From assembly GCF_900302505.1 (NCBI RefSeq), contig NZ_OMOJ01000005.1:124001-188000 (forward strand): a DNA stretch of 64,000 bases, written 5' to 3'. Each line of letters starts with the position of its first letter. Positions within the stretch are counted from its first letter, which is position 1. Made by a program: the position numbers and the translations under genes. Below, one piece after another: positions 1-64,000 of the stretch. This DNA comes from Pseudoprimorskyibacter insulae (GTDB lineage: Bacteria; Pseudomonadota; Alphaproteobacteria; Rhodobacterales; Rhodobacteraceae). Below the pieces are notes generated by a model. The model was not told where the DNA came from and searched no databases. It worked only from the letters and a program-made list of their open reading frames with translations.

Positions 1-322
1 CGGGCGTATAGGCGTCGATCTCTCGCGATGAGGTGCCCCAGACGCTGATCACGGCGGGGCTGCCCTCTTCGAACAATTCGCCTTCGATCACAAACATCCC
101 GCCCGTCTGCACCTGTATTGCCGGGTCGGCGGTGCGCAGCGTCAGGTTCTGTTCCGACGGGAACATCGACTTCCACCAGCCACTTGTCGCGATCTGGTCG
201 GCGGTGCGGAAGGACGACACCAACAGGCCCACGGTTGGGAACAACCACAGCGCCACCAGCACAGCCACCGAGATATGAACGGCCCATGTCAGCGAAGATT
301 TGGTTCCGGCGATATTATCCAT
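1..322 (-). CDS. aglG: Alpha-glucoside ABC transporter permease AglG (3' part beyond window)
   Basis: Second inner-membrane permease of an AglEFGK-type alpha-glucoside importer; only the N-terminal 107 codons lie in the window and the gene runs off the left edge. The protein starts MDNIAGTKSSLTW, followed by a hydrophobic segment at about residues 14-33 and the conserved VSSFRTADQI stretch typical of MalG-type permeases, then a periplasmic loop. The ATG is preceded by AAGGAG at good spacing. It lies 27 bp downstream of aglF on the same strand, so it belongs to the aglE-aglF-aglG operon. The ATPase and any aglA glucosidase would be expected further left, outside the window. Confidence 0.85.
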   Translation of the reverse strand, partial: MDNIAGTKSSLTWAVHISVAVLVALWLFPTVGLLVSSFRTADQIATSGWWKSMFPSEQNLTLRTADPAIQVQTGGMFVIEGELFEEGSPAVISVWGTSSREIDAYTP

Positions 323-349
323 GACGTGCTCCTTCATAGTCGCGGGCCA

Positions 350-1351
350 TCAGCGCATCTCCTTGCGGGCGTTGTAGACGTTCCAGACAAGGATCGGCGT
401 CACCAGCAGCATGATCACAATCGCCGCAGCCGACCCGACGCCCCAGTCATTGGCGCGGAACAGTTTGTCGTACATGTAATTGGCCAGAACTTGCGTTTCC
501 CACTGGCCGTTGGTCATGGCGAAGACGATGTCAAAGACCTTCAGAACCACGATGGTGATCGTCGTCCAGACCACCACGATGGTGCCCATGATCTGCGGCA
601 CCTTGATCTTAAAGAAGATCTGGAACGGGTTCGCGCCATCGACGATGGCCGCCTCGACCGTTTCTTCGGGAATACCGCGCAGGGCGGCGGACAGGATCAC
701 CATGGCAAAGCCGGTCTGGATCCAGATCAGCACCGCCATCAGGAAGAAGTTGTTCCAGATCGGCAGGGTCAGCCATTGTTGTGGGTCATTGCCGGTCAGG
801 CCCACATAGATCGCGTTCAGAATGCCGATCTGTTCGGTGCCCGGCGGACGGGCGTCATAGACCAGTTTCCAAATCACCGCCGCCCCGACGAAGGAAATCG
901 CCATCGGCATAAAGATCAGCGACTTGGCGATATTGCCCCAACGGATGCGGTCGGTCAGCTGCGCAGCCAGCAGGCCAAACGCGGTCGAGGCCGCAGGCAC
1001 CACAACCAGCCACATCATGTTGTTGCGCATGGCTTCCCAGAACTTCGGCTCGCTCAGCATCTGGCTGTAGTTCGCCAGCCCGACAAAAGCGCCGTCCTGA
1101 TCGCGGTCGGTTACGGACATGCGCAGCGTCTCAAACACGGGATAGGCCAGATAGAGGCACAGCGCGAACAGCGCCGGAAACAGGAACAGCCAAGGGCGAA
1201 TGATATTGGCGCGGTTGATATTGCGCCCCGCATGCGGGCCTTTGGCCGGGAAAAGAACTTTGTCGAGGAACTGATTTGACAGGTAGAAATATCCCACACA
1301 GGCCCCAACGCCTATGACAATGGTCAGCAGCCCCTGAATGGCCGGATGCAT
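350..1351 (-). CDS. aglF: Alpha-glucoside ABC transporter permease AglF
   Basis: First membrane-spanning subunit of the binding-protein-dependent alpha-glucoside importer. The 333-residue protein has several hydrophobic segments (about 8-26, 53-73, 113-133, 145-165, 200-222, 305-325) and the EAA loop that contacts the ATPase at residues 233-252 (EAAIVDGANPFQ). Length and the N-terminal extra helix fit the AglF family. It lies between aglE and aglG on the same strand. Specificity for alpha-glucosides (sucrose, trehalose, maltose) is inferred from Agl family similarity and the neighbouring regulator and glucosidase. Confidence 0.88.
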   Translation of the reverse strand: MHPAIQGLLTIVIGVGACVGYFYLSNQFLDKVLFPAKGPHAGRNINRANIIRPWLFLFPALFALCLYLAYPVFETLRMSVTDRDQDGAFVGLANYSQMLSEPKFWEAMRNNMMWLVVVPAASTAFGLLAAQLTDRIRWGNIAKSLIFMPMAISFVGAAVIWKLVYDARPPGTEQIGILNAIYVGLTGNDPQQWLTLPIWNNFFLMAVLIWIQTGFAMVILSAALRGIPEETVEAAIVDGANPFQIFFKIKVPQIMGTIVVVWTTITIVVLKVFDIVFAMTNGQWETQVLANYMYDKLFRANDWGVGSAAAIVIMLLVTPILVWNVYNARKEMR

Positions 1352-1431
1352 GGTGTCCCCTCCCTGACAACAGATCGTTTAGAAACAGTTGGGGCGACCG
1401 GTTTGCACAGGTCGCCCCGAAAGGTGGCTGA

Positions 1432-2700
1432 TTATTTCAGCGCATCCCAGGATGCTTGGATCGCTTGGCCAACTTCTTCGGCCGATTTGCCGCCAGCATA
1501 GTCAACCATGCCGGTCCAGAACGACCCTGCGCCAACGCCGCCCGGCATCAGGTCAGAGCCGTCAAAGCGGAAGGTGGTCGCGCCCAGCAGGATTTCGTTC
1601 ATCTTGCGCAGGGTCGGATCGCTGAACGCATCGGGGTTCACGCCCTTGTGCGGGGTCAGGAAGCCCTTCTGAGCCATCCACGCTTCATGCGCTTCGGTGG
1701 TCTTCAGGAATTCGATGAACTGATGCGCTGCGGGCGAGTCGTTGGTGATCGCCCAAAGGGTGCCAGCGCCCAGAACCGGTGCGCCCAGATCCTTTTCAGC
1801 ATAGGCCGGGAAGTAGAAGAAATCTGCATCTTCACCAACCGAAGTGCCTTCGGGGAAGAACGCCGGAATGAACGAGGCCTGACGGTGCATGTAGCACTGC
1901 GGCGGCGAGGCAAACAGACCCTTGGGGCTGTCGCGGAAGTCGGTCGAGGCCACAGCACCAGCGCCGCCCGCAACATAGGCGTCGTTGCGCGCGAACCAGC
2001 CAAATTCATCAATGGCGGCGGTGACTTTGGGATCGTCGAACTTCAGGTCGTTCTTGACCCACGCGTCGTAGTCGGCGGGCGACTGCGTGCGCAGCATCAT
2101 GTCTTCAACCCAGTCGGTTGCCGGCCAGCCGGTCGCGCCGCCTGATCCCAGACCGATACACCACGGGGTGCCGCCATCGGCGACGATCTGTTCGGTCAGG
2201 GCCTTCAGTTCCTCCATCGAGGACGGGATTTCATAACCCGCATCTTCGAAGTTTTCAGGCACGAACCACACAAGCGACTTCAGGTCGACTTTGTAGAAGA
2301 AGCCATAGAGGTTATCGGCACCGTCTTTGCCAGCATAAGTGCCCAGATCGACCCAGGACTGACCAGCGGCGTAGTTTTCGCGTACCCAATCACCCGTGCC
2401 ATCGGCCAGCGGGGTCAGGAAACCGCGCTTGGCCATATCGGCGGCAAGGCCAGGCTGCGGGAAGACGGCGATGTTCGGGGCCGAACCGGCCTCGGCGTCG
2501 ATGACGATCTGCTGCTCAAAGCTGTCGGAACCGACGTAAGCCACATCAAGGCCCGACTGCGTGCGGAACACGTCCAGCACCTTTTGAACCATCGCTTCAT
2601 CCGCACCCAACCACGGGCCAGCGATCGTCAGATCGGCTGCATTGGCCCCACCCGCGATCAGCGCGGACAGTGCCACACTCAAAGTAAACGATTTCTTCAT
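1432..2700 (-). CDS. aglE: Alpha-glucoside ABC transporter substrate-binding protein AglE
   Basis: Periplasmic binding protein (about 422 residues) that delivers alpha-glucosides to AglF/AglG. Residues 1-21 form a Sec signal peptide (basic MKKS, hydrophobic core, cleavage after ANA). The body is a family 1 sugar-binding protein, with motifs such as PWCIGLGSGGATGWPATDW. The ATG at 2700 is chosen because a strong GGGGAGGAAAT ribosome site precedes it; an in-frame extension to 2745 has no such site and would spoil the signal peptide. It is first in the operon, and a perfect 12-bp palindrome 64 bp upstream is the likely AglR operator. Confidence 0.9.
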   Translation of the reverse strand: MKKSFTLSVALSALIAGGANAADLTIAGPWLGADEAMVQKVLDVFRTQSGLDVAYVGSDSFEQQIVIDAEAGSAPNIAVFPQPGLAADMAKRGFLTPLADGTGDWVRENYAAGQSWVDLGTYAGKDGADNLYGFFYKVDLKSLVWFVPENFEDAGYEIPSSMEELKALTEQIVADGGTPWCIGLGSGGATGWPATDWVEDMMLRTQSPADYDAWVKNDLKFDDPKVTAAIDEFGWFARNDAYVAGGAGAVASTDFRDSPKGLFASPPQCYMHRQASFIPAFFPEGTSVGEDADFFYFPAYAEKDLGAPVLGAGTLWAITNDSPAAHQFIEFLKTTEAHEAWMAQKGFLTPHKGVNPDAFSDPTLRKMNEILLGATTFRFDGSDLMPGGVGAGSFWTGMVDYAGGKSAEEVGQAIQASWDALK

Positions 2701-2763
2701 GAGATTTCCTCCCCAAGCCGCGCTGATGCGCGTGTTGACTACCATACACTTTGAGAATCAAAT

Positions 2764-2775
2764 CAAAGCGCTTTG
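2764..2775. promoter_or_regulatory. Palindromic operator CAAAGCGCTTTG upstream of aglE
   Basis: Perfect 12-bp palindrome in the divergent aglE/aglR control region, with a central CG as is usual for LacI-family operators. A second copy of the 10-bp core AAAGCGCTTT lies at 2922-2931. The position, 64 bp before aglE, fits repression of the transport operon by the adjacent LacI-type regulator. Binding is inferred. Confidence 0.7.
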
Positions 2776-2921
2776 GATGCTTTAAAAATACGCAAGCGGA
2801 TCGTTCTGTCAACAAGGCATCCGTATATTTTATTGGAGATTTCGCTGCAGTGCAGCTAAAATCATGCCGCCAAAAAACTACTTTCCAAACCCCGCTCAAT
2901 GTGGATTATGGAGGGAATATT

Positions 2922-2931
2922 AAAGCGCTTT
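2922..2931. promoter_or_regulatory. Palindromic operator AAAGCGCTTT upstream of aglR
   Basis: Perfect 10-bp palindrome with the same core as the site at 2764-2775. It lies 8 bp before the aglR start codon, where bound repressor would block the regulator's own transcription, so autoregulation is likely. Two sites about 158 bp apart could also allow DNA looping, as in other LacI-type systems. Confidence 0.65.
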
Positions 2932-2939
2932 GGGACCAC

Positions 2940-3971
2940 ATGGCTGTAAATCTTAAACAACTCTCTGAGCACTTGAAGCTCTCTCAAACCACGGTCAGCC
3001 GCGCCTTGAACGGCTATCCCGAGGTCAATGAAGAGACGCGCAAACGTGTTCAGGCCGCCGCCAAAGCGATGAATTACAGCCCCAACATCCGCGCCAAAGG
3101 TTTGGCCACGGGCCGCGCCATGGCGATTGGCCATGTGATCCCAGTGTCAAACAAACATGAGATGGTGAACCCGGTTTTCGGCGACTTTATCGCAGGCGCA
3201 GGCGAGGCTTATTCGCAAGCTGGCTACGAAATGGTTCTGACGCTTGTGGCCGATGACAACGAAGAACGCGCCTACCGCAAGATCAAAGCCAAGGGCAATG
3301 TGGACGGGCTGATCGTACATGGCCCGCGCATGATCGAACCCCGCATTCCCCTGCTGACCGATCTAGAGATCCCATTTGTCGTGCATGGCCGCGCATCTCA
3401 GGCCGACACGGGCTATGCTTGGGTCGACATCAACAACAAGCGTGCCTTTCAACGGGCCACCGCCTATTTGGCCGATCTGGGCCATCGCCGCATTGCGCTG
3501 ATCAATGGGCTTGAGGACATGGATTTCGCCTATCGCCGCCGCGCGGGCTATACCGACGCCATGGCCAAAGCGGGGCTGGAGGTGGATCCCGCCCTGCTCT
3601 TCTCAGAGGAAATGACCGAGATTTACGGCTATCGCACGGCGCAGGATCTGCTGGCCCGTGACAACCCGCCGACCGCTTTTCTAGTGTCCTCGATGATCAC
3701 CGCCATCGGCGTGCGCCGCGCCATTGATGCCGCCGGGCTGAAAATGGGGCGCGATGTGTCGATCATCACCCATGACGACGATCTGAGCTACCTGCAAAAC
3801 GGCGATTCCGTTCCGATCTTCACCGCCACCCGGTCCTCGGTACGCGAAGCCGGGTATCTGTCGGCCAAAATGCTTCTGGGCATGATTGACCAAAAGCCCG
3901 AAACTCCCCCAACCCGAATGCTGGAGGCCGAGTTGATCATCGGCGATTCCACGGGCCGCGCGCCCAGCTAA
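2940..3971 (+). CDS. aglR: LacI-family transcriptional regulator of alpha-glucoside use (AglR-like)
   Basis: DNA-binding repressor of 343 residues. Residues 1-25 form the LacI helix-turn-helix (LKLSQTTVSRALNGYPEVNE), followed by the hinge and a periplasmic-binding-protein-like effector domain. The ATG at 2940 puts the helix-turn-helix at the N-terminus as in all LacI proteins; the frame is open further upstream to 2751 but that stretch holds the operators. The ribosome site is weak: GGAGGG lies 24 bp before the ATG, with an operator in between. It is divergent from aglEFG and followed by bgl and glk, which makes sugar-responsive control of this locus the likely role. Confidence 0.88.
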   Translation: MAVNLKQLSEHLKLSQTTVSRALNGYPEVNEETRKRVQAAAKAMNYSPNIRAKGLATGRAMAIGHVIPVSNKHEMVNPVFGDFIAGAGEAYSQAGYEMVLTLVADDNEERAYRKIKAKGNVDGLIVHGPRMIEPRIPLLTDLEIPFVVHGRASQADTGYAWVDINNKRAFQRATAYLADLGHRRIALINGLEDMDFAYRRRAGYTDAMAKAGLEVDPALLFSEEMTEIYGYRTAQDLLARDNPPTAFLVSSMITAIGVRRAIDAAGLKMGRDVSIITHDDDLSYLQNGDSVPIFTATRSSVREAGYLSAKMLLGMIDQKPETPPTRMLEAELIIGDSTGRAPS

Positions 3972-3981
3972 GGACCATTCT

Positions 3982-5304
3982 ATGCAGTTCAAACGCAGCG
4001 ATTTTCCCGAAGGCTTCCTCTTCGGGACCGCCACTTCCAGTTATCAAATCGAAGGCCACGGGTTCGGCGGCGCAGGCCCCACCCATTGGGACAGCTTTGC
4101 CGCCACACCCGGCAACGTCGTTCGCGCCGAAAACGGCAGCCGCGCCTGTGACCACTATCACCGCTACGAAGAAGACCTTGATCTGGTCGCGGCGGCGGGC
4201 TTTGATTGTTACCGGTTTTCAACCTCTTGGGCGCGGGTTCTGCCCGAAGGACGCGGCACGCCCAACCCCGAGGGCCTTGATTTCTATGACCGCCTGACTG
4301 ATGCCATGCTAGAACGCGGGATCAAGCCCTGCGCCACGCTCTACCACTGGGAATTGCCGCAGCCGCTGGCCGATCTTGGCGGCTGGCGCAACCGCGATAT
4401 CACCAATTGGTTCGCCGATTACGCCGAGGTCATCATGGGCAGGATCGGCGACCGGATGCATTCCGTCGCCCCCATCAACGAACCGTGGTGCGTGGCCTGG
4501 CTCAGCCATTTCCTAGGCCATCACGCCCCCGGCCTACGCGACATCCGCGCCACCGCCCGCGCCATGCATCACGTCCTGCTGGGCCATGGCCGCGCGATTG
4601 AGGCGATGCGCGGCTTGGGGATGAAAAACCTTGGCGCGGTGTTCAACTTCGAATGGGCCACCCCCGCCGATGACACCCCCGAGGCGATCCGCGCCGCTGA
4701 GTTGTATGATGGGTATTACAACCGTTGGTATCTGGGCGGCGTGTTCAACGGGGCCTATCCGCAGATCGTTCTGGACGGTCTGGAACAGCATTTGCCAAAG
4801 AACTGGCAAGACGATTTCCCGACCATCTCGACCCAGGTAGATTGGTGCGGGCTGAATTACTACACGCGCAAAGTCATCAAACCCAACAATCAGCCATGGC
4901 CCAGCCACGAAGAGGTCGAAGGCCCCCTGCCTAAAACCTTGATGGGATGGGAAATTTATCCCGAAGGACTGTACAACTTCCTGAAACGCACGCAGGCCGA
5001 ATACACCCGCGATCTGCCGCTGATAGTGACGGAAAACGGCTTGGCCAGCCCGGATGTGGTGGCAAATGGCGTGGTCGATGACCCTGCCCGCATTGACTAC
5101 ATCAACCGGCATCTGGCCAAAGTTCGGCAAGCGATCGACGAAGGCGTGCCGGTCGATGGCTATTTTGTCTGGTCGCTTTTGGACAATTACGAATGGGCCT
5201 TGGGCTACGAAAAACGCTTCGGCCTGGTGCATGTTCACTTCGAAACACTGGAACGCACACCGAAAAACTCTTATCACGCGCTAACATCAGCGCTCAAAGG
5301 GTGA
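3982..5304 (+). CDS. GH1 family beta-glucosidase
   Basis: Cytoplasmic glycoside hydrolase family 1 enzyme (440 residues, usual length) hydrolysing beta-glucosides or related glycosides to glucose. Seen: N-terminal FLFGTATSSYQIEG signature, acid/base glutamate E167 in NEPW (166-169), nucleophile E351 in TENG (350-353), and the C-terminal WSLLDNYEWALGY motif. No signal peptide. It starts 10 bp after aglR with an AAGGA ribosome site and is followed by glk 3 bp after its stop, so regulator, hydrolase and kinase form one transcription unit. Family members vary in linkage preference, so the exact substrate is open. Confidence 0.9.
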   Translation: MQFKRSDFPEGFLFGTATSSYQIEGHGFGGAGPTHWDSFAATPGNVVRAENGSRACDHYHRYEEDLDLVAAAGFDCYRFSTSWARVLPEGRGTPNPEGLDFYDRLTDAMLERGIKPCATLYHWELPQPLADLGGWRNRDITNWFADYAEVIMGRIGDRMHSVAPINEPWCVAWLSHFLGHHAPGLRDIRATARAMHHVLLGHGRAIEAMRGLGMKNLGAVFNFEWATPADDTPEAIRAAELYDGYYNRWYLGGVFNGAYPQIVLDGLEQHLPKNWQDDFPTISTQVDWCGLNYYTRKVIKPNNQPWPSHEEVEGPLPKTLMGWEIYPEGLYNFLKRTQAEYTRDLPLIVTENGLASPDVVANGVVDDPARIDYINRHLAKVRQAIDEGVPVDGYFVWSLLDNYEWALGYEKRFGLVHVHFETLERTPKNSYHALTSALKG

Positions 5305-5307
5305 ATC

Positions 5308-6306
5308 ATGCAACAGGCGACCGACACGATCAGCAGCGACAAAGTTAGCGCTATCGTTGCCGATATCGGCGGCACGAACACTCGTGTTGCGCTGACTCGC
5401 GGCGGTGAGGTCTTGATCGACACGGTGCAGCGCTATCGCAATGCCGATCATTCCAGCATCTACGAGGTGCTGACCGACTACTTGTCTGACAAGGATGTCC
5501 GTCCTGATGCGGCCTGCGTTGACATGGCCGGGCCGGTGTTCAATGGGGTTGGCACGCTGACCAACCTCAACTGGCAAGTCTGCCGCGATGAGATCGCCGC
5601 CTGCACGGGCGCCCATACGGTCGCGGTGCTGAACGACTTGCAGGCGCAGGGCCATTCCTTGGCGCATGTGCCCGCCGAAAACCTGCACACGGTGCGCACC
5701 GGCAACGCTTCCGGCGATCATGCCGCGCGTCTGGTGCTGAATGTCGGCACAGGGCTGAACGCGGCACTGGTGTATCGGATAGACGGGCAAACCCTTGTTC
5801 CTCCGTCGGAATCCGGTCACGTCACCCTGCCCGTCCATACGGATGCCGACCTGCGCCTGATGCGTTATCTGGCGGGTGATCATGGCATGGCGGGTTGCGA
5901 AGAGGCGATCTCGGGGCGTGGGATCGGCAAGATTTACGATTGGCTACATGTGGAAGATGGCCTGCCTGCCCCGCAGGCGGAAATCCCGACGATTGTTGAG
6001 GCCGCCACCGCTGGCACCGATGCCCTAGCCGTGGCCACCATGCAGACTTTCATCCGCATCATGGCGCATTGGGCGAGCGATCTGGCGCTGATTCAACTTC
6101 CCTTCGGCGGGATTTATTTCGTCGGCGGCGTCGCGCGCCACATCACGCCCTTCCTTGATCCGATGGGGTTTGAGCAGCACTTCCTCGACAAGGGCCGTTT
6201 TTCGGCCTTCCTGGCGCAATTCCCCGTGCATGTGGTCGATGATGACTATGCCCCGCTGCGCGGATCGGCCAGCCACCTAATGGACTTGCTTGCGCAACGC
6301 GGATAA
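5308..6306 (+). CDS. glk: Glucokinase
   Basis: ATP-dependent phosphorylation of glucose to glucose-6-phosphate. The 332-residue protein carries the ROK/Glk phosphate loop DIGGTNTR at residues 19-26 and further Glk signatures (LNDLQAQG, NVGTGLNAA, PSESGHVTLP). The ribosome site AAAGGG overlaps the stop of the glucosidase gene, indicating translational coupling. It supplies G6P to Zwf and Pgi, which are also encoded in this window. Confidence 0.93.
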   Translation: MQQATDTISSDKVSAIVADIGGTNTRVALTRGGEVLIDTVQRYRNADHSSIYEVLTDYLSDKDVRPDAACVDMAGPVFNGVGTLTNLNWQVCRDEIAACTGAHTVAVLNDLQAQGHSLAHVPAENLHTVRTGNASGDHAARLVLNVGTGLNAALVYRIDGQTLVPPSESGHVTLPVHTDADLRLMRYLAGDHGMAGCEEAISGRGIGKIYDWLHVEDGLPAPQAEIPTIVEAATAGTDALAVATMQTFIRIMAHWASDLALIQLPFGGIYFVGGVARHITPFLDPMGFEQHFLDKGRFSAFLAQFPVHVVDDDYAPLRGSASHLMDLLAQRG

Positions 6307-6314
6307 ACGGGGCC

Positions 6315-7355
6315 ATGGCCCTAGAGTTCAAAACCCTTCCCGACTTATATTCCCACGGATTTGACACGATCATCGACGTGCGCAGTCCTGCAGAGTTTGC
6401 CGAGGATCGCATCCCCGGTGCGATGTCCTGCCCGGTTTTGAACAACGAAGAACGGGCGCGTGTTGGCACGATCTACAAACAGCAAAGCCCGTTTCTGGCC
6501 CGCAAGCTGGGCGCAGCTTTGGTGTTCCGCAATGCGGCCGACCATGTGGAAAAGCGCCTGTCGCATCACGAAGGCGCATGGCGGCCCTTGGTCTATTGCT
6601 GGCGCGGCGGGCAGCGGTCTGGGTCGTTCACATGGATGCTGCAACAGATCGGCTGGCGGGCCGAGGTCATCAAGGGCGGCTATCAGACCTATCGCCGCTT
6701 GGTCTTCGCCTACCTCTATGAAACGCCCCTGCCGCATCAGGTGATCCTGCTGGATGGCTACACCGGCACCGCGAAAACCGATGTGCTGCGCAAGCTGGCG
6801 GGTTTGGGCGTGCAGGTGCTGGATCTTGAGGGGCTGGCCAATCATCGCGGCTCGCTTCTGGGGACAATGGGCGACCAGCCCAGCCAGAAGGCGTTCGAAA
6901 GCGATCTGGCCCACGCGCTATGTGCGCTGGACCCAACCCGCCCGGTGATTGTTGAGGCTGAAAGCTCCAAAATCGGGCAGCGGATCGTGCCGCCCATGCT
7001 GTGGGACTTGATGAAAAAAGCCCCCCGGTTTGAGATTGAGGCCCCGATTGAGGCCCGCACCGATTATCTGGTGACGGCCTATAACGACATCCTGTCCGAC
7101 ACCGTTGGACTGCGCGATAAGCTCAGCCCGCTGAAGGCGCATCGCGGCGGCGCGGTGATTGACGGCTGGATGGCGCAGATTGATGCGGGTGACAAACCCG
7201 GCCTGACCCGCGCCTTGATGGAACAGCATTACGATCTGGCCTATGCCAAATCGCGCCAGTCCATCGGCTCGGACACGCAAGCGGTGTTCGCCACCGATAC
7301 GCTGGATGAGGCCGGGATCGCCGATCTGGCGATGCGCATCAAAGCCGCGCTTTAA
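6315..7355 (+). CDS. mnmH: tRNA 2-selenouridine synthase (MnmH/SelU)
   Basis: Converts 2-thiouridine at tRNA wobble position 34 to 2-selenouridine via a geranylated intermediate, using selenophosphate. The 346-residue protein has an N-terminal rhodanese domain (about 8-120) with the catalytic cysteine C95 in YCWRGGQRSGS, and a C-terminal P-loop domain with GYTGTAKT at 148-155. It lies 8 bp after glk on the same strand and meets selD tail to tail with a 4-bp overlap. The selenophosphate donor SelD and the 2-thiolase MnmA (36.5 kb) are both in the window. No selA or selB is seen here. Confidence 0.92.
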   Translation: MALEFKTLPDLYSHGFDTIIDVRSPAEFAEDRIPGAMSCPVLNNEERARVGTIYKQQSPFLARKLGAALVFRNAADHVEKRLSHHEGAWRPLVYCWRGGQRSGSFTWMLQQIGWRAEVIKGGYQTYRRLVFAYLYETPLPHQVILLDGYTGTAKTDVLRKLAGLGVQVLDLEGLANHRGSLLGTMGDQPSQKAFESDLAHALCALDPTRPVIVEAESSKIGQRIVPPMLWDLMKKAPRFEIEAPIEARTDYLVTAYNDILSDTVGLRDKLSPLKAHRGGAVIDGWMAQIDAGDKPGLTRALMEQHYDLAYAKSRQSIGSDTQAVFATDTLDEAGIADLAMRIKAAL

Positions 7356-9502
7356 TCCAGCCCGTACCAGCCCGGTTGATCGGTGATCCGGCCAATGATC
7401 GCCGCCTGATATCCGCTTTTCTTTAAATCACTTAGAAGGCGCTTCGCATCTGCCGCATCAACCGCCGCCAAAAGCCCGCCGCAGGTTTGCGGATCGAACA
7501 ACAGCCGCGCTCTTTTCTTGTCCGGCAGGCCCGGAACCAAGGCGCGGTTGTCTTCGAACAGGCTGCTTTCGATGCCCTGCGCCAACAGCTCCACCGCCCC
7601 GTCCAGCACTGGAATATCGGCCAGCCTCAGCACCGCGCCCGTGCCCGACGCCTCGCAAATCCCGGCCAGATGGCCCGCAAGGCCAAAGCCGGTGACATCG
7701 GTCATGGCATGCGCCTCGGCCAAGATGCGCGCCGCATCCGACTGCGGGCGCACCATACTGGCAAAGGCATTGGCCACCCAAGCGCCCTTGGCCTTGCCCG
7801 CCATTTCAGCCGCCATCAGCACACCGGTGCCAATCGGCTTGGTCAGGATCAGCGCATCCCCCGGCTGCGCCCCGCTCAGGGCAATCGGCTGACGATCCAG
7901 CAGGCCAGTGACGGTAAAGCCGATGGTCATGCCCGCGCCCATGGTGGAATGGCCGCCGATGATCTCGGCCCCAGCGGCCTGCATGACGCGGCCCGCGACC
8001 TCCATGATTTCGCTCAGCGTGCGTTCCTGCAACGCAGGCGACATGCGCGGCACCACGATCTGGGCCAAGGCGGCTTGTGGTTGCGCGCCCATCGCCCAGA
8101 CATCACCCAGCGCGTGGATCGCCGCGATCTCGGTCATCAGGGCCGGATCATCGGTCAAGGCGCTTAGATGGTCGACGGTGACAACCTGCCGAATGCCCTC
8201 CATCCACAGCATCGCAGCATCGTCCCCCGGCAAAGGATGCACATCGTGCCGCCATTTGGGCAGGCCCGCCACCGCATTGGACAGCGCCGCTTTCCCCAGC
8301 TTCGAGCCGCACCCAGCGCAAAGCGGCTTGGCCAGCGCCTCGCCCCCGGCGGCACGGATCTTGGGCAGCGTGGGCGCGTGCATCGAAGGATAGTCGCGGA
8401 ACATGCGCATGAACTTCTGGTCGATATGGTTCTTCCACGTCCACATCAGCGGCCCAGCCAGCGGCAGGCCCTTCTTTTCGGCCAGCGCCTCTCGTCCGCC
8501 AAGCGAGATCAGCTTGAGGTAGTCCTTTTGCGGGCGATACGGTTTCATCCGCCCGGCCCCCAGCGCGGCTTTCAGGTTGTTCAACAAAACCGGCGCTTGA
8601 CGCACGGCAAAGACGCCCGCCTTGGGGCGGGGGCTTTCGGTCAGATGCGCACAATCGCCCGCCGCAAAAACGCGCGGGTCCGAGCTGCGAAGCTGGGCAT
8701 CGACCTTGATGAACCCCTCATGCAGATCAAGCCCCGTGCCGCCGATCCAATCCCAAGGCCGCGCTCCGGCGGCGCCATTGATAAACTCGCCCTCAATCCG
8801 GCGACCATCGGCCAGCAGAACCGCGCCCGGCTCAATCGCCTGCACCTCGGCATTTTCGATCACGTTGACCCGCAGCCGCGCCAGCGCCGCCAGCGCCTTG
8901 GCCCTTGGCCCCGCCCCAAGCACCGACAGCACCTTGCCTTGATCAATCAGCGTCACCGCCTCAAACCGCCCGCGATGGTGCAGCGCATGGGCCATCGCCA
9001 TCGCCAGCTCGGCCCCCGCCACACCGCCGCCTATGACCGCCACCCGCGCCGGACCTTTGCCTTGGCGGAACGCATCCCACTTGGCCGCGAACGGGCCCAA
9101 GGGCTTGGCCGGAATGGCGTGATCCATGAACCCCGGCATGCTGGGCATTTCCGACGAAATCCCCACATCAACCGAGGCCACATCGAACCCGATCGGAGGC
9201 CGCCCCAGCACATGCACCGTGCCAGCGGACAGGTCGATCCCATCCACCGCGCCCAAAATCACCCGCGCCCCGGCAAACCGCGCCAGCCGCACCAGATCAA
9301 TGTCCAGATCATCGCGGCCGTAGTGCCCCGCCACGAACCCCGGCAGCATCCCCGAATAGGGCGCGGATGGACCGGGGTTGATCACCGTCACCCGCGCACC
9401 GGGCAAGGGGTTCATCCCCCACATCCGCAGCACCAGCGCATGGGCATGGCCGCCGCCTATCAGGACAAGATCTTTGGTCAGGGGAAGTGTTTGCATCGTC
9501 AT
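7352..9502 (-). CDS. selD: Fusion of NADH-dehydrogenase-like oxidoreductase and selenide,water dikinase SelD
   Basis: About 716 residues in two parts. The N-terminal 380 residues are a pyridine-nucleotide-disulphide oxidoreductase: FAD dinucleotide fold IGGGHAHAL near residue 13, a second Rossmann fold VAVIGGGVAGAELAMA, and an FAD-binding FAAGDCAHL. The C-terminal 335 residues are SelD, which makes selenophosphate from selenide and ATP, with active-site CAGCGSK (cysteine form, no in-frame UGA), GDDAAML and GGHSTMGAG motifs. Such fusions are known in several bacteria; the oxidoreductase may supply reduced selenium. ATG at 9502 or 9496 is the likely start; the ribosome site is weak. A longer frame to 9538 lacks support. 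Confidence 0.9.
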   Translation of the reverse strand: MTMQTLPLTKDLVLIGGGHAHALVLRMWGMNPLPGARVTVINPGPSAPYSGMLPGFVAGHYGRDDLDIDLVRLARFAGARVILGAVDGIDLSAGTVHVLGRPPIGFDVASVDVGISSEMPSMPGFMDHAIPAKPLGPFAAKWDAFRQGKGPARVAVIGGGVAGAELAMAMAHALHHRGRFEAVTLIDQGKVLSVLGAGPRAKALAALARLRVNVIENAEVQAIEPGAVLLADGRRIEGEFINGAAGARPWDWIGGTGLDLHEGFIKVDAQLRSSDPRVFAAGDCAHLTESPRPKAGVFAVRQAPVLLNNLKAALGAGRMKPYRPQKDYLKLISLGGREALAEKKGLPLAGPLMWTWKNHIDQKFMRMFRDYPSMHAPTLPKIRAAGGEALAKPLCAGCGSKLGKAALSNAVAGLPKWRHDVHPLPGDDAAMLWMEGIRQVVTVDHLSALTDDPALMTEIAAIHALGDVWAMGAQPQAALAQIVVPRMSPALQERTLSEIMEVAGRVMQAAGAEIIGGHSTMGAGMTIGFTVTGLLDRQPIALSGAQPGDALILTKPIGTGVLMAAEMAGKAKGAWVANAFASMVRPQSDAARILAEAHAMTDVTGFGLAGHLAGICEASGTGAVLRLADIPVLDGAVELLAQGIESSLFEDNRALVPGLPDKKRARLLFDPQTCGGLLAAVDAADAKRLLSDLKKSGYQAAIIGRITDQPGWYGLD

Positions 9503-9612
9503 AGCAAATAGATACCGCGCCGCCGCGACCAGCGCCACGCTTTGTTGCGGTACAATTCAACGCTGGCACAGCACGGCCCGACCCCATACCACTACCCCTA
9601 GGAGGACCGGCA

Positions 9613-10482
9613 ATGGATAACGTCAAAGGCATCTTGTTCATGGTGCTGGCCATGGCCAGTTTCTCGGTCGAGGATTTCGCGATCAAACTGGCCACCCAGC
9701 ATGTGCCCTATTCGCAGATCACGCTGGCCTTGGGCGGTGTGGCGACCCTGCTGTTCGGGCTGATGTGCTGGCGGTATCGGGTCAAGATCCTCTCACCTAT
9801 CCTGCGCCACCCCGCCATGCTGATCCGCATCGGGGCCGAGGCCGTGGGCTTTTCAAGCTTCATCGTCGCGCTGTCGCTGGTGCCTTTGGCGGTGGCCTCG
9901 GCCATTGTGCAGGCGACGCCTTTGCTGATCGCTGCCGGGGCCGCGCTGGTCTACGGCGAACGGGTCGGGCCGCGCCGCTGGTTTGCGGTGATTGCGGGGT
10001 TCGTCGGCGTGTTGATCGTGCTGCGCCCCGGAACCGATGGGTTTGACCCCAATGCCATGTTTGCCGTGGTCGCCGCCATCGGGCTTGCGGTGCGCGATCT
10101 GTGCACCCGGTCCGTCCCGCGTGAGGCGCATACCCTGTTCCTGTCGTTCTGGGGGTTTGCCGCGATGCTGCCCTCGGCGCTGATGTTCATGGTGATTGGC
10201 GCCCCGCCGATCTGGCCATCAGCCCAGGCCACAGGCCTTTTGGCGCTGATCGTGGCGACGGGCATGGCCGGGTACGGCGCGATCACCATTTCGCTGCGCA
10301 GCGGAGAGATGTCAGCCATCGCCCCCTATCGCTATTTGCGGCTGGTCTTCACGCTGATCATTGCGGCAGTCATCTTGGGCGAACGCCCTGACGGTCCGGT
10401 GCTATTGGGCGCGATTTTGATCGTCGGATCGGGGCTTTATTCCATCTGGCGCGAATCTTTGCGCCGCACGGCCCGCCGCTGA
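9613..10482 (+). CDS. DMT-superfamily transporter with two EamA domains
   Basis: Inner-membrane exporter of 289 residues with about ten hydrophobic segments arranged as two EamA repeats (roughly 5-137 and 150-283), typical of drug/metabolite transporters of the RhaT/RarD group. A strong AGGAGG precedes the ATG at ideal spacing. It stands alone between divergent selD and enolase. The substrate cannot be read from sequence; amino acid or metabolite efflux is usual for the family. Confidence 0.85.
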   Translation: MDNVKGILFMVLAMASFSVEDFAIKLATQHVPYSQITLALGGVATLLFGLMCWRYRVKILSPILRHPAMLIRIGAEAVGFSSFIVALSLVPLAVASAIVQATPLLIAAGAALVYGERVGPRRWFAVIAGFVGVLIVLRPGTDGFDPNAMFAVVAAIGLAVRDLCTRSVPREAHTLFLSFWGFAAMLPSALMFMVIGAPPIWPSAQATGLLALIVATGMAGYGAITISLRSGEMSAIAPYRYLRLVFTLIIAAVILGERPDGPVLLGAILIVGSGLYSIWRESLRRTARR

Positions 10483-10540
10483 TTCCGCATCCGCAGCATT
10501 TTGGCGTAACGACCCCGAATGATGACGCTCACATTGGCAC

Positions 10541-10554
10541 TGTTAGCGATAACA
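10541..10554. promoter_or_regulatory. CceR/PckR-type operator upstream of eno
   Basis: TGTTAGCGATAACA is a near-perfect 14-bp palindrome (one symmetric pair broken) 75 bp before the enolase start. It matches the TGTTAGCGCTAACA motif known for the LacI-type central carbon regulators CceR of Rhodobacter and PckR of rhizobia, whose targets include eno and zwf. A perfect palindrome of the same core precedes zwf at 18725-18738. Binding is inferred. Confidence 0.65.
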
Positions 10555-10589
10555 ATCGCACGTTTACTTTCCCGCCCAACCTGCTATGA

Positions 10590-11903
<1,314 letters not shown>

Positions 11904-11925
11904 TCGTGGCGCTTGCCGACATACC

Positions 11926-11955
11926 AAAGCCCCGCCGATCTGGCGGGGCTTTTTT
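11926..11955 (+). terminator. Rho-independent terminator of eno
   Basis: Nine-base-pair stem AGCCCCGCC/GGCGGGGCT with a 5-nt loop, followed on the plus strand by six T. It ends at the stop codon of the convergent gene on the other strand. Confidence 0.9.
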
Positions 11956-12662
11956 CATTTCAGGTCAATCCTTGTGTAAGGATCGCAAGATGGCGCGGAC
12001 ATATCATTGAAACAGGCCCGCAAGGCCCGTGCATAGACGCGGAACCTATCCGCCCCCTCGCCCTTATACCTATCGGTAAAGGCCAACAAACGGCGCGCCT
12101 TCTCAACCTCGCCCGAGCGGGCCTGAATATACGCCGCCGAGGCAACAAACCACGGCTGTTGATCTTTGGGAAAATCCTTAAGCACCGCATTGGCGGCGTC
12201 TTTGAACAGCTTCAGATAGGCGGGGTCAGAGTAGGTCTTGTTGCCCTCGTGGAAATACCCGTCGCGCAGCATAATGAACCGCTGCTCAGGGTTCAGGCGC
12301 TGCAATGTGTCGTCGATATAGGCGGCCCGTTCAAAACGCGTTTTGTTCAACAGGGCCTTGTAGCCTTCGGTTTTCACGATCTGCCGCAGCAGTTTGGCAT
12401 CGCCCTTTTTGAACGAAGTATAAAGCGGCACCCCGTGTTTGGAGCACAGCGGCAGCACCGTCACGAATTCGCAGCTAGAAGGCTGTTTGCCGCTGATATA
12501 GATTCTTCCCCCAAATGACGAGCAGGACAACGTCGCAGTATAGGTGGCTTTGCCGAACCCGAACGGGCATTGGCGCGTCACCTTTTCCGGAATGCCGGCC
12601 TGTACCGCTGAGGTCAAACCAAGACCCAAGGCCAAGGACGCTAGAATTGTCTTGAGTTTCAA
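11955..12662 (-). CDS. Secreted protein of unknown function
   Basis: Not recognised as a named family. The 235-residue protein has a Sec signal peptide (MKLKTILASLALGLGL, then AVQA cleavage near residue 22) and a mature part of mixed charge with five cysteines or so, suggesting a periplasmic, perhaps disulphide-bonded protein. The start is unusual: TTG at 12662, with a full AGGAGG 5 nt upstream. That ribosome site forms one arm of a perfect 8-bp hairpin (12668-12688), so initiation may be controlled. It converges on eno and shares its terminator region. The helical C-terminal half (EKARRLLAFTDRYKGEG) faintly resembles Sel1/TPR-like repeats, but this is not firm. Confidence 0.7.
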   Translation of the reverse strand: MKLKTILASLALGLGLTSAVQAGIPEKVTRQCPFGFGKATYTATLSCSSFGGRIYISGKQPSSCEFVTVLPLCSKHGVPLYTSFKKGDAKLLRQIVKTEGYKALLNKTRFERAAYIDDTLQRLNPEQRFIMLRDGYFHEGNKTYSDPAYLKLFKDAANAVLKDFPKDQQPWFVASAAYIQARSGEVEKARRLLAFTDRYKGEGADRFRVYARALRACFNDMSAPSCDPYTRIDLK

Positions 12663-12667
12663 AATGC

Positions 12668-12688
12668 CCTCCTGAAAATATCAGGAGG
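12668..12688 (-). promoter_or_regulatory. Hairpin sequestering the Shine-Dalgarno of a TTG-started gene
   Basis: On the minus strand CCTCCTGA (12688-12681) can pair perfectly with TCAGGAGG (12675-12668) across the loop TATTT. The right arm contains the whole AGGAGG ribosome site of the gene starting at 12662. This could repress translation until the stem melts or is unfolded by a factor. Confidence 0.6.
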
Positions 12689-12881
12689 ATATGCAACTTA
12701 TGCGGGAATCTCAAGCCCCGGTCAGATCCACCCGCACGCGGGCCGAGCCTTCCATGCGCATGATCGCTGAGACGCTGACTCTATCGCGGGCGCCCTTACC
12801 CTTTCTGTTTGGCCCGGCGCGGTTGCACCATCGGCTTTGCTTTCCTAACTTGAGCCTGTTTGGTTCAGTTGGATTGATTTG

Positions 12882-13871
12882 ATGCGACTTTTGAAATGGG
12901 CCGCTATTGGCCTTGGCGGACTTGTTGGCGTGGCGGTGGTTCTGGTGGCAGGGATCTGGCTTGTCTCTGACCCCGCGCCGGTGCCGCCGACGGTTTCAAA
13001 CGACAAAACCCTTCCCCGGCGCAGCGTGGACGGTATTGCGCTTCACCTGACCACCTCCGGCGCGGCAGAGGCCCCGCCGATCATCGTGTTGCATGGCGGT
13101 CCGGGCGGCGATCATCGGTCGCTGCTGCCCTTGTCGGCGTTGTCGGGCACGCATCACGTTCTATTCTATGACCAACGCGGCGCGGGCCTGTCGGAACGGG
13201 TGCCTGCCGAGCGTTTGACCCTGCAAGGCTACATGGAGGAGCTGGACGCGCTGGCCTCAAGCTTTGACCAGCCGGTCACGCTGATCGGCCATAGCTGGGG
13301 TGCTATGCTGGCGCATGCGTACCTAGGGGCGCACCCCGAAAAGGTCGCCAGCGCCGTGCTGATCGAACCGGGGTTCCTGAACGCGGCTGAGGCCGCAGCA
13401 TGGCAGGCCCGCGCCAAGAGCTATATGTCAGGCCCTAGTTTTCTATGGGATGCCCTGACCGCCGGGATCGAAGCGTTCAAGCTGACTCCGGTCGATCATG
13501 ACACCCAGAAAGACCATATCTGGGGCCAAATGGTGCATCGTTTCGCCAATGCCCCCGGCAACCCATATCACTGCAAAGGCGATCCCTTTGACAGCCCCGC
13601 GTGGCGCTTCGGGGCCGTGGCCAGCCAGACCGCATCGCAGGCCCCCCCGGCAGATTTTGACACCCTCGCCAAAGGCACTGCCTATCAAGGCCCGATCCTA
13701 TTTATGACCGGAGCCTGTGACACTTGGATCGGCGCCGCGCTGCAACGCACCCGCCTGCCCCAATACGCCGATGCGCGACTTGTCGATATTCCCGGCGCGG
13801 GCCATGATGTGATCGACGATCAACCCGAGGCCGCGCTTACCGCGATCCGGGCCTTTCTTGCCGCGCCCTAG
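12882..13871 (+). CDS. Alpha/beta-fold hydrolase, proline-iminopeptidase-like, membrane anchored
   Basis: A 329-residue serine hydrolase. Residues 5-28 form one N-terminal hydrophobic helix that should anchor or export it. Catalytic features: oxyanion motif HGGPGG (71-76), DQRGAGLS (97-104) and nucleophile elbow GHSWG (136-140, Ser138), which together resemble proline iminopeptidases (MEROPS S33). The C-terminal histidine lies in GAGHDV. ATG at 12882 is used; a TTG three bases earlier is in frame. The ribosome site is weak. The substrate is unknown. It is followed 15 bp later by the DUF985 cupin gene on the same strand. Confidence 0.8.
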   Translation: MRLLKWAAIGLGGLVGVAVVLVAGIWLVSDPAPVPPTVSNDKTLPRRSVDGIALHLTTSGAAEAPPIIVLHGGPGGDHRSLLPLSALSGTHHVLFYDQRGAGLSERVPAERLTLQGYMEELDALASSFDQPVTLIGHSWGAMLAHAYLGAHPEKVASAVLIEPGFLNAAEAAAWQARAKSYMSGPSFLWDALTAGIEAFKLTPVDHDTQKDHIWGQMVHRFANAPGNPYHCKGDPFDSPAWRFGAVASQTASQAPPADFDTLAKGTAYQGPILFMTGACDTWIGAALQRTRLPQYADARLVDIPGAGHDVIDDQPEAALTAIRAFLAAP

Positions 13872-13886
13872 CCCACAGGACAGCCC

Positions 13887-14309
13887 ATGACCGCAGATGA
13901 GTTAATCGCCCATTTCGACCTGAGCCCTCATCCAGAGGGAGGGCATTACCGCCAGACGTGGATCGCCGATGAGGATGGCCGCCCCTCAGGCACTTGCATC
14001 TACTTTTTGTTGAAGAAGGGCGAGCGGAGCCATTGGCATAAAGTCGATGCGACCGAGATCTGGCACTACTATGCAGGCGCCCCGCTGATCCTGCACATTG
14101 CCCCGCCCGAAGGCGGCAAGGCCCATCAACACCGGCTGGGAATCGGCTTTGGGCAGGGCGAGGCACCGCAGGCGATCGTTCCCCTAAGCCACTGGCAAGC
14201 GGCTGAAACCACAGGGGAATTCACTCTGGTCGGCTGTACCGTTTCGCCCGGATTTCAGTTTAGCGGCTTCACCCTCGCCCAGCCAGACTTTGATCCTACG
14301 GTCTTATAG
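13887..14309 (+). CDS. DUF985 cupin-domain protein
   Basis: A 140-residue protein covering one complete cupin domain of the DUF985 (Cupin_5) family. Seen: the conserved N-terminus LSPHPEGGHYRQTW, core motif HWHKVDATEIWHYYAGAP with likely metal or ligand histidines, and the end GCTVSPGFQFSGFTLA. The biochemical role of the family is not established; sugar-isomerase-like or regulatory functions have been proposed. It follows the hydrolase gene by 15 bp with a weak AGGA site, so the two may be cotranscribed. Confidence 0.85.
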   Translation: MTADELIAHFDLSPHPEGGHYRQTWIADEDGRPSGTCIYFLLKKGERSHWHKVDATEIWHYYAGAPLILHIAPPEGGKAHQHRLGIGFGQGEAPQAIVPLSHWQAAETTGEFTLVGCTVSPGFQFSGFTLAQPDFDPTVL

Positions 14310-14420
14310 ACTGCGCCACCAAAGTTTCAGAAACCATGGTCTAGTTCTCAGATTTCGCGCCTCAGCCTAACGTTTCAGCGTCGCGGTCCTCATCTGCCGC
14401 GACCGAAAAGGGAGGAGTAG

Positions 14421-14921
14421 ATGAATCTGATTAACGCATTGGCCATCTCAATCGGCGCATTGGCGGCCGTGGCCACTTGGCTGTGTCTTGGCACCTCGTT
14501 CGGGCTTCAGGTCTGGGCCTTGTTCATTGCATGGGGGAGTTTTTACCACACCGGCGGCGGGGCCGACGGTTTGACGAAATCAGCCATCAACCACGTTTGG
14601 GGCGCAGTTGTCGCCACTGTCGCGCTGGTGATCGTTGGCATGGTTGGCGGGTCGGTCATCGTGACCTCGGCGCTGGTTGGCGCATCGGTGGTCGTGCTGG
14701 TTCTGGGCGCGCATCTGCCGTTTCTGGCCACCATCCCGGCGGCGGTCTACGGCTATGCCTCAACAGCGGCCTTCTGCCTGCTGACCGGCGTTGCGATTGG
14801 TGACTTTGCCGCCGTGGCCAAAGCGGCAGGGGTGGTCGTGATCTCGATGATCCTTGGCAATATCTTTGGCTTTGTCAGCGAAAAGATCGCAGGCGCACTG
14901 GCGGCGAAATCGGACGCCTGA
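14421..14921 (+). CDS. DUF1097 family membrane protein
   Basis: A 166-residue integral membrane protein, nearly all hydrophobic, with about five transmembrane helices (5-25, 28-45, 58-78, 85-105, 108-155) and short loops, as in the DUF1097/YcdZ family of inner-membrane proteins. The conserved WALFIAWGSFYHTGGG region is visible. A strong GGGAGGAG site precedes the ATG. Function unknown; transport or chaperoning of membrane partners is possible. It ends just before the zwf-pgl-pgi terminator, convergent with pgi. Confidence 0.8.
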   Translation: MNLINALAISIGALAAVATWLCLGTSFGLQVWALFIAWGSFYHTGGGADGLTKSAINHVWGAVVATVALVIVGMVGGSVIVTSALVGASVVVLVLGAHLPFLATIPAAVYGYASTAAFCLLTGVAIGDFAAVAKAAGVVVISMILGNIFGFVSEKIAGALAAKSDA

Positions 14922-14928
14922 CCTGCGC

Positions 14929-14962
14929 AAAAAAAAGGCGACGGCCATCACTGGCCGCCGCC
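14929..14962 (-). terminator. Rho-independent terminator of the zwf-pgl-pgi operon
   Basis: An 11-bp stem (one mismatch) GGCGACGGCCA/TGGCCGCCGCC with a 4-nt loop; on the minus strand it is followed by eight T. It lies 18 bp past the pgi stop. Confidence 0.88.
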
Positions 14963-14980
14963 TATAGCACCTTGGAACAC

Positions 14981-16558
14981 TTAGAGGAACGAACGGACGT
15001 ACTGAACGAGTTGCGCAGTCGATCCGTCTTTGCCATCGGTGCCGGTTTCACCCGTCACCAGTGGCCCCAGAGCGGTTGCAAGTTCCTTGCCAAGCTCAAC
15101 CCCCCACTGATCGTAGCTGTTGATGCCAAGGATCACCCCCTCAACAAACACGCGGTGTTCATAGAGCGCGATGATCTGGCCAAGCATCTGCGGCGTCAGC
15201 TTTTGGTAGGCCAAAGTCGTTGTGGGCCGGTTGCCGGGGAAGACGCGGTGACGGGCCTGACGCTCCAACTCATCGCCTTCGAACTTATCCGCCACTTTGC
15301 CGCGCGCCTCATCCAGATCGCGGCCACGCAGCAGCGCTTCGGACTGGGCCAGACAGTTGGCGACCAACAGCGCGTGATGATGCGCCAGATCGGGTTCATG
15401 CCCTTCGGCGGCAACAAGGAATTCGCAAGGCACAACACGAGTGCCTTGGTGGATCAGCTGGTAAAACGCGTGCTGGCCATTGGTGCCGGGTTCGCCCCAG
15501 ACCACCGGGCCGGATTGACAGGTCAGATCCGCGCCGTCCATGCTGACACCTTTGCCGTTGCTCTCCATCTCAAGCTGTTGAAGATAGGCAGGCAGACGCG
15601 CCAGACGGTTGTCATAGGGCAGCACCGCGCGGGTGGCATAATCCAACACTTGGTTGTGCCACATGCCGACAAGCGCCAGCATTACCGGCATGTTCTGGTC
15701 AAACGGCGCGTTGCGAAAATGCAGGTCCATCGCCTGACCGCCCACAAGGAAATCACGGAAATTGTCCGGGCCGATGCCGATCATCAGCGACAGGCCAATC
15801 GGCCCCCACATCGAATAGCGCCCGCCGACCCAGTCTTCGAAGCCCAGAACGCGGTCTTCGGGGATGCCCCACTCCGCCGCCTTTTCCTTATTCGAGGACA
15901 GCGCAATAAAGCGCCCGTCCGCCGACAGCCCGGCCTTTTCCAGCCACGCCAGCGCGGTGCGGGCGTTGGTCATGGTTTCAATCGTGGTGAAGGTCTTGGA
16001 GGCGACAATAAACAGCGTCTTGGCCGGGTCCAGCCCCGCCAGTGTGTCGGCAATATCCGCCCCGTCGACGTTGGATACGAAATGGCAGCGCGGGCCGGAA
16101 TGATACGGCGACAGCGCGATATAGGCCATGGCCGGACCAAGGTCAGACCCGCCGATCCCGATGTTCACCACATCGGTAAAATCGCTGGCACGCACATTTT
16201 CGGCGACGGCAGACATCTTGTCCAAGGTGGCCAGCACCTCGGGCATGACGTCTTGCCCGTCCACCCCGACCGGGGTGCCGTTCAGATTGCGCAGGGCGGT
16301 GTGCAGCACGGCGCGGCCTTCGGTTTCGTTGATCTTGGCGCCACCGAACATGGCATCGCGGCGCGTCGCCAGATCGGCCTTTTCCGCCACAGCGATCAGA
16401 CCTGCGCGGATCTCATCATCAATCTGCGTCTTCGAATAGTCGAACAACATGTTGCAATCTTTGACAGAAAACGCCTCTGCCCGATTGCCGTTTTGAAAAA
16501 GATCGAGGATGTGGCGGTCGCCATATGCGTCCGCCAATGCCTTCAATTCAGTCCACAT
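14981..16558 (-). CDS. pgi: Glucose-6-phosphate isomerase
   Basis: Cytoplasmic isomerase linking G6P and fructose-6-phosphate. The 525-residue protein has family signatures: [27 protein letters not shown] (sugar-phosphate site), the catalytic region [14 protein letters not shown], and the C-terminal [18 protein letters not shown] at 16558 ([12 protein letters not shown]) has GGAG upstream and begins 4 bp after the pgl stop; an open extension to 16651 overlaps pgl and is rejected. It is third in the zwf-pgl-pgi operon, a known Rhodobacterales arrangement that feeds hexose into the Entner-Doudoroff route. Confidence 0.95.
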
Positions 16559-16562
16559 CAAA

Positions 16563-17240
16563 TTACTCCGCCCAATGAACGGTCGCGCCAGACAGGACAG
16601 ACGCAACCGGTGCCTGTTGTTTGTCGAACCGCGCAGCGGCTTCCAGTGCATTACGCTTTTCGGACCCGAAGATCACGATATGTTTTTGTAACGCTTGGTC
16701 CAATACACGCGCGGTCAGGGTGATGCGCGGCTCAGGCGCGCCGGGGGCACGCATCGGCATCAGGACCGGCGCATGTGCATCCAACGCCTCAGCCAGCTTA
16801 TCCGCGCCGGGAAACAGCGACGCAGTGTGCATATCCGCGCCCATTCCCAGCAGAACCACCGTCAGCGGCAATTGTGGCACGATCAGGCTTTCAAGCTCGG
16901 CCAGCACCTCTTCGGGTTCGTCCGCCTTGGCGTAAAGCGGCAGGTATCGCGCCGCCGCCGCCCGGTTGACCAAAAGCCGTTGCCGCAACAGCCGTGTGTT
17001 CGACCGCTCGCTATCTTCGGGCACCCAGCGTTCATCGGTCAGCAGCACATCCACCCGAGACCAATCCAGATCGGCGGCGCAAAGATCGTCAAAGATCGGC
17101 CCAGGCGTCGTGCCGCCCGGCACTGCCAGTGTGACCCGATCTTCGTGATCCAGCGCCGAGGTCAATTCCCCCGCCAGTTTGTTCGCCAGATCAATCGCCA
17201 GCATTTCGCGGTCGGCGTATTCAATCAGCGTATAACTCAT
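16563..17240 (-). CDS. pgl: 6-phosphogluconolactonase
   Basis: Hydrolyses 6-phosphogluconolactone to 6-phosphogluconate. The 225-residue protein is of the DevB/NagB-like type: [15 protein letters not shown] near residue 45, [17 protein letters not shown], and [17 protein letters not shown] are family hallmarks. The ATG at 17240 overlaps the zwf stop (ATGA), so the two genes are translationally coupled. It lies between zwf and pgi in the operon. Confidence 0.95.
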
Positions 17241-18691
17241 GAGCGGATCTCTCTCCATTTGCGGCCATCGCGGTGCATTAGCATCAGGGCATCATCCGGC
17301 CCGGTGCTGCCCGAGTCATAAGGTTTCGGCACTTCGCCGCGACGGGTCCAGCCTTCGATGATCGGATCGGTCCAGGCCCATGCCGCCTCAACCTCATCGC
17401 CGCGCATGAACAGCGTCTGGTTGCCGCGGATCACATCCATGATCAGCCGCTCATAGGCGTCCGGCACTTCCTCGGCCTCGGGGCCAAGCGCATCGGCAAA
17501 GGTCATATCAAGCGGCACGTCGATCAGGCGCATCCCGCCCGGCCCCGGCTCTTTGATGGTCACGCCCAGCGTGATTCCTTCGTTCGGCTGCAACTGAATG
17601 GCCAGCACGTTGCGATGGCGGCCCGCGTCCTCTTCAAAGATCGAATGCGGCGTGTCCTTGAACACCACCACGATTTCCGAGCTGCGCGATTTCAGCCGCT
17701 TGCCCGTCCGCAGGTAAAACGGTGTCCCTGCCCAACGCCAGTTTGAGATATGGCATTTCAGCGCCACGAAGCTTTCCGTGGTCGAACGCGGGTTTTCCAC
17801 GTGGTCACGATAGCCCGGTTGCGTGTCGGTCGCGCCATATTGGCCGCGCACGATGTGATGATAATCCACCGGCTCCAACGCACGGATGACTTTGAGCTTT
17901 TCATCGCGCACTGCGTCCGGTTCGAACCGTGCGGGCGGCTCCATCGCGATCAGGCACAGCAGCTGCATCAGGTGGTTCTGCACCATATCGCGCATCGCAC
18001 CCGAAGTGTCATAATACCCGCCGCGTCCGCCAACGCCCACGGTTTCGGCCACGGTGATCTGAATGTGATCGACGTATTGGCTATTCCATAGCGGCTCAAA
18101 CAACATATTGCCAAAGCGCACCGCCATCAGGTTCTGAACGGTTTCTTTGCCAAGATAATGGTCAATCCGGTAGATCTGCGTCTCGTCGAAATGCTGCGCC
18201 AATGTTTTGTTCAGGGCGCGGGCAGTCTCAAGGTTCTTGCCGAACGGCTTTTCCACCACGATCCGGCTTTCGGGGGTCGCCAGCCCATAATTGTGCAGCC
18301 GTTCCGCAATATCGCCAAACAGCGCCGGTGCGACCGAGAAATAGAAGGCCCGCACGATGCCATCGCGCATCCGACCGGCCAGATCATCCCACCCGCCAGT
18401 GCCACGCGCATCAATCGTGACATAGCCAATGTGCTTAAGGAATTCGTCCAGCGTGCCATCTTCGCAATGACGCCCGCCCCCAAATTCCACGATCGCCTCG
18501 CGCACGAAGGTGCGATAGCTGTCGTCGTCCATTTCGGACCGGGCCGCGCCAACAATCGTGGCTTCCCCCGGCATTTGCCCAGAACAGAAACGCCGGAACA
18601 GCCCCGGCAGAATTTTTCGCCGCGCCAGATCGCCAGTGCCGCCAAAAATCACAAGGTCGAACGGATCGACAGGAATAACGCGTGAGACCAT
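17237..18691 (-). CDS. zwf: Glucose-6-phosphate 1-dehydrogenase
   Basis: First enzyme of the Entner-Doudoroff and oxidative pentose phosphate routes (G6P + NAD(P)+ to 6-phosphogluconolactone). The 484-residue product has the dinucleotide motif FGGTGDLARRKI near the N-terminus and the active-site signature RIDHYLGKETVQNL. ATG at 18691 (MVSRVIPVDPFDLV) is preceded by GGAG; the frame stays open to 18808, but that extension covers the operator. First gene of zwf-pgl-pgi, with a perfect CceR-like palindrome 34 bp upstream. Confidence 0.95.
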   Translation of the reverse strand: MVSRVIPVDPFDLVIFGGTGDLARRKILPGLFRRFCSGQMPGEATIVGAARSEMDDDSYRTFVREAIVEFGGGRHCEDGTLDEFLKHIGYVTIDARGTGGWDDLAGRMRDGIVRAFYFSVAPALFGDIAERLHNYGLATPESRIVVEKPFGKNLETARALNKTLAQHFDETQIYRIDHYLGKETVQNLMAVRFGNMLFEPLWNSQYVDHIQITVAETVGVGGRGGYYDTSGAMRDMVQNHLMQLLCLIAMEPPARFEPDAVRDEKLKVIRALEPVDYHHIVRGQYGATDTQPGYRDHVENPRSTTESFVALKCHISNWRWAGTPFYLRTGKRLKSRSSEIVVVFKDTPHSIFEEDAGRHRNVLAIQLQPNEGITLGVTIKEPGPGGMRLIDVPLDMTFADALGPEAEEVPDAYERLIMDVIRGNQTLFMRGDEVEAAWAWTDPIIEGWTRRGEVPKPYDSGSTGPDDALMLMHRDGRKWREIRS

Positions 18692-18724
18692 GGACCAAAT
18701 GCTCCGTATTGTGTGATCTGCGCC

Positions 18725-18738
18725 CGTTAGCGCTAACG
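18725..18738. promoter_or_regulatory. CceR/PckR-type operator upstream of zwf
   Basis: CGTTAGCGCTAACG is a perfect 14-bp palindrome, 34 bp before zwf and about 142 bp before the divergent radical SAM gene. The core GTTAGCGCTAAC is the CceR/PckR motif known from Rhodobacter and rhizobia, where zwf is a target. Confidence 0.75.
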
Positions 18739-18880
18739 AGTGTTGCTTTAAACCAAGCCGATCCGAATGTCTAACACTGATGCCATCATCACAATGGCGT
18801 TTTGCCAAGGCATCAGCACTGGTTGGGCAGGACAGGCCGCGCTAATTATCTCTCGCAGAGACGGCAAAGGCAAAACTTTG

Positions 18881-19831
18881 ATGAAAGATTCGACGCAGCA
18901 CACCGCGAATGCGGGTAAATTTCGGGATCCGCTGAAAACCGCAGCAGGCGAAGACCGCGCCCGCGTGGCCTTGACCCGGCCTGAAACGCTTTGGTTCAAC
19001 ACCGGCACGCTGTGCAACATCGAATGCAGCAACTGCTATATTGAAAGTTCGCCCGAAAACGATCGTCTTGTTTATCTGACCGCAGATGAGGTGGTGGGCT
19101 ATCTGGATCAAATCGCCGAACGTGGCTGGCCGATCCGCGAAATCGCCTTCACCGGGGGCGAGCCGTTCATGAACCCCGACATTATCGCCATGCTGCGCGA
19201 CGCCTTGCAGCGCGGCTTTGAGGTGTTGGTGCTGACCAATGCCATGCGCCCGATGATGCGGCCCCGCGTACAGGCCGGGCTTGCGCAATTGGCCGCCGAA
19301 TTTGGGCAGCACCTGACGCTGCGCGTCTCGCTCGACCATTGGCGGCGCGACTTTCACGACAAAGAACGCGGCGCGGGCAGCTTTGACAAAACCCTTCGCG
19401 GCATGCGCTGGCTGAAGGAAACCGGACTTCAAATGACGGTGGCGGGCCGCAGCCTTTGGCACGAGGATGAGGCCGAAACCCGCGCCGGATTTGCCGAGTT
19501 GTTCATGGCCGAAGACTTTGCCATCGACGCCCTAAACCCTGCGCAAACGGTGATTTTCCCCGAGATGGATTTGACCGTTGAAGTGCCGGAAATCACCACG
19601 GCCTGTTGGGGCATTCTTGGCAAAACGCCCGACAGCGTGATGTGCGCCTCCTCGCGGATGGTGGTCAAACGCAAAGGGGCCGCTCCATCGGTCGTGGCCT
19701 GCACCTTGCTGCCCTACGACACCGCGTTTGATCTTGGCGCCACCTTGGCTGAGGCCGAAGCCGACGTGCCACTCAACCATCCCCATTGCGCCAAGTTCTG
19801 CGTGCTTGGCGGGGCAAGTTGTTCTGCCTAG
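18881..19831 (+). CDS. Radical SAM protein of unknown specificity
   Basis: A 316-residue radical SAM enzyme. The 4Fe-4S/SAM motif CNIECSNC (C45, C49, C52; CX3CX2C) follows LWFNTGTL, and FTGGEPFMN is the SAM-binding glycine motif. The C-terminal third has further cysteines (ACWGILG, VMCASSR, VACTLL, HPHCAKFCVLGGASC), consistent with a SPASM-like extra iron-sulphur cluster. ATG at 18881 is chosen because everything upstream lacks similarity; its AAGG site is modest. It is divergent from zwf with the CceR-type operator between them. I do not recognise the substrate; SPASM-type members often modify peptides, but no peptide gene was found next to it. Confidence 0.8.
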   Translation: MKDSTQHTANAGKFRDPLKTAAGEDRARVALTRPETLWFNTGTLCNIECSNCYIESSPENDRLVYLTADEVVGYLDQIAERGWPIREIAFTGGEPFMNPDIIAMLRDALQRGFEVLVLTNAMRPMMRPRVQAGLAQLAAEFGQHLTLRVSLDHWRRDFHDKERGAGSFDKTLRGMRWLKETGLQMTVAGRSLWHEDEAETRAGFAELFMAEDFAIDALNPAQTVIFPEMDLTVEVPEITTACWGILGKTPDSVMCASSRMVVKRKGAAPSVVACTLLPYDTAFDLGATLAEAEADVPLNHPHCAKFCVLGGASCSA

Positions 19832-19861
19832 ATGGTCCTGCTCCACCAGCCGTGCGCGTTT

Positions 19862-20956
19862 TTAACTCGGACGACTGATTGTGCCCCCCGCAACGGCAGC
19901 CCGAACTCCGGTCGTGCTGGGTGCAGAAGTCGGAAGCCCCCGCGCCACACGCACCGCCAGATAGGCAAACGCCTGCGCCTCAAGCATATCGCCGTCCAGC
20001 CCGATCGCCTCAACCGGTTCCACCGGGCAATCCAGCCCGGCGGCCAGCATTTGCATCATCACCGGGTTGTGCCGCCCGCCGCCCGTGACCAGAACGCGTT
20101 CCGGCTCGCTCGGGCAATGTTCAATCCCGATCATGACGGCGGTCGCGGCCATTGCCGTCATGGTCGCGGCGGCGTCGGCATCGCTCAACTCTCGCACCAG
20201 ATCCAGCATCAACGCGAAATCGTCCCGGTCGAGCGATTTCGGCGGAAGTTTGCGAAAATAGGCATCGTCCAAGAACAGCTCCAACGCGCCTTCTTCTACC
20301 TTGCCCTTTGCCGCCAAAGCCCCGTCCTTGTCATAGGCCCGCCCCAGCCGTTCCTGAAGCAGATCATTCAGCGGCGCATTCGCCGGCCCTGTGTCAAAGG
20401 CCAGCAAGGCATCGGGTTTTTCCGGCCTATCAATGCTCGGGTCGACCCAGGTCAGGTTTCCAACGCCGCCAAGGTTCAAAAATACGACCGGTGCGCGCAG
20501 CTTGGCCCAACGGGCGCAGGCGTGATGAAAGAATGGTGCAAGCGGCGCCCCTTCCCCACCAAGCGCGACATCCGCACTGCGAAAATCCCAAACCACTGGT
20601 TTTTGCAGTGTTTCGGCCAAGGCCTGCCCATCGCCCAATTGATGCGTTCCCCTGCCCTTTGGGTCATGCGCCAATGTCTGACCGTGGAACCCGACGATCT
20701 GCGCCGCCTCAAATGGGTTTAAAACCTCAGCGTGGACGGAATGGGTGACATCCAGCGCGGCGTCCAAATCATCGCCCGGCCATTTGCCCAAAGCAGCCCG
20801 TAAAATTGCCCGCTCCTCTGGCCGATATTCGCGATAAGCCGTCGCGCCGAAGGTCAGAACATCGCGCCCGTCGGTCTGCACCATAGCAGCATCGACACCA
20901 TCCAACGAAGTACCGGACATCGCGCCCACCGCCCAAACAGGATCTGGCCCCAACAT
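19862..20956 (-). CDS. anmK: Anhydro-N-acetylmuramic acid kinase
   Basis: Phosphorylates and opens 1,6-anhydro-MurNAc in peptidoglycan recycling, giving MurNAc-6-phosphate. The 364-residue protein starts with the AnmK signature [16 protein letters not shown] and has the ATPase-fold motifs [37 protein letters not shown] and [17 protein letters not shown] at 20956 has AAGGGGAAGAGA upstream; an open stretch to 21004 reaches into the tyrS leader and is not used. Divergent from tyrS with 62 bp between start codons, an arrangement common in Rhodobacterales. Confidence 0.93.
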
Positions 20957-21018
20957 TCTCTTCCCCTTAGCGGTCAGCCACCTTATAGGTGCGGACGCAA
21001 TCATAAAGGGGAACGCCC

Positions 21019-22269
21019 ATGACCTACCATCCCAAATCGGACTTCCTGCATGTCATGATGGAACGCGGCTATCTGGCCGATTGTACCGACTATCAAGGCC
21101 TGGACGATGCGCTGACCAATGGGGTGGTAACGGCTTATATCGGGTATGATGCCACGGCCAAATCCCTGCATGTCGGGCATTTGCTGAACATCATGATGCT
21201 GCGCTGGTTGCAAAAGACCGGTCATCGCCCGATTACCTTGATGGGCGGCGGCACCACAAAGGTCGGTGACCCGTCGTTCCGATCGGACGAACGCCCCTTG
21301 TTGGGCCCAGAGCAGATCGACGCGAACATTGATGGCATGAAACAGGTTTTTGCCAAATACCTAGCCTATGGCGATGGGCCGTCCGACGCCCTGATGCTGA
21401 ACAATGCTGAGTGGTTGGATGGTTTGAACTACCTCGAATTCCTACGCGACATCGGGCGCCATTTCAGCGTCAATCGCATGTTGTCGTTTGAGTCGGTCAA
21501 GTCGCGTCTGGATCGCGAGCAATCGCTTAGTTTTCTTGAATTTAACTATATGATCCTCCAGGCATATGATTTCCTTGAACTCAATCGCCGTTACAGCTGT
21601 GTCTTGCAGATGGGCGGCTCCGATCAATGGGGCAATATCGTTAACGGCATTGACCTGACACGCCGCGTTTTGGATCATCAGATCTTTGGTCTAACCTCGC
21701 CATTGCTTACCACAAGCGACGGGCGCAAAATGGGCAAAAGTCAGGGCGGAGCAATGTGGCTGAATGCCGATATGCTGAGCCCATACGAGTTTTGGCAATT
21801 CTGGCGAAATTCAACGGACGCCGATGTCGGGCGTTTCCTGAAACTGTACACGGAATTGCCGGTCGATGAATGTGATCGCCTTGGCGCTCTTGCCGGTTCG
21901 GAAATCAACGACGCTAAGATCATATTGGCCAATGAAGTCACCGCGCTCTGCCATGGTGCCGATGCCGCTAGAACGGCCGAAGCCACGGCGCGCGAGGTGT
22001 TTGAAAAGGGCGGCGTTGGAGATGATTTGCCGACGCTAGAACTAACCGCCGACGAAATTGGTGACGGCATTTCAATCGTGCAGTTGATTGTTCGCACGGG
22101 CCTTGCAAAGTCCGGTAAAGATGCCAAGCGCCTGATCGCCGAAAGTGGTGCACGTATCGACGACGCTCCGCTGACAGACTCTGGCATGATGATTGACCAA
22201 GCGACGCTAGCCTCTCCGATAAAGCTGAGTGCGGGTAAAAAACGGCATGCGCTTGTAAAGATTGTGTGA
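21019..22269 (+). CDS. tyrS: Tyrosyl-tRNA synthetase
   Basis: Charges tRNA-Tyr. The 416-residue class I synthetase has HVGH at residues 51-54 (HIGH motif), KMGKS at 237-241 (KMSKS motif), the tyrosine-binding [11 protein letters not shown] segment, and a C-terminal S4-like RNA-binding domain (residues about 350-415). AAAGGGGA precedes the ATG. Third-position GC appears lower than in the flanking metabolic genes. Confidence 0.96.
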
Positions 22270-22301
22270 TTTCTTGGCACAACTTGCAACTGCAAACCAA
22301 T

Positions 22302-22332
22302 TCGGGCCCGCGTGCTGAGCTGGCCCGATTTT
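22302..22332 (+). terminator. Probable rho-independent terminator of tyrS
   Basis: Stem TCGGGCC/GGCCCGA with a 13-nt loop, followed by four T in five bases, 32 bp after the tyrS stop. The loop is long, so this is moderate support only. The remaining intergenic sequence to 22501 is AT-rich and shows no clear further feature. Confidence 0.55.
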
Positions 22333-22501
22333 CGCTGCCCCTTTTCAACCGGGCAAACAAGCAGCCATACCAGCGACGCGAACGATATGAAAAGCAAAAA
22401 GATCATGCACAAAATATCAACGCGACTCGTTTCCAAACTGTAAACGCACAAAATTAATTTCGTTTACTTGGTGTTAATGTAGCGCCCGTCATCATGCTGA
22501 C

Positions 22502-23674
22502 ATGTCGCAGTCTTTGTTTCAGTCTAACGAATTTGCGCGCAGCATGGCGCATTGTGGGGCGCAGCCATTATGGCTCCCTCACCCGCAAACAGGTTCCTGT
22601 CTCGCTATTCAACGGCGGTTTCCGCTATTGGGGCACGTCACGCTAATTTCCAGAATCCACTCTATTTCAGATGACTGGATCACTGACGCACAAGATTCAA
22701 TCGATGGGACAATCATTTTGAACCCAATTGGAGACGGCGCAGTAAGATCACTCTCTGATCGATGGCTGCGCATTAAAGGGCCTCAAAAAATTGCGACACT
22801 TCGCCTAGATAGACCCCAAACAATGCGATCAAATTTGCACCAAAAATGGCGCAACCGACTAAACAAAGCCACGCGAAACGGGCTTTCGATACAGGTCTGC
22901 AAAATCAAAGACCCCGAAAATATTTGGTTGATGGAACAAGAAAAAAAGCAACAAAAACGTCGCCGATACAGCAATCTGCCAAATGCTTTTCTAACCCTAT
23001 TCGATCAAATCAATCCCGGATCCGCATGGCAAATAACAGCCCATGACAAAACCGGCCCTGTTGCGGGAATGGTGTTTCTATCACACGGAAACGGCGCAAC
23101 ATATCAAGTTGGCTACACTTCTGCGGAAGGGCGCAAATTAAACGCACATAACCTGATCCTATGGTCAGCAATGCGAAGCTTAGCCGGTGCCGGCATCGAA
23201 TCCATAGATCTGGGAATGGTGAACCTGAAATCAAATCGAGGCCTTGCACGGTTCAAACTGGGCACTGGCGCAGATATTCATGCTACCAGCGGATCCTGGG
23301 TATATGTTCCATTTCTCTCCAAGCTGCGAAGATCTTCTCAATCGCCCAGCATCCAAACGCCGCCTGGCCAAAACGCATGGAAGGCGAAGGCAAACAGCAC
23401 ATCATGCGGCACGTCCTTTCCGTCAGGGCCTTGCACACGAATGGAACCGACATCTCGACCCTTTGCTATCTCGGCCGTATCCAGAGCAGAAGATTGGCCG
23501 CCTGTCCAAGTAATGCGCCAGCCCGCTTCTTCTATACTGCCCAGATTTCTCAAGCGCTCCAAAGGCCAAGCTCGCCCATCAATGGCGACCACACGCTCCA
23601 ATGGCGCAATGCCATGTGGCGGCAGATCACCGTTGTACAAAAATGGACGATGCGAGCTGTCGTATTTTGCATAA
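22502..23674 (+). CDS. GNAT/FemAB-like acyl- or aminoacyltransferase with antisense-overlapping tail
   Basis: A 390-residue frame whose first ~280 residues look like a GNAT/FemAB-type transferase: basic HQKWRNRLNKATRNG, then VAGMVFLSHGNGATYQVGYTS and a helix leading to IDLGMVNLKSNRGLARFKLGTG, the pattern of peptidoglycan-bridge-type transferases. The normal C-terminus would be near residue 280 (VPFLSKLRR). The remaining ~110 residues run antisense through the convergent DUF3179 gene and have no family character, so a native stop seems to have been lost. Base use is clearly AT-richer than in neighbouring genes, hinting at different history. The start codon has only a weak ribosome site. Substrate unknown. 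Confidence 0.65.
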   Translation: MSQSLFQSNEFARSMAHCGAQPLWLPHPQTGSCLAIQRRFPLLGHVTLISRIHSISDDWITDAQDSIDGTIILNPIGDGAVRSLSDRWLRIKGPQKIATLRLDRPQTMRSNLHQKWRNRLNKATRNGLSIQVCKIKDPENIWLMEQEKKQQKRRRYSNLPNAFLTLFDQINPGSAWQITAHDKTGPVAGMVFLSHGNGATYQVGYTSAEGRKLNAHNLILWSAMRSLAGAGIESIDLGMVNLKSNRGLARFKLGTGADIHATSGSWVYVPFLSKLRRSSQSPSIQTPPGQNAWKAKANSTSCGTSFPSGPCTRMEPTSRPFAISAVSRAEDWPPVQVMRQPASSILPRFLKRSKGQARPSMATTRSNGAMPCGGRSPLYKNGRCELSYFA

Positions 23675-24300
23675 GGGTTTTGACCATATGGGCGGTCATG
23701 TTGCGGCGTTTGCATAACCAATCCATCAGCGTGTGCGGCGGAAAATTGAGCAAAGCTTTCCGTCCACACAGGCAATTGTTCAAGCCGTTGGCCAGTCATT
23801 TCGCCGACTATGCCCACGCCCAAGGCCTGTTGCCACCAGCTTTCTGTCTGGTGATCGTACATGATCATGTCCGAATTTCTAAGCTTACCCGTGACGCCAA
23901 ACGTCAGGGCGCGGCCGCCTACCACCCCTTTGAAAACTATCACGGAATTGCACAAAGGGCAGAACGTTACTGTAACGGGAGTGTTTGCCACAACATCGTT
24001 CACGATTTCGTGCCAGATCAAGTAGCGGATTGGATAGGCCCGCGCTGGATAGTCAGTGATCTTAAGCACTATCACCGGTTCAGACGGCTTGATCTCTGCC
24101 GCCTCTTGTACCGTTCGAAAACGTGGGTTGGTCAGTGCAGGAATGCCATCTTTTGGCGGCCCGCCCGACAGAATTTCGACCCAGCTCGCGATGGATTTGT
24201 TCGAAAACTCGGTATTTGGCCATTCGTGTCGCCAAAAAGAGGGATCCGCCGAAGACGTATAGGGCAATATCATAGCGATCAAAATGGCAAACAGGCGCAT
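23338..24300 (-). CDS. DUF3179 domain-containing exported protein
   Basis: A 320-residue protein with an N-terminal signal peptide (MRLFAILIAMILPYTSSA) and the complete DUF3179 domain: YLIWHEIVNDVV, the cysteine motif FCPLCNSVIVF, GVTGKLRNSDMIMYD, and ESWWQQALG. The function of DUF3179 is not established. ATG at 24300 has a perfect AGGAGG at good spacing; a longer frame to 24354 lacks one. Its last 337 bp are overlapped on the other strand by the tail of the GNAT-like gene. About 87 bp upstream on the same strand is the PaaI thioesterase gene. Confidence 0.85.
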   Translation of the reverse strand: MRLFAILIAMILPYTSSADPSFWRHEWPNTEFSNKSIASWVEILSGGPPKDGIPALTNPRFRTVQEAAEIKPSEPVIVLKITDYPARAYPIRYLIWHEIVNDVVANTPVTVTFCPLCNSVIVFKGVVGGRALTFGVTGKLRNSDMIMYDHQTESWWQQALGVGIVGEMTGQRLEQLPVWTESFAQFSAAHADGLVMQTPQHDRPYGQNPYAKYDSSHRPFLYNGDLPPHGIAPLERVVAIDGRAWPLERLRNLGSIEEAGWRITWTGGQSSALDTAEIAKGRDVGSIRVQGPDGKDVPHDVLFAFAFHAFWPGGVWMLGD

Positions 24301-24387
24301 GTGACGTCCTCCTACTTGGGATCGTGTACCGGAAAGCGCCGGGAACCAACCCAAAAGGATGTGATCAGCCGTTCGTCAAAACCGCAC

Positions 24388-24810
24388 CTACCGTTTTGGC
24401 GGCAAGGAATAGGTCAAGCTGGCACGGGCGACTGGGGCATCCATCCCTTCGGAAAAGAGCAAGACATCCGTCACGCTCAGCGCGCGCCCAAGTTTCAACA
24501 GACGTGCATGGGCCAAAAGATCGCGGCCAGATTTGGGTTTGCGCATAAAATCGATGGAACAATTGGTTGTTACGGCCAAAGCCTCTCGTCCGATGCGCGA
24601 CATGGTCACAACATAGGCCGCGACATCGGCCAAGGAAAACATCGCCGGGCCAGAGACGGTCCCGCCAGGGCGCAAGTGCCGATCGTCCGCAAACAGGCGC
24701 ATGACCAACATGTCTTCGTCCAATCTGTCGATCCCGAACATGCCTTTCACCTGTGGAAAGACCTCATCCAGAAAGGGTTCCATCTCTTCTTTTGGCAAAA
24801 CGATCTGCAT
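24388..24810 (-). CDS. PaaI-family hotdog thioesterase
   Basis: A 140-residue protein with the hotdog thioesterase pattern: RPGGTVSGPAMFSLADVAAYVV (the HGG...D-type active region) and TTNCSIDFMRKP. It probably hydrolyses an acyl-CoA in the cytoplasm. Divergent from the enoyl-CoA hydratase gene with 56 bp between starts, so the two may share a control region and act on related CoA esters. Confidence 0.82.
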   Translation of the reverse strand: MQIVLPKEEMEPFLDEVFPQVKGMFGIDRLDEDMLVMRLFADDRHLRPGGTVSGPAMFSLADVAAYVVTMSRIGREALAVTTNCSIDFMRKPKSGRDLLAHARLLKLGRALSVTDVLLFSEGMDAPVARASLTYSLPPKR

Positions 24811-24866
24811 GCTTTCCTCCGCTTTCGACGATGGCTAGAGTTGCCTCAGCCAGTCGGGAGGACAAG

Positions 24867-25655
24867 ATGGGAATTCTGGAACGTTGCGACACAAATGCGG
24901 TGGCACATTTGCACTTGAACAGCCCCGAAAGGCTGAACGCGCTATCCGATGAAATGCTTGCGGCTCTGCAGTCAGAATTTGACAAGGTGAAAGACGACCG
25001 CAGCATTCGCGCCATCGTTCTTTCCGGCGCAGGCAAGGCATTTTGCGCAGGGCACGACTTGAAACAGATGACAGCCGGCCGGCAGACAGAAGATGCTGGC
25101 AAGGCCTATTTCAAGGATCTGTTCGACCGATGCGCCAAAATGATGCTGACAATCCGGGCGTTGCCGCAACCGGTGATCGCTCAGGTCCATGGGATCGCGA
25201 CCGCAGCGGGCTGCCAGTTGGTGGCATCATGCGACATGGCGGTTGCGGCGCAGGGCACGCGGTTTGGGGTAAACGGGGTGAACATCGGACTATTTTGTTC
25301 AACACCTATGGTCGCGCTCAGCCGCAACATCCCGCGCAAACAAGCGTTTGAGATGCTAACAACAGGCCATTTCATATCAGCCGAAAAGGCCGAGGCGCTG
25401 GGGCTAATCAACAAGGTTGTCACGCCCGAAGAATTGGCTGGGGCAGCGACCGAACTGGCCGAAACCGTTGCCGCGAAATTGGGCGCCGCCGTCGCCATCG
25501 GCAAAGAGGCGTTCTATAACCAGATCGAGATGCCCATGGCGCAGGCCTATGATTATGCGGGCGATGTGATGGTGCAGAATATGCTTTATCGCGACACTGC
25601 CGAGGGCATCGCGGCATTTCTGGAAAAACGCCCGCCGGATTGGCAACAGTCGTGA
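24867..25655 (+). CDS. Enoyl-CoA hydratase/isomerase family protein
   Basis: A 262-residue crotonase-fold enzyme. Visible motifs: LNSPERLNALSDEM, the first oxyanion region SGAGKAFCAGHDLKQM, and the second, HGIATAAGCQLVASCDMAVAA. The ATG at 24867 has GGGAGGACAAG upstream; an open extension to 24753 overlaps the divergent thioesterase and is rejected. Hydration of 2-enoyl-CoA is the likely activity, but crotonases are diverse and the usual catalytic glutamate pair is not obvious, so an ECHDC3-like or isomerase role is possible. Confidence 0.83.
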   Translation: MGILERCDTNAVAHLHLNSPERLNALSDEMLAALQSEFDKVKDDRSIRAIVLSGAGKAFCAGHDLKQMTAGRQTEDAGKAYFKDLFDRCAKMMLTIRALPQPVIAQVHGIATAAGCQLVASCDMAVAAQGTRFGVNGVNIGLFCSTPMVALSRNIPRKQAFEMLTTGHFISAEKAEALGLINKVVTPEELAGAATELAETVAAKLGAAVAIGKEAFYNQIEMPMAQAYDYAGDVMVQNMLYRDTAEGIAAFLEKRPPDWQQS

Positions 25656-25687
25656 CAAAGCCGTGAAGGCGGATTAAATGCCGCCTC

Positions 25688-27049
25688 ATGACACAAGAGC
25701 TTCATATCGTCGGCGGCGGCATGGCCGGATCCGAGGCAGCCTGGCAGGCGGCCAACATGGGGGTGCGCGTGGTGATCCACGAGATGCGCCCCAAAGTCGA
25801 AACCTTTGCCCACAAGACCGGCAATCTGGGCGAGATGGTGTGCTCCAACTCGTTCCGCTCGGACGATAGCGAGCAAAATGCCGTTGGGCTGCTGCATTGG
25901 GAAATGCGCCGCGCGGGCGGGATCATCATCACCACCGCGCATGAACACCGCCTGCCCGCAGGGGGCGCATTGGCGGTGGACCGAGATCCGTTCGCCGAAA
26001 CGATCACGCGCAAGCTGACCAGCCATCCGAATATCTCGGTCAGTTATGAAGAAGTCACCGAACTGCCAACCGAGGGCCAGTGGATCATCGCCACCGGGCC
26101 GCTCACTTCGTCCAAACTTGGGTCGGCCATTCAGGCCGAAACCGGGTCAGATGCGCTGGCGTTCTTCGATGCGATTGCGCCCATCGTCTACACCGAGTCG
26201 ATCAATATGGATGTGGCGTGGCTGCAGTCGCGCTATGACAAGGGCGAGACGGAGGCCGAGCAAAAGGCCTATCTCAACTGCCCGATGACCAAGCCACAGT
26301 ATGAGGCTTTCATCGACGCGTTGCTGGCCGCCGACAAGACCGAATTCCATGAGGGCGAAACAGCCGGCTATTTCGACGGCTGCCTGCCGATCGAGGTGAT
26401 GGCAGAGCGGGGCCGCGAAACCCTGCGCCATGGCCCGATGAAGCCCGTTGGCCTGACCAACGCCAATGACCCCGAGAATAAGCCCTATGCGGTGGTTCAG
26501 CTGCGCCGCGATAACGCGTTGGGAACGCTCTATAATATTGTCGGTTTCCAGACCAAGATGAAATACGGCGCCCAGACCGAGGTGTTCAAGATGATCCCCG
26601 GCCTGGAGGATGCCAGCTTTGCCCGTCTGGGCGGCATTCACCGCAACACCTTCATCAACTCGCCCACGTTGTTGGACAACCGTTTGCGCATGAAATCGCG
26701 CCCAAATGTGCGGTTTGCTGGCCAGATTACCGGTGTTGAAGGCTATGTGGAAAGCGCCTCAATGGGGCTCGTGGCGGGCCGGATGGCGGCGGCAGAGATG
26801 CTGGGCCTTGATCTGCCCGACGTGCCACAAGACACCGCCCATGGCGCGTTGATCCATCACATCACCGGCGGGGCCGAGGCCAAGACCTTCCAACCGATGA
26901 ACGTAAACTTCGGCCTGTTCCGCCCGCTCGAAGGGCTGCGCGGGGGCCGCCGTGGCCGCAAGGATCGCTACAAGGGCTACACCGACCGCGCGAAATCCGA
27001 TTGGCAGGGCTGGCTAGAGGCGCAATCGCTCCCCATATCTGAGGCATGA
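25688..27049 (+). CDS. trmFO: Methylenetetrahydrofolate-tRNA-(uracil-5-)-methyltransferase TrmFO
   Basis: Makes 5-methyluridine at position 54 of tRNA using methylenetetrahydrofolate and FAD. The 453-residue protein starts with the FAD fold [15 protein letters not shown] and carries TrmFO signatures [27 protein letters not shown] and [15 protein letters not shown], plus AQITGVEGY-like text ([14 protein letters not shown]). Its stop overlaps the start of the next small gene (ATGA), so three genes (trmFO, Pmp3-like, gluQ) are translationally coupled. Confidence 0.95.
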
Positions 27050-27243
27050 ATTACGTCCTTGCCCTCTTCCTGCCGCCGCTCTCGATCCTGCTGACGGGGC
27101 GGATTGTCGTTGCCATTGTCACGTTCTTTATCTGGGTGCCCGCGATCATTTTCTCGGGCGGCCTAACCCATCCGATGTTCATCCTTCTGGCGTGGATCTT
27201 GATTTTTCAGGCCCGCGAAGATCGCCTGCGCCGCGAAGGATGA
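27046..27243 (+). CDS. Small two-helix membrane protein, Pmp3/YqaE-like
   Basis: A 65-residue peptide with two hydrophobic helices (about 2-15 and 21-56, interrupted near residue 40) and the N-terminal [13 protein letters not shown] pattern that resembles the Pmp3/YqaE/UPF0057 family of small stress-related membrane proteins. It overlaps trmFO at its start and gluQ at its stop by ATGA junctions. Function unknown; coupling to two tRNA-modification genes is probably only positional. Confidence 0.7.
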
Positions 27244-28151
27244 TCACGCGCTTTGCCCCTTCGCCGACAGGGCCGTTGCATCTGGGCCACGCCTATTCGG
27301 CTCTGCTGGCCTTTGATGCGGCCATGGCAGCGGGCGGCACGTTTCACCTTCGCATTGACGATCTGGACCACACCCGCAGCCGACCCGCGTGGGAGGCGCA
27401 GCTGAAGGACGATTTACGCTGGCTGGGTATTGATTGGCCCGAGCCCTGCCGTCGCGAGTCGGACCATATGTCCGAGTATGACGCCGCACTGGATCGGCTC
27501 TGGCAAATGGGCCTGCTGTACCCCTGCACCTGCACCCGCCGCGACATCCGCGAGGCTGTCTCGGCCCCGCAAGAAGGCGCGCCGATCCACGGGCCGGACG
27601 GCTTGATCTACCCCGGCACCTGCCGCGCGAACCGCCCGTTTGAGACCATTTTTGCCGGTGCCCACCCGCGCCCGCGCGATGTGACCCTACGGCTCGATAT
27701 GCAAATGGCCATGGGTCACCGCGATCTTTTCCGCCGCCAGATCGATGAAACCGGCAGCCATGACTTGGCCGAGTTCACGGAAACCGGTGCAGGGCCGACC
27801 GGGCAAACCGGCCTCGTCACTTTCACCCCAGACGACATGATCGAAACGGTGGGTGATGTGGTGCTGGCCCGCAAGGATTTCGGCGCGTCCTATCATCTGG
27901 CCGTGGTCGTTGACGACGCCGCCCAAGGCGTGACCCATGTCATTCGCGGCCAAGATCTTTTCGAAGCGACGAAAATCCACGTCCTGCTGCAACGCCTGCT
28001 AAAACTACCGACGCCAGAATACCATCACCATGCACTGATCCGCGACGATCAAGGCAAACGCCTCGCCAAACGCGACGATGCCCGCGCCATCGCAACGTAC
28101 CGCGAAGACGGCGCGGCCCCGCAAGACATCCGCGCGATGGTCGGCATTTAA
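27240..28151 (+). CDS. gluQ: Glutamyl-Q tRNA(Asp) synthetase
   Basis: Attaches glutamate to queuosine 34 of tRNA-Asp. The 303-residue protein is a GluRS catalytic core without the anticodon-binding domain, the hallmark of GluQ/YadB. HLGH lies at residues 14-17 in APSPTGPLHLGHAYS, a zinc-type cysteine cluster CTCTRRD near residue 100, and a degenerate KMSKS site in DQGKRLAKRDDAR. The start ATG overlaps the preceding stop (ATGA); a longer frame from 27192 is rejected. Confidence 0.92.
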   Translation: MITRFAPSPTGPLHLGHAYSALLAFDAAMAAGGTFHLRIDDLDHTRSRPAWEAQLKDDLRWLGIDWPEPCRRESDHMSEYDAALDRLWQMGLLYPCTCTRRDIREAVSAPQEGAPIHGPDGLIYPGTCRANRPFETIFAGAHPRPRDVTLRLDMQMAMGHRDLFRRQIDETGSHDLAEFTETGAGPTGQTGLVTFTPDDMIETVGDVVLARKDFGASYHLAVVVDDAAQGVTHVIRGQDLFEATKIHVLLQRLLKLPTPEYHHHALIRDDQGKRLAKRDDARAIATYREDGAAPQDIRAMVGI

Positions 28152-28160
28152 CCTTACTCT

Positions 28161-28226
28161 TTCATCTTTCCGGCAAATACTCGGGGGTGAATTGGGCCAA
28201 AGGCACAAGAGGGGGCAAAGCCCCCT
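28161..28226 (+). repeat. Intergenic repeat element, copy a, with terminator hairpin
   Basis: Begins TTCATCTTTC, then CAAATACTCGGGGG, the head of the repeat family also seen at 37632, 40250, 40911, 44371 and 45807. It ends in a perfect hairpin AGGGGGC-AAA-GCCCCCT (28210-28226) followed by TTCCC, which can terminate gluQ transcription. It fills the gluQ-hisI gap. Confidence 0.6.
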
Positions 28227-28243
28227 TCCCTGCACCGCCCCGA

Positions 28244-28603
28244 TCAAACCTCGGGCGCCATCAACTCGACCTCACCGCCATCCCGAACCGCCGTGTAAAA
28301 ACACGTCCGCCGATTGGTGTGGCAGGCCGGCCCCGTTTGATCGACCAGAACCAGCAAACAATCCCGATCACAATCAAGACGGAAATCCACCAACCGCTGC
28401 GCATGGCCCGAGCTTTCGCCCTTCACCCAAAACGCCTGACGCGACCGCGACCAATAGGTGACTTTGCCCGTCTCCAACGTCCGGGCAACGGCTTCGGCAT
28501 TCATCCAAGCCATCATCAAGACGTCACCGCTTTGATGATCCTGCGCAATCGCAGGGATCAGACCGGCGTCGTTATAGACCAAAGTCGAAGGATCGAAGGG
28601 CAT
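28244..28603 (-). CDS. hisI: Phosphoribosyl-AMP cyclohydrolase
   Basis: Third step of histidine synthesis: opens the purine ring of PR-AMP. The compact 119-residue protein is a stand-alone HisI without the HisE domain. Zinc-ligand cysteines are visible in DCDRDC (77-82) and CHTNRRTC (C94, C101), along with the [11 protein letters not shown] and TYWSRSRQ motifs. ATG at 28603 gives the usual N-terminus ([14 protein letters not shown]); the open extension to 28696 overlaps the divergent scaffold gene. The ribosome site is weak. Confidence 0.93.
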
Positions 28604-28670
28604 GGACAAAAACCTTTTGCAGTGCGGGCAGCAGGCCCTAAATATGAGGAACACGGCCAAAGGAAAACCC

Positions 28671-29123
28671 ATGTCCACCGACAATGATCTCATCAAGCTC
28701 TATTCGTCCCGCATTCTGGCGCTGACCGCCGATATTCCGCGGCTCGAACGGCTTGAGGCACCGGATGCGACGGTCAAGAAACGCTCGCCCCTCTGTGGCT
28801 CGACCGTGACCGTCGATTTGGTTGTCACCGATGGGAAGGTTTCGGACTACGGCCAGGACGTCAAAGCCTGCGCCTTGGGTCAGGCTGCGGCCTCGGTGGT
28901 GGGCGGCGCAATTGTTGGCTGCACCCCCGATCAGATTCGCACCGCGCGGGATCAGCTCAAAGCCATGCTAAAAGAAGACGGCCCAACCCCGGACGCCCCC
29001 TTCGACGGACTTGAGGTGCTGCGCCCCGCCGCCAGCTACAAAAACCGCCATGCCTCGATCCTGTTGACGCTTGAGGCCTCGGTTGAAGCGCTGGAAAACA
29101 TCCAGAAGACAGAAACAGCTTAA
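28671..29123 (+). CDS. IscU/NifU-like iron-sulphur cluster scaffold protein
   Basis: A 150-residue protein with the scaffold-family cysteine pattern [10 protein letters not shown] (C42), [13 protein letters not shown] (C68) and VGCTPDQI (C84), as in SufU/IscU N-terminal domains. It likely assembles or carries Fe-S clusters in the cytoplasm. The spacing differs from canonical IscU, so it is an alphaproteobacterial variant. ATG at 28671 has AAAGGA upstream; longer in-frame starts (28602, 28650) overlap the hisI leader. Divergent from hisI. Confidence 0.8.
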
Positions 29124-29177
29124 CCAAGCCTTGGGGAATCGACCGCTATAACACCTCCCATATGCCCGGAGGTGCCA

Positions 29178-30584
29178 ATGCAAATCGATCCAAACCTGAC
29201 TGCCCCGAAACAAGAAAACGAAGTTGGCCTTCTCAACGCCGCCGCGTCTGAGATGAGCAAGGAAGTCGTTGATGTTGGCGGGTTTCTTGATTCGCTGAAG
29301 TCAGAATGCGACGAACAGATCATCGCGCTTGAGGCGGTCAAATTCGGCGCGCAGTCAATCAACGAATCCAACAGCGCCGTTTTGGCCAATGTCGAAGAGG
29401 TCGCGCGCACGGCCGAAGAAACTCTCAAAAGCGTGAATGCCTCGGTCGGGTTCATATCTGAGACTTCGGAACATTCGGTGGAATTGGCGGGCTGGGTTCG
29501 CGCGATCCATGAAAAAAGTTCTGAGATTGAGGAAATGCTCAGCGAGGTGCGCAAATCCAACGATCAGATCGCTTCGATCGCGGCGCAGGTCAACGTCTTG
29601 GCGATGAACGCCAAGATTGAGGCTGCGCGCGCCGGTGTGGCAGGCAAAGGCTTTGCCATCGTCGCCGAAGCGATCAACGATCTGTCGCAGAAAACCACCA
29701 ACGCGGCAGAAGATATTTCAAGTTCTATCCAAAACATGGCCAATTGGATGAGCCAGCTTCAGCAAGGGGCCGAAATTTCGGCGCAACGTGCGACAGCCCT
29801 GCTGGAACGCAGCGCCGAAAGTGACCGGGCGCTGATGTCGATCGAAAACCAAGTTGCCGAAACCCATACCGCCACACAGGAAATCAACCGCCGCGTCGCC
29901 GATGCCGACCAGACAATCGAACGTTTCGCGCCCTCGATCCTTGAAATTGAAACATCGGTCAGCGAAATCACCGAAGGCGTCAAAACCGCATCTGACCGTT
30001 TGCAGAACCTCATCGACCGCTCCGAAACTGTTGTCCAAATTAGTGTTGGTTTTGGGGGCGGCAATGCCGATGACAATCGCATGATCACTTACGTGCAAGA
30101 CCTGGCCGGGCGCATTTCGCAAGCGTTCACGGCGGCCGTTGAGTCGGGCAAAATCCACATGGATGACCTGTTCGACACCCATTATGAACCGCTGCTCAAC
30201 ACCGACCCGCGCCAAGTGGTTACGAAATTCACCCGCTTTGCCGACCGCATCTTGCCCACCTATCAAGAAGAGGCGCTGACCTTTGACAAACGCGTGGTGT
30301 TTTGCGCCGCGATTGACAGGAACGGCTATCTGCCCACCCACAACCTGAAATTCTCAAAGCCGCAGTCGGTTGATCCGATTTGGAATGCCGCCAACTGCCG
30401 GAACCGCCGGATCTTCGACGACCGTGTTGGTCTAAAGGCCGGGCGTAGCGAACGTCCTTTCCTATTGCAGGTGTACCGCCGCGATATGGGGGCCGGAAAA
30501 TTCTCAATCATGAAAGACCTGTCGGCCCCGATTCACGTCAAAGACCGTCACTGGGGCGGGCTTCGACTGGCCTACGCCTTCTAA
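29178..30584 (+). CDS. Soluble methyl-accepting chemotaxis protein
   Basis: A 468-residue cytoplasmic chemoreceptor without membrane segments. The signalling hairpin tip is at residues about 136-172 (QVNVLAMNAKIEAARAGVAG), the CheA/CheW-binding consensus. Long coiled coils flank it to about residue 285. The C-terminal ~150 residues (from DDLFDTHYEPLL) form a separate sensor-like domain ending GGLRLAYAF, with histidine and cysteine residues (PTHNLKF, NCRNRRIF) that could bind a ligand or cofactor; similar C-termini occur in other alphaproteobacterial receptors. ATG at 29178 has GGAGG at good spacing; a GTG two codons earlier is less suited. No che genes are nearby. Confidence 0.85.
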   Translation: MQIDPNLTAPKQENEVGLLNAAASEMSKEVVDVGGFLDSLKSECDEQIIALEAVKFGAQSINESNSAVLANVEEVARTAEETLKSVNASVGFISETSEHSVELAGWVRAIHEKSSEIEEMLSEVRKSNDQIASIAAQVNVLAMNAKIEAARAGVAGKGFAIVAEAINDLSQKTTNAAEDISSSIQNMANWMSQLQQGAEISAQRATALLERSAESDRALMSIENQVAETHTATQEINRRVADADQTIERFAPSILEIETSVSEITEGVKTASDRLQNLIDRSETVVQISVGFGGGNADDNRMITYVQDLAGRISQAFTAAVESGKIHMDDLFDTHYEPLLNTDPRQVVTKFTRFADRILPTYQEEALTFDKRVVFCAAIDRNGYLPTHNLKFSKPQSVDPIWNAANCRNRRIFDDRVGLKAGRSERPFLLQVYRRDMGAGKFSIMKDLSAPIHVKDRHWGGLRLAYAF

Positions 30585-30615
30585 AGAAAAAGCCGCCGCT
30601 CATATGAGCGGCGGC
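30585..30615 (-). terminator. Long palindromic terminator between mcp and the small SOS-type gene
   Basis: A perfect 24-bp palindrome at 30592-30615 (arm GCCGCCGCTCAT) directly after the chemoreceptor stop. T-rich sequence follows only on the minus strand (TTTTTCTTT), so it should stop minus-strand transcripts coming from 30878; it may also protect the chemoreceptor mRNA end. Confidence 0.75.
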
Positions 30616-30698
30616 AAGTGGCGCGTTTGATAGGTGCAAGGCTGGCCATCTGGTTGGGGACAAGATCGCCGGGGACAGAACAGGCAGTGTTCTTGATG

Positions 30699-30727
30699 GG
30701 ATGTGCCAGTTGGGACAGGGCACATCC
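30699..30727 (-). other. Perfect 9-bp inverted repeat in the 3' region of the small gene
   Basis: GGATGTGCC (30699-30707) pairs with GGCACATCC (30719-30727) around an 11-nt loop. It lies between the stop of the 40-residue gene (30756) and the terminator at 30615, so a transcript of that gene would carry a structured 3' region of about 140 nt. It could be a stabiliser, a protein site or a 3'-derived small RNA. Confidence 0.45.
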
Positions 30728-30755
30728 GGCCTTAGAAAAACGCGCAGGCAGGTCG

Positions 30756-30878
30756 TCAGAAGAATGCGGGCATGTGCAGGGACACGACAAAAATCACTCC
30801 AAGCGCAATGGCACCAACGGCATCTTGTACCAGCGTGTCACTACAACGGGCGGCGGTTTTTGCAATGTCTCGGATCAT
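30756..30878 (-). CDS. 40-residue single-pass membrane peptide, candidate SOS-induced
   Basis: A small frame in the recG-mcp gap. The peptide starts MIRDIAKTAARCSDTL (basic, possibly amphipathic) and continues into one hydrophobic helix AVGAIALGVIFVVSL (about 20-35), ending HMPAFF, so N-in single-pass inner-membrane insertion is likely. ATG at 30878 has GAGG 8 nt upstream. The sequence GTTC-N7-GTTC, the alphaproteobacterial LexA box, lies 65 bp upstream on the same strand, and a strong terminator follows. The known parallel is SidA of Caulobacter, a LexA-controlled small membrane peptide that blocks division. I see no sequence identity to SidA; the similarity is in size, topology and control. 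Confidence 0.65.
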   Translation of the reverse strand: MIRDIAKTAARCSDTLVQDAVGAIALGVIFVVSLHMPAFF

Positions 30879-30942
30879 GGCGTTGCCTCACTGCTTAATG
30901 TTTTGTTACCCTTTTGTTCTCATGAGTCGCGACCAAAATCAA

Positions 30943-30957
30943 GAACTTTATGAGAAC
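30943..30957 (-). promoter_or_regulatory. LexA (SOS) box GTTCTCATAAAGTTC
   Basis: Read on the minus strand this is GTTC-N7-GTTC with exact spacing, the operator of LexA in Rhodobacter, Caulobacter and rhizobia. It sits 17 bp beyond the recG stop and 65 bp before the small membrane-peptide gene, inside an AT-rich stretch suited to a promoter. A third GTTC follows at 30964-30967 with 6-nt spacing. A 13-bp inverted repeat (CTTTTGTTCTCAT, mirrored by ATGAGAACAAAAG) also spans 30911-30962. Confidence 0.7.
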
Positions 30958-30973
30958 AAAAGAGAACAAAATA

Positions 30974-35193
<4,220 letters not shown>

Positions 35194-35261
35194 TCATCAG
35201 TTGCGCAATGCTGGTGACCGAAGTGATAGGGCGCAGGCCGCCCGCCGTCCAGTGCAGGCGA

Positions 35262-35978
35262 TCAGGCGCCGACCGCAACCTGATCCGCTGGCTCTTCCTG
35301 CGGCTCCGGGTCACGTAAAACATATCCGCGCCCCCAAACGGTTTCGATGTAGCTGGTATCCCCCGTCGCTTCGCACAATTTCTTACGCAATTTGCAAATG
35401 AAAACGTCGATGATCTTCAACTCTGGTTCATCCATTCCACCATAAAGGTGGTTTAGGAACATTTCCTTGGTCAGCGTCGTCCCCTTGCGCAACGACAGCA
35501 ATTCCAACATCTGATATTCCTTACCAGTCAGATGGACCGAGCTTCCGCCCGCTTCCACCGTTTTAGCATCCAGATTGACCGAGATTTTGCCCGTCGTGAT
35601 GATGGATTGCGAATGCCCCTTGGACCGCCGAATGATGGCATGGATTCGGGCAACCAATTCGTCCCGGTGAAACGGTTTGGTCAGATAGTCATCCGCGCCA
35701 AAGCCAAAGCCTTTGATTTTATTATCAGTATCGTCGGCACCCGACAGGATCAAAATAGGCGTTTCAATCCGTGCCAACCGCAGTTGGCGCAGCACCTCAT
35801 GACCTGACACATCGGGCAAGTTCAAATCAAGTAGCACCAAATCATAGTCATATAGTTTTGCCAGTTCGATCGCCTCTTCCCCTTGGTCGGTGGAATAGAC
35901 GTTCAGGTTGGCATGCGACAGCATCATTTCGATGCTTTTGGCGGTTGTTGGATCGTCTTCGACCAAAAGAATACGCAT
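35262..35978 (-). CDS. ctrA: Cell-cycle response regulator CtrA
   Basis: OmpR-type response regulator of 238 residues. The receiver domain has the acidic pocket VEDD (residues 6-9), phosphorylation site D51 and K101 in LTKPFH; the winged-helix output domain includes [17 protein letters not shown] and ends [10 protein letters not shown], closely matching CtrA of Caulobacter and Rhodobacter. In Rhodobacterales CtrA is phosphorylated by CckA-ChpT and controls motility and GTA genes rather than being essential. The gene lies just downstream of the SciP homologue. The upstream region has a CtrA-like half-matched box and a GATTC site. Confidence 0.95.
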
Positions 35979-36029
35979 GGATTACATCCCCAGTTAGCCT
36001 CTGTTCACTGCACAATGACGCCACAATGG

Positions 36030-36044
36030 TTAATTACATCTTAC
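36030..36044. promoter_or_regulatory. Possible CtrA box upstream of ctrA
   Basis: TTAA-N7-TTAC, one base from the TTAA-N7-TTAA CtrA consensus, lies 52 bp before the ctrA start, as expected for autoregulation. A GATTC (GANTC, CcrM-type methylation site) is at 36061-36065. Both are short and could occur by chance. Confidence 0.4.
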
Positions 36045-36071
36045 CATATTCAATTCTATCGATTCCGCAAC

Positions 36072-36347
36072 TCAAGGTTGTTTTCGATTTCGAGCCGTAA
36101 CTTTCAAGGCCTCAACCCCATTGGTCGACATCGCAGACACCCATTCCGTCAGTTCCTCGGCGCTCAGCGCATAGACCTCCCGCGCTTGATGGTTTGAAAT
36201 CAAACCATAGGCCACGGCCCGCACCACCGCCGCCTTACGTGACGCAACCCAGCGTCGCGTTTCGGGAGGCGGCAAATCCGCACGTGTCATTATGGTTCCA
36301 TCTGGCAGCGTGACGGCCCTTGGCCCGTCGATTTTTTTGAGATACAT
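36072..36347 (-). CDS. sciP: DUF1153 protein, SciP-type CtrA inhibitor
   Basis: A 91-residue protein of the DUF1153 family. The conserved core [20 protein letters not shown] forms the helix-turn-helix start and continues through [22 protein letters not shown]. SciP of Caulobacter binds DNA-bound CtrA and blocks transcription activation. ATG at 36347 ([14 protein letters not shown]) has GGAAG upstream; an open stretch to 36410 is not supported. It lies 93 bp upstream of ctrA on the same strand, and is divergent from mnmA. The context with ctrA strengthens the assignment. Confidence 0.88.
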
Positions 36348-36465
36348 GGCGTCTTCCGATCTGGTCTGCCGCCAAGGTTGCCCCTGCGTCTTAATCCTGC
36401 GTGAACCCACGCCTTGTGAGTATTTCGGATTTTCCTATATTCCTTGGCAAATGAAGGAACCCGCC

Positions 36466-37608
36466 ATGGCCCTCGACACTCATCCGCTGAACTCCCTCGG
36501 CTTTGCCAAGCCCCCGTCCGAAACCCGCGTTGTCGTTGCCATGTCCGGCGGCGTAGACAGTTCGGTCGTGGCCGCGCAGCTGGCAGAAGAAGGCTATGAT
36601 GTGGTCGGCGTGACGCTGCAACTTTATGACCATGGCGCGGCTTTGGCCAAGAAAGGCGCGTGTTGCGCAGGCATCGACATTCACGATGCCCGCCGCGTTG
36701 CTGAGGACATGGGTTTCCCCCACTATGTGCTTGATTACGAAAATATTTTCCAAGACGCCGTGATCAACGAATTCGCCGAAAGCTATCTGGCGGGGGCGAC
36801 CCCCGTTCCCTGCATCCGCTGCAACGAACGGGTGAAATTCAAGGATCTTCTGGAAACCGCGAAAGACCTAGAGGCCGACTGCATGGCCACCGGCCATTAC
36901 ATTCAACGCAAGATTGGCGCGAACGGGCCGGAACTGCATTGCGCCACCGATGCGAACCGCGACCAAAGCTACTTCCTGTTCTCAACCACGCCCGAGCAAC
37001 TGTCTTTCCTGCGCTTCCCCTTGGGGCATCTCGCCTCCAAGGCAGAAACACGTAAACTTGCGCAGAAATACGGGCTTCCAGTGGCGGATAAGCCCGACAG
37101 CCAGGACATCTGCTTTGTGCCGAACGGCAATTATGCCAGCGTGATCGAAAAACTGCGCCCCGGCGCGGCGGAACCCGGCCAGATCGTGCATGCCGATGGC
37201 CGCGTGCTGGGCGAGCACAGCGGCGTGATCCATTACACCATCGGTCAGCGGCGCGGGCTCGGCATCGGCGGGCTTGCAGATCCGCTTTATGTCGTGCGCC
37301 TCGACGTGGATGCCAAACAGGTGATCGTCGGCCCGAAAGAGATGCTCGCCACCCGCACCATCCCGGTGCGCGAAATCAACTGGCTGGGTGATACCCCCCT
37401 CACCAGCAGACCTGAATGGCATGTCTCGGTCAAGGTCCGCTCCACCCGCCCCCCGCGTGAAGCGATCATCCGCCCCATCTCGGCCACTGAGGCCGAGGTT
37501 GAACTCCTCACCCCCGAAGAAGGCGTTTCACCAGGTCAGGCCTGCGTTTTCTATGAAAGCGAAGGCAGCCGCATCTTGGGCGGCGGCTGGATCTGGCGCG
37601 GCTATTGA
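36466..37608 (+). CDS. mnmA: tRNA-specific 2-thiouridylase MnmA
   Basis: Transfers sulphur to uridine 34 of tRNA (Glu, Gln, Lys), giving 2-thiouridine, the substrate for MnmH. The 380-residue protein has the PP-loop MSGGVDSS (26-33), the catalytic cysteine C116 in VPCIRCN and the persulphide cysteine C216 in [12 protein letters not shown] at 36466 has AAGGAA upstream; ATG at 36451 is in frame but lies on the ribosome site, and the long frame to 36292 runs through sciP. Divergent from sciP. Confidence 0.94.
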
Positions 37609-37631
37609 CGGCACCTACTGAGCCCTCTTTT

Positions 37632-37734
37632 TGAGTATTTACAAGAAAGATGAAAGGCATGGCGCGCCCTGCCGCTTCTTCTCTTTTTAAATATGCCGGG
37701 GGAATGCGCCGCAGGCGCAGGGGGCAGCGCCCCA
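37632..37734. repeat. Composite intergenic repeat, copies b (inverted plus direct)
   Basis: An inverted copy of the repeat head (GAGTATTTACAAGAAAGATG, 37633-37652) is followed by a direct degenerate copy (CTTCTCTTTTTAAATATGCC from 37677) and the usual GGGGGCAGCGCCCC hairpin (37720-37733). It lies after mnmA, so transcripts from both sides meet hairpins here. Confidence 0.5.
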
Positions 37735-37754
37735 AACTGGCAGGCCGCAGGGCC

Positions 37755-37787
37755 TGCAAAACAAGCGTGCCGCCCCGAAGGGCGGCA
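37755..37787 (-). terminator. Terminator of the cyclophilin operon
   Basis: Stem TGCCGCCC/GGGCGGCA (37768-37787) with a TTCG tetraloop on the minus strand, followed by CGCTTGTTTTG. It lies 11 bp past the stop of the periplasmic cyclophilin. Confidence 0.7.
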
Positions 37788-37797
37788 CTCAATTGGA

Positions 37798-38347
37798 TCA
37801 CTCGATCACTGTGACCTTGGTCATCCGGTCAGGCTCGCCGTGAACCTCACCGTTCCGGCCTTGCCCGCGCTTGATCGCATCCACAACGTCCATCCCGCCG
37901 GTCACACGTCCAACAACGGTGTATTGTCCGTTTAGGAAATAGCCTTCGTTGAACATAATGAAGAACTGCGAATTGGCACTGTCGGGGTTCTGCGACCGCG
38001 CCATCCCCACGATCCCGCGATCAAACGGCACATCCGAAAACTCGGCCTTAAGATCCGGCTTATCCGAGCCACCGCGGCCCGCCATGCGCATATCGAAATC
38101 CGGCTTGTTCGAGTTGCCGAACATCACATCACCGGTCTGCGCCATGAAGCCCTCGATCACGCGGTGAAACACCACGCCATCATAGGCGCCCTCATTGGCC
38201 AGCGCGGTGATCTGCGCCACATGGCCCGGTGCGACATCGTTCAGCAGCTCAATCGTGATGGTGCCATTGGCCCCTTCGCCGGCAACCTCGATCTGCAAAT
38301 CGGTGGCCAGCGCAGGGGTGGCCATCAGGCTAAGCGCCAGCGCCAAC

Positions 38348-38355
<8 letters not shown>
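37798..38355 (-). CDS. Periplasmic cyclophilin-type peptidyl-prolyl isomerase
   Basis: A 185-residue cyclophilin with an N-terminal signal peptide (MRKLALALSLMATPALA), so it should fold proteins in the periplasm. Cyclophilin motifs: VVFHRVIEGFMAQTGD (catalytic arginine), GMARSQNPDSANSQFFI and NGQYTVVGRV. Its start overlaps the end of the next gene upstream by 8 bp, and the two proteins are strongly alike, which points to a tandem duplication with one copy gaining a signal peptide. Confidence 0.92.
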
Positions 38356-38854
<499 letters not shown>

Positions 38855-38982
38855 GGGCTATCCTTCCTGTGTCGTTGCATCGACATGTAAAAGCCAACTG
38901 CCCAATTGCCAAGAGAGCGCATTGACCTGAGCGGGCCGGACCGTCATGAACGGGGCAAAATGCATTTCTTTCGGAGGACAGC

Positions 38983-40158
38983 ATGGCCTGGAAAACGCTT
39001 GACGCAATGGATTTGAACGGCAAGCGCGTGCTTACGCGCGTCGATATCAACGTGCCGGTCGAAAACGGCACCGTGACCGACGCCACCCGGATCGAACGGA
39101 TCGTGCCCACCATCACCGATATTCTGGCCAAGGGCGGCACGCCGATCCTGCTGGCCCATTTCGGCCGCCCCAAGGGCCAACCGAATCCGGACATGAGCCT
39201 ACGCATCACCCTGCCCGCGCTTGAGGCCGCGCTTGGCCGCCCCGTCACCTTCATCGATCGCCCCGACCGCGCGCAAATCGACGCGCTGCCGATGGATGCC
39301 GTGGTGCTGGTGGAAAACACCCGCTTCACCCCGATGGAAGAAAAGAACGACCCGCAGATGGCGCAGTTCCTCGCCTCACTGGGCGATGTCTATTGCAACG
39401 ATGCCTTCTCGGCCGCCCACCGCGCCCATGCTTCCACCGAAGGCGTCGCGCATCTGCTGCCCTCCTGTGCAGGCCGCCTGATGGAAGCCGAACTCAAGGC
39501 GCTCGAAGCCGCCCTAGGCGCCCCCCAGCGCCCCGTGGTCGCCGTGGTTGGTGGCGCCAAGGTCTCGACCAAGCTCGACCTGCTGGGCAACCTTGTCGAT
39601 AAAGTCGACATCCTGGTGATCGGCGGCGGCATGGCCAACACCTTCCTTGCCGCCCAAGGCATCGATGTGGGCAAATCACTGTGCGAACACGACATGACCC
39701 CGACCGCCAAGAAAATCGCCGAAAAAGCCGCCGCCAAAGGCTGCGAAATTCTGCTCCCCACCGATGTGGTCGTCGCCCGCGAATTCAAGGCCAATGCCGC
39801 CAATGAAACCGTGGCGGCGGACACTTGCCCGGCTGACGCAATGATCCTTGACGCAGGCCCCGCCTCGGTTGAGGCCATCACAGCGGCCTTCGCCCGTGCA
39901 AAAACCCTGATCTGGAACGGCCCCCTTGGTGCGTTCGAGATCGAGCCCTTCGACACCGCCACCAACGCCGCAGCCGCCGCCGCCGCCGAGGCCACCAAGG
40001 CCGGCACGCTGATCTCGGTCGCCGGTGGCGGCGATACCGTGGCCGCCCTCAACAAAGCAGGCGCCGCCGAAAGCTTTACCTATATCTCGACCGCAGGCGG
40101 CGCATTCCTTGAGTGGATGGAAGGCAAAACCCTACCCGGCGTCGCCGCCCTCGGCTAA
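38983..40158 (+). CDS. pgk: Phosphoglycerate kinase
   Basis: Reversible transfer of phosphate between 1,3-bisphosphoglycerate and ADP. The 391-residue protein has [11 protein letters not shown] near the N-terminus (substrate-binding aspartate and asparagine), [10 protein letters not shown], the nucleotide-domain [14 protein letters not shown], and the C-terminal [19 protein letters not shown] precedes the ATG. No fba or gap gene is adjacent, and no CceR-like box was seen upstream. Confidence 0.96.
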
Positions 40159-40171
40159 CCAAACGACCATG

Positions 40172-40197
40172 GCCCCCGCCTTGTTGCGCGGGGGCTT
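40172..40197 (+). terminator. Probable terminator of pgk
   Basis: Eight-base-pair stem GCCCCCGC/GCGGGGGC with an 8-nt loop, 13 bp after the pgk stop. Only two T follow, so termination may be weak. Confidence 0.55.
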
Positions 40198-40249
40198 CCC
40201 CTTCGGTGCCCCGCGCTACCCCAAAGCGCATAGCGCTGCCCCAACCCCT

Positions 40250-40297
40250 TTCATCTTTCCATAAATCCTCCGGGGAGCGCGAGGGGCAGCGCCCCTC
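40250..40297 (+). repeat. Intergenic repeat element, copy c (left of the CPT-like gene)
   Basis: A 48-bp element: TTCATCTTTCC, an AT-rich spacer, CCTCCGGGGAGCGC, then hairpin GAGGGGC-AGC-GCCCCTC-like. It is the same as the copy at 40911-40958 except for one base (A or G at position 12). Confidence 0.75.
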
Positions 40298-40347
40298 ACC
40301 ACCACCTAAAGCCCCTCCCCGCACATCGCCCGACAGGAAAGCCCGCC

Positions 40348-40890
40348 ATGCCCGGACAGATCATCTTCCTGCACGGCCCCTCCTCCAGCGGCAAAACGAC
40401 CCTTGCCCGCGCCCTCCAAAACCGCATCGAAGCGCCCTTCTGGCACGTCTCCATCGACCATTTGCGCGATAGCGACACCTTGCCATTGGCCCGCGTCAAA
40501 GCGGGTGATTTCCAATGGAAAACGATGCGCGCCGCAGTCTTTGATGGCTTTCACGCCTCGCTGGCCGCCTACGCGCGCACTGGCAACAACCTGATTGTCG
40601 AACACATCCTCGACACCCCCGGCTGGGCGGACGACCTACACCGCCTCCTCGCGCCGTTCGATGTCTTGTTCATCGGCCTTCACTGCCCACTGACAACGCT
40701 CAAACAACGCGAAAAAACCCGCAGAGACTGGCCATTGGGCAGCCCAGAACAGGATTTCAACACAGTCCATGAAGCGCGTATCTACGATCTCACCCTCGAC
40801 AGCACGCAACCCGCCACCGAAAACGCGGAAAAAATCTTGACCCTTTGGCGGTCCGGGAAGCGTCAGTCGGAATTCGCGCCAAACGTCTGA
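40348..40890 (+). CDS. Chloramphenicol-phosphotransferase-like P-loop kinase
   Basis: A 180-residue P-loop protein. Walker A GPSSSGKTT is at residues 10-18, followed by HVSIDHLRD and VEHILDTPGW, with REKTRRDWPLGSPEQDF as a likely lid region; this pattern is the CPT/AAA_33-type small-molecule kinase family. The natural substrate is unknown; family members in non-producers need not act on chloramphenicol. The gene is bracketed by two nearly identical 48-bp intergenic repeats in direct orientation, ending 53 bp before and starting 21 bp after. Confidence 0.75.
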   Translation: MPGQIIFLHGPSSSGKTTLARALQNRIEAPFWHVSIDHLRDSDTLPLARVKAGDFQWKTMRAAVFDGFHASLAAYARTGNNLIVEHILDTPGWADDLHRLLAPFDVLFIGLHCPLTTLKQREKTRRDWPLGSPEQDFNTVHEARIYDLTLDSTQPATENAEKILTLWRSGKRQSEFAPNV

Positions 40891-40910
40891 CAACCGCACC
40901 GCCTTCCCCC

Positions 40911-40958
40911 TTCATCTTTCCGTAAATCCTCCGGGGAGCGCGAGGGGCAGCGCCCCTC
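40911..40958 (+). repeat. Intergenic repeat element, copy d (right of the CPT-like gene)
   Basis: Identical to the copy at 40250-40297 at 47 of 48 positions, same orientation. The terminal GAGGGGCAGCGCCCCTC hairpin can end transcription of the CPT-like gene. Confidence 0.75.
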
Positions 40959-41104
40959 GCACCGCCGCCAGACGCTTGCGCAGACATCGAATCATACATG
41001 TCACAGTCGCGAAAAAATCCTCTCGAAAGTCTCCTGCCCCTTTTCCGCAGCCCGCCAAGCATGCATAGTACTCTCAAAGGCCCGCAGAGGTCAGAGAGGC
41101 AGTC

Positions 41105-41407
41105 ATGAGCAAACCTTCCAGAAAACCGGCCTTCAGTGGCCTGCTGTTTTTCGCGATCGTGTTCAGCGCATCGGTGTATTTCACCTTTGCCGCCGTTCAA
41201 GGCAATTACGGCGTCTTCCGCCGTGCCGAGATCGAATTGGAAGCCAAGAAACTGCGCACCGAACTGGCGGAGCTGACCGCCGAGGCCGAGCGGATGGAGA
41301 ACCTCACCCGCCGCCTGTCCGATGACTATCTGGACATTGACCTGCTGGACCAACAGGCCCGCGACATTCTGGGTGCGATCCGCCCCGATGAAATCGTCGT
41401 CAACTAA
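41105..41407 (+). CDS. ftsB: FtsB/DivIC-type septum formation initiator
   Basis: A 100-residue bitopic division protein: one N-terminal transmembrane helix (about 11-31, FSGLLFFAIVFSASVYF) followed by a coiled coil (about 40-72, rich in E, L and R) and a short C-terminal part with LARDILG-type text (QQARDILGAIRPDE), the FtsB pattern. It links FtsL and FtsQ in the divisome. Position upstream of the pdh operon is usual in Rhodobacterales. GAGAGG precedes the ATG. Confidence 0.83.
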   Translation: MSKPSRKPAFSGLLFFAIVFSASVYFTFAAVQGNYGVFRRAEIELEAKKLRTELAELTAEAERMENLTRRLSDDYLDIDLLDQQARDILGAIRPDEIVVN

Positions 41408-41415
41408 GCCGCGCG

Positions 41416-41802
41416 TCAAGGCGCGGGCTTGAACCGGCCATCTTCACCCACCATTGCCAGCGCTTCGTCAAAGTTGATCTCGCCCAAGGTCAGGTTCAAT
41501 TCGGCATACCACGCCACGCTGATCGGCAGGCGAAAACTCTCGCCCGTTTCAGGATCGGCGCACAGGATCGGATGATCCGCCCCCTGATGGGTCGCCTCGT
41601 CGACGATATACAGGATCGGTTCAGATCCGAAAATCTCGGCCAATTCTTCGATGCTGGCCCCGTCCAAGACCGGATCGGAATGCGGAGTGAACTCAGCCGC
41701 CTCGCCCTCGGGGCTTTCCGCGCAGGCCAGTTCGCTGATCTTCACCCAAAGCGCATCATCGCCAAAATAGGTGCGGATCAATTTTGCGGTATCGTCGCTC
41801 AT
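41416..41802 (-). CDS. Acidic protein of unknown function
   Basis: A 128-residue, strongly acidic soluble protein that I do not recognise. It has no signal peptide, membrane segment or clear motif; the middle part (EPILYIVDEATHQGADHPILC) and the ending (LTLGEINFDEALAMVGEDG) look like a small globular domain. ATG at 41802 has a perfect GGAGG; an open stretch to 41826 covers that site. It is convergent with ftsB (8 bp apart) and divergent from pdhA. Confidence 0.7.
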   Translation of the reverse strand: MSDDTAKLIRTYFGDDALWVKISELACAESPEGEAAEFTPHSDPVLDGASIEELAEIFGSEPILYIVDEATHQGADHPILCADPETGESFRLPISVAWYAELNLTLGEINFDEALAMVGEDGRFKPAP

Positions 41803-41919
41803 CTCGGCCTCCTGCCATTTGCCCACCGATGCGCCGCGCTACGGTCGGCGTCAACCACCTATTGCCCATAGGTCGCCCAAAGCGCAGGCTTTACGGCCCG
41901 CATTACGCGCGTTACGCTG

Positions 41920-41937
41920 GTTGAAAACAAGTTCAAC
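41920..41937. promoter_or_regulatory. Inverted repeat GTTGAA-N6-TTCAAC before pdhA
   Basis: A perfect 6+6 inverted repeat 31 bp before the pdhA start. The position fits an operator or promoter-overlapping site for the pdh operon. The regulator is unknown, and an isolated 12-base match can arise by chance. Confidence 0.35.
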
Positions 41938-41967
41938 GCTAAACTACCTGTCAGGGAGGAGCCCGCA

Positions 41968-42963
41968 ATGGCAGCCAGAAAAGGCGCTGCTCCGGCGAAT
42001 ATATCCGCCGATGAGCTGACCAAGTATTACCGCGACATGCTTTTGATCCGCCGTTTCGAAGAAAAAGCGGGCCAGCTTTACGGCATGGGCCTGATTGGCG
42101 GGTTCTGTCACCTCTATATCGGCCAAGAGGCCGTTGTGGTCGGCCTTGAAGCCGCCGCAGAGGAGGGCGACAAGCGCATCACCTCCTACCGCGACCACGG
42201 CCATATGCTGGCCTGCGGCATGGATCCGAACGGTGTAATGGCTGAATTGACCGGGCGCATTGGCGGCTATTCCAAGGGGAAAGGCGGCTCGATGCATATG
42301 TTCTCCAAGGAAAAGCATTTCTACGGCGGGCATGGCATCGTCGGCGCACAGGTGCCGCTGGGCGCGGGTTTGGCCTTTTCGGACAAGTACAAAGACAATG
42401 GCCGCGTGACCTTCACCTATTTCGGCGATGGCGCGGCGAACCAAGGCCAGGTCTATGAGACCTTCAACATGGCCGCCCTCTGGCAGCTTCCGGTGATTTT
42501 CGTCATTGAAAACAACCAATACGCCATGGGCACCGCGCAGTTCCGCTCCACCTCAACCCCTGATCTGCACACCCGTGGCACGGCCTTTGGCATCAAAGGC
42601 GAAGCGGTCGACGGCATGGATGTGCTGGCCGTCAAGGCGGCCGGGGAAAAGGCCGTGGCCCACTGCCGCGCGGGCAAAGGCCCCTATATCCTTGAGATCA
42701 AGACCTATCGCTATCGCGGCCATTCCATGTCGGACCCGGCCAAGTACCGCACCCGCGAAGAGGTGCAGAAGATGCGCGAAGAACGCGATCCCATCGACCA
42801 TGTGCGCGACCTGCTGCTGCAAGGCAAACACGCCACCGAGGAAGATCTGAAGGCCATCGACAAGGAAATCAAAGCGGTCGTCAATGCCAGCGCCGATTTC
42901 GCCCGTGAAAGCCCTGAGCCGCCGCTGGATGAGCTGTGGACCGACATTTACGCTGACGCATAA
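41968..42963 (+). CDS. pdhA: Pyruvate dehydrogenase E1 component, alpha subunit
   Basis: Thiamine-diphosphate-dependent decarboxylation of pyruvate, with PdhB. The 331-residue protein has the ThDP motif GDGAANQGQVYETFN starting at residue 153 and ending with the asparagine-rich VIENN, the RDHGHMLACGMDPN region, and YRYRGHSMSDPAKYRT near the C-terminus. GGGAGGAG precedes the ATG. First gene of pdhA-pdhB-pdhC. Confidence 0.96.
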   Translation: MAARKGAAPANISADELTKYYRDMLLIRRFEEKAGQLYGMGLIGGFCHLYIGQEAVVVGLEAAAEEGDKRITSYRDHGHMLACGMDPNGVMAELTGRIGGYSKGKGGSMHMFSKEKHFYGGHGIVGAQVPLGAGLAFSDKYKDNGRVTFTYFGDGAANQGQVYETFNMAALWQLPVIFVIENNQYAMGTAQFRSTSTPDLHTRGTAFGIKGEAVDGMDVLAVKAAGEKAVAHCRAGKGPYILEIKTYRYRGHSMSDPAKYRTREEVQKMREERDPIDHVRDLLLQGKHATEEDLKAIDKEIKAVVNASADFARESPEPPLDELWTDIYADA

Positions 42964-42990
42964 CCCACCGGGACTCTGGGAGAAAACACA

Positions 42991-44367
42991 ATGGCAACCG
43001 AAATTCTCATGCCCGCCCTGTCCCCCACGATGGAGGAAGGCACGCTGGCCAAATGGCTGGTCAAGGAAGGCGACACCGTGCAATCGGGCGATGTCATCGC
43101 CGAGATCGAAACCGACAAGGCGACGATGGAATTCGAAGCTGTCGATGAAGGCATCGTCGGCAAGATCCTGATCGCGGAAGGCACCGAAGCGGTGCAGGTC
43201 AACACGCCCATCGCGATCCTGCTCGAAGAAGGCGAATCCGTGGATGCGCCCGTTGACACCTCGATGTCGCAACAGCCCGTCCCGGTGAACAAGGCGCAAA
43301 GCTCCGAAGACAGCCCCGCCGCCGCGATCCACCATCCCGCGCCCGCCGCCGCTAAGCCCGAACCGGCATGGCCCGAAGGCACCAAGACCAAAAAGCAGAC
43401 CGTGCGCGAAGCGCTGCGCGATGCCATGGCCGAAGAAATGCGCGCCAACCCCGATGTCTTCCTGATGGGCGAAGAGGTGGCCGAATACCAAGGCGCCTAT
43501 AAGATCAGCCAAGGCCTGCTGGACGAATTCGGCTCTAAGCGCGTGATCGACACGCCAATCACCGAACACGGGTTTGCCGGCATCGCAGTCGGCGCAGCCT
43601 TTGGCGGCCTGCGCCCGATTGTCGAGTTCATGACCTTCAACTTTGCCATGCAGGCGATTGACCACATCATCAACTCGGCGGCCAAAACGCTCTATTTGTC
43701 GGGCGGCCAGATGGGTGCGCCCATGGTCTTCCGAGGCCCCAACGGCGCGGCAGCCCGCGTCGGCGCGCAGCACAGCCAGGATTACGCCGCGTGGTATGCG
43801 CATATTCCCGGCCTGAAGGTCGTGATGCCCTACTCGGCCTCGGACGCCAAAGGCCTGCTGAAATCGGCCATTCGCGACCCCAACCCGGTGATCTTCCTCG
43901 AAAACGAAATCCTCTATGGCCGCAGCTTCGACGTGCCGGTTCTCGATGACTACACCGTGCCCTTCGGCAAAGCCCGCGTCTGGCGCGAAGGCACGGATGT
44001 CACGCTCATCAGCTTTGGCATCGGCATGACCTATGCGCTGGAAGCGGCGGAAAAGCTCGCGGCCGAGGGCATCGAGGCCGAGGTGATCGACCTGCGCTCG
44101 CTGCGCCCGATCGATTATCCGGCGATCCTGGCCAGCGTGCAGAAAACCAACCGCTGCGTCACAATCGAAGAAGGCTTCCCTGTGGGCGCCATCGGCAACC
44201 ACCTCAGCGCCTATATCATGGAACATGCCTTCGACTACCTCGACGCGCCCGTGATCAACTGCACCGGCAAGGACGTGCCCATGCCCTACGCGGCCAACCT
44301 TGAACGCCACGCGCTGATCACAACCGCCGAAGTCGTCGCTGCCGCCAAAAAGGTCTGTTACCGCTAA
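42991..44367 (+). CDS. pdhB: Pyruvate dehydrogenase E1 beta subunit with N-terminal lipoyl domain
   Basis: A 458-residue E1 beta. Residues 1-78 are a lipoyl domain with the modified lysine K43 in IETDKATM, an alphaproteobacterial feature; a proline/alanine-rich linker (85-130) leads to the E1 beta domain ([45 protein letters not shown]). The lipoyl domain is nearly identical to that of PdhC, with 47 identical bases at 43024-43070 and 44477-44523. Second in the operon. Confidence 0.96.
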
Positions 44368-44370
44368 GCC

Positions 44371-44419
44371 TTTCATCTTTCTTCAAATACTCCGGGGAGC
44401 GCGAGGGGCGACGCCCCTC
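44371..44419 (+). repeat. Intergenic repeat element, copy e (between pdhB and pdhC)
   Basis: TTTCATCTTTCTTC, CAAATACTCCGGGGAGCGC, then hairpin GAGGGGC-GA-CGCCCCTC-like. It is inserted within the pdh operon in the only sizeable gap. There is no T-run after the hairpin, so it may modulate mRNA stability or the PdhB:PdhC ratio rather than end transcription. Confidence 0.65.
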
Positions 44420-44443
44420 GCACCCGGATCAAGGAGACACCCG

Positions 44444-45727
44444 ATGCCGATAGAAATCCTGATGCCCGCCCTCTCGCCCACGATGGAGGAAGGCACGCTG
44501 GCCAAATGGCTGGTCAAGGAAGGGGACACCGTCCAATCCGGCGACGTCATTGCCGAAATTGAAACCGACAAAGCCACGATGGAATTCGAAGCCGTCGACG
44601 AAGGGATCATGGGCAAGATCCTGATCGCCGAAGGCACAGAGGCCGTCAAGGTCAACACTCCCATCGCGGTCCTGCTCGAAGATGGTGAAAGCGCCGATGG
44701 TATCGCGGCGCCCTCTGCCGCCGCTCCGGCGGCGCAGCCCGCCGTGGCGGCTGAAACGGCCCCGAACGGGGCCTCTGAGGCCGCCACCCCAGCCCCTGCC
44801 AAATCCGGCGCGCGCATTTTCGCCACGCCCCTGGCCCGCCGCATCGCCGAACAAAAAGGCCTCGACCTCAGCACCATAGCAGGCTCTGGCCCGCATGGCC
44901 GCATCGTCAAAGCCGATGTGGAAAACGCAACTGCGGCCCCAAAACCCGCCGCGGCGCCAGCCCCCGCACCTGCCGCAACCGCACCCGCCCCGGCCCCTAT
45001 GGCCCCCAGCGCTGTGGCGAAACTCTACGAAGGCCGCGAGGTCACGGAAATCCCGCTCGACGGCATGCGCAAAACCATCGCAGCACGCCTGACCGAGGCC
45101 AAGTCGACCATCCCGCATTTCTACCTGCGCCGATCGGTCAACCTCGATGCGCTGCTCGCCTTCCGCGCCCAACTCAACAAACAACTCGAAAGCCGCAGCA
45201 TCAAACTGAGCGTCAATGACTTCATCATCAAAGCCTGCGCAAATGCCCTGCAACAGGTGCCCGCCGCCAATGCAGTCTGGGCAGGCGACCGCATCCTGCA
45301 GCTTACCCCGTCAGATGTGGCTGTGGCTGTCGCCATCGAAGGCGGGCTCTTCACCCCGGTCCTCAAAGATGCGCACACCAAAACCCTGTCGGCCCTGTCG
45401 GCTGAAATGAAAGACCTTGCCACCCGCGCCCGCAACAAAAAGCTCGCCCCGCATGAATACCAAGGCGGAAGCTTTGCCATTTCCAACCTTGGCATGTTCG
45501 GCATTGAAAACTTCGACGCAGTCATCAACCCCCCCCACGGTGCCATTCTGGCCGTCGGCGCGGGCGTGAAAAAGCCAATCGTGAACGCCGCAGGCGATAT
45601 CGAGGCGGCCACAGTCATGTCCCTAACTCTCAGCGTGGATCACCGTGTGATCGACGGGGCCTTGGGCGCAGAGCTCCTCTCGGCCATCGTGGACGGCTTG
45701 GAAAACCCCATCGCCCTCCTCGCCTAA
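44444..45727 (+). CDS. pdhC: Dihydrolipoamide acetyltransferase (E2) of pyruvate dehydrogenase
   Basis: Core of the complex: transfers the acetyl group from lipoamide to CoA. The 427-residue protein has a lipoyl domain (1-78, K43), an Ala/Pro linker, a peripheral-subunit-binding domain (about 123-160, [17 protein letters not shown]), a second linker and the catalytic domain with the DHRVIDGA active-site histidine near the C-terminus. Third gene of the operon; E3 (lpd) is not in the window. Confidence 0.96.
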
Positions 45728-45736
45728 TATGCAGTA

Positions 45737-45765
45737 GCCCCGCCAAGATCCAAGGCGGGGCCATT
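45737..45765 (+). terminator. Probable terminator of the pdh operon
   Basis: Eight-base-pair stem GCCCCGCC/GGCGGGGC with a 9-nt loop, 9 bp after the pdhC stop, followed by CATTT. A repeat-family hairpin follows at 45821-45835. Confidence 0.6.
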
Positions 45766-45806
45766 TCGTAACTGCAATCCACAACACAGTATTTTCTGAC
45801 CGAAAA

Positions 45807-45835
45807 TATCCCGGGGGTTTGGGGGCAGCGCCCCC
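45807..45835 (+). repeat. Intergenic repeat element, copy f (partial)
   Basis: AAATATCCCGGGGG followed by the perfect hairpin GGGGGCAGCGCCCCC (45821-45835). It lacks a clear TTCATCTTTC head. Lies between convergent pdhC and cysE. Confidence 0.5.
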
Positions 45836-45899
45836 AACAAACAAAAACGGCGCGCCGAAGGCGCACCGCTCAAATCCTTGAAACCCTGACCTTTAACGA

Positions 45900-46715
45900 T
45901 CAATCCGGGACACGGGCCGAAAAGCAATGGTCCATTTTGACCGCTGGCTGATCGCAGCCCGCTTCTCCAACCACCTTGGCCGGAATGCCCGCAACAGTGG
46001 TGCAGGGCGGGACATCTTTCAACACGACGGAACCCGCAGCGATCCGGGAACAATGGCCAACCTTGATGTTGCCCAACACCTTGGCCCCGGCCCCGATCAA
46101 GACACCATCCGCAATCTTCGGGTGACGGTCCTCATCTTCCTTGCCAGTCCCGCCAAGCGTCACCGAATGCAGCATAGACACGTTGTCGCCAACAATCGCC
46201 GTCTCGCCGATTACGATGGCATGGGCGTGGTCAACCATGATGCCCTTCCCGATCCGGGCCGCCGGGTGAATGTCCACCCCGAACATCTCGGACGTTCGCA
46301 TCTGAAAGAAATACGCCAAATCCCTGCGCCCGGTTTTCCAAAGCCAATGGGCGACGCGATAGGCCTGGATCGCTTGATAACCTTTAAAGAACAGCAGCGG
46401 CTGCAAGAAGCGGTGGCAGGCCGGATCACGTTCATTCACCGCGACGATATCAGCGCGGGCCGACATGGCAATCTCGGGCGAGGCCGCAATCGCTTCGTCG
46501 CAGATTTCGCGCAATATCTGCTCTGTCATCTCGGCATTGGCCAGCTTCAGCGAAATCCGATAGCTCAGTGCCCGCTCAAAGCTGGGATGATGCAGAACAG
46601 AGTAGTGAATCATCCCACCAAGCAACGGCTCATCAGAAACAGCGCTTTCGGCTTCCTTTAGAATACGGGCCCAAACGGGATCAAGCTCAGCGATTTTCGC
46701 GCGGGTCTCGGCCAT
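45900..46715 (-). CDS. cysE: Serine O-acetyltransferase
   Basis: First step of cysteine synthesis (serine + acetyl-CoA). The 271-residue protein has the N-terminal helical domain and the C-terminal left-handed beta helix of hexapeptide repeats (from about residue 150: IHPAARIGKGIMVDHAHA, VIGETAIVGDNV, GAGAKVLGNIKVG). AAAGGAGA precedes ATG 46715; an open stretch to 46946 overlaps the GTA gp15 gene. Position directly downstream of the GTA cluster is the same as in Rhodobacter capsulatus relatives. Confidence 0.94.
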   Translation of the reverse strand: MAETRAKIAELDPVWARILKEAESAVSDEPLLGGMIHYSVLHHPSFERALSYRISLKLANAEMTEQILREICDEAIAASPEIAMSARADIVAVNERDPACHRFLQPLLFFKGYQAIQAYRVAHWLWKTGRRDLAYFFQMRTSEMFGVDIHPAARIGKGIMVDHAHAIVIGETAIVGDNVSMLHSVTLGGTGKEDEDRHPKIADGVLIGAGAKVLGNIKVGHCSRIAAGSVVLKDVPPCTTVAGIPAKVVGEAGCDQPAVKMDHCFSARVPD

Positions 46716-46780
46716 GTCGTGTCTCCTTTGAGAGCTTTTATAGCAGATAGTGCCCGCAAGAAAAAACGCAATTCCGTGAA

Positions 46781-46813
46781 CCGGTCCATTTGCAAACGCG
46801 ATCAATGGACCGG
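46781..46813 (-). terminator. Hairpin after GTA gp15
   Basis: Ten-base-pair perfect stem CCGGTCCATT/AATGGACCGG with a 13-nt loop, starting 13 bp past the gp15 stop. A T6 run lies 15 bases further on the minus strand, too far for a classical terminator, so it may stabilise the 3' end of the GTA mRNA or act with Rho. Confidence 0.45.
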
Positions 46814-46825
46814 CAGGCTGATTTA

Positions 46826-49800
46826 TCAGATCGTTAACGTCATCTGCGCTACAGGCCCGGCCCCGACCGTGGCCGAGATTTGCGCCACCTCGACAAGAAC
46901 GATCCCGGGTCCGTCTTGCGAAATATCTGCCGCCGAATAAAGCCATTCCGGCGCCCCGACAATCGTTTCGCGCAAGAGCACGCCGCCCCGAGTGACCCGG
47001 ATCAAATACCGCTCATCCTGTTCGCCAAGCGGCACTTCCAAGCCATCCCAGCCATCACCTTCAATCCGGGTGCGCCGCATCCAGCGAAGCTGTTCGCCCC
47101 CATTGTCACGCATCGCCCGCAAATGCACCGGTCGGTATGGGCGCAATCCAACCCCTGAAAACACCTCAGATCGGTGTCGATAGACCGGATCATCATAGCT
47201 CAGCGCTGCGGGACCAATTCGGAAATGGCGTTCCACCCCGCGCAGCACGTCGCCCTCGGGCAATTGACGCGGCACCCCGTTCAGCGCGACAACAATCGAA
47301 CCTGCTGGCCAGACGTCTGGCATATCGGCATCTGTGCCAAGCTGACCACGCAGAAAATGGCTCAGACGCCAGGTGCGCGGGGCGATCAGTTCTGCATCAC
47401 GGGCCTGAAACACCTCCCATCCCTCAGCCGAGCCTGAGCCAATGGCAAACAGGTTCCCACCGCTTAGAAACGCTGTGTCAGTGACCGATTCAAGCTGACC
47501 GCTGGTCAGTTTAACCTCCAACACGCTACCCCGGTCGATCCGCCCCATGGGCGCGCGCAGCATCTCGGACTGGGTCACACCGATGGTCGATTGCGCCGTG
47601 ACGGTCGAGGACAACGTATAGCCGCCGTCCTCGGACGCCGAATAGGCCGCAACGCGCCCCGGCCAGGGCCGCGCCGTCACCGCAAGATGCGGCGCAACCG
47701 GATCATCCCCTTCGGACATCAGAGGCAGACCCATCAGAACTGGAAAAACCGGGCCTGCCGGGCTGACGGGGGCGACCGATGCCGCATCATCTGGGAAGTC
47801 GGCAGGCGTATAAAGCCCGGTCTCCACCCGAACGGCCTCAACCTGCAGATGGTCCGAAAGCTCCACCCGGTCGACCCGCGCTAGAACCTGTTCGCCCTCG
47901 TGCGGCAGGCGCACCAGATCCCCGGCACCCAAATCCATCCGCGACGCGGGCAACGCGAAACGCAGCGTGTCACGTGCAACGCGGGCCTCACTCAGCCAGC
48001 GTTCTGCAGTCTGCCGCGCCTCAGCCCGTGTCAGCGTCAATGGCACCTCACGCGCGGAGACCGCATGCGTGCCTTCATCCGGCAAGACCGCCTCTTGGGT
48101 GGCAACGGCGTGATCGCCGTCCGCCTCGACATAGCCAATGCGCACGCGGCCCGACAGATCGACATCGCCCGCACGGCGCAGCTCCAGATCGCCCTTGATT
48201 TCGGAATCAACGGCCAAATCGGCAAGCGCCAGTACCGTCGGAGCCTGACCGGGGCGCATACGGAACACCAACGTGCCGTCACGCTCAATTGCCTCAAACC
48301 CATAGGTCATCATCAGCGGCTGAAGGGCGGCGCGGGCATCGGCCATATCCGGCAGGACATAGCCCCGCACAACGCCGTATAGCCCGCTGACGTCAATTGA
48401 TGTCAAACCCGAAGCCTCGCAAATCTCGCGCACCACAGAGGCAAGGCTACGCGCCCCCATCCGGCCCGAAATCCAGTGCCCACGTCGATAATTGTCCCCG
48501 TCCGTCCAAGCGCCGCTGCTGGGGAACCAAGGATAGGGCCGTGCATCCCAGGCCCAAACGAACGCCTTGGACATGTCAACCATCGCCCCGCCGAACACAT
48601 CCGAGACCGGGTTATTTCCTTCTTCCGACCAATGCGCATGCATCGCCCTTAGGTACTGCCACTGGATGAAATCATCCCGCAACCCGTTAGAATAAATCGG
48701 CAATCCACCTTCGGAGGAGGTATCGTCGACGAAGATGTTCGGCTGGTTCGTCGCCTTGTCGACCGCAGCACAGCCGAGTTCGGTAAACCAGAAGGGCTTG
48801 GATTGCGGCACCCAATCGGTCGGCTGCCCTTGTCGCACACCTGCAATTCTGTCGTGATGCGGCTGGCTCCACCAGTTGCGCAAATCCTTGTAACGAAAGA
48901 CCCAGTCTTCGCCATGGGCCAGGTCTTCAATCGGAACTCGGCGCTGTGCAGCGCGGGCTTCAGGGCTGGGATAATACCAGTCATGCCCCTCACCGCCTGC
49001 AATATTGGCGCGCAGATAATCCAGATCGTAAACCGCGCCCGCCGCAGCATCAGCATGATCATCGCCATCACGCCAATCGGACAGGGGCATGTAGTTGTCG
49101 ATGCCCATGAAATCGATGTTCGGATCAGCCCAAAGCGGATCAAGATGGAACAGCACATCGCCCGATCCGTCTTGCGGATGATAGCCGAAATATTCCGACC
49201 AATCAGCGGCATAACCGATCTTGGTGGACGGGCCCAAGAGGCTGCGCACCTCTGCCGCCAGATCGAGCAGCGCTGCAACCGCAGGAAAGCCATTCGCTCC
49301 CCGAATTTGCGTCACACCGCGCATTTCAGACCCGATGCAAAAGGCATCAACCCCGCCCGCCGCAACGCACAGCGCCGCCTGATGCAGAATGAACCGCCGA
49401 AAGCCCCAGTCCGCCGGACCGGAGTAACTGACCTGACCATCGACAACCGAAAAATCCGACGCGCTGGCCGTGCCATAGAACTGCGCGACCTCGGCATCGG
49501 CGCTCGCGCTTTGATCCGGGCTGCCGTTTTGCCCCGGCGCTTTCGACAGCGTGATCCGCCCACGCCACGGAAGCACCGGCTGCCCGACATCACCGCTATA
49601 GGGATCGGGCAAACTATTCCCATCCATTTGATCCATCAGGATAAACGGATACATCATCACCGATTTTCCACGATCGCGCATCCGCGCAATCGCCTGAATG
49701 ACCGAAGCATCGGCGGGCGTTCCGCCATAGACCGGCCCCTTGTCACCCGTTGGCACCAGCGCCGCCGTGCTACGGGTCTGACCGCAGACAGACCACGGCA

Positions 49801-50722
49801 TTGTCGCGGCGTCCTCCTCGGCCTGTTCGACCTTGGGCTGGATCTGGCACGACCCGCAGCGCAAATCATCGCCGAACCAGCTGACCACCAAGGACACCGA
49901 ACCGCAATTGGGCAACTCATCGTCCAGCGCCTCAAGCGAGGTCACGAAATCGGCCAGGCCAGACGGGCTGTGCACATTGGCCAAGGCGGTATCACCCGCG
50001 CCGCGATCGAATTGAACCGGATCCGTCGCCAAGGCATATTCGCCGCTCCCCGGCAGCATCGCCACACCGCGCACGGCGCGCGGCAGATCATCGTCATTTC
50101 GGAAATTCCGAACCACTTCGAAACTGAACTGCGGAACACGATTGCCAAACTTGGCAAGCGACAGGTCTTCAATGACCACGTAGGCGGTGCCGCGATAGGC
50201 TGGCACCATCCCCGGCCCTTCGATTGCCTCCATCTTGGGGTCGGGCAACTGGGTGTGATCGCCTTTGTAAATGCGGATATTCAGATCACGCATCGCAACC
50301 TCGGCCCCGTCCGCCCAAACGCGGCGCACCCCGGCGATTTCGCCCTCGCACAGGGCCAGCGCAAGGCTGACCGAATAGCTGTAGCTATGCACCTCAGGCC
50401 CGCGCGGCGCGCCTTTGCCGCCGCCACCAGACACCGTGACATGTTCTTCGAAGTTGCTGGCCCAGATCACCTGCCCGCCAACCCGCACGCGTCCGAACAG
50501 CCGTGGCACCGCTTTGCCCTCGCCCGCGCCCGACACCCGCAGACGGTCGAGCCGCCCAGCCTCAACCGCGTCCGATCCGCGCCCCATGATACGCTGATCC
50601 AGCGCCCGGCCCAGCGTCGCCCCAGCGAATTGCCCGATGGCAGCCGCCGACAGGCCCAGAACCGTACCGCCAACCGCGCCGCCAATGGCCGCCCCGGCGG
50701 CAGACAACAAAATCGTAGCCAT
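46826..50722 (-). CDS. GTA host-specificity / tail hub protein gp15
   Basis: Largest GTA structural protein, 1298 residues, forming the tail-tip hub and receptor-contact parts. Seen: a glycine-rich N-terminus with hydrophobic stretches (1-40), a TIM-barrel domain around residues 430-730 (GTA_TIM; VSYSGPADWGFRRFI, FCIGSEMRGVTQIRG, KPFWFTELGCAAVDK), then phage-tail-type domains and a beta-rich C-terminus. The start ATG at 50722 overlaps the gp14 stop by one base; the open stretch to 50773 lies inside gp14. Frame is intact over its full length. Last gene of the GTA cluster. Confidence 0.93.
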   Translation of the reverse strand: MATILLSAAGAAIGGAVGGTVLGLSAAAIGQFAGATLGRALDQRIMGRGSDAVEAGRLDRLRVSGAGEGKAVPRLFGRVRVGGQVIWASNFEEHVTVSGGGGKGAPRGPEVHSYSYSVSLALALCEGEIAGVRRVWADGAEVAMRDLNIRIYKGDHTQLPDPKMEAIEGPGMVPAYRGTAYVVIEDLSLAKFGNRVPQFSFEVVRNFRNDDDLPRAVRGVAMLPGSGEYALATDPVQFDRGAGDTALANVHSPSGLADFVTSLEALDDELPNCGSVSLVVSWFGDDLRCGSCQIQPKVEQAEEDAATMPWSVCGQTRSTAALVPTGDKGPVYGGTPADASVIQAIARMRDRGKSVMMYPFILMDQMDGNSLPDPYSGDVGQPVLPWRGRITLSKAPGQNGSPDQSASADAEVAQFYGTASASDFSVVDGQVSYSGPADWGFRRFILHQAALCVAAGGVDAFCIGSEMRGVTQIRGANGFPAVAALLDLAAEVRSLLGPSTKIGYAADWSEYFGYHPQDGSGDVLFHLDPLWADPNIDFMGIDNYMPLSDWRDGDDHADAAAGAVYDLDYLRANIAGGEGHDWYYPSPEARAAQRRVPIEDLAHGEDWVFRYKDLRNWWSQPHHDRIAGVRQGQPTDWVPQSKPFWFTELGCAAVDKATNQPNIFVDDTSSEGGLPIYSNGLRDDFIQWQYLRAMHAHWSEEGNNPVSDVFGGAMVDMSKAFVWAWDARPYPWFPSSGAWTDGDNYRRGHWISGRMGARSLASVVREICEASGLTSIDVSGLYGVVRGYVLPDMADARAALQPLMMTYGFEAIERDGTLVFRMRPGQAPTVLALADLAVDSEIKGDLELRRAGDVDLSGRVRIGYVEADGDHAVATQEAVLPDEGTHAVSAREVPLTLTRAEARQTAERWLSEARVARDTLRFALPASRMDLGAGDLVRLPHEGEQVLARVDRVELSDHLQVEAVRVETGLYTPADFPDDAASVAPVSPAGPVFPVLMGLPLMSEGDDPVAPHLAVTARPWPGRVAAYSASEDGGYTLSSTVTAQSTIGVTQSEMLRAPMGRIDRGSVLEVKLTSGQLESVTDTAFLSGGNLFAIGSGSAEGWEVFQARDAELIAPRTWRLSHFLRGQLGTDADMPDVWPAGSIVVALNGVPRQLPEGDVLRGVERHFRIGPAALSYDDPVYRHRSEVFSGVGLRPYRPVHLRAMRDNGGEQLRWMRRTRIEGDGWDGLEVPLGEQDERYLIRVTRGGVLLRETIVGAPEWLYSAADISQDGPGIVLVEVAQISATVGAGPVAQMTLTI

Positions 50723-51153
50723 TATGCAATCTCCTCTGGAAAGGCAAAACGGGCGACGATCCTGCGTCGCCACGGCAGGCTTAGGGGGCTCTCGACCACG
50801 CCATGCCCGCTATAGGCGTGGATGAAACTGTCACCGGGCTTGGCCTCGATCCCTAGGTGTTTGGCAATCGCGCCATCGCGCATTCGAAACAGCAGAACGG
50901 ACCCAGCCTCGGCCTCTGACACAGGCCGCGCAATCAAATGACGCTGGCCGGCGGCCCAAAGCCGTTCATCGCCCTGCGGCTCGGCCCAATCACGGCTGTA
51001 ATTCGGCGGCACTTCTGGAATCGCGCCAAAAGCGTCACGCCAAATTCCGATCAACAGGCCCAGACAATCGCACCCCGCCCCCCGAACCGAGGCTTGATGC
51101 ACATAGGGCGTGCCGATCCAACGACGCGCCAGTGCAACAATTTCATCGCTCAT
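50722..51153 (-). CDS. GTA gp14, NlpC/P60 cell-wall peptidase
   Basis: A 143-residue tail-associated peptidoglycan peptidase (TIGR02219 type). The nucleophile C30 lies in GCDCLGL and the catalytic histidine H99 in KHLGI, so the active site is complete. In GTAs and tailed phages this protein helps the tail open the recipient wall. It overlaps gp13 by 4 bp (ATGA) and gp15 by one base. Confidence 0.92.
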   Translation of the reverse strand: MSDEIVALARRWIGTPYVHQASVRGAGCDCLGLLIGIWRDAFGAIPEVPPNYSRDWAEPQGDERLWAAGQRHLIARPVSEAEAGSVLLFRMRDGAIAKHLGIEAKPGDSFIHAYSGHGVVESPLSLPWRRRIVARFAFPEEIA

Positions 51154-52040
51154 CGTCTGCTGCCCCCGTCACGAACTGCGGTACTGGAAGGCGAAACCGC
51201 CACCCAATCGTCGGATGGAATGTCCGGGAAACCCTGAAAGTTCAGCGTATTGGCAAACTTCAGGCGGCACGTTTCGAACCGCTTGTCGCAACCTGCGGTC
51301 ACGCGCACACTGTCACCCGCCGTCAAAGGCGCGCGCAACTCTTCCCAAAGCTGAACGCGCCGCAGCCCATCGCCAAGCGGCTCATCACGCTTGATCGCCC
51401 GCGTCAGCCCTTCGGCCGCACCGCTCAGAACCGCGCAGGCCCCACGCTGAAACCACTGTGGAGGCTGCGCACTGACCGACTGGATGACGAAACGATCGGC
51501 GCTTTCGATCTCCATCACCACGCCATCGGCAAAGAAACCGTCCCCCGACAGATCAAATCCGCATGACGCATCGCCAAGCACCGCTGAACAAGGGGCCTGA
51601 AACACTCGCCCGACAGGCCGGTTCAGAAATTCGGTCAGCCCGCGCAATTCCGCACGAAAGGCCGCGCCTTCGCGGATGATTTCACCGATATGCCCGCGGA
51701 ACAGGATCTTGCGCTCTGACGTATCGGCCCAATTGACCAACCACGCCACAACCTCGGCGCCATCATAGCGCCCTGCGGCGATATCGGCTTCGGTGATGGC
51801 GGTGGCGCTCAGGGCACCGACGGCTTCGGAATTGTCCACCGAAAGCCCCGTGCCTTGCTGAAGCGCCGCCGCACTCAGACCGCTATCCGCCCGGAACAGC
51901 ATGTCATCAAAGCGCAAATCCCGGTCGTGATCGGTGAACCCCTGTGCCACGCCATCCTTACGCACAACGGCCCAAGCATGGGACACCGTCGTCAACCCGG
52001 TTTTCATATGCTGGTGAAACCCATCCACATTCATCGTCAC
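51150..52040 (-). CDS. GTA gp13, DUF2163 tail protein
   Basis: A 296-residue protein of the DUF2163/TIGR02218 family found in GTA and siphophage tail tips. The GTG at 52040 overlaps the gp12 stop (GTGA) and sits 6 bases after GGAGGT; an ATG two codons later is an alternative. Four or more cysteines (APCSAVLGDASCGFDL, AGCDKRFETCRLKF) are conserved in the family and bind an iron-sulphur cluster in the Rhodobacter tail structure (from memory of the RcGTA work). Confidence 0.9.
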   Translation of the reverse strand: MTMNVDGFHQHMKTGLTTVSHAWAVVRKDGVAQGFTDHDRDLRFDDMLFRADSGLSAAALQQGTGLSVDNSEAVGALSATAITEADIAAGRYDGAEVVAWLVNWADTSERKILFRGHIGEIIREGAAFRAELRGLTEFLNRPVGRVFQAPCSAVLGDASCGFDLSGDGFFADGVVMEIESADRFVIQSVSAQPPQWFQRGACAVLSGAAEGLTRAIKRDEPLGDGLRRVQLWEELRAPLTAGDSVRVTAGCDKRFETCRLKFANTLNFQGFPDIPSDDWVAVSPSSTAVRDGGSRR

Positions 52041-52669
52041 AGGCGCACCTCCACCACAGGTACATCTGGCGCCTGCCCGGCCTGAAAGCTGGCGACGCTG
52101 GTTTGAATGCGGTTGGTGTCAAACCGAACCGGCACATCAAATTCGAACCCAGCCGTCACCACCGATCCTTCGGGCGGCGCGGTGTCCAGGCTCACCAAAC
52201 CCGTCGACGTGTCGATCTCAAAATGGACACCTTCGCGCATCGGGGTCGATTGCACGGCAACAATCACAGTGCCTGCGACGGGCTTCACGATGGGCCGGGC
52301 GTATTCCGCCGGACCAGACCGATACCGTTTCACCAGCTGGAACTGCGTTTTCTGCCCGTCGCCGGTACCGATCACCTGATCGTCTTCGCCCGGCTTTTTG
52401 GACGGCCGGCAAGATTTGAAATCCGACCAATCTTTCCAGCGAAACCCATAAAGCTGACCCTGACGCGCCTCAAAGAACGCCACCAACGCCTCTAGATCAT
52501 CAAGCGAGCGCATGCCGACACCCGCGTCATAACGGCGGCGCGAATGGGCCCAAGGGGTGTTGCGCTCTTCGTGGCCGCTGGTCAGAGAAACAATATCTGT
52601 GCGCCGTTCCGGGCCACCGACCGATCCAAAGCTCAGATTGGCGGGAAAGCGAATGTCGTGAAAACTCAT
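52037..52669 (-). CDS. GTA gp12, DUF2460 distal tail protein
   Basis: A 210-residue distal-tail protein (DUF2460/TIGR02217), with the typical N-terminus MSFHDIRFPANLSFGSVGG and YGFRWKDWSDFKS. ATG at 52669 has AGGATAAG upstream; the open extension to 52711 is inside gp11 and is rejected. It lies 10 bp after gp11 and overlaps gp13. Confidence 0.9.
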   Translation of the reverse strand: MSFHDIRFPANLSFGSVGGPERRTDIVSLTSGHEERNTPWAHSRRRYDAGVGMRSLDDLEALVAFFEARQGQLYGFRWKDWSDFKSCRPSKKPGEDDQVIGTGDGQKTQFQLVKRYRSGPAEYARPIVKPVAGTVIVAVQSTPMREGVHFEIDTSTGLVSLDTAPPEGSVVTAGFEFDVPVRFDTNRIQTSVASFQAGQAPDVPVVEVRL

Positions 52670-52679
52670 GATCTTATCC

Positions 52680-53333
52680 TCAGCGGTTGCGTTGGCCTTG
52701 TGCCAAGGCACGGCTCATCTGCGCGGCAATCTGGCTTTGGGAACGGCGGAAACTGTCGGCATCAGGCGTGCTGATATTCATCACCACATTGACAGACGCC
52801 CCCGTCCCGGATCGCACGCCCAACTTGCCATCAGGCCCGCGCGCCAAGGGCATAATCGCTTCCGGCCCGGCCTCGCCCATCAACCCGGTCGCCCCGCGCA
52901 TTGGAAAGGTCGTCGGGCCGCTGACGATGCCGCCATTGGCAAAGGGCATCACACGGCCTTGCGAAAACGCCGCCCCATCCGCAAAGGCCCCGCCAAACAG
53001 CGATCCGACGCCTTCGGCAATCATTGTGCCGAAATGATCGGTAACCGGCTTGACCGCCGCCTTGTAGGACGCCGAAATCATCGACTGCGCCACGACTTTC
53101 AACGCGTCCGACAGGCGCATTCCTTCAAACACCACACCATCAATCGCCTTGCCCAATCCACGGCTCATCGACCGTTCCAGCCGCGCCATACCGGCATCGG
53201 ACACCGCCAGACTGGAACTGACGCGGCGCAGCTCGGCATCAAAGCCCGCCGCCATGCCCGCCGCCCCGGCAAGGCTGGTTTCCAGCGCATCTACCTGCGC
53301 CTCAAAGGCGCTTAGGTCTTCATACTCCGCCAT
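52680..53333 (-). CDS. GTA gp11, tail tape measure protein
   Basis: A short tape measure of 217 residues, in line with the short-tailed-length GTA particle. The N-terminal 60 residues are helical, the middle GKAIDGVVFEGMRLSDALKV resembles lambda-type tape-measure C-termini, and the glycine-rich PFANGGIVSGPTTFPM is a widespread tape-measure motif. It overlaps gp10.1 by 14 bp. Confidence 0.88.
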   Translation of the reverse strand: MAEYEDLSAFEAQVDALETSLAGAAGMAAGFDAELRRVSSSLAVSDAGMARLERSMSRGLGKAIDGVVFEGMRLSDALKVVAQSMISASYKAAVKPVTDHFGTMIAEGVGSLFGGAFADGAAFSQGRVMPFANGGIVSGPTTFPMRGATGLMGEAGPEAIMPLARGPDGKLGVRSGTGASVNVVMNISTPDADSFRRSQSQIAAQMSRALAQGQRNR

Positions 53334-53526
53334 CTGGCGATCCTTTCTTCGTATCAGGATAGGCCCGCATCAGGTCGGCCAGCCGGTCCCGGTTCATCCC
53401 GGCATCACCGCCCTGCTGACCCAGCATCACCCGCAGCTCTGCCGGGGTCAGCGACCAGAACACCTCTGGCGTCAGTCCCAGCCCATGCAGCCCCAGCCGC
53501 ATCAGCATCGGCCAATCAAACCCCAT
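53320..53526 (-). CDS. GTA gp10.1, small tail assembly protein
   Basis: A 68-residue protein (TIGR02216 type) encoded between gp10 and gp11, with overlaps of 11 bp and 14 bp. MGFDWPMLMRLGLHGLGLTPEVF is its conserved start region, shown here in part (MGFDWPMLMRLGL). GAGGAC precedes the ATG. It probably acts as a tail assembly chaperone with gp10. An open stretch upstream of 53526 is a shadow of gp10. Confidence 0.85.
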   Translation of the reverse strand: MGFDWPMLMRLGLHGLGLTPEVFWSLTPAELRVMLGQQGGDAGMNRDRLADLMRAYPDTKKGSPDGGV

Positions 53527-53848
53527 GGCCGTCCTCAGGCAGGGCAAAAGACCGGGCCAGCAATTCGGCCGCGGCGCGGCTGGCCTCCATCGGCCCGCCG
53601 CCAATTTCGGCCGAGGCCAGATCGACCGCCGACCCTGCCCAGCCACCACCGCGCAGACCCGCAACCAATAGCGCCAGAACGTCCCGCGCCCGAAACCGGC
53701 CCGCTTCGAACCGCTCGACCAAGGCCACCAGCGAATCCTCGCGCAGCCCGGCCTCAAGTTCGGCCAAAGCGCCAAGCGTCAGGCGCATGACCCGCCGCTG
53801 ACCATTTAGGACAATGGCCACATCCCCCCGCCAAGGATTGCCCATCAT
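53516..53848 (-). CDS. GTA gp10, tail assembly chaperone
   Basis: A 110-residue protein of the Phage_TAC_11 type (RLTLGALAELEAGL, then an arginine- and glycine-rich middle). The start ATG at 53848 overlaps the gp9 stop (ATGA); a second ATG follows immediately. It lies in the standard position between the major tail protein and the tape measure. Confidence 0.86.
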   Translation of the reverse strand: MMGNPWRGDVAIVLNGQRRVMRLTLGALAELEAGLREDSLVALVERFEAGRFRARDVLALLVAGLRGGGWAGSAVDLASAEIGGGPMEASRAAAELLARSFALPEDGHGV

Positions 53849-54258
53849 GCCGCGATAAAGCTCAGCTGCCCCGCCGAGGCGAGCGACACCTCATAGGTCG
53901 CCTCGCCATTGTGCGACCCCGCATATTCCAGCGCCGTCACCATGAACGCGCCTTCGACAGTGCCAAAATCGGGAATAATCACCTGAAATTCCGGCGTTTC
54001 ACCGTCGAAAAAGATCTGCCGCGCGCGTTCATCGGTGGTGTCATCACGGAACACACCCGATCCCGAGATGTTGGCCGATTTCACCCCGGCCCCGCCAAGC
54101 AATTCACGCCAGCCGCCCGCGCTTTCCAGCGAGGTCACGTCCACGCTTTCGGCGTTAAAGCTGATCCGCGTGGCACGCAGCCCCGCCATGGTCTGAAACG
54201 ACCCGCTTCCGGTCAGATCCACCTTGATCAAAAGGTCTTTGCCGTTCTGAGCACCCAT
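53845..54258 (-). CDS. GTA gp9, major tail tube protein
   Basis: A 137-residue tail tube protein of the TP901-1 type: MGAQNGKDLLIKVDL at the start, ISFNAESVDVTSLES and the C-terminal NGEATYEVSLASAGQLSF. Its multiple copies form the tail tube. There is 17 bp between it and gp8. Confidence 0.9.
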   Translation of the reverse strand: MGAQNGKDLLIKVDLTGSGSFQTMAGLRATRISFNAESVDVTSLESAGGWRELLGGAGVKSANISGSGVFRDDTTDERARQIFFDGETPEFQVIIPDFGTVEGAFMVTALEYAGSHNGEATYEVSLASAGQLSFIAA

Positions 54259-54275
54259 AGTCTCACTCCTTCAGG

Positions 54276-54674
54276 TTATTGGCTGTCCACGCGTGCGCGG
54301 AATGTCAGGTCGATGCGGCGCAAACCGCCGGTTTCACGTCTGGCGCGGGCGCGGCGAAAGTTCAGGCTGACAAGCCGGCCCGCACTGAGCGAAAGCCCCG
54401 GCGCCTCAAGCGCGGCGCCAACATCGGCGGCCACCTGCTTGGCCCCGGAAAACCCCGCACCATCCGTGACAATTGAAATTTCCAGATCGTGCCACGCACC
54501 CAAGGCCGTCTGATCCGACGCGTCCTTGACCGTTTCCGCGCCGATCATCACGTAAAGCCCCGGCAAAGTGCCTTGCGGCGCAGCATCGAACACGGGAACC
54601 GTCGACAAGGCCGACCAGGCGCTCAGCCGGTCATAAATGGCCGTTTGCAACGCCAATGATTGCGCATAGCTCAT
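54276..54674 (-). CDS. GTA gp8, DUF3168 tail terminator
   Basis: A 132-residue DUF3168 protein (LQTAIYDRLSAWSAL, GLYVMIGAETVKD). The family forms the tail-terminator or head-tail joining ring. The ATG overlaps the gp7 stop (ATGA). Confidence 0.88.
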   Translation of the reverse strand: MSYAQSLALQTAIYDRLSAWSALSTVPVFDAAPQGTLPGLYVMIGAETVKDASDQTALGAWHDLEISIVTDGAGFSGAKQVAADVGAALEAPGLSLSAGRLVSLNFRRARARRETGGLRRIDLTFRARVDSQ

Positions 54675-55009
54675 GCCGAGACCTCCTCATTTGCGAAACA
54701 CGTCAGGTATCGTCCGGCCCGATCCGCCTCGGATACGGCAATGATGCGAAACAGCCGCGCACCTTCGCGAAACCGCTGCCCCGGCTTGGGCCGGTTGGTT
54801 GCACCCGCAGGCGCTGCGCGAACGGTGATCCGGTAGCTCGACAAGGCCAATAGCCCCGCGTCCGTACTCCGCTCGCGGCCAGAACCGGGCCGCAGCTCGG
54901 CCCACATCGTCCCAAGAACGCCCCAAGCCTCAGTCGCGCCGCCCGCGCCGTCCGGCACTTGGCTTGCCGCCTCAAGCACCAGCTTGCGGTTCAAAACCGG
55001 CGCGCTCAT
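54671..55009 (-). CDS. GTA gp7, head-tail adaptor (stopper)
   Basis: A 112-residue head-closure protein of the phage head-tail adaptor family (LNRKLVLEAASQVPDGAGG, AELRPGSGRER, RFREGARLFRIIAV). The ATG at 55009 overlaps the gp6 stop; an extension to 55075 lies inside gp6 and is rejected. Confidence 0.88.
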   Translation of the reverse strand: MSAPVLNRKLVLEAASQVPDGAGGATEAWGVLGTMWAELRPGSGRERSTDAGLLALSSYRITVRAAPAGATNRPKPGQRFREGARLFRIIAVSEADRAGRYLTCFANEEVSA

Positions 55010-55599
55010 CGTGCCAGCCCCAGACGCATTGGCCGATACCGCGCCAAAAGCGATGTCACACCGAACGGCATGCAACCATCCCCAAGGGCGGTCTCATCCC
55101 GGTATTCGTAGTAATGCGCCGCCAAAAGCAAAACTGACTGCTGAAGATCGGCGGGCAATCCACTGAAATCGGTCGAAAAACCTGCGGCAAATGTAACCTC
55201 GATTGCGCCGCCAGATACCGGCTCAGGCAGGCGGCCAGCGCGCGCGGCGATCTTGGGCTGATGGGCATCCGGCACCAAACGATAAACCGTGTCAGCCACC
55301 GTTGACGCCGCACCGTCCCCATCCAGCAACACGACCGATGTCACCGATTGCACCGGGGCCAACGGCAGGATTTCCGCCACACCATCGCGCCACGCTTCAA
55401 GCCGCAGCGTAAAGCCGCGCTCGATCAAAACCTTGCCGGTTCGCCCCTCTACCGCCGCCAGGGCCGCACGCAGAAAAGACGCCAGAACCTCGTCCTGAAC
55501 CGCATCCTCCGCAAACCCCGAGCCCATCCGCAAATGCGCCTTCAACGCATCGACCGGCAGGGCCAACAGGGGAACCTGGCTATCCTCGTTCACCATCAT
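55006..55599 (-). CDS. GTA gp6, head-tail connector
   Basis: A 197-residue connector (TIGR02215, phiE125 gp8-like): VDALKAHLRMGSGFAED, then LRAALAAVEGRTGKVL and a C-terminal LLLAAHYYEYRDE helix. ATG at 55599 has GGAGA at good spacing, and another ATG follows directly. The region 55600-55753 to gp5 holds no gene. Confidence 0.88.
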   Translation of the reverse strand: MMVNEDSQVPLLALPVDALKAHLRMGSGFAEDAVQDEVLASFLRAALAAVEGRTGKVLIERGFTLRLEAWRDGVAEILPLAPVQSVTSVVLLDGDGAASTVADTVYRLVPDAHQPKIAARAGRLPEPVSGGAIEVTFAAGFSTDFSGLPADLQQSVLLLAAHYYEYRDETALGDGCMPFGVTSLLARYRPMRLGLAR

Positions 55600-55753
55600 C
55601 GACTGTCTCCGAAATCCAGAAATTCGACCCGCGGGCCCGAAGTCGGGCGCGCACCACTCACGTTGCTCGGACGGAGGGGAGCAGCTAGACAACGCAAGCT
55701 CTCAACCCGGTGCGCGCCCTATGAAGGCGGGTCGCCCCGCCCTCATCCCGCGC

Positions 55754-56932
55754 TTAGCTGACCGCGCATTTCAGCAGTTTGATCGCGGCAAAGTCGCTCA
55801 CATCGCCGCCAACGCGCTTGGTCGCATAGAATAGAACATGCGGCTTGGCGCTGAACGGGTCGCGCAGAACACGCAGGTCGGGGCGTTCGGCAATGGTGTA
55901 GCCCGCACCGAAATCACCAAAGGCAATCGGCGTGGCATCGGCAGCCACATCCGGCATGTCCTCGCAGATCATCACCGGATAGCCCAGCAAACGCGCAGGC
56001 TCGCCCGCCGAAAGACCATCCGACCACAGATGACGGCCATCGGCATCCTTCAGCTTGCGCACGGCACCGGCGGTTTTCGAATTCATCACGAAGGTGCCAT
56101 TGGCGCGGTACTGCGCCCCCAGCGCATAGACCAGATCAATGATCGCATCGCCCGACGCATCCAGCGCCGCCGCCGCGCCCGAGGCCACATAGCCAAGGCT
56201 GCCCCAGCTCCAGCTGTCATTGGCAACCGCCGAATAGGTCAGGAAACCCGTCGGTTTATCGGTGCCATCACCACTCACAAAAGCTGCCGCTTCGGCGCGG
56301 GCGAACTTGTCGGCGATACGGCCCGCCAGCCAACCCTCAATATCAAACGCCGCATCATCCAGCAGGCGCTGCGAGGCTTTCGGCAGCGCGTTCAGCTCAT
56401 AGAGCGGGATCGAAATGCGGTCGATGCTGGGCGTGCCGGTCTCAGCGGTCGAACCGGTCTCAGTGGCCCAGCCCGCACCGGCATCGGTGTGGTCGATCAG
56501 CACGTCAAACGACGTGGCCTCGACCTGCACCACATTAGCCACGGCACGCAGCGATGCAGTCGACGACAGAACCGACTGAATACGGTCCGAGGTCACCGGA
56601 TCCACCAGAAACCCGCCATCTGAATTGACAGCCGTGGACATCGACTTGGTGTCCAGTTCCAGCCCGCGCAGGGCATCATCATCGCCCGAACGCAGGTAGG
56701 CGTTAAACGCCTTCTGATGTGGCGCGAAACCTTCCGCAGCGGCGGCAAGCGCGGGGCGCGAAGCAATGGCAGTTTTACGATCAAGCATGGTCAGTCGCTC
56801 TTCCTGTTTGTGAAGTTTTGCATCCAATTCAGCCCGCAGGCCTTTGATATCGCCAACCAAACCGGCAAAGGCCGCAGTCAGACGAGAGGCCGAAGACAGA
56901 TCTTCTCCGGCCCGAGAACGGATCTCGGTCAT
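55754..56932 (-). CDS. GTA gp5, HK97-type major capsid protein
   Basis: A 392-residue capsid protein. Residues about 25-60 form a coiled coil (scaffold or delta region), removed in relatives by the gp4 protease; the HK97 fold follows (SMSTAVNSDGGFLVD, WATETGSTAETGTPS, LYELNALPKASQRLL, and the GDFGAGYTIAERPDL C-terminal strand). AAGGGAAA precedes ATG 56932; a frame to 57109 overlaps gp4. This is the best marker gene of the cluster. Confidence 0.94.
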   Translation of the reverse strand: MTEIRSRAGEDLSSASRLTAAFAGLVGDIKGLRAELDAKLHKQEERLTMLDRKTAIASRPALAAAAEGFAPHQKAFNAYLRSGDDDALRGLELDTKSMSTAVNSDGGFLVDPVTSDRIQSVLSSTASLRAVANVVQVEATSFDVLIDHTDAGAGWATETGSTAETGTPSIDRISIPLYELNALPKASQRLLDDAAFDIEGWLAGRIADKFARAEAAAFVSGDGTDKPTGFLTYSAVANDSWSWGSLGYVASGAAAALDASGDAIIDLVYALGAQYRANGTFVMNSKTAGAVRKLKDADGRHLWSDGLSAGEPARLLGYPVMICEDMPDVAADATPIAFGDFGAGYTIAERPDLRVLRDPFSAKPHVLFYATKRVGGDVSDFAAIKLLKCAVS

Positions 56933-56970
56933 GTGATTTTCCCTTGGTTCAATGGTCCTTGCGGCGCGCG

Positions 56971-57519
56971 TCAGCCGCTCGCCAAATCGCGGCGCGCCGC
57001 TTCTACGGCCTCCGCAAGATCGCGCAGCACAGCGTCCTGGGGCTGCTCGCCCTTGGCAGACACCCGCGCACTGGGCAGCATCGGAAAGGTCACCAGCGAC
57101 ACCTCCCAAAGCTCCAGTTCCGTCAAAAGCCGCTGGCCTTTGTCATTCTTCGCCGCCTTGATGGTGCGATACCCAATCGACAGCCCGTCAATCGCCCCGG
57201 CGGCAATCAGCTCTGCCGCCTCGCGCCCCTTGGCCACTGTATCGAGCAGTCGCCCCTTCACGAACAGCCCGCGGGCGTCCTCTCGCACCTCGTCCCAGAC
57301 GCCGATGGGCTGGGCCGGATCGTGCTGCCACAGCATCTTGACCGCACGGCCCTCTGCCGTCAGCCGCGCCAAGGACGCCGCATAAGCCCCGGCAGACACC
57401 ACATCGCCGCCCTGATCGCAGGCCCCGAAAATCGAAGCATAGCCCGCAATTACGCCGCCTTCTTTGACCGACAATTCCGCCTCAAACCGGCAGAATTTCT
57501 GTTCCAATCCTGAAGTCAT
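56971..57519 (-). CDS. GTA gp4, prohead protease
   Basis: A 182-residue HK97-type prohead protease: GYASIFGACDQGGDVVSAGAY, MLWQHDPAQPIG with the catalytic histidine, and the serine in DGLSIGYRT. It matures the capsid protein encoded 38 bp downstream. ATG at 57519 has AAAGGGA upstream; an open stretch to 57600 covers gp3.5. Confidence 0.9.
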   Translation of the reverse strand: MTSGLEQKFCRFEAELSVKEGGVIAGYASIFGACDQGGDVVSAGAYAASLARLTAEGRAVKMLWQHDPAQPIGVWDEVREDARGLFVKGRLLDTVAKGREAAELIAAGAIDGLSIGYRTIKAAKNDKGQRLLTELELWEVSLVTFPMLPSARVSAKGEQPQDAVLRDLAEAVEAARRDLASG

Positions 57520-57538
57520 CCTGATCCCTTTCTTCGCG

Positions 57539-57763
57539 CTACGGCGCGACCCGCAAAAGCCCCTCAAAGGCCTGTGCCAAAACGGTCGCGACGACGCCAT
57601 AAACCGTCAGCCAAAGACGCCGCTCCAGCCGTTCAATCAACGCCTCGATCCGCTCAAGCCGGTCCGTCAGACCCGCGATTTGCAGACCGGCCACCCGCTC
57701 ATGCGCTTCCAGCCGCAACCCCGGCGCACATTCGAACCCGTCAAATCTGGGCCGCTCACTCAT
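57539..57763 (-). CDS. GTA gp3.5, small head-associated membrane-like protein
   Basis: A 74-residue protein found between portal and protease in GTA clusters. Residues 30-50 form a charged coiled coil (LTDRLERIEALIERLERRL) and residues 51-70 a hydrophobic helix (LTVYGVVATVLAQAF), so a membrane-linked or oligomeric role in head formation is possible. It overlaps the portal gene by 8 bp. Its exact function is not established. Confidence 0.8.
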   Translation of the reverse strand: MSERPRFDGFECAPGLRLEAHERVAGLQIAGLTDRLERIEALIERLERRLWLTVYGVVATVLAQAFEGLLRVAP

Positions 57764-58943
57764 CGGCCATGCTCCCGGTCAGGGGCGGCAGGCCCAGCAG
57801 CCCGCGCTTTTCAGCATCCGTCAGAAAGCCCGCATCCGAAACGCGCCGCCATTGCGCGTCACGCTCCGAACTCAGGGCGGGCACTTGGTCCAGATCGGGG
57901 CGCAGCTCCAGCGCCTCACCCGAAAAGCGCCCAAGCCAGGCCGCAATCGCTGTGGCGACGCGAGTCACCAGTGGCAGCACCGTTAGGCGATAAAACGCAC
58001 GGTTGGCCTCTTGGTAATTGGCATAGGTCGCCTCGCCGGGAATCCCCAGCAGCATGGGCGGCACGCCAAAGGCGATGGCAATCTCACGCGCGGCGGCATC
58101 CTTGGTCTTGTGGAACTCCATGTCCGACGGGCTGAAACCCATCGGCTTCCAATCCAGCCCCCCTTCCAGCAACATCGGCCGCCCGGCATTGCGCGCGCCC
58201 TGATGATAAGTCTCCATTTCATGGCTCAAACGCTCAAATTGCTCAGCGCTCATGCTGCCCGACCCATCGGCACCCTTATAGACAATGGCCCCGGACGGAC
58301 GCGCCGCATTGTCCAGCAAGCCCTTGCTCCAGCGGCTGGCGCTGTTGTGCACATCCACCGCCCGCGCCGCCGCCTGAAGCGGCGACAGGCCGTAGTGATC
58401 GTCCTGTGGGTGGAACATGCGGATATGGCAGATCGGCGGCAGAGGCCCCGTCATGTCAAACCGATGCTTGCGCCCGCCCACGGCATATTCATAGGCAACC
58501 GGCCACCCATCGGCCCCAGGCACAATGCGCATCCGATCGGATCGCAGCACATGCAACTCAAGCGGCATAGCGTCCGTGCCGACCGCCTCCAAATAGGCGT
58601 CACCCGACAACAAAAGCTGACCAAACAGCGCTTCCAGCAATTCGGCCCGCCCCTGCGCCGGGTTCGGCGCGGCCAGCAAGGACAGCACGGGGTGCGATTT
58701 GTAGCGCGTGTCGTCGTCTTGCAGAACCAATGGCATGGCAGCCGCCGCCTCAGCAATCAGCTTGACCGCGCGAAACCCAACCGGATTTCCGGTGAACCCC
58801 GCCTTGGTCAGCGACACGGTATCCCGCGCCGTCCAGGCCACCCGGCCTTGCGTGGTATATCCCACCAGAGGCCCGGTGGCGCTGGCTTTGGCCTCGGGGG
58901 CCGGGCCGTTGTCTTGTCGGCGTAGAAACTCGAACACCCGCAT
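57756..58943 (-). CDS. GTA gp3, portal protein
   Basis: A 395-residue HK97-type portal protein: GNPVGFRAVKLIAEAAAAMPL, ELHVLRSDRMRIVPG, YGLSPLQAAARAVDVHN and PPMLLGIPGEATYANYQEANR are strong family signatures. It forms the dodecameric DNA-entry ring. Between it and gp2 are 100 bp without a gene. Confidence 0.94.
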   Translation of the reverse strand: MRVFEFLRRQDNGPAPEAKASATGPLVGYTTQGRVAWTARDTVSLTKAGFTGNPVGFRAVKLIAEAAAAMPLVLQDDDTRYKSHPVLSLLAAPNPAQGRAELLEALFGQLLLSGDAYLEAVGTDAMPLELHVLRSDRMRIVPGADGWPVAYEYAVGGRKHRFDMTGPLPPICHIRMFHPQDDHYGLSPLQAAARAVDVHNSASRWSKGLLDNAARPSGAIVYKGADGSGSMSAEQFERLSHEMETYHQGARNAGRPMLLEGGLDWKPMGFSPSDMEFHKTKDAAAREIAIAFGVPPMLLGIPGEATYANYQEANRAFYRLTVLPLVTRVATAIAAWLGRFSGEALELRPDLDQVPALSSERDAQWRRVSDAGFLTDAEKRGLLGLPPLTGSMADE

Positions 58944-59043
58944 CTCCTCATTCAGTCAGCCGGAGCATCCCGGCGCTTGAGAGGAATTTGCCGTATCAAA
59001 GTTAACAGCCGTTAAGGCCAGCGCCCGCCCCCGCGCAACACCC

Positions 59044-60453
59044 CTAGAGCGACCGAACGCGCGGCCTGCGCCACGCGGCGGCAGGCACCAATAGCGCCTC
59101 GGTCAAAGCCCAGACCAGCGCATCCACCCGGTCGGGGCTGCCTTTGCCCGCAAAGCCCTGCAAGGTCATCGCGCCCATCTGGTCCTCAAGCTCGGACAAC
59201 CCCGGCAAATGCCCGACCCGGCCCTGTTCGTACAGCGCCGCCACCGGCTCGGCCCGCGCCGCCTTGCCGCGCGTGGCCCGCACCTTGGTGACCGGAATCA
59301 ACGGATCGACCTGTCGCAAAACGGTCTCCACCAGATCACCGCCCTGATTGACCTCGGCGACGATCCTGTCGCCGCCCCATCGCTCCATCGCGGCAATCGC
59401 CGCCTCGGCCCAGCCCACGGGGCTCGCCCCCTGCACGCTGGCATCCTCTAACACAACGGCACGCCAATCCTGCGGCGGCCCCTCCATATAGGCCCCGACC
59501 ACGACGATCCCGCAGGCGTCAGACCCAGAATGACCCGTGACCGGCGGATCAATCGCCACCAAGACACGGTCCAGCCCATCCGCCGCCTCGACCCGCGCCG
59601 CCTCGATCAAGGCCGCAGGCCAAAGCGCGCCATCGACCTCAGTCAACAACTCACCGTCCAATTCTTGTCGGCCAAGCCGCGTCCCGGCATAGCGGGCGCG
59701 AACCTCGGCCAAAAACGACTCCGCCAGATTGGCGCGGTTGGCTTCGGTCGGGGCATGGGTCGCTGCCGTAGACGGCAGCTCCAACAAGCGTTTCAGCGCC
59801 CCCACATTGCGCGGTGTCGTCGTCACGCAAACGCGCGGATCTTCCCCGAGGCGCAGCGCGAATTGCAGCATGTCCCACGTGTCCTGCGCCCGCTTCCACT
59901 TGGCCAGTTCATCCACCCAAGCGGCATCGAATTGCGGCCCGCGCAACCCCTCGGGATCATGCGCCGAAAAGGCCATCGCTTCGGCCCCATTCGGCCACAC
60001 CAAACACTTGCGCGTCGCCTGCCACACCGGCCTGCGATCCGGCGGCGAGCAGGCCATAATCCCGCTATCGCCAAAAATCATCACTTCGCGCACCTGATCA
60101 AAGGTCTCGCCCACCAGCGCCACGCGCTTGGCCCGGCCCGCATCCAGCGGCCGCGCGCCTTCGACCATCGATCGCACCCATTCGGCCCCGGCCCGCGTTT
60201 TACCAGCCCCGCGACCGCCCAGAATGACCCAAGACCGCCAATCGCCATCCGGCGGCAACTGGTGCGGCATGGCCCAAAACTCGAACAAAAAAGGGAGAGC
60301 CAGAAGCTCTCCCTCAGTCAGTGTATCCAGGAACTCAGTCCTGATCGTAGCATCGGCGGAGGCGAGCCAATCGGCACCCGACCTCAAATCTGGCTTGCTC
60401 AAGATCGAGCCCGTAGCCTCCGACAATGCCGCATCGTTTGCGACGTTCCGCAT
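59044..60453 (-). CDS. GTA gp2, terminase large subunit
   Basis: DNA-packaging motor of 469 residues. Walker A GGRGAGKT at 79-86, Walker B AAWVDE at 177-182, and the nuclease metal aspartate D302 in AIDPPVTGHSGSD, with a later DRVDALVWAL. All motor and nuclease features are intact. ATG 60453 has GGAGG 8 nt upstream and lies 119 bp inside gp1, in a different frame. Confidence 0.93.
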   Translation of the reverse strand: MRNVANDAALSEATGSILSKPDLRSGADWLASADATIRTEFLDTLTEGELLALPFLFEFWAMPHQLPPDGDWRSWVILGGRGAGKTRAGAEWVRSMVEGARPLDAGRAKRVALVGETFDQVREVMIFGDSGIMACSPPDRRPVWQATRKCLVWPNGAEAMAFSAHDPEGLRGPQFDAAWVDELAKWKRAQDTWDMLQFALRLGEDPRVCVTTTPRNVGALKRLLELPSTAATHAPTEANRANLAESFLAEVRARYAGTRLGRQELDGELLTEVDGALWPAALIEAARVEAADGLDRVLVAIDPPVTGHSGSDACGIVVVGAYMEGPPQDWRAVVLEDASVQGASPVGWAEAAIAAMERWGGDRIVAEVNQGGDLVETVLRQVDPLIPVTKVRATRGKAARAEPVAALYEQGRVGHLPGLSELEDQMGAMTLQGFAGKGSPDRVDALVWALTEALLVPAAAWRRPRVRSL

Positions 60454-60664
60454 GTAATTGCGCCTCCGTTTCCCGCGCCGTTTTCAACCAGGCACGCATT
60501 TCAAGAAGTTTCTTTCCCACATCATCCTTTGAGCACCCCTCCCCGGTCCGGACCCGTTGCATCAGGTCGCGTAGTTCAATGGAAATATCCGCCAATTGCT
60601 GCTCACAATCTGCGGCGATGGCCTCCAGCGAAGAAGGCCCCGTATCCGGGGTAATCAAAGTCAT
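60335..60664 (-). CDS. GTA gp1, small terminase-like protein
   Basis: A 109-residue, highly charged helical protein in the position of GTA gp1, shown in Rhodobacter capsulatus to act as small terminase. Helices about 12-40 and 52-80 (QQLADISIELRDLMQRV, LLEMRAWLKTARETEAQL) are followed by a short arginine-rich tail. The 3' 119 bp are shared with gp2 in another frame. First gene of the cluster, 49 bp after the leader hairpin. Confidence 0.82.
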   Translation of the reverse strand: MTLITPDTGPSSLEAIAADCEQQLADISIELRDLMQRVRTGEGCSKDDVGKKLLEMRAWLKTARETEAQLHAERRKRCGIVGGYGLDLEQARFEVGCRLARLRRCYDQD

Positions 60665-60712
60665 GACTGCTCGTTGCCTTTCCCGAGTTTCTCCGTCCGG
60701 GTGAGCGACATG

Positions 60713-60745
60713 AAAAAACGGCCATCGGGTCGCCCCGTGGCCGTT
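60713..60745 (-). terminator. Strong intrinsic terminator/attenuator in the GTA leader
   Basis: On the minus strand: AACGGCCA, CGGG, loop GCGA (a GNRA tetraloop), CCCG, one bulged A, TGGCCGTT, then TTTT. This is a 12-bp stem ending in a T-run, a textbook rho-independent terminator. It lies about 20 nt after the predicted start of transcription and 49 nt before the gp1 ATG. Confidence 0.8.
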
Positions 60746-60771
60746 CAGACATCTCGTCTAGCATGACACAA

Positions 60772-60800
60772 TCTATACGTGCATCCGTTCGGCCTGTCAA
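60772..60800 (-). promoter_or_regulatory. Near-consensus sigma-70 promoter of the GTA cluster
   Basis: On the minus strand TTGACA (60800-60795), 17-bp spacer, TATAGA (60777-60772). The -35 is perfect and the -10 differs in one base. The predicted start is near 60765. In Rhodobacter capsulatus the GTA promoter is activated by GafA, so such a strong core promoter is notable. Confidence 0.75.
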
Positions 60801-60840
60801 GGACACACGCAACGGGACGCACCGTTAACCATCTGGCAAT

Positions 60841-60869
60841 AAAAGAAAAAGCCGGATTAACCCCGGCTT
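60841..60869 (-). terminator. Rho-independent terminator of mltG
   Basis: Stem AAGCCGG/CCGGCTT with a 7-nt loop, followed on the minus strand by TTTTTCTTTT, 5 bp after the mltG stop. It isolates the GTA promoter from the fabF-mltG transcript. Confidence 0.85.
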
Positions 60870-60873
60870 CCCC

Positions 60874-62025
60874 TCAATTCCCTTGATCGGCTTCGATCTT
60901 GCGCCACTTGGCAACGTTGGCGTTATGCTCGGCCAAAGTCTCGGCAAAGGCATGGCCGCCCGTTCCATCTGCCACGAAGAACACATAGTTCGTGTTGGCC
61001 GGATCAAGCGCCGCTTCAATCGAGGCTTTACCGGGGTTGGCGATGGGGGTCGGCGGCAACCCGTCGATCACATAGGTGTTCCAAGGTGTCTCGCGGCGCA
61101 GCTCGCTCTGACGCAGACCGCGGCCCAAAACGCCCTCACCCTTGGTGATGCCATAAATCACCGTCGGGTCCGTTTGCAGGCGCATGCCCCGCTCAAGGCG
61201 GTTCACAAACACGCTGGCCACCTGACGCCGTTCTTCTGCAACGCCGGTTTCCTTCTCGATGATCGAGGCCAAGATCAACGCTTCATCCGGCGTTTGCAGC
61301 GGCAAGCCATCAACACGGTTCGCCCATGCCTCAGACAGAATACGCTCTTGCGACGACTGCATCCGATCAAGGACCGAAGCCACAGTATCCCCCACACGCA
61401 CCTCATAGCTGTCGGGCGCGAGCGAGCCTTCGGCCGGAATGGCATCTGCCGTGCCAGTCAGCACATCAACGGCCTTCAAGCCGTCAACAACGTGCCAGCT
61501 GGTCACGCCTTCGGCCAGTGCAATCCGATACCGCGTGTCGTTCTGCGAACGGACACGGGTGTAATCCTCAGGCACCTCGTCGACACCCGGCACAAACTCG
61601 GCCTTCTCGACAAAGCGCTCCGTCGCCGGATCCAGTTCGCGCACCTGAATGCTCGCCCGGTTGATCCCGATGCGGTAAACCACTTCGGTCCCGCAGGTGC
61701 TGGCCCCGCCGCGCGTGACGATATCCACGATATCGGCCATCGACGCGCCTTCCGGCACCAGATAGCTGCCCGCCTTCAGATCCTGCGTCTTACCCGCGTA
61801 ATCCGCACCCACGCGGAAAATGGCACCGTTCGAAACGGCCCCCTGATCGGCCAGATCATTGGAAACCTTACGGAAGTTCGTCCCGCGCTCCACCTTTACG
61901 CAGATCGCGCCGGTCAATGGCCCCTGCCCGGTGTATTGGTTCTTCGCCCAGATCAGCGCACCGCCGAACAGGAAAACCAGCACCACCAGAAAGGTCAGCG
62001 CATTAGAGGCGATATGACGCCACAT
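60874..62025 (-). CDS. mltG: Endolytic murein transglycosylase MltG
   Basis: Inner-membrane enzyme that cleaves nascent glycan strands. The 383-residue protein has an N-terminal membrane helix (about 6-27), a LysM-like region and the YceG catalytic domain with the glutamate in ASIIEKETGVAEERR, followed by RLQTDPTVIYG and NTYVIDGLPPTPIANPG. ATG at 62025 overlaps the fabF stop by one base; a TTG three bases earlier is not needed. Cotranscribed with fabF. Confidence 0.94.
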   Translation of the reverse strand: MWRHIASNALTFLVVLVFLFGGALIWAKNQYTGQGPLTGAICVKVERGTNFRKVSNDLADQGAVSNGAIFRVGADYAGKTQDLKAGSYLVPEGASMADIVDIVTRGGASTCGTEVVYRIGINRASIQVRELDPATERFVEKAEFVPGVDEVPEDYTRVRSQNDTRYRIALAEGVTSWHVVDGLKAVDVLTGTADAIPAEGSLAPDSYEVRVGDTVASVLDRMQSSQERILSEAWANRVDGLPLQTPDEALILASIIEKETGVAEERRQVASVFVNRLERGMRLQTDPTVIYGITKGEGVLGRGLRQSELRRETPWNTYVIDGLPPTPIANPGKASIEAALDPANTNYVFFVADGTGGHAFAETLAEHNANVAKWRKIEADQGN

Positions 62026-63284
62026 CAATCGACCTTTCCAAAGATCACACTGGCATTGGTCCCGCCAAAGCCAAAGCTGTTGGACAGCGCATAGTCGATC
62101 TTGCGTTCGCGCTTGGCATTGGGTGCCAGATCAAGCGACGTTTCCACCGCAGGCGTATCAAGGTTGATCGTCGGCGGTGCCACCTGATCGCGAATCGCCA
62201 GGATCGAGAAGATCGCCTCAATCGCGCCGGCCGCGCCCAGCAGGTGACCGGTCATCGATTTGGTCGAGGACATGGTCGCCGTTTTCGCTGCATCGCCCAG
62301 CAACCGCTCAACCGCGCCAAGCTCAATCGTATCGGCCATGGTCGAGGTGCCATGCGCGTTGATGTAATCAATCTGACCCGCCGTGATGCCCGCGCGGTTC
62401 AGCGCTGCGGTCATCGACCGGAACCCGCCATCGCCATCTTCGGACGGCGCGGTGATGTGATAGGCATCGCCCGACAGGCCATAGCCACAAACCTCGGCAT
62501 AGATCTTGGCGCCGCGCGCCATGGCGTGATCGTAGTCCTCAAGAACCACAACGCCCGCGCCCTCGCCCATGACAAACCCATCACGGTCCGCATCATAGGG
62601 GCGGCTGGCCGATTTCGGATCATCGCCGCGCTTGGTCGACAGAGCCTTGCACGCGTTAAAGCCTGCAATCCCGATCTCAGAAATCGCCGCTTCCGCGCCA
62701 CCCGCAACCATCACATCGGCATCGCCAATGGCAATCAAACGGGCCGCATCGCCAATCGCATGCGCACCGGTCGAACAGGCGGTCACGACCGCATGGTTCG
62801 GCCCCTTGAAGCCAAAACGGATAGACACCTGACCCGAGATCAGGTTGATCAAAGCGCCCGGAATAAAGAACGGCGACACACGGCGCGGGCCCTTTTCCTT
62901 GATCAGGATCGCTGTCTCGGCGATCGAGTTCAGACCGCCAATGCCCGATCCGATCATAACGCCGGTGCGCAAACGACTTTCTTCATCCTCGGGCTTCCAG
63001 CCCGCGTCGGTGACAGCCTGCTCAGCCGCGGCAATCCCATACAGGATAAAATCATCCACCTTGCGGCGCTCTTTCGGGGCCATCCAGTCATCGGAATTGA
63101 ACGTCCCATCCGTGCCGTCGCCATGCGGCACTTCGCAGGCATAGGTGGTTGCCAAATGGCTGGCGTCGAACCGGGTGATGGTTCCAGCACCAGATTGCCC
63201 GTCCAGAATACGTTTCCAGGTTTCCTCGACCCCGCAGGCCAGAGGGGTGACCAGTCCAAGACCTGTGACCACAACGCGACGCAT
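62025..63284 (-). CDS. fabF: 3-oxoacyl-ACP synthase II (FabF)
   Basis: Condensing enzyme of fatty acid elongation. The 419-residue protein has the Cys-His-His triad: C170 in VTACSTGAHAIG, H311 in NAHGTSTMADT and H347 in SMTGHLLGAAG. ATG 63284 (MRRVVVTGLG) is the standard start; AAGGG precedes it. An in-frame ATG at 63308 is less likely. It follows acpP by 343 bp that include a terminator. Confidence 0.96.
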   Translation of the reverse strand: MRRVVVTGLGLVTPLACGVEETWKRILDGQSGAGTITRFDASHLATTYACEVPHGDGTDGTFNSDDWMAPKERRKVDDFILYGIAAAEQAVTDAGWKPEDEESRLRTGVMIGSGIGGLNSIAETAILIKEKGPRRVSPFFIPGALINLISGQVSIRFGFKGPNHAVVTACSTGAHAIGDAARLIAIGDADVMVAGGAEAAISEIGIAGFNACKALSTKRGDDPKSASRPYDADRDGFVMGEGAGVVVLEDYDHAMARGAKIYAEVCGYGLSGDAYHITAPSEDGDGGFRSMTAALNRAGITAGQIDYINAHGTSTMADTIELGAVERLLGDAAKTATMSSTKSMTGHLLGAAGAIEAIFSILAIRDQVAPPTINLDTPAVETSLDLAPNAKRERKIDYALSNSFGFGGTNASVIFGKVD

Positions 63285-63576
63285 ACTGCTGCCCTTCCTC
63301 GGTTTCATTCTGTGCTGCTCTTACCCCGCGACAGGCCCAAGGGGCAAGAGGGCGAGGCACCGAGGCATCCACAAACCGGGCGCAACCTGCGCCAGTTTCG
63401 GCCCGCGCCCCTGCTTCTTCTCTTTCCAAATACGCAAATTTTCGCCGCCTGCCGCCTTCCAGCGACCGGGCGAAAGGCCATCCCCAGCCACCCGCGCCGG
63501 GGCGAGCGCGGCCGGAACGGTCGCGCTCGCCCCCTCGGGCGACGCAGGCAAAGCCTGCGGCGCAATACCTCAAACG
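63285..63576. other. acpP-fabF intergenic region without a gene
   Basis: GC-rich stretch with no supported gene. A degenerate head of the intergenic repeat family (CTTCTTCTCTTTCCAAATACG, in part) lies near 63414-63434, and a small hairpin GCAGGC-AAA-GCCTGC is at 63544-63558. The fabF promoter should be here, but I could not single one out. Confidence 0.5.
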
Positions 63577-63602
63577 CAAAACGGCGCCCCTAGGGGCGCC
63601 GT
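63577..63602 (-). terminator. Rho-independent terminator of acpP
   Basis: A perfect 22-bp palindrome (arm ACGGCGCCCCT, 63581-63602) followed on the minus strand by TTTT, 26 bp after the acpP stop. Confidence 0.8.
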
Positions 63603-63627
63603 CCGAATTTCGCGATACTCGCAGAAA

Positions 63628-63861
63628 TTACTGAGCTTCGGTGATGAACTTAACTGCGTCACCAAAGGTCTGGATGGTTTCGGCCGCGTCGTCCGGGATC
63701 TCGATGCCGAACTCTTCTTCGAAAGCCATCACCAGCTCAACGGTGTCCAGGCTGTCTGCGCCCAGATCGTCGATGAACGAGGCGTTTTCAACAACCTTGT
63801 CCTCTTCAACACCCAGGTGCTCAACCACAATTTTCTTCACGCGATCTGCGACGTCGCTCAT
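63628..63861 (-). CDS. acpP: Acyl carrier protein
   Basis: A 77-residue acidic carrier. Ser37 in [13 protein letters not shown] receives the phosphopantetheine arm. Length and composition match AcpP of fatty acid synthesis. GGAAGAG precedes the ATG. fabF follows downstream; fabG/fabD would be expected upstream, to the right of the window. The remaining 139 bp to the edge hold only its leader. Confidence 0.97.
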
Positions 63862-64000
63862 ATCTCTTCCTCACAGTTGCCTCGGGCCGCTCGACCCGGT
63901 TCTTGCCCTCGCCCCAGCCGAGAGGCGTTCTAGATGCCCCTAAGGGCGGCTCTTTGCCCCAGTACGGGGGGCTGACCAATCAACGTCACCGACGCCCAGA

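Follow-up and report, generated by a model that had tools for sequence, protein, structure and literature searches.

A gene for a tiny putative membrane protein, lying behind recG in Pseudoprimorskyibacter insulae and conserved through most of its family, probably helps these cells to arrest or protect themselves upon DNA damage. Our best explanation, to which we give about an even chance, is a one-gene SOS unit in which LexA would silence a SidA-like peptide that contacts the divisome, and the mRNA would end in a cloverleaf RNA. An earlier note on the window (the whole 64,000-nucleotide stretch of DNA analysed here) had proposed an unannotated 40-residue membrane peptide behind a LexA box as an SOS-induced small protein. 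That observation is correct, and larger than described. What stands of the SOS reading, on comparison of sequences, is a real conserved small membrane peptide with a LexA-type operator; induction by DNA damage belongs to the mechanism proposed in the Discussion.

Layout of the locus

The unit reads on the minus strand, to which the coordinates in this section refer unless marked otherwise. A LexA-type operator with three GTTC half-sites (30967-30964, 30957-30954 and 30946-30943, at spacings of 10 and 11 bp) was read from the sequence at 30943..30967 and is conserved in relatives. The exact GTTC-N7-GTTC box reported in the earlier note, GTTCTCATAAAGTTC, is present at 30957-30943, and a pattern scan found it to be the sole exact copy in the window. 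A second, reversed LexA-like box, GAAC-N7-TAAC with one mismatch, was read at 30905..30919; its GAGAAC begins 21 bp past the first box. The proposed 40-codon frame was found with both its ATG at 30878 (from the reading-frame list and the sequence) and a Shine-Dalgarno-like GAGG at 30886..30889. Including the stop codon it spans 30756..30878 and encodes the peptide MIRDIAKTAARCSDTLVQDAVGAIALGVIFVVSLHMPAFF, identified by ORF, profile, conservation and AlphaFold2 prediction. Three basic residues precede its one hydrophobic stretch, in agreement with the basic N-terminus and single hydrophobic segment claimed for it.

Covariance models R1 and R2 placed a cloverleaf 3' UTR RNA at 30619..30758, with a single-stranded CTGCCTGCG at 30751-30743 and a hairpin, P2, at 30727-30699 with loop CTGTCCCAACT. 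The strong terminator described earlier was recovered by a terminator scan as a hairpin of 10 pairs at 30592..30615, followed by TTTTTCTTTA and lying about 140 nt past the peptide stop codon. That scan returned 2 terminator-like sites against 0.9 in shuffles, the second being a 5-pair site at the end of recG (30995-30978). A search for sigma-70 promoter hexamers at the locus returned 0 sites. The conserved upstream neighbour is a recG-like gene (30974..33064). The names of this gene, ligA, ctrA and a chemoreceptor-like gene are putative ones, given on the strength of their translations. The chemoreceptor-like gene (29172-30584, plus strand) is convergent with the unit; among the 80 loci from named relatives, examined with up to 4 kb of flank, just 22 have a relative of this gene. 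Neither the array of several half-sites nor the cloverleaf RNA figured in the earlier account.

Conservation of the peptide across the family

The peptide was sought in 295 genomes of the same family, one per genus. Profile A1, made from 30 relatives with the window's own peptide included, matched 255 of the 295 at E ≤ 0.01, a limit at which about 3 false matches are expected. A tblastn search at E ≤ 1 gave 230 of 295; this is weak since its E value is per genome, and the profile was used instead. Profile, operator and reading of the recG locus together placed relatives of the peptide in at least 278 of the 295 genomes. Seven further genomes were read and had no peptide behind recG, and in the remaining ten the locus was unreadable.

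Three of the 40 profile-negative genomes (G023, G056 and G247) carry the composite operator described below and then a divergent peptide of 38-43 aa. The other 37 were searched for recG, and 36 matched at the limit, six of them weakly and partially, as a related helicase would give. Assignments were made by eye at the 28 recG loci that were read in these genomes. In twenty, a hydrophobic peptide of 36-45 aa follows DNA with a box or a near-box, and 18 of these twenty have an exact N7 box in one direction or the other; seven had neither box nor peptide, and in one the contig ends just past the boxes. To judge from these seven loci, some lineages lack the gene, carry it elsewhere or have it in a form too changed to recognise.

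Among the named relatives (Rhodobacteraceae and Roseobacter-group bacteria), recG ends directly upstream of the peptide gene in 79 of 80 loci, which bears out the location given in the earlier note. It is also upstream in 19 of 20 loci chosen by their operator. The exception (L261, genome G056) has the operator and the divergent peptide, with 1040 bases upstream that contain no recG, a possible relocation. Two family members (loci L306 and L307, genomes G033 and G171) have a RecG with identities of just 42% and 40%, yet they retain in the usual position a small hydrophobic ORF behind a box, with a very different sequence. One relative of the peptide lies on a 1.58-Mb replicon of Pseudorhodobacter turbinis filed as a plasmid (NZ_CP039965.1, 332590-332700). 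This record, which is without annotation, was the only match in the plasmid collection and is perhaps a chromid or a mis-filed chromosome.

The check proposed in the earlier note was a search for the peptide and its box in relatives, and both proved to be conserved. As judged from these genomes, the locus is a candidate for near-universal presence in one large group of marine and soil bacteria.

Distribution outside the family and known families

In a class-wide sample of 385 genomes, A1 scores below 1e-12 occurred in same-family genomes only. Weak matches were found in 31 outside genomes, the best (0.0017) within a 770-residue frame, and this profile search yielded no credible counterpart outside the family. 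Reading of 28 non-family recG loci, 27 of them readable, revealed neither the box nor a comparable boxed peptide behind recG; this set originally held 30 loci, and the 2 with boxes were two family members. Two unboxed hydrophobic ORFs lie far behind non-family recG (L316 and L339).

Neither the window peptide nor any of the 30 A1 members had a Pfam match over the cut-off, and NCBIfam had none for the window peptide. PHROGs returned nothing credible (best E 0.0042, for 2 of 30 members, to an unnamed family), and phages queried with one peptide, from L035, gave no match. The peptide has no Pfam match above cut-off to the SulA family (PF03846), and Pfam and NCBIfam profiles tied it by sequence to none of the known division inhibitors. 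SulA itself was over cut-off in 0 of 30 family genomes, with a positive E. coli control; the one sub-threshold match carried three stops. Thus, in these 30 genomes, SulA does not fill the role of division inhibitor.

Properties of the encoded peptide

Alignment of 110 ORFs, combining the set of 30 unnamed loci with the 80 named loci, was used to characterise the product. At least 8 of the named loci are also among the 30 (L069, L079, L097, L107, L117, L118, L132 and L140), so the 110 ORFs amount to about 102 independent ones. Starts were chosen with ATG preferred, and an ATG was available in all 110. Length was 40 or 42 codons in 99 of 110. Four residues (D19, G22, L34 and P37) are invariant over the 110 ORFs, while the third codon positions of these columns vary; T15 (108 of 110), R11 (102 of 110) and H35 (99 of 110) are nearly so. 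By such comparison, the ORF is one that encodes a protein.

Prediction points to a single-pass tiny membrane peptide. Each of the 110 ORFs includes a hydrophobic stretch (KD19 above 1.6 throughout, mean 2.19), and AlphaFold2 returned one helix over residues 2-39 (mean pLDDT 85, pTM 0.42). The N-terminal part carries 2.6 basic vs 1.6 acidic charges, and the N-helix is amphipathic (moment 0.39 vs 0.25 shuffled). About 3 residues remain past the membrane stretch. The 19-residue stretch itself is charge-free in only 56 of the 110 ORFs.

A multi-half-site LexA-type operator

The bare box was rejected as evidence when taken alone, since it occurs at chance frequency in both window and genome. One was found in the window against 1.68 expected from 100 shuffles, and the whole genome contains 147 GTTC-N7-GTTC sites vs 145 for the reversed pattern. 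The locus stands above chance because of conservation, not because of the box itself. An exact GTTC-N7-GTTC lies upstream in 30 of the 30 best same-family loci, the window's included, and in 78 of the 80 named loci; the two without it (L078 and L081) show one-base variants. In the same 30 genomes the motif is found upstream of lexA in 30 and of recA in 29, which identifies GTTC-N7-GTTC as the family's LexA box. It is also the motif reported for alphaproteobacterial LexA (PMC8565304), the Caulobacter motif being given as (T/A)TGTTC-N6-TGTTC (PMC13384398).

The operator is denser than those of recA and lexA. At least three half-sites (3 or 4) spaced by 10 or 11 bp were present at 28 of 30 peptide loci, vs 0 of 30 for recA and 6 of 30 for lexA, and the 30 recA promoters examined never exceeded two half-sites. 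Half-sites repeated every 10-11 bp suggest that LexA may bind cooperatively along one face of the DNA. Four GTTC half-sites in a row occur at 41 of the 80 named loci. Four lexA promoters (L203, L219, L220 and L226) show two overlapping GTTC-N7-GTTC boxes 11 bp apart.

The reversed second box, as GAAC-N7-CAAC, was found in 101 of 108 relatives, and the gap before GAGAAC is exactly 21 bp in 105 of 108; the remaining 2 of the 110 loci did not fit the operator pattern and were left out. The composite operator was detected in 188 of the 295 genomes, with one site per positive genome, and its reversed-pattern control gave 0 in all 295. Sites nearer the consensus are described as being held more tightly by LexA (PMC13384398), and a product that does harm needs a tight operator. 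An operator denser than those of recA and lexA is the logic expected for a tightly held harmful product. On this comparative evidence the peptide gene appears to be under SOS (LexA) control. The in-silico targets named in the main text of the D. shibae LexA paper do not include recG (PMC6473078).

A conserved cloverleaf RNA in the 3' UTR

Most loci carry CUGCCUGCG soon past the stop codon, and 89 of 110 have UGCCUGC in the first 120 nt. About 130 nt then fold as a cloverleaf, in which a long stem closes the structure and UGUCCC or UGCCU recurs in the loops of three hairpins. Of the 110 UTRs, 51 have UGUCC located in the loop of a hairpin, whereas shuffled sequences average 16. For 45 UTRs folded out of 72 non-redundant ones, the mean folding z was -1.88, and the loop motifs were unpaired with a probability of 0.71 vs 0.40 elsewhere and 0.46 in shuffles. 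Copies of CTGCCTGCG are concentrated behind the stop (84 copies, 3.8/kb vs 0.011/kb elsewhere).

Covariance model R1 was built from a hand-chosen seed of 8 sequences that did not include the window's RNA. It found 86 of the 100 sources given to it, equal to 78 of the 92 outside the seed. These sources excluded 10 of the 80 named loci, as well as L031, which is the window again. Within the alignment, 38 of 39 pairs change on both sides, with 763 compensatory cells vs 255 in shuffles. The covariation score was 0.543 vs 0.196 shuffled and 0.05-0.09 with slid partners, an effect size somewhat flattered by an alignment that was fitted to the structure. RNAalifold, run on a MAFFT alignment of 25 UTRs, returned no pairs, which we think is due to gaps misplacing stems. 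Compared across relatives in this way, the 3' UTR is a conserved structured RNA whose fold the covariation supports.

The window's RNA (30758-30619, minus strand) scored 47.2 bits (E 8.3e-9) with R2, which was built with it, and 22.1 bits (E 0.0015) with R1, which was built without it. Under strict filters, with 11 candidates scored per genome, R2 matched at least 120 of the 295 family genomes, one match each. The best 30 of these 120 all lie directly behind the peptide ORF. For the remainder, inspection by eye of the matches with listed coordinates showed two weaker ones (G204 and G222) lying away from the peptide or operator. At 47 loci with a divergent or missing peptide, 10 matched R2 below 0.01. 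Outside the family R2 matched 0 of 140 genomes, with 23 candidates scored per genome. One R2 match (E 0.0065) lies inside the recG of a non-family genome (L327), and a weak second match in the window (5860-5986, minus strand; 16.7 bits, E 0.034) is probably chance. Rfam gave no match over the gathering score for window positions 30500-31100; two matches to miRNA families were far below it, at E 0.13 and 0.2.

Sequestration of the Shine-Dalgarno sequence was considered as a function for local structure. Sequestration by the ORF is unsupported (unpaired 0.338 observed vs 0.356 resampled, p 0.21), and sequestration by the 3' UTR was tested with the same outcome.

Discussion

The predicted inner-membrane helix is most likely a SidA-like effector of a division or envelope checkpoint, made together with a structured RNA. 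In the proposed mechanism, LexA dimers would occupy the GTTC half-site array and the reversed second box and keep the promoter tightly silenced. DNA damage would lead to RecA-driven LexA cleavage and release a transcript of roughly 0.3 kb. The 40-aa peptide would then insert into the inner membrane as one continuous helix, N-terminus inside by the positive-inside rule and with almost no periplasmic tail. D19, G22, L34 and P37, with the nearly invariant T15, R11 and H35, may serve to bind a specific partner in the membrane, with the late divisome (FtsW/FtsI/FtsN) as the likeliest candidate, so that division would be delayed during DNA repair. Two things favour the late divisome: the class is already known to have SidA, a tiny membrane peptide under LexA control that does this work (PMC4211646), and SulA is lacking, with 0 of 30 genomes over cut-off. 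The cloverleaf, with its UGUCCC/UGCCU loops, may be a stability or processing element or a 3' UTR-derived regulatory RNA. As such it could protect or time the message or, once cut within the unpaired segment that follows the stop, act alone.

We can extend this into a bifunctional, family-wide SOS transcript that supplies a checkpoint peptide and a trans-acting cloverleaf RNA (an sRNA or a sponge for an RNA-binding protein), a proposal that we offer tentatively and consider rather doubtful. If true, such a transcript would join division and post-transcriptional control in one LexA-silenced gene.

The main rival to a divisome-contacting peptide, which we regard as unlikely, is an SOS-induced helix of the TisB/DinQ type. 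Such a helix would depolarise the inner membrane, reduce ATP and hold back growth, and its synthesis or decay would be adjusted by the structured end of the mRNA. TisB of E. coli is an SOS-regulated single transmembrane peptide with RNA-level control. DinQ, from the same species, is likewise a toxic, SOS-regulated single transmembrane peptide under RNA-level control and depolarises the membrane (PMC3567139). The size of the peptide, its single helix, the density of the LexA operator and the structured message all fit such a toxin, a role that the small helix would also suit. However, invariance of D19, G22 and P37 over 110 ORFs suggests a specific partner, and there was no sign that the ORF has been selected to sequester the Shine-Dalgarno sequence (p 0.21). 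DinQ and TisB are also paired with antisense RNAs, whereas the RNA here is a sense-strand cloverleaf 3' UTR, and the family peptide has no Pfam match above cut-off.

Residue-specific conservation of the helix would fit any membrane partner, and the peptide might modulate another inner-membrane protein, such as the CckA sensor kinase, the FtsH protease or an envelope or transport complex, instead of division. In R. capsulatus, LexA reportedly acts on the CtrA pathway by way of cckA (PMC6473078, citing Kuchinski 2016). However, the one conserved neighbour that tested positive is recG (79 of 80), and we consider such a partner improbable. That the RNA is the main product, an SOS-induced 3' UTR-derived sRNA or protein-binding RNA with the peptide secondary, is very unlikely. 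Strong covariation, exposed loop motifs (unpaired 0.71 vs 0.40) and the concentration of CTGCCTGCG behind the stop favour it, but the peptide is more widely recognisable, its profile matching 255 of 295 genomes while the RNA model matches at least 120. A chance ORF beside a chance box in intergenic DNA agrees with the frequency of the bare box but is next to inconceivable given the conservation of box, peptide, recG neighbourhood, operator and codon pattern, together with the covariation of the RNA.

Taken as a divisome-contacting checkpoint peptide, the product appears to work like the SOS small-membrane-peptide kind, its likeness to SidA being one of description. SidA of Caulobacter crescentus is also a LexA-controlled tiny inner-membrane peptide of an alphaproteobacterium; it has 29 aa and interacts with FtsW (PMC4211646). 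The peptides here differ in being mostly 40 or 42 aa and in having a structured 3' UTR. DidA of C. crescentus (PMC4211646) and YneA and SosA of Gram-positives (PMC13396833, PMC6851548) are small membrane proteins too, and they stop cells from dividing once DNA is damaged. These, again, are likened by description, and DidA is reported to be SOS-independent. For the RNA, Rhodobacter sphaeroides provides UTR-derived sRNAs and small coding RNAs such as Pos19, which are small-protein mRNAs and 3' UTR regulatory RNAs of the same wider group (PMC5036791, PMC8625941). Pos19, however, is described there as RpoE-dependent, not LexA-dependent, and the RNA here has no Rfam match.

In searches of open-licence PMC articles we found no description of the peptide gene or the cloverleaf RNA, and no SOS division inhibitor for the family (Ruegeria, Phaeobacter, Sulfitobacter and others). 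The locus is a near-universal candidate of the family that has an unusually elaborate LexA-type operator, and its message also contains a structured RNA unmatched in Rfam. It raises one question of checkpoint control and another of RNA function.
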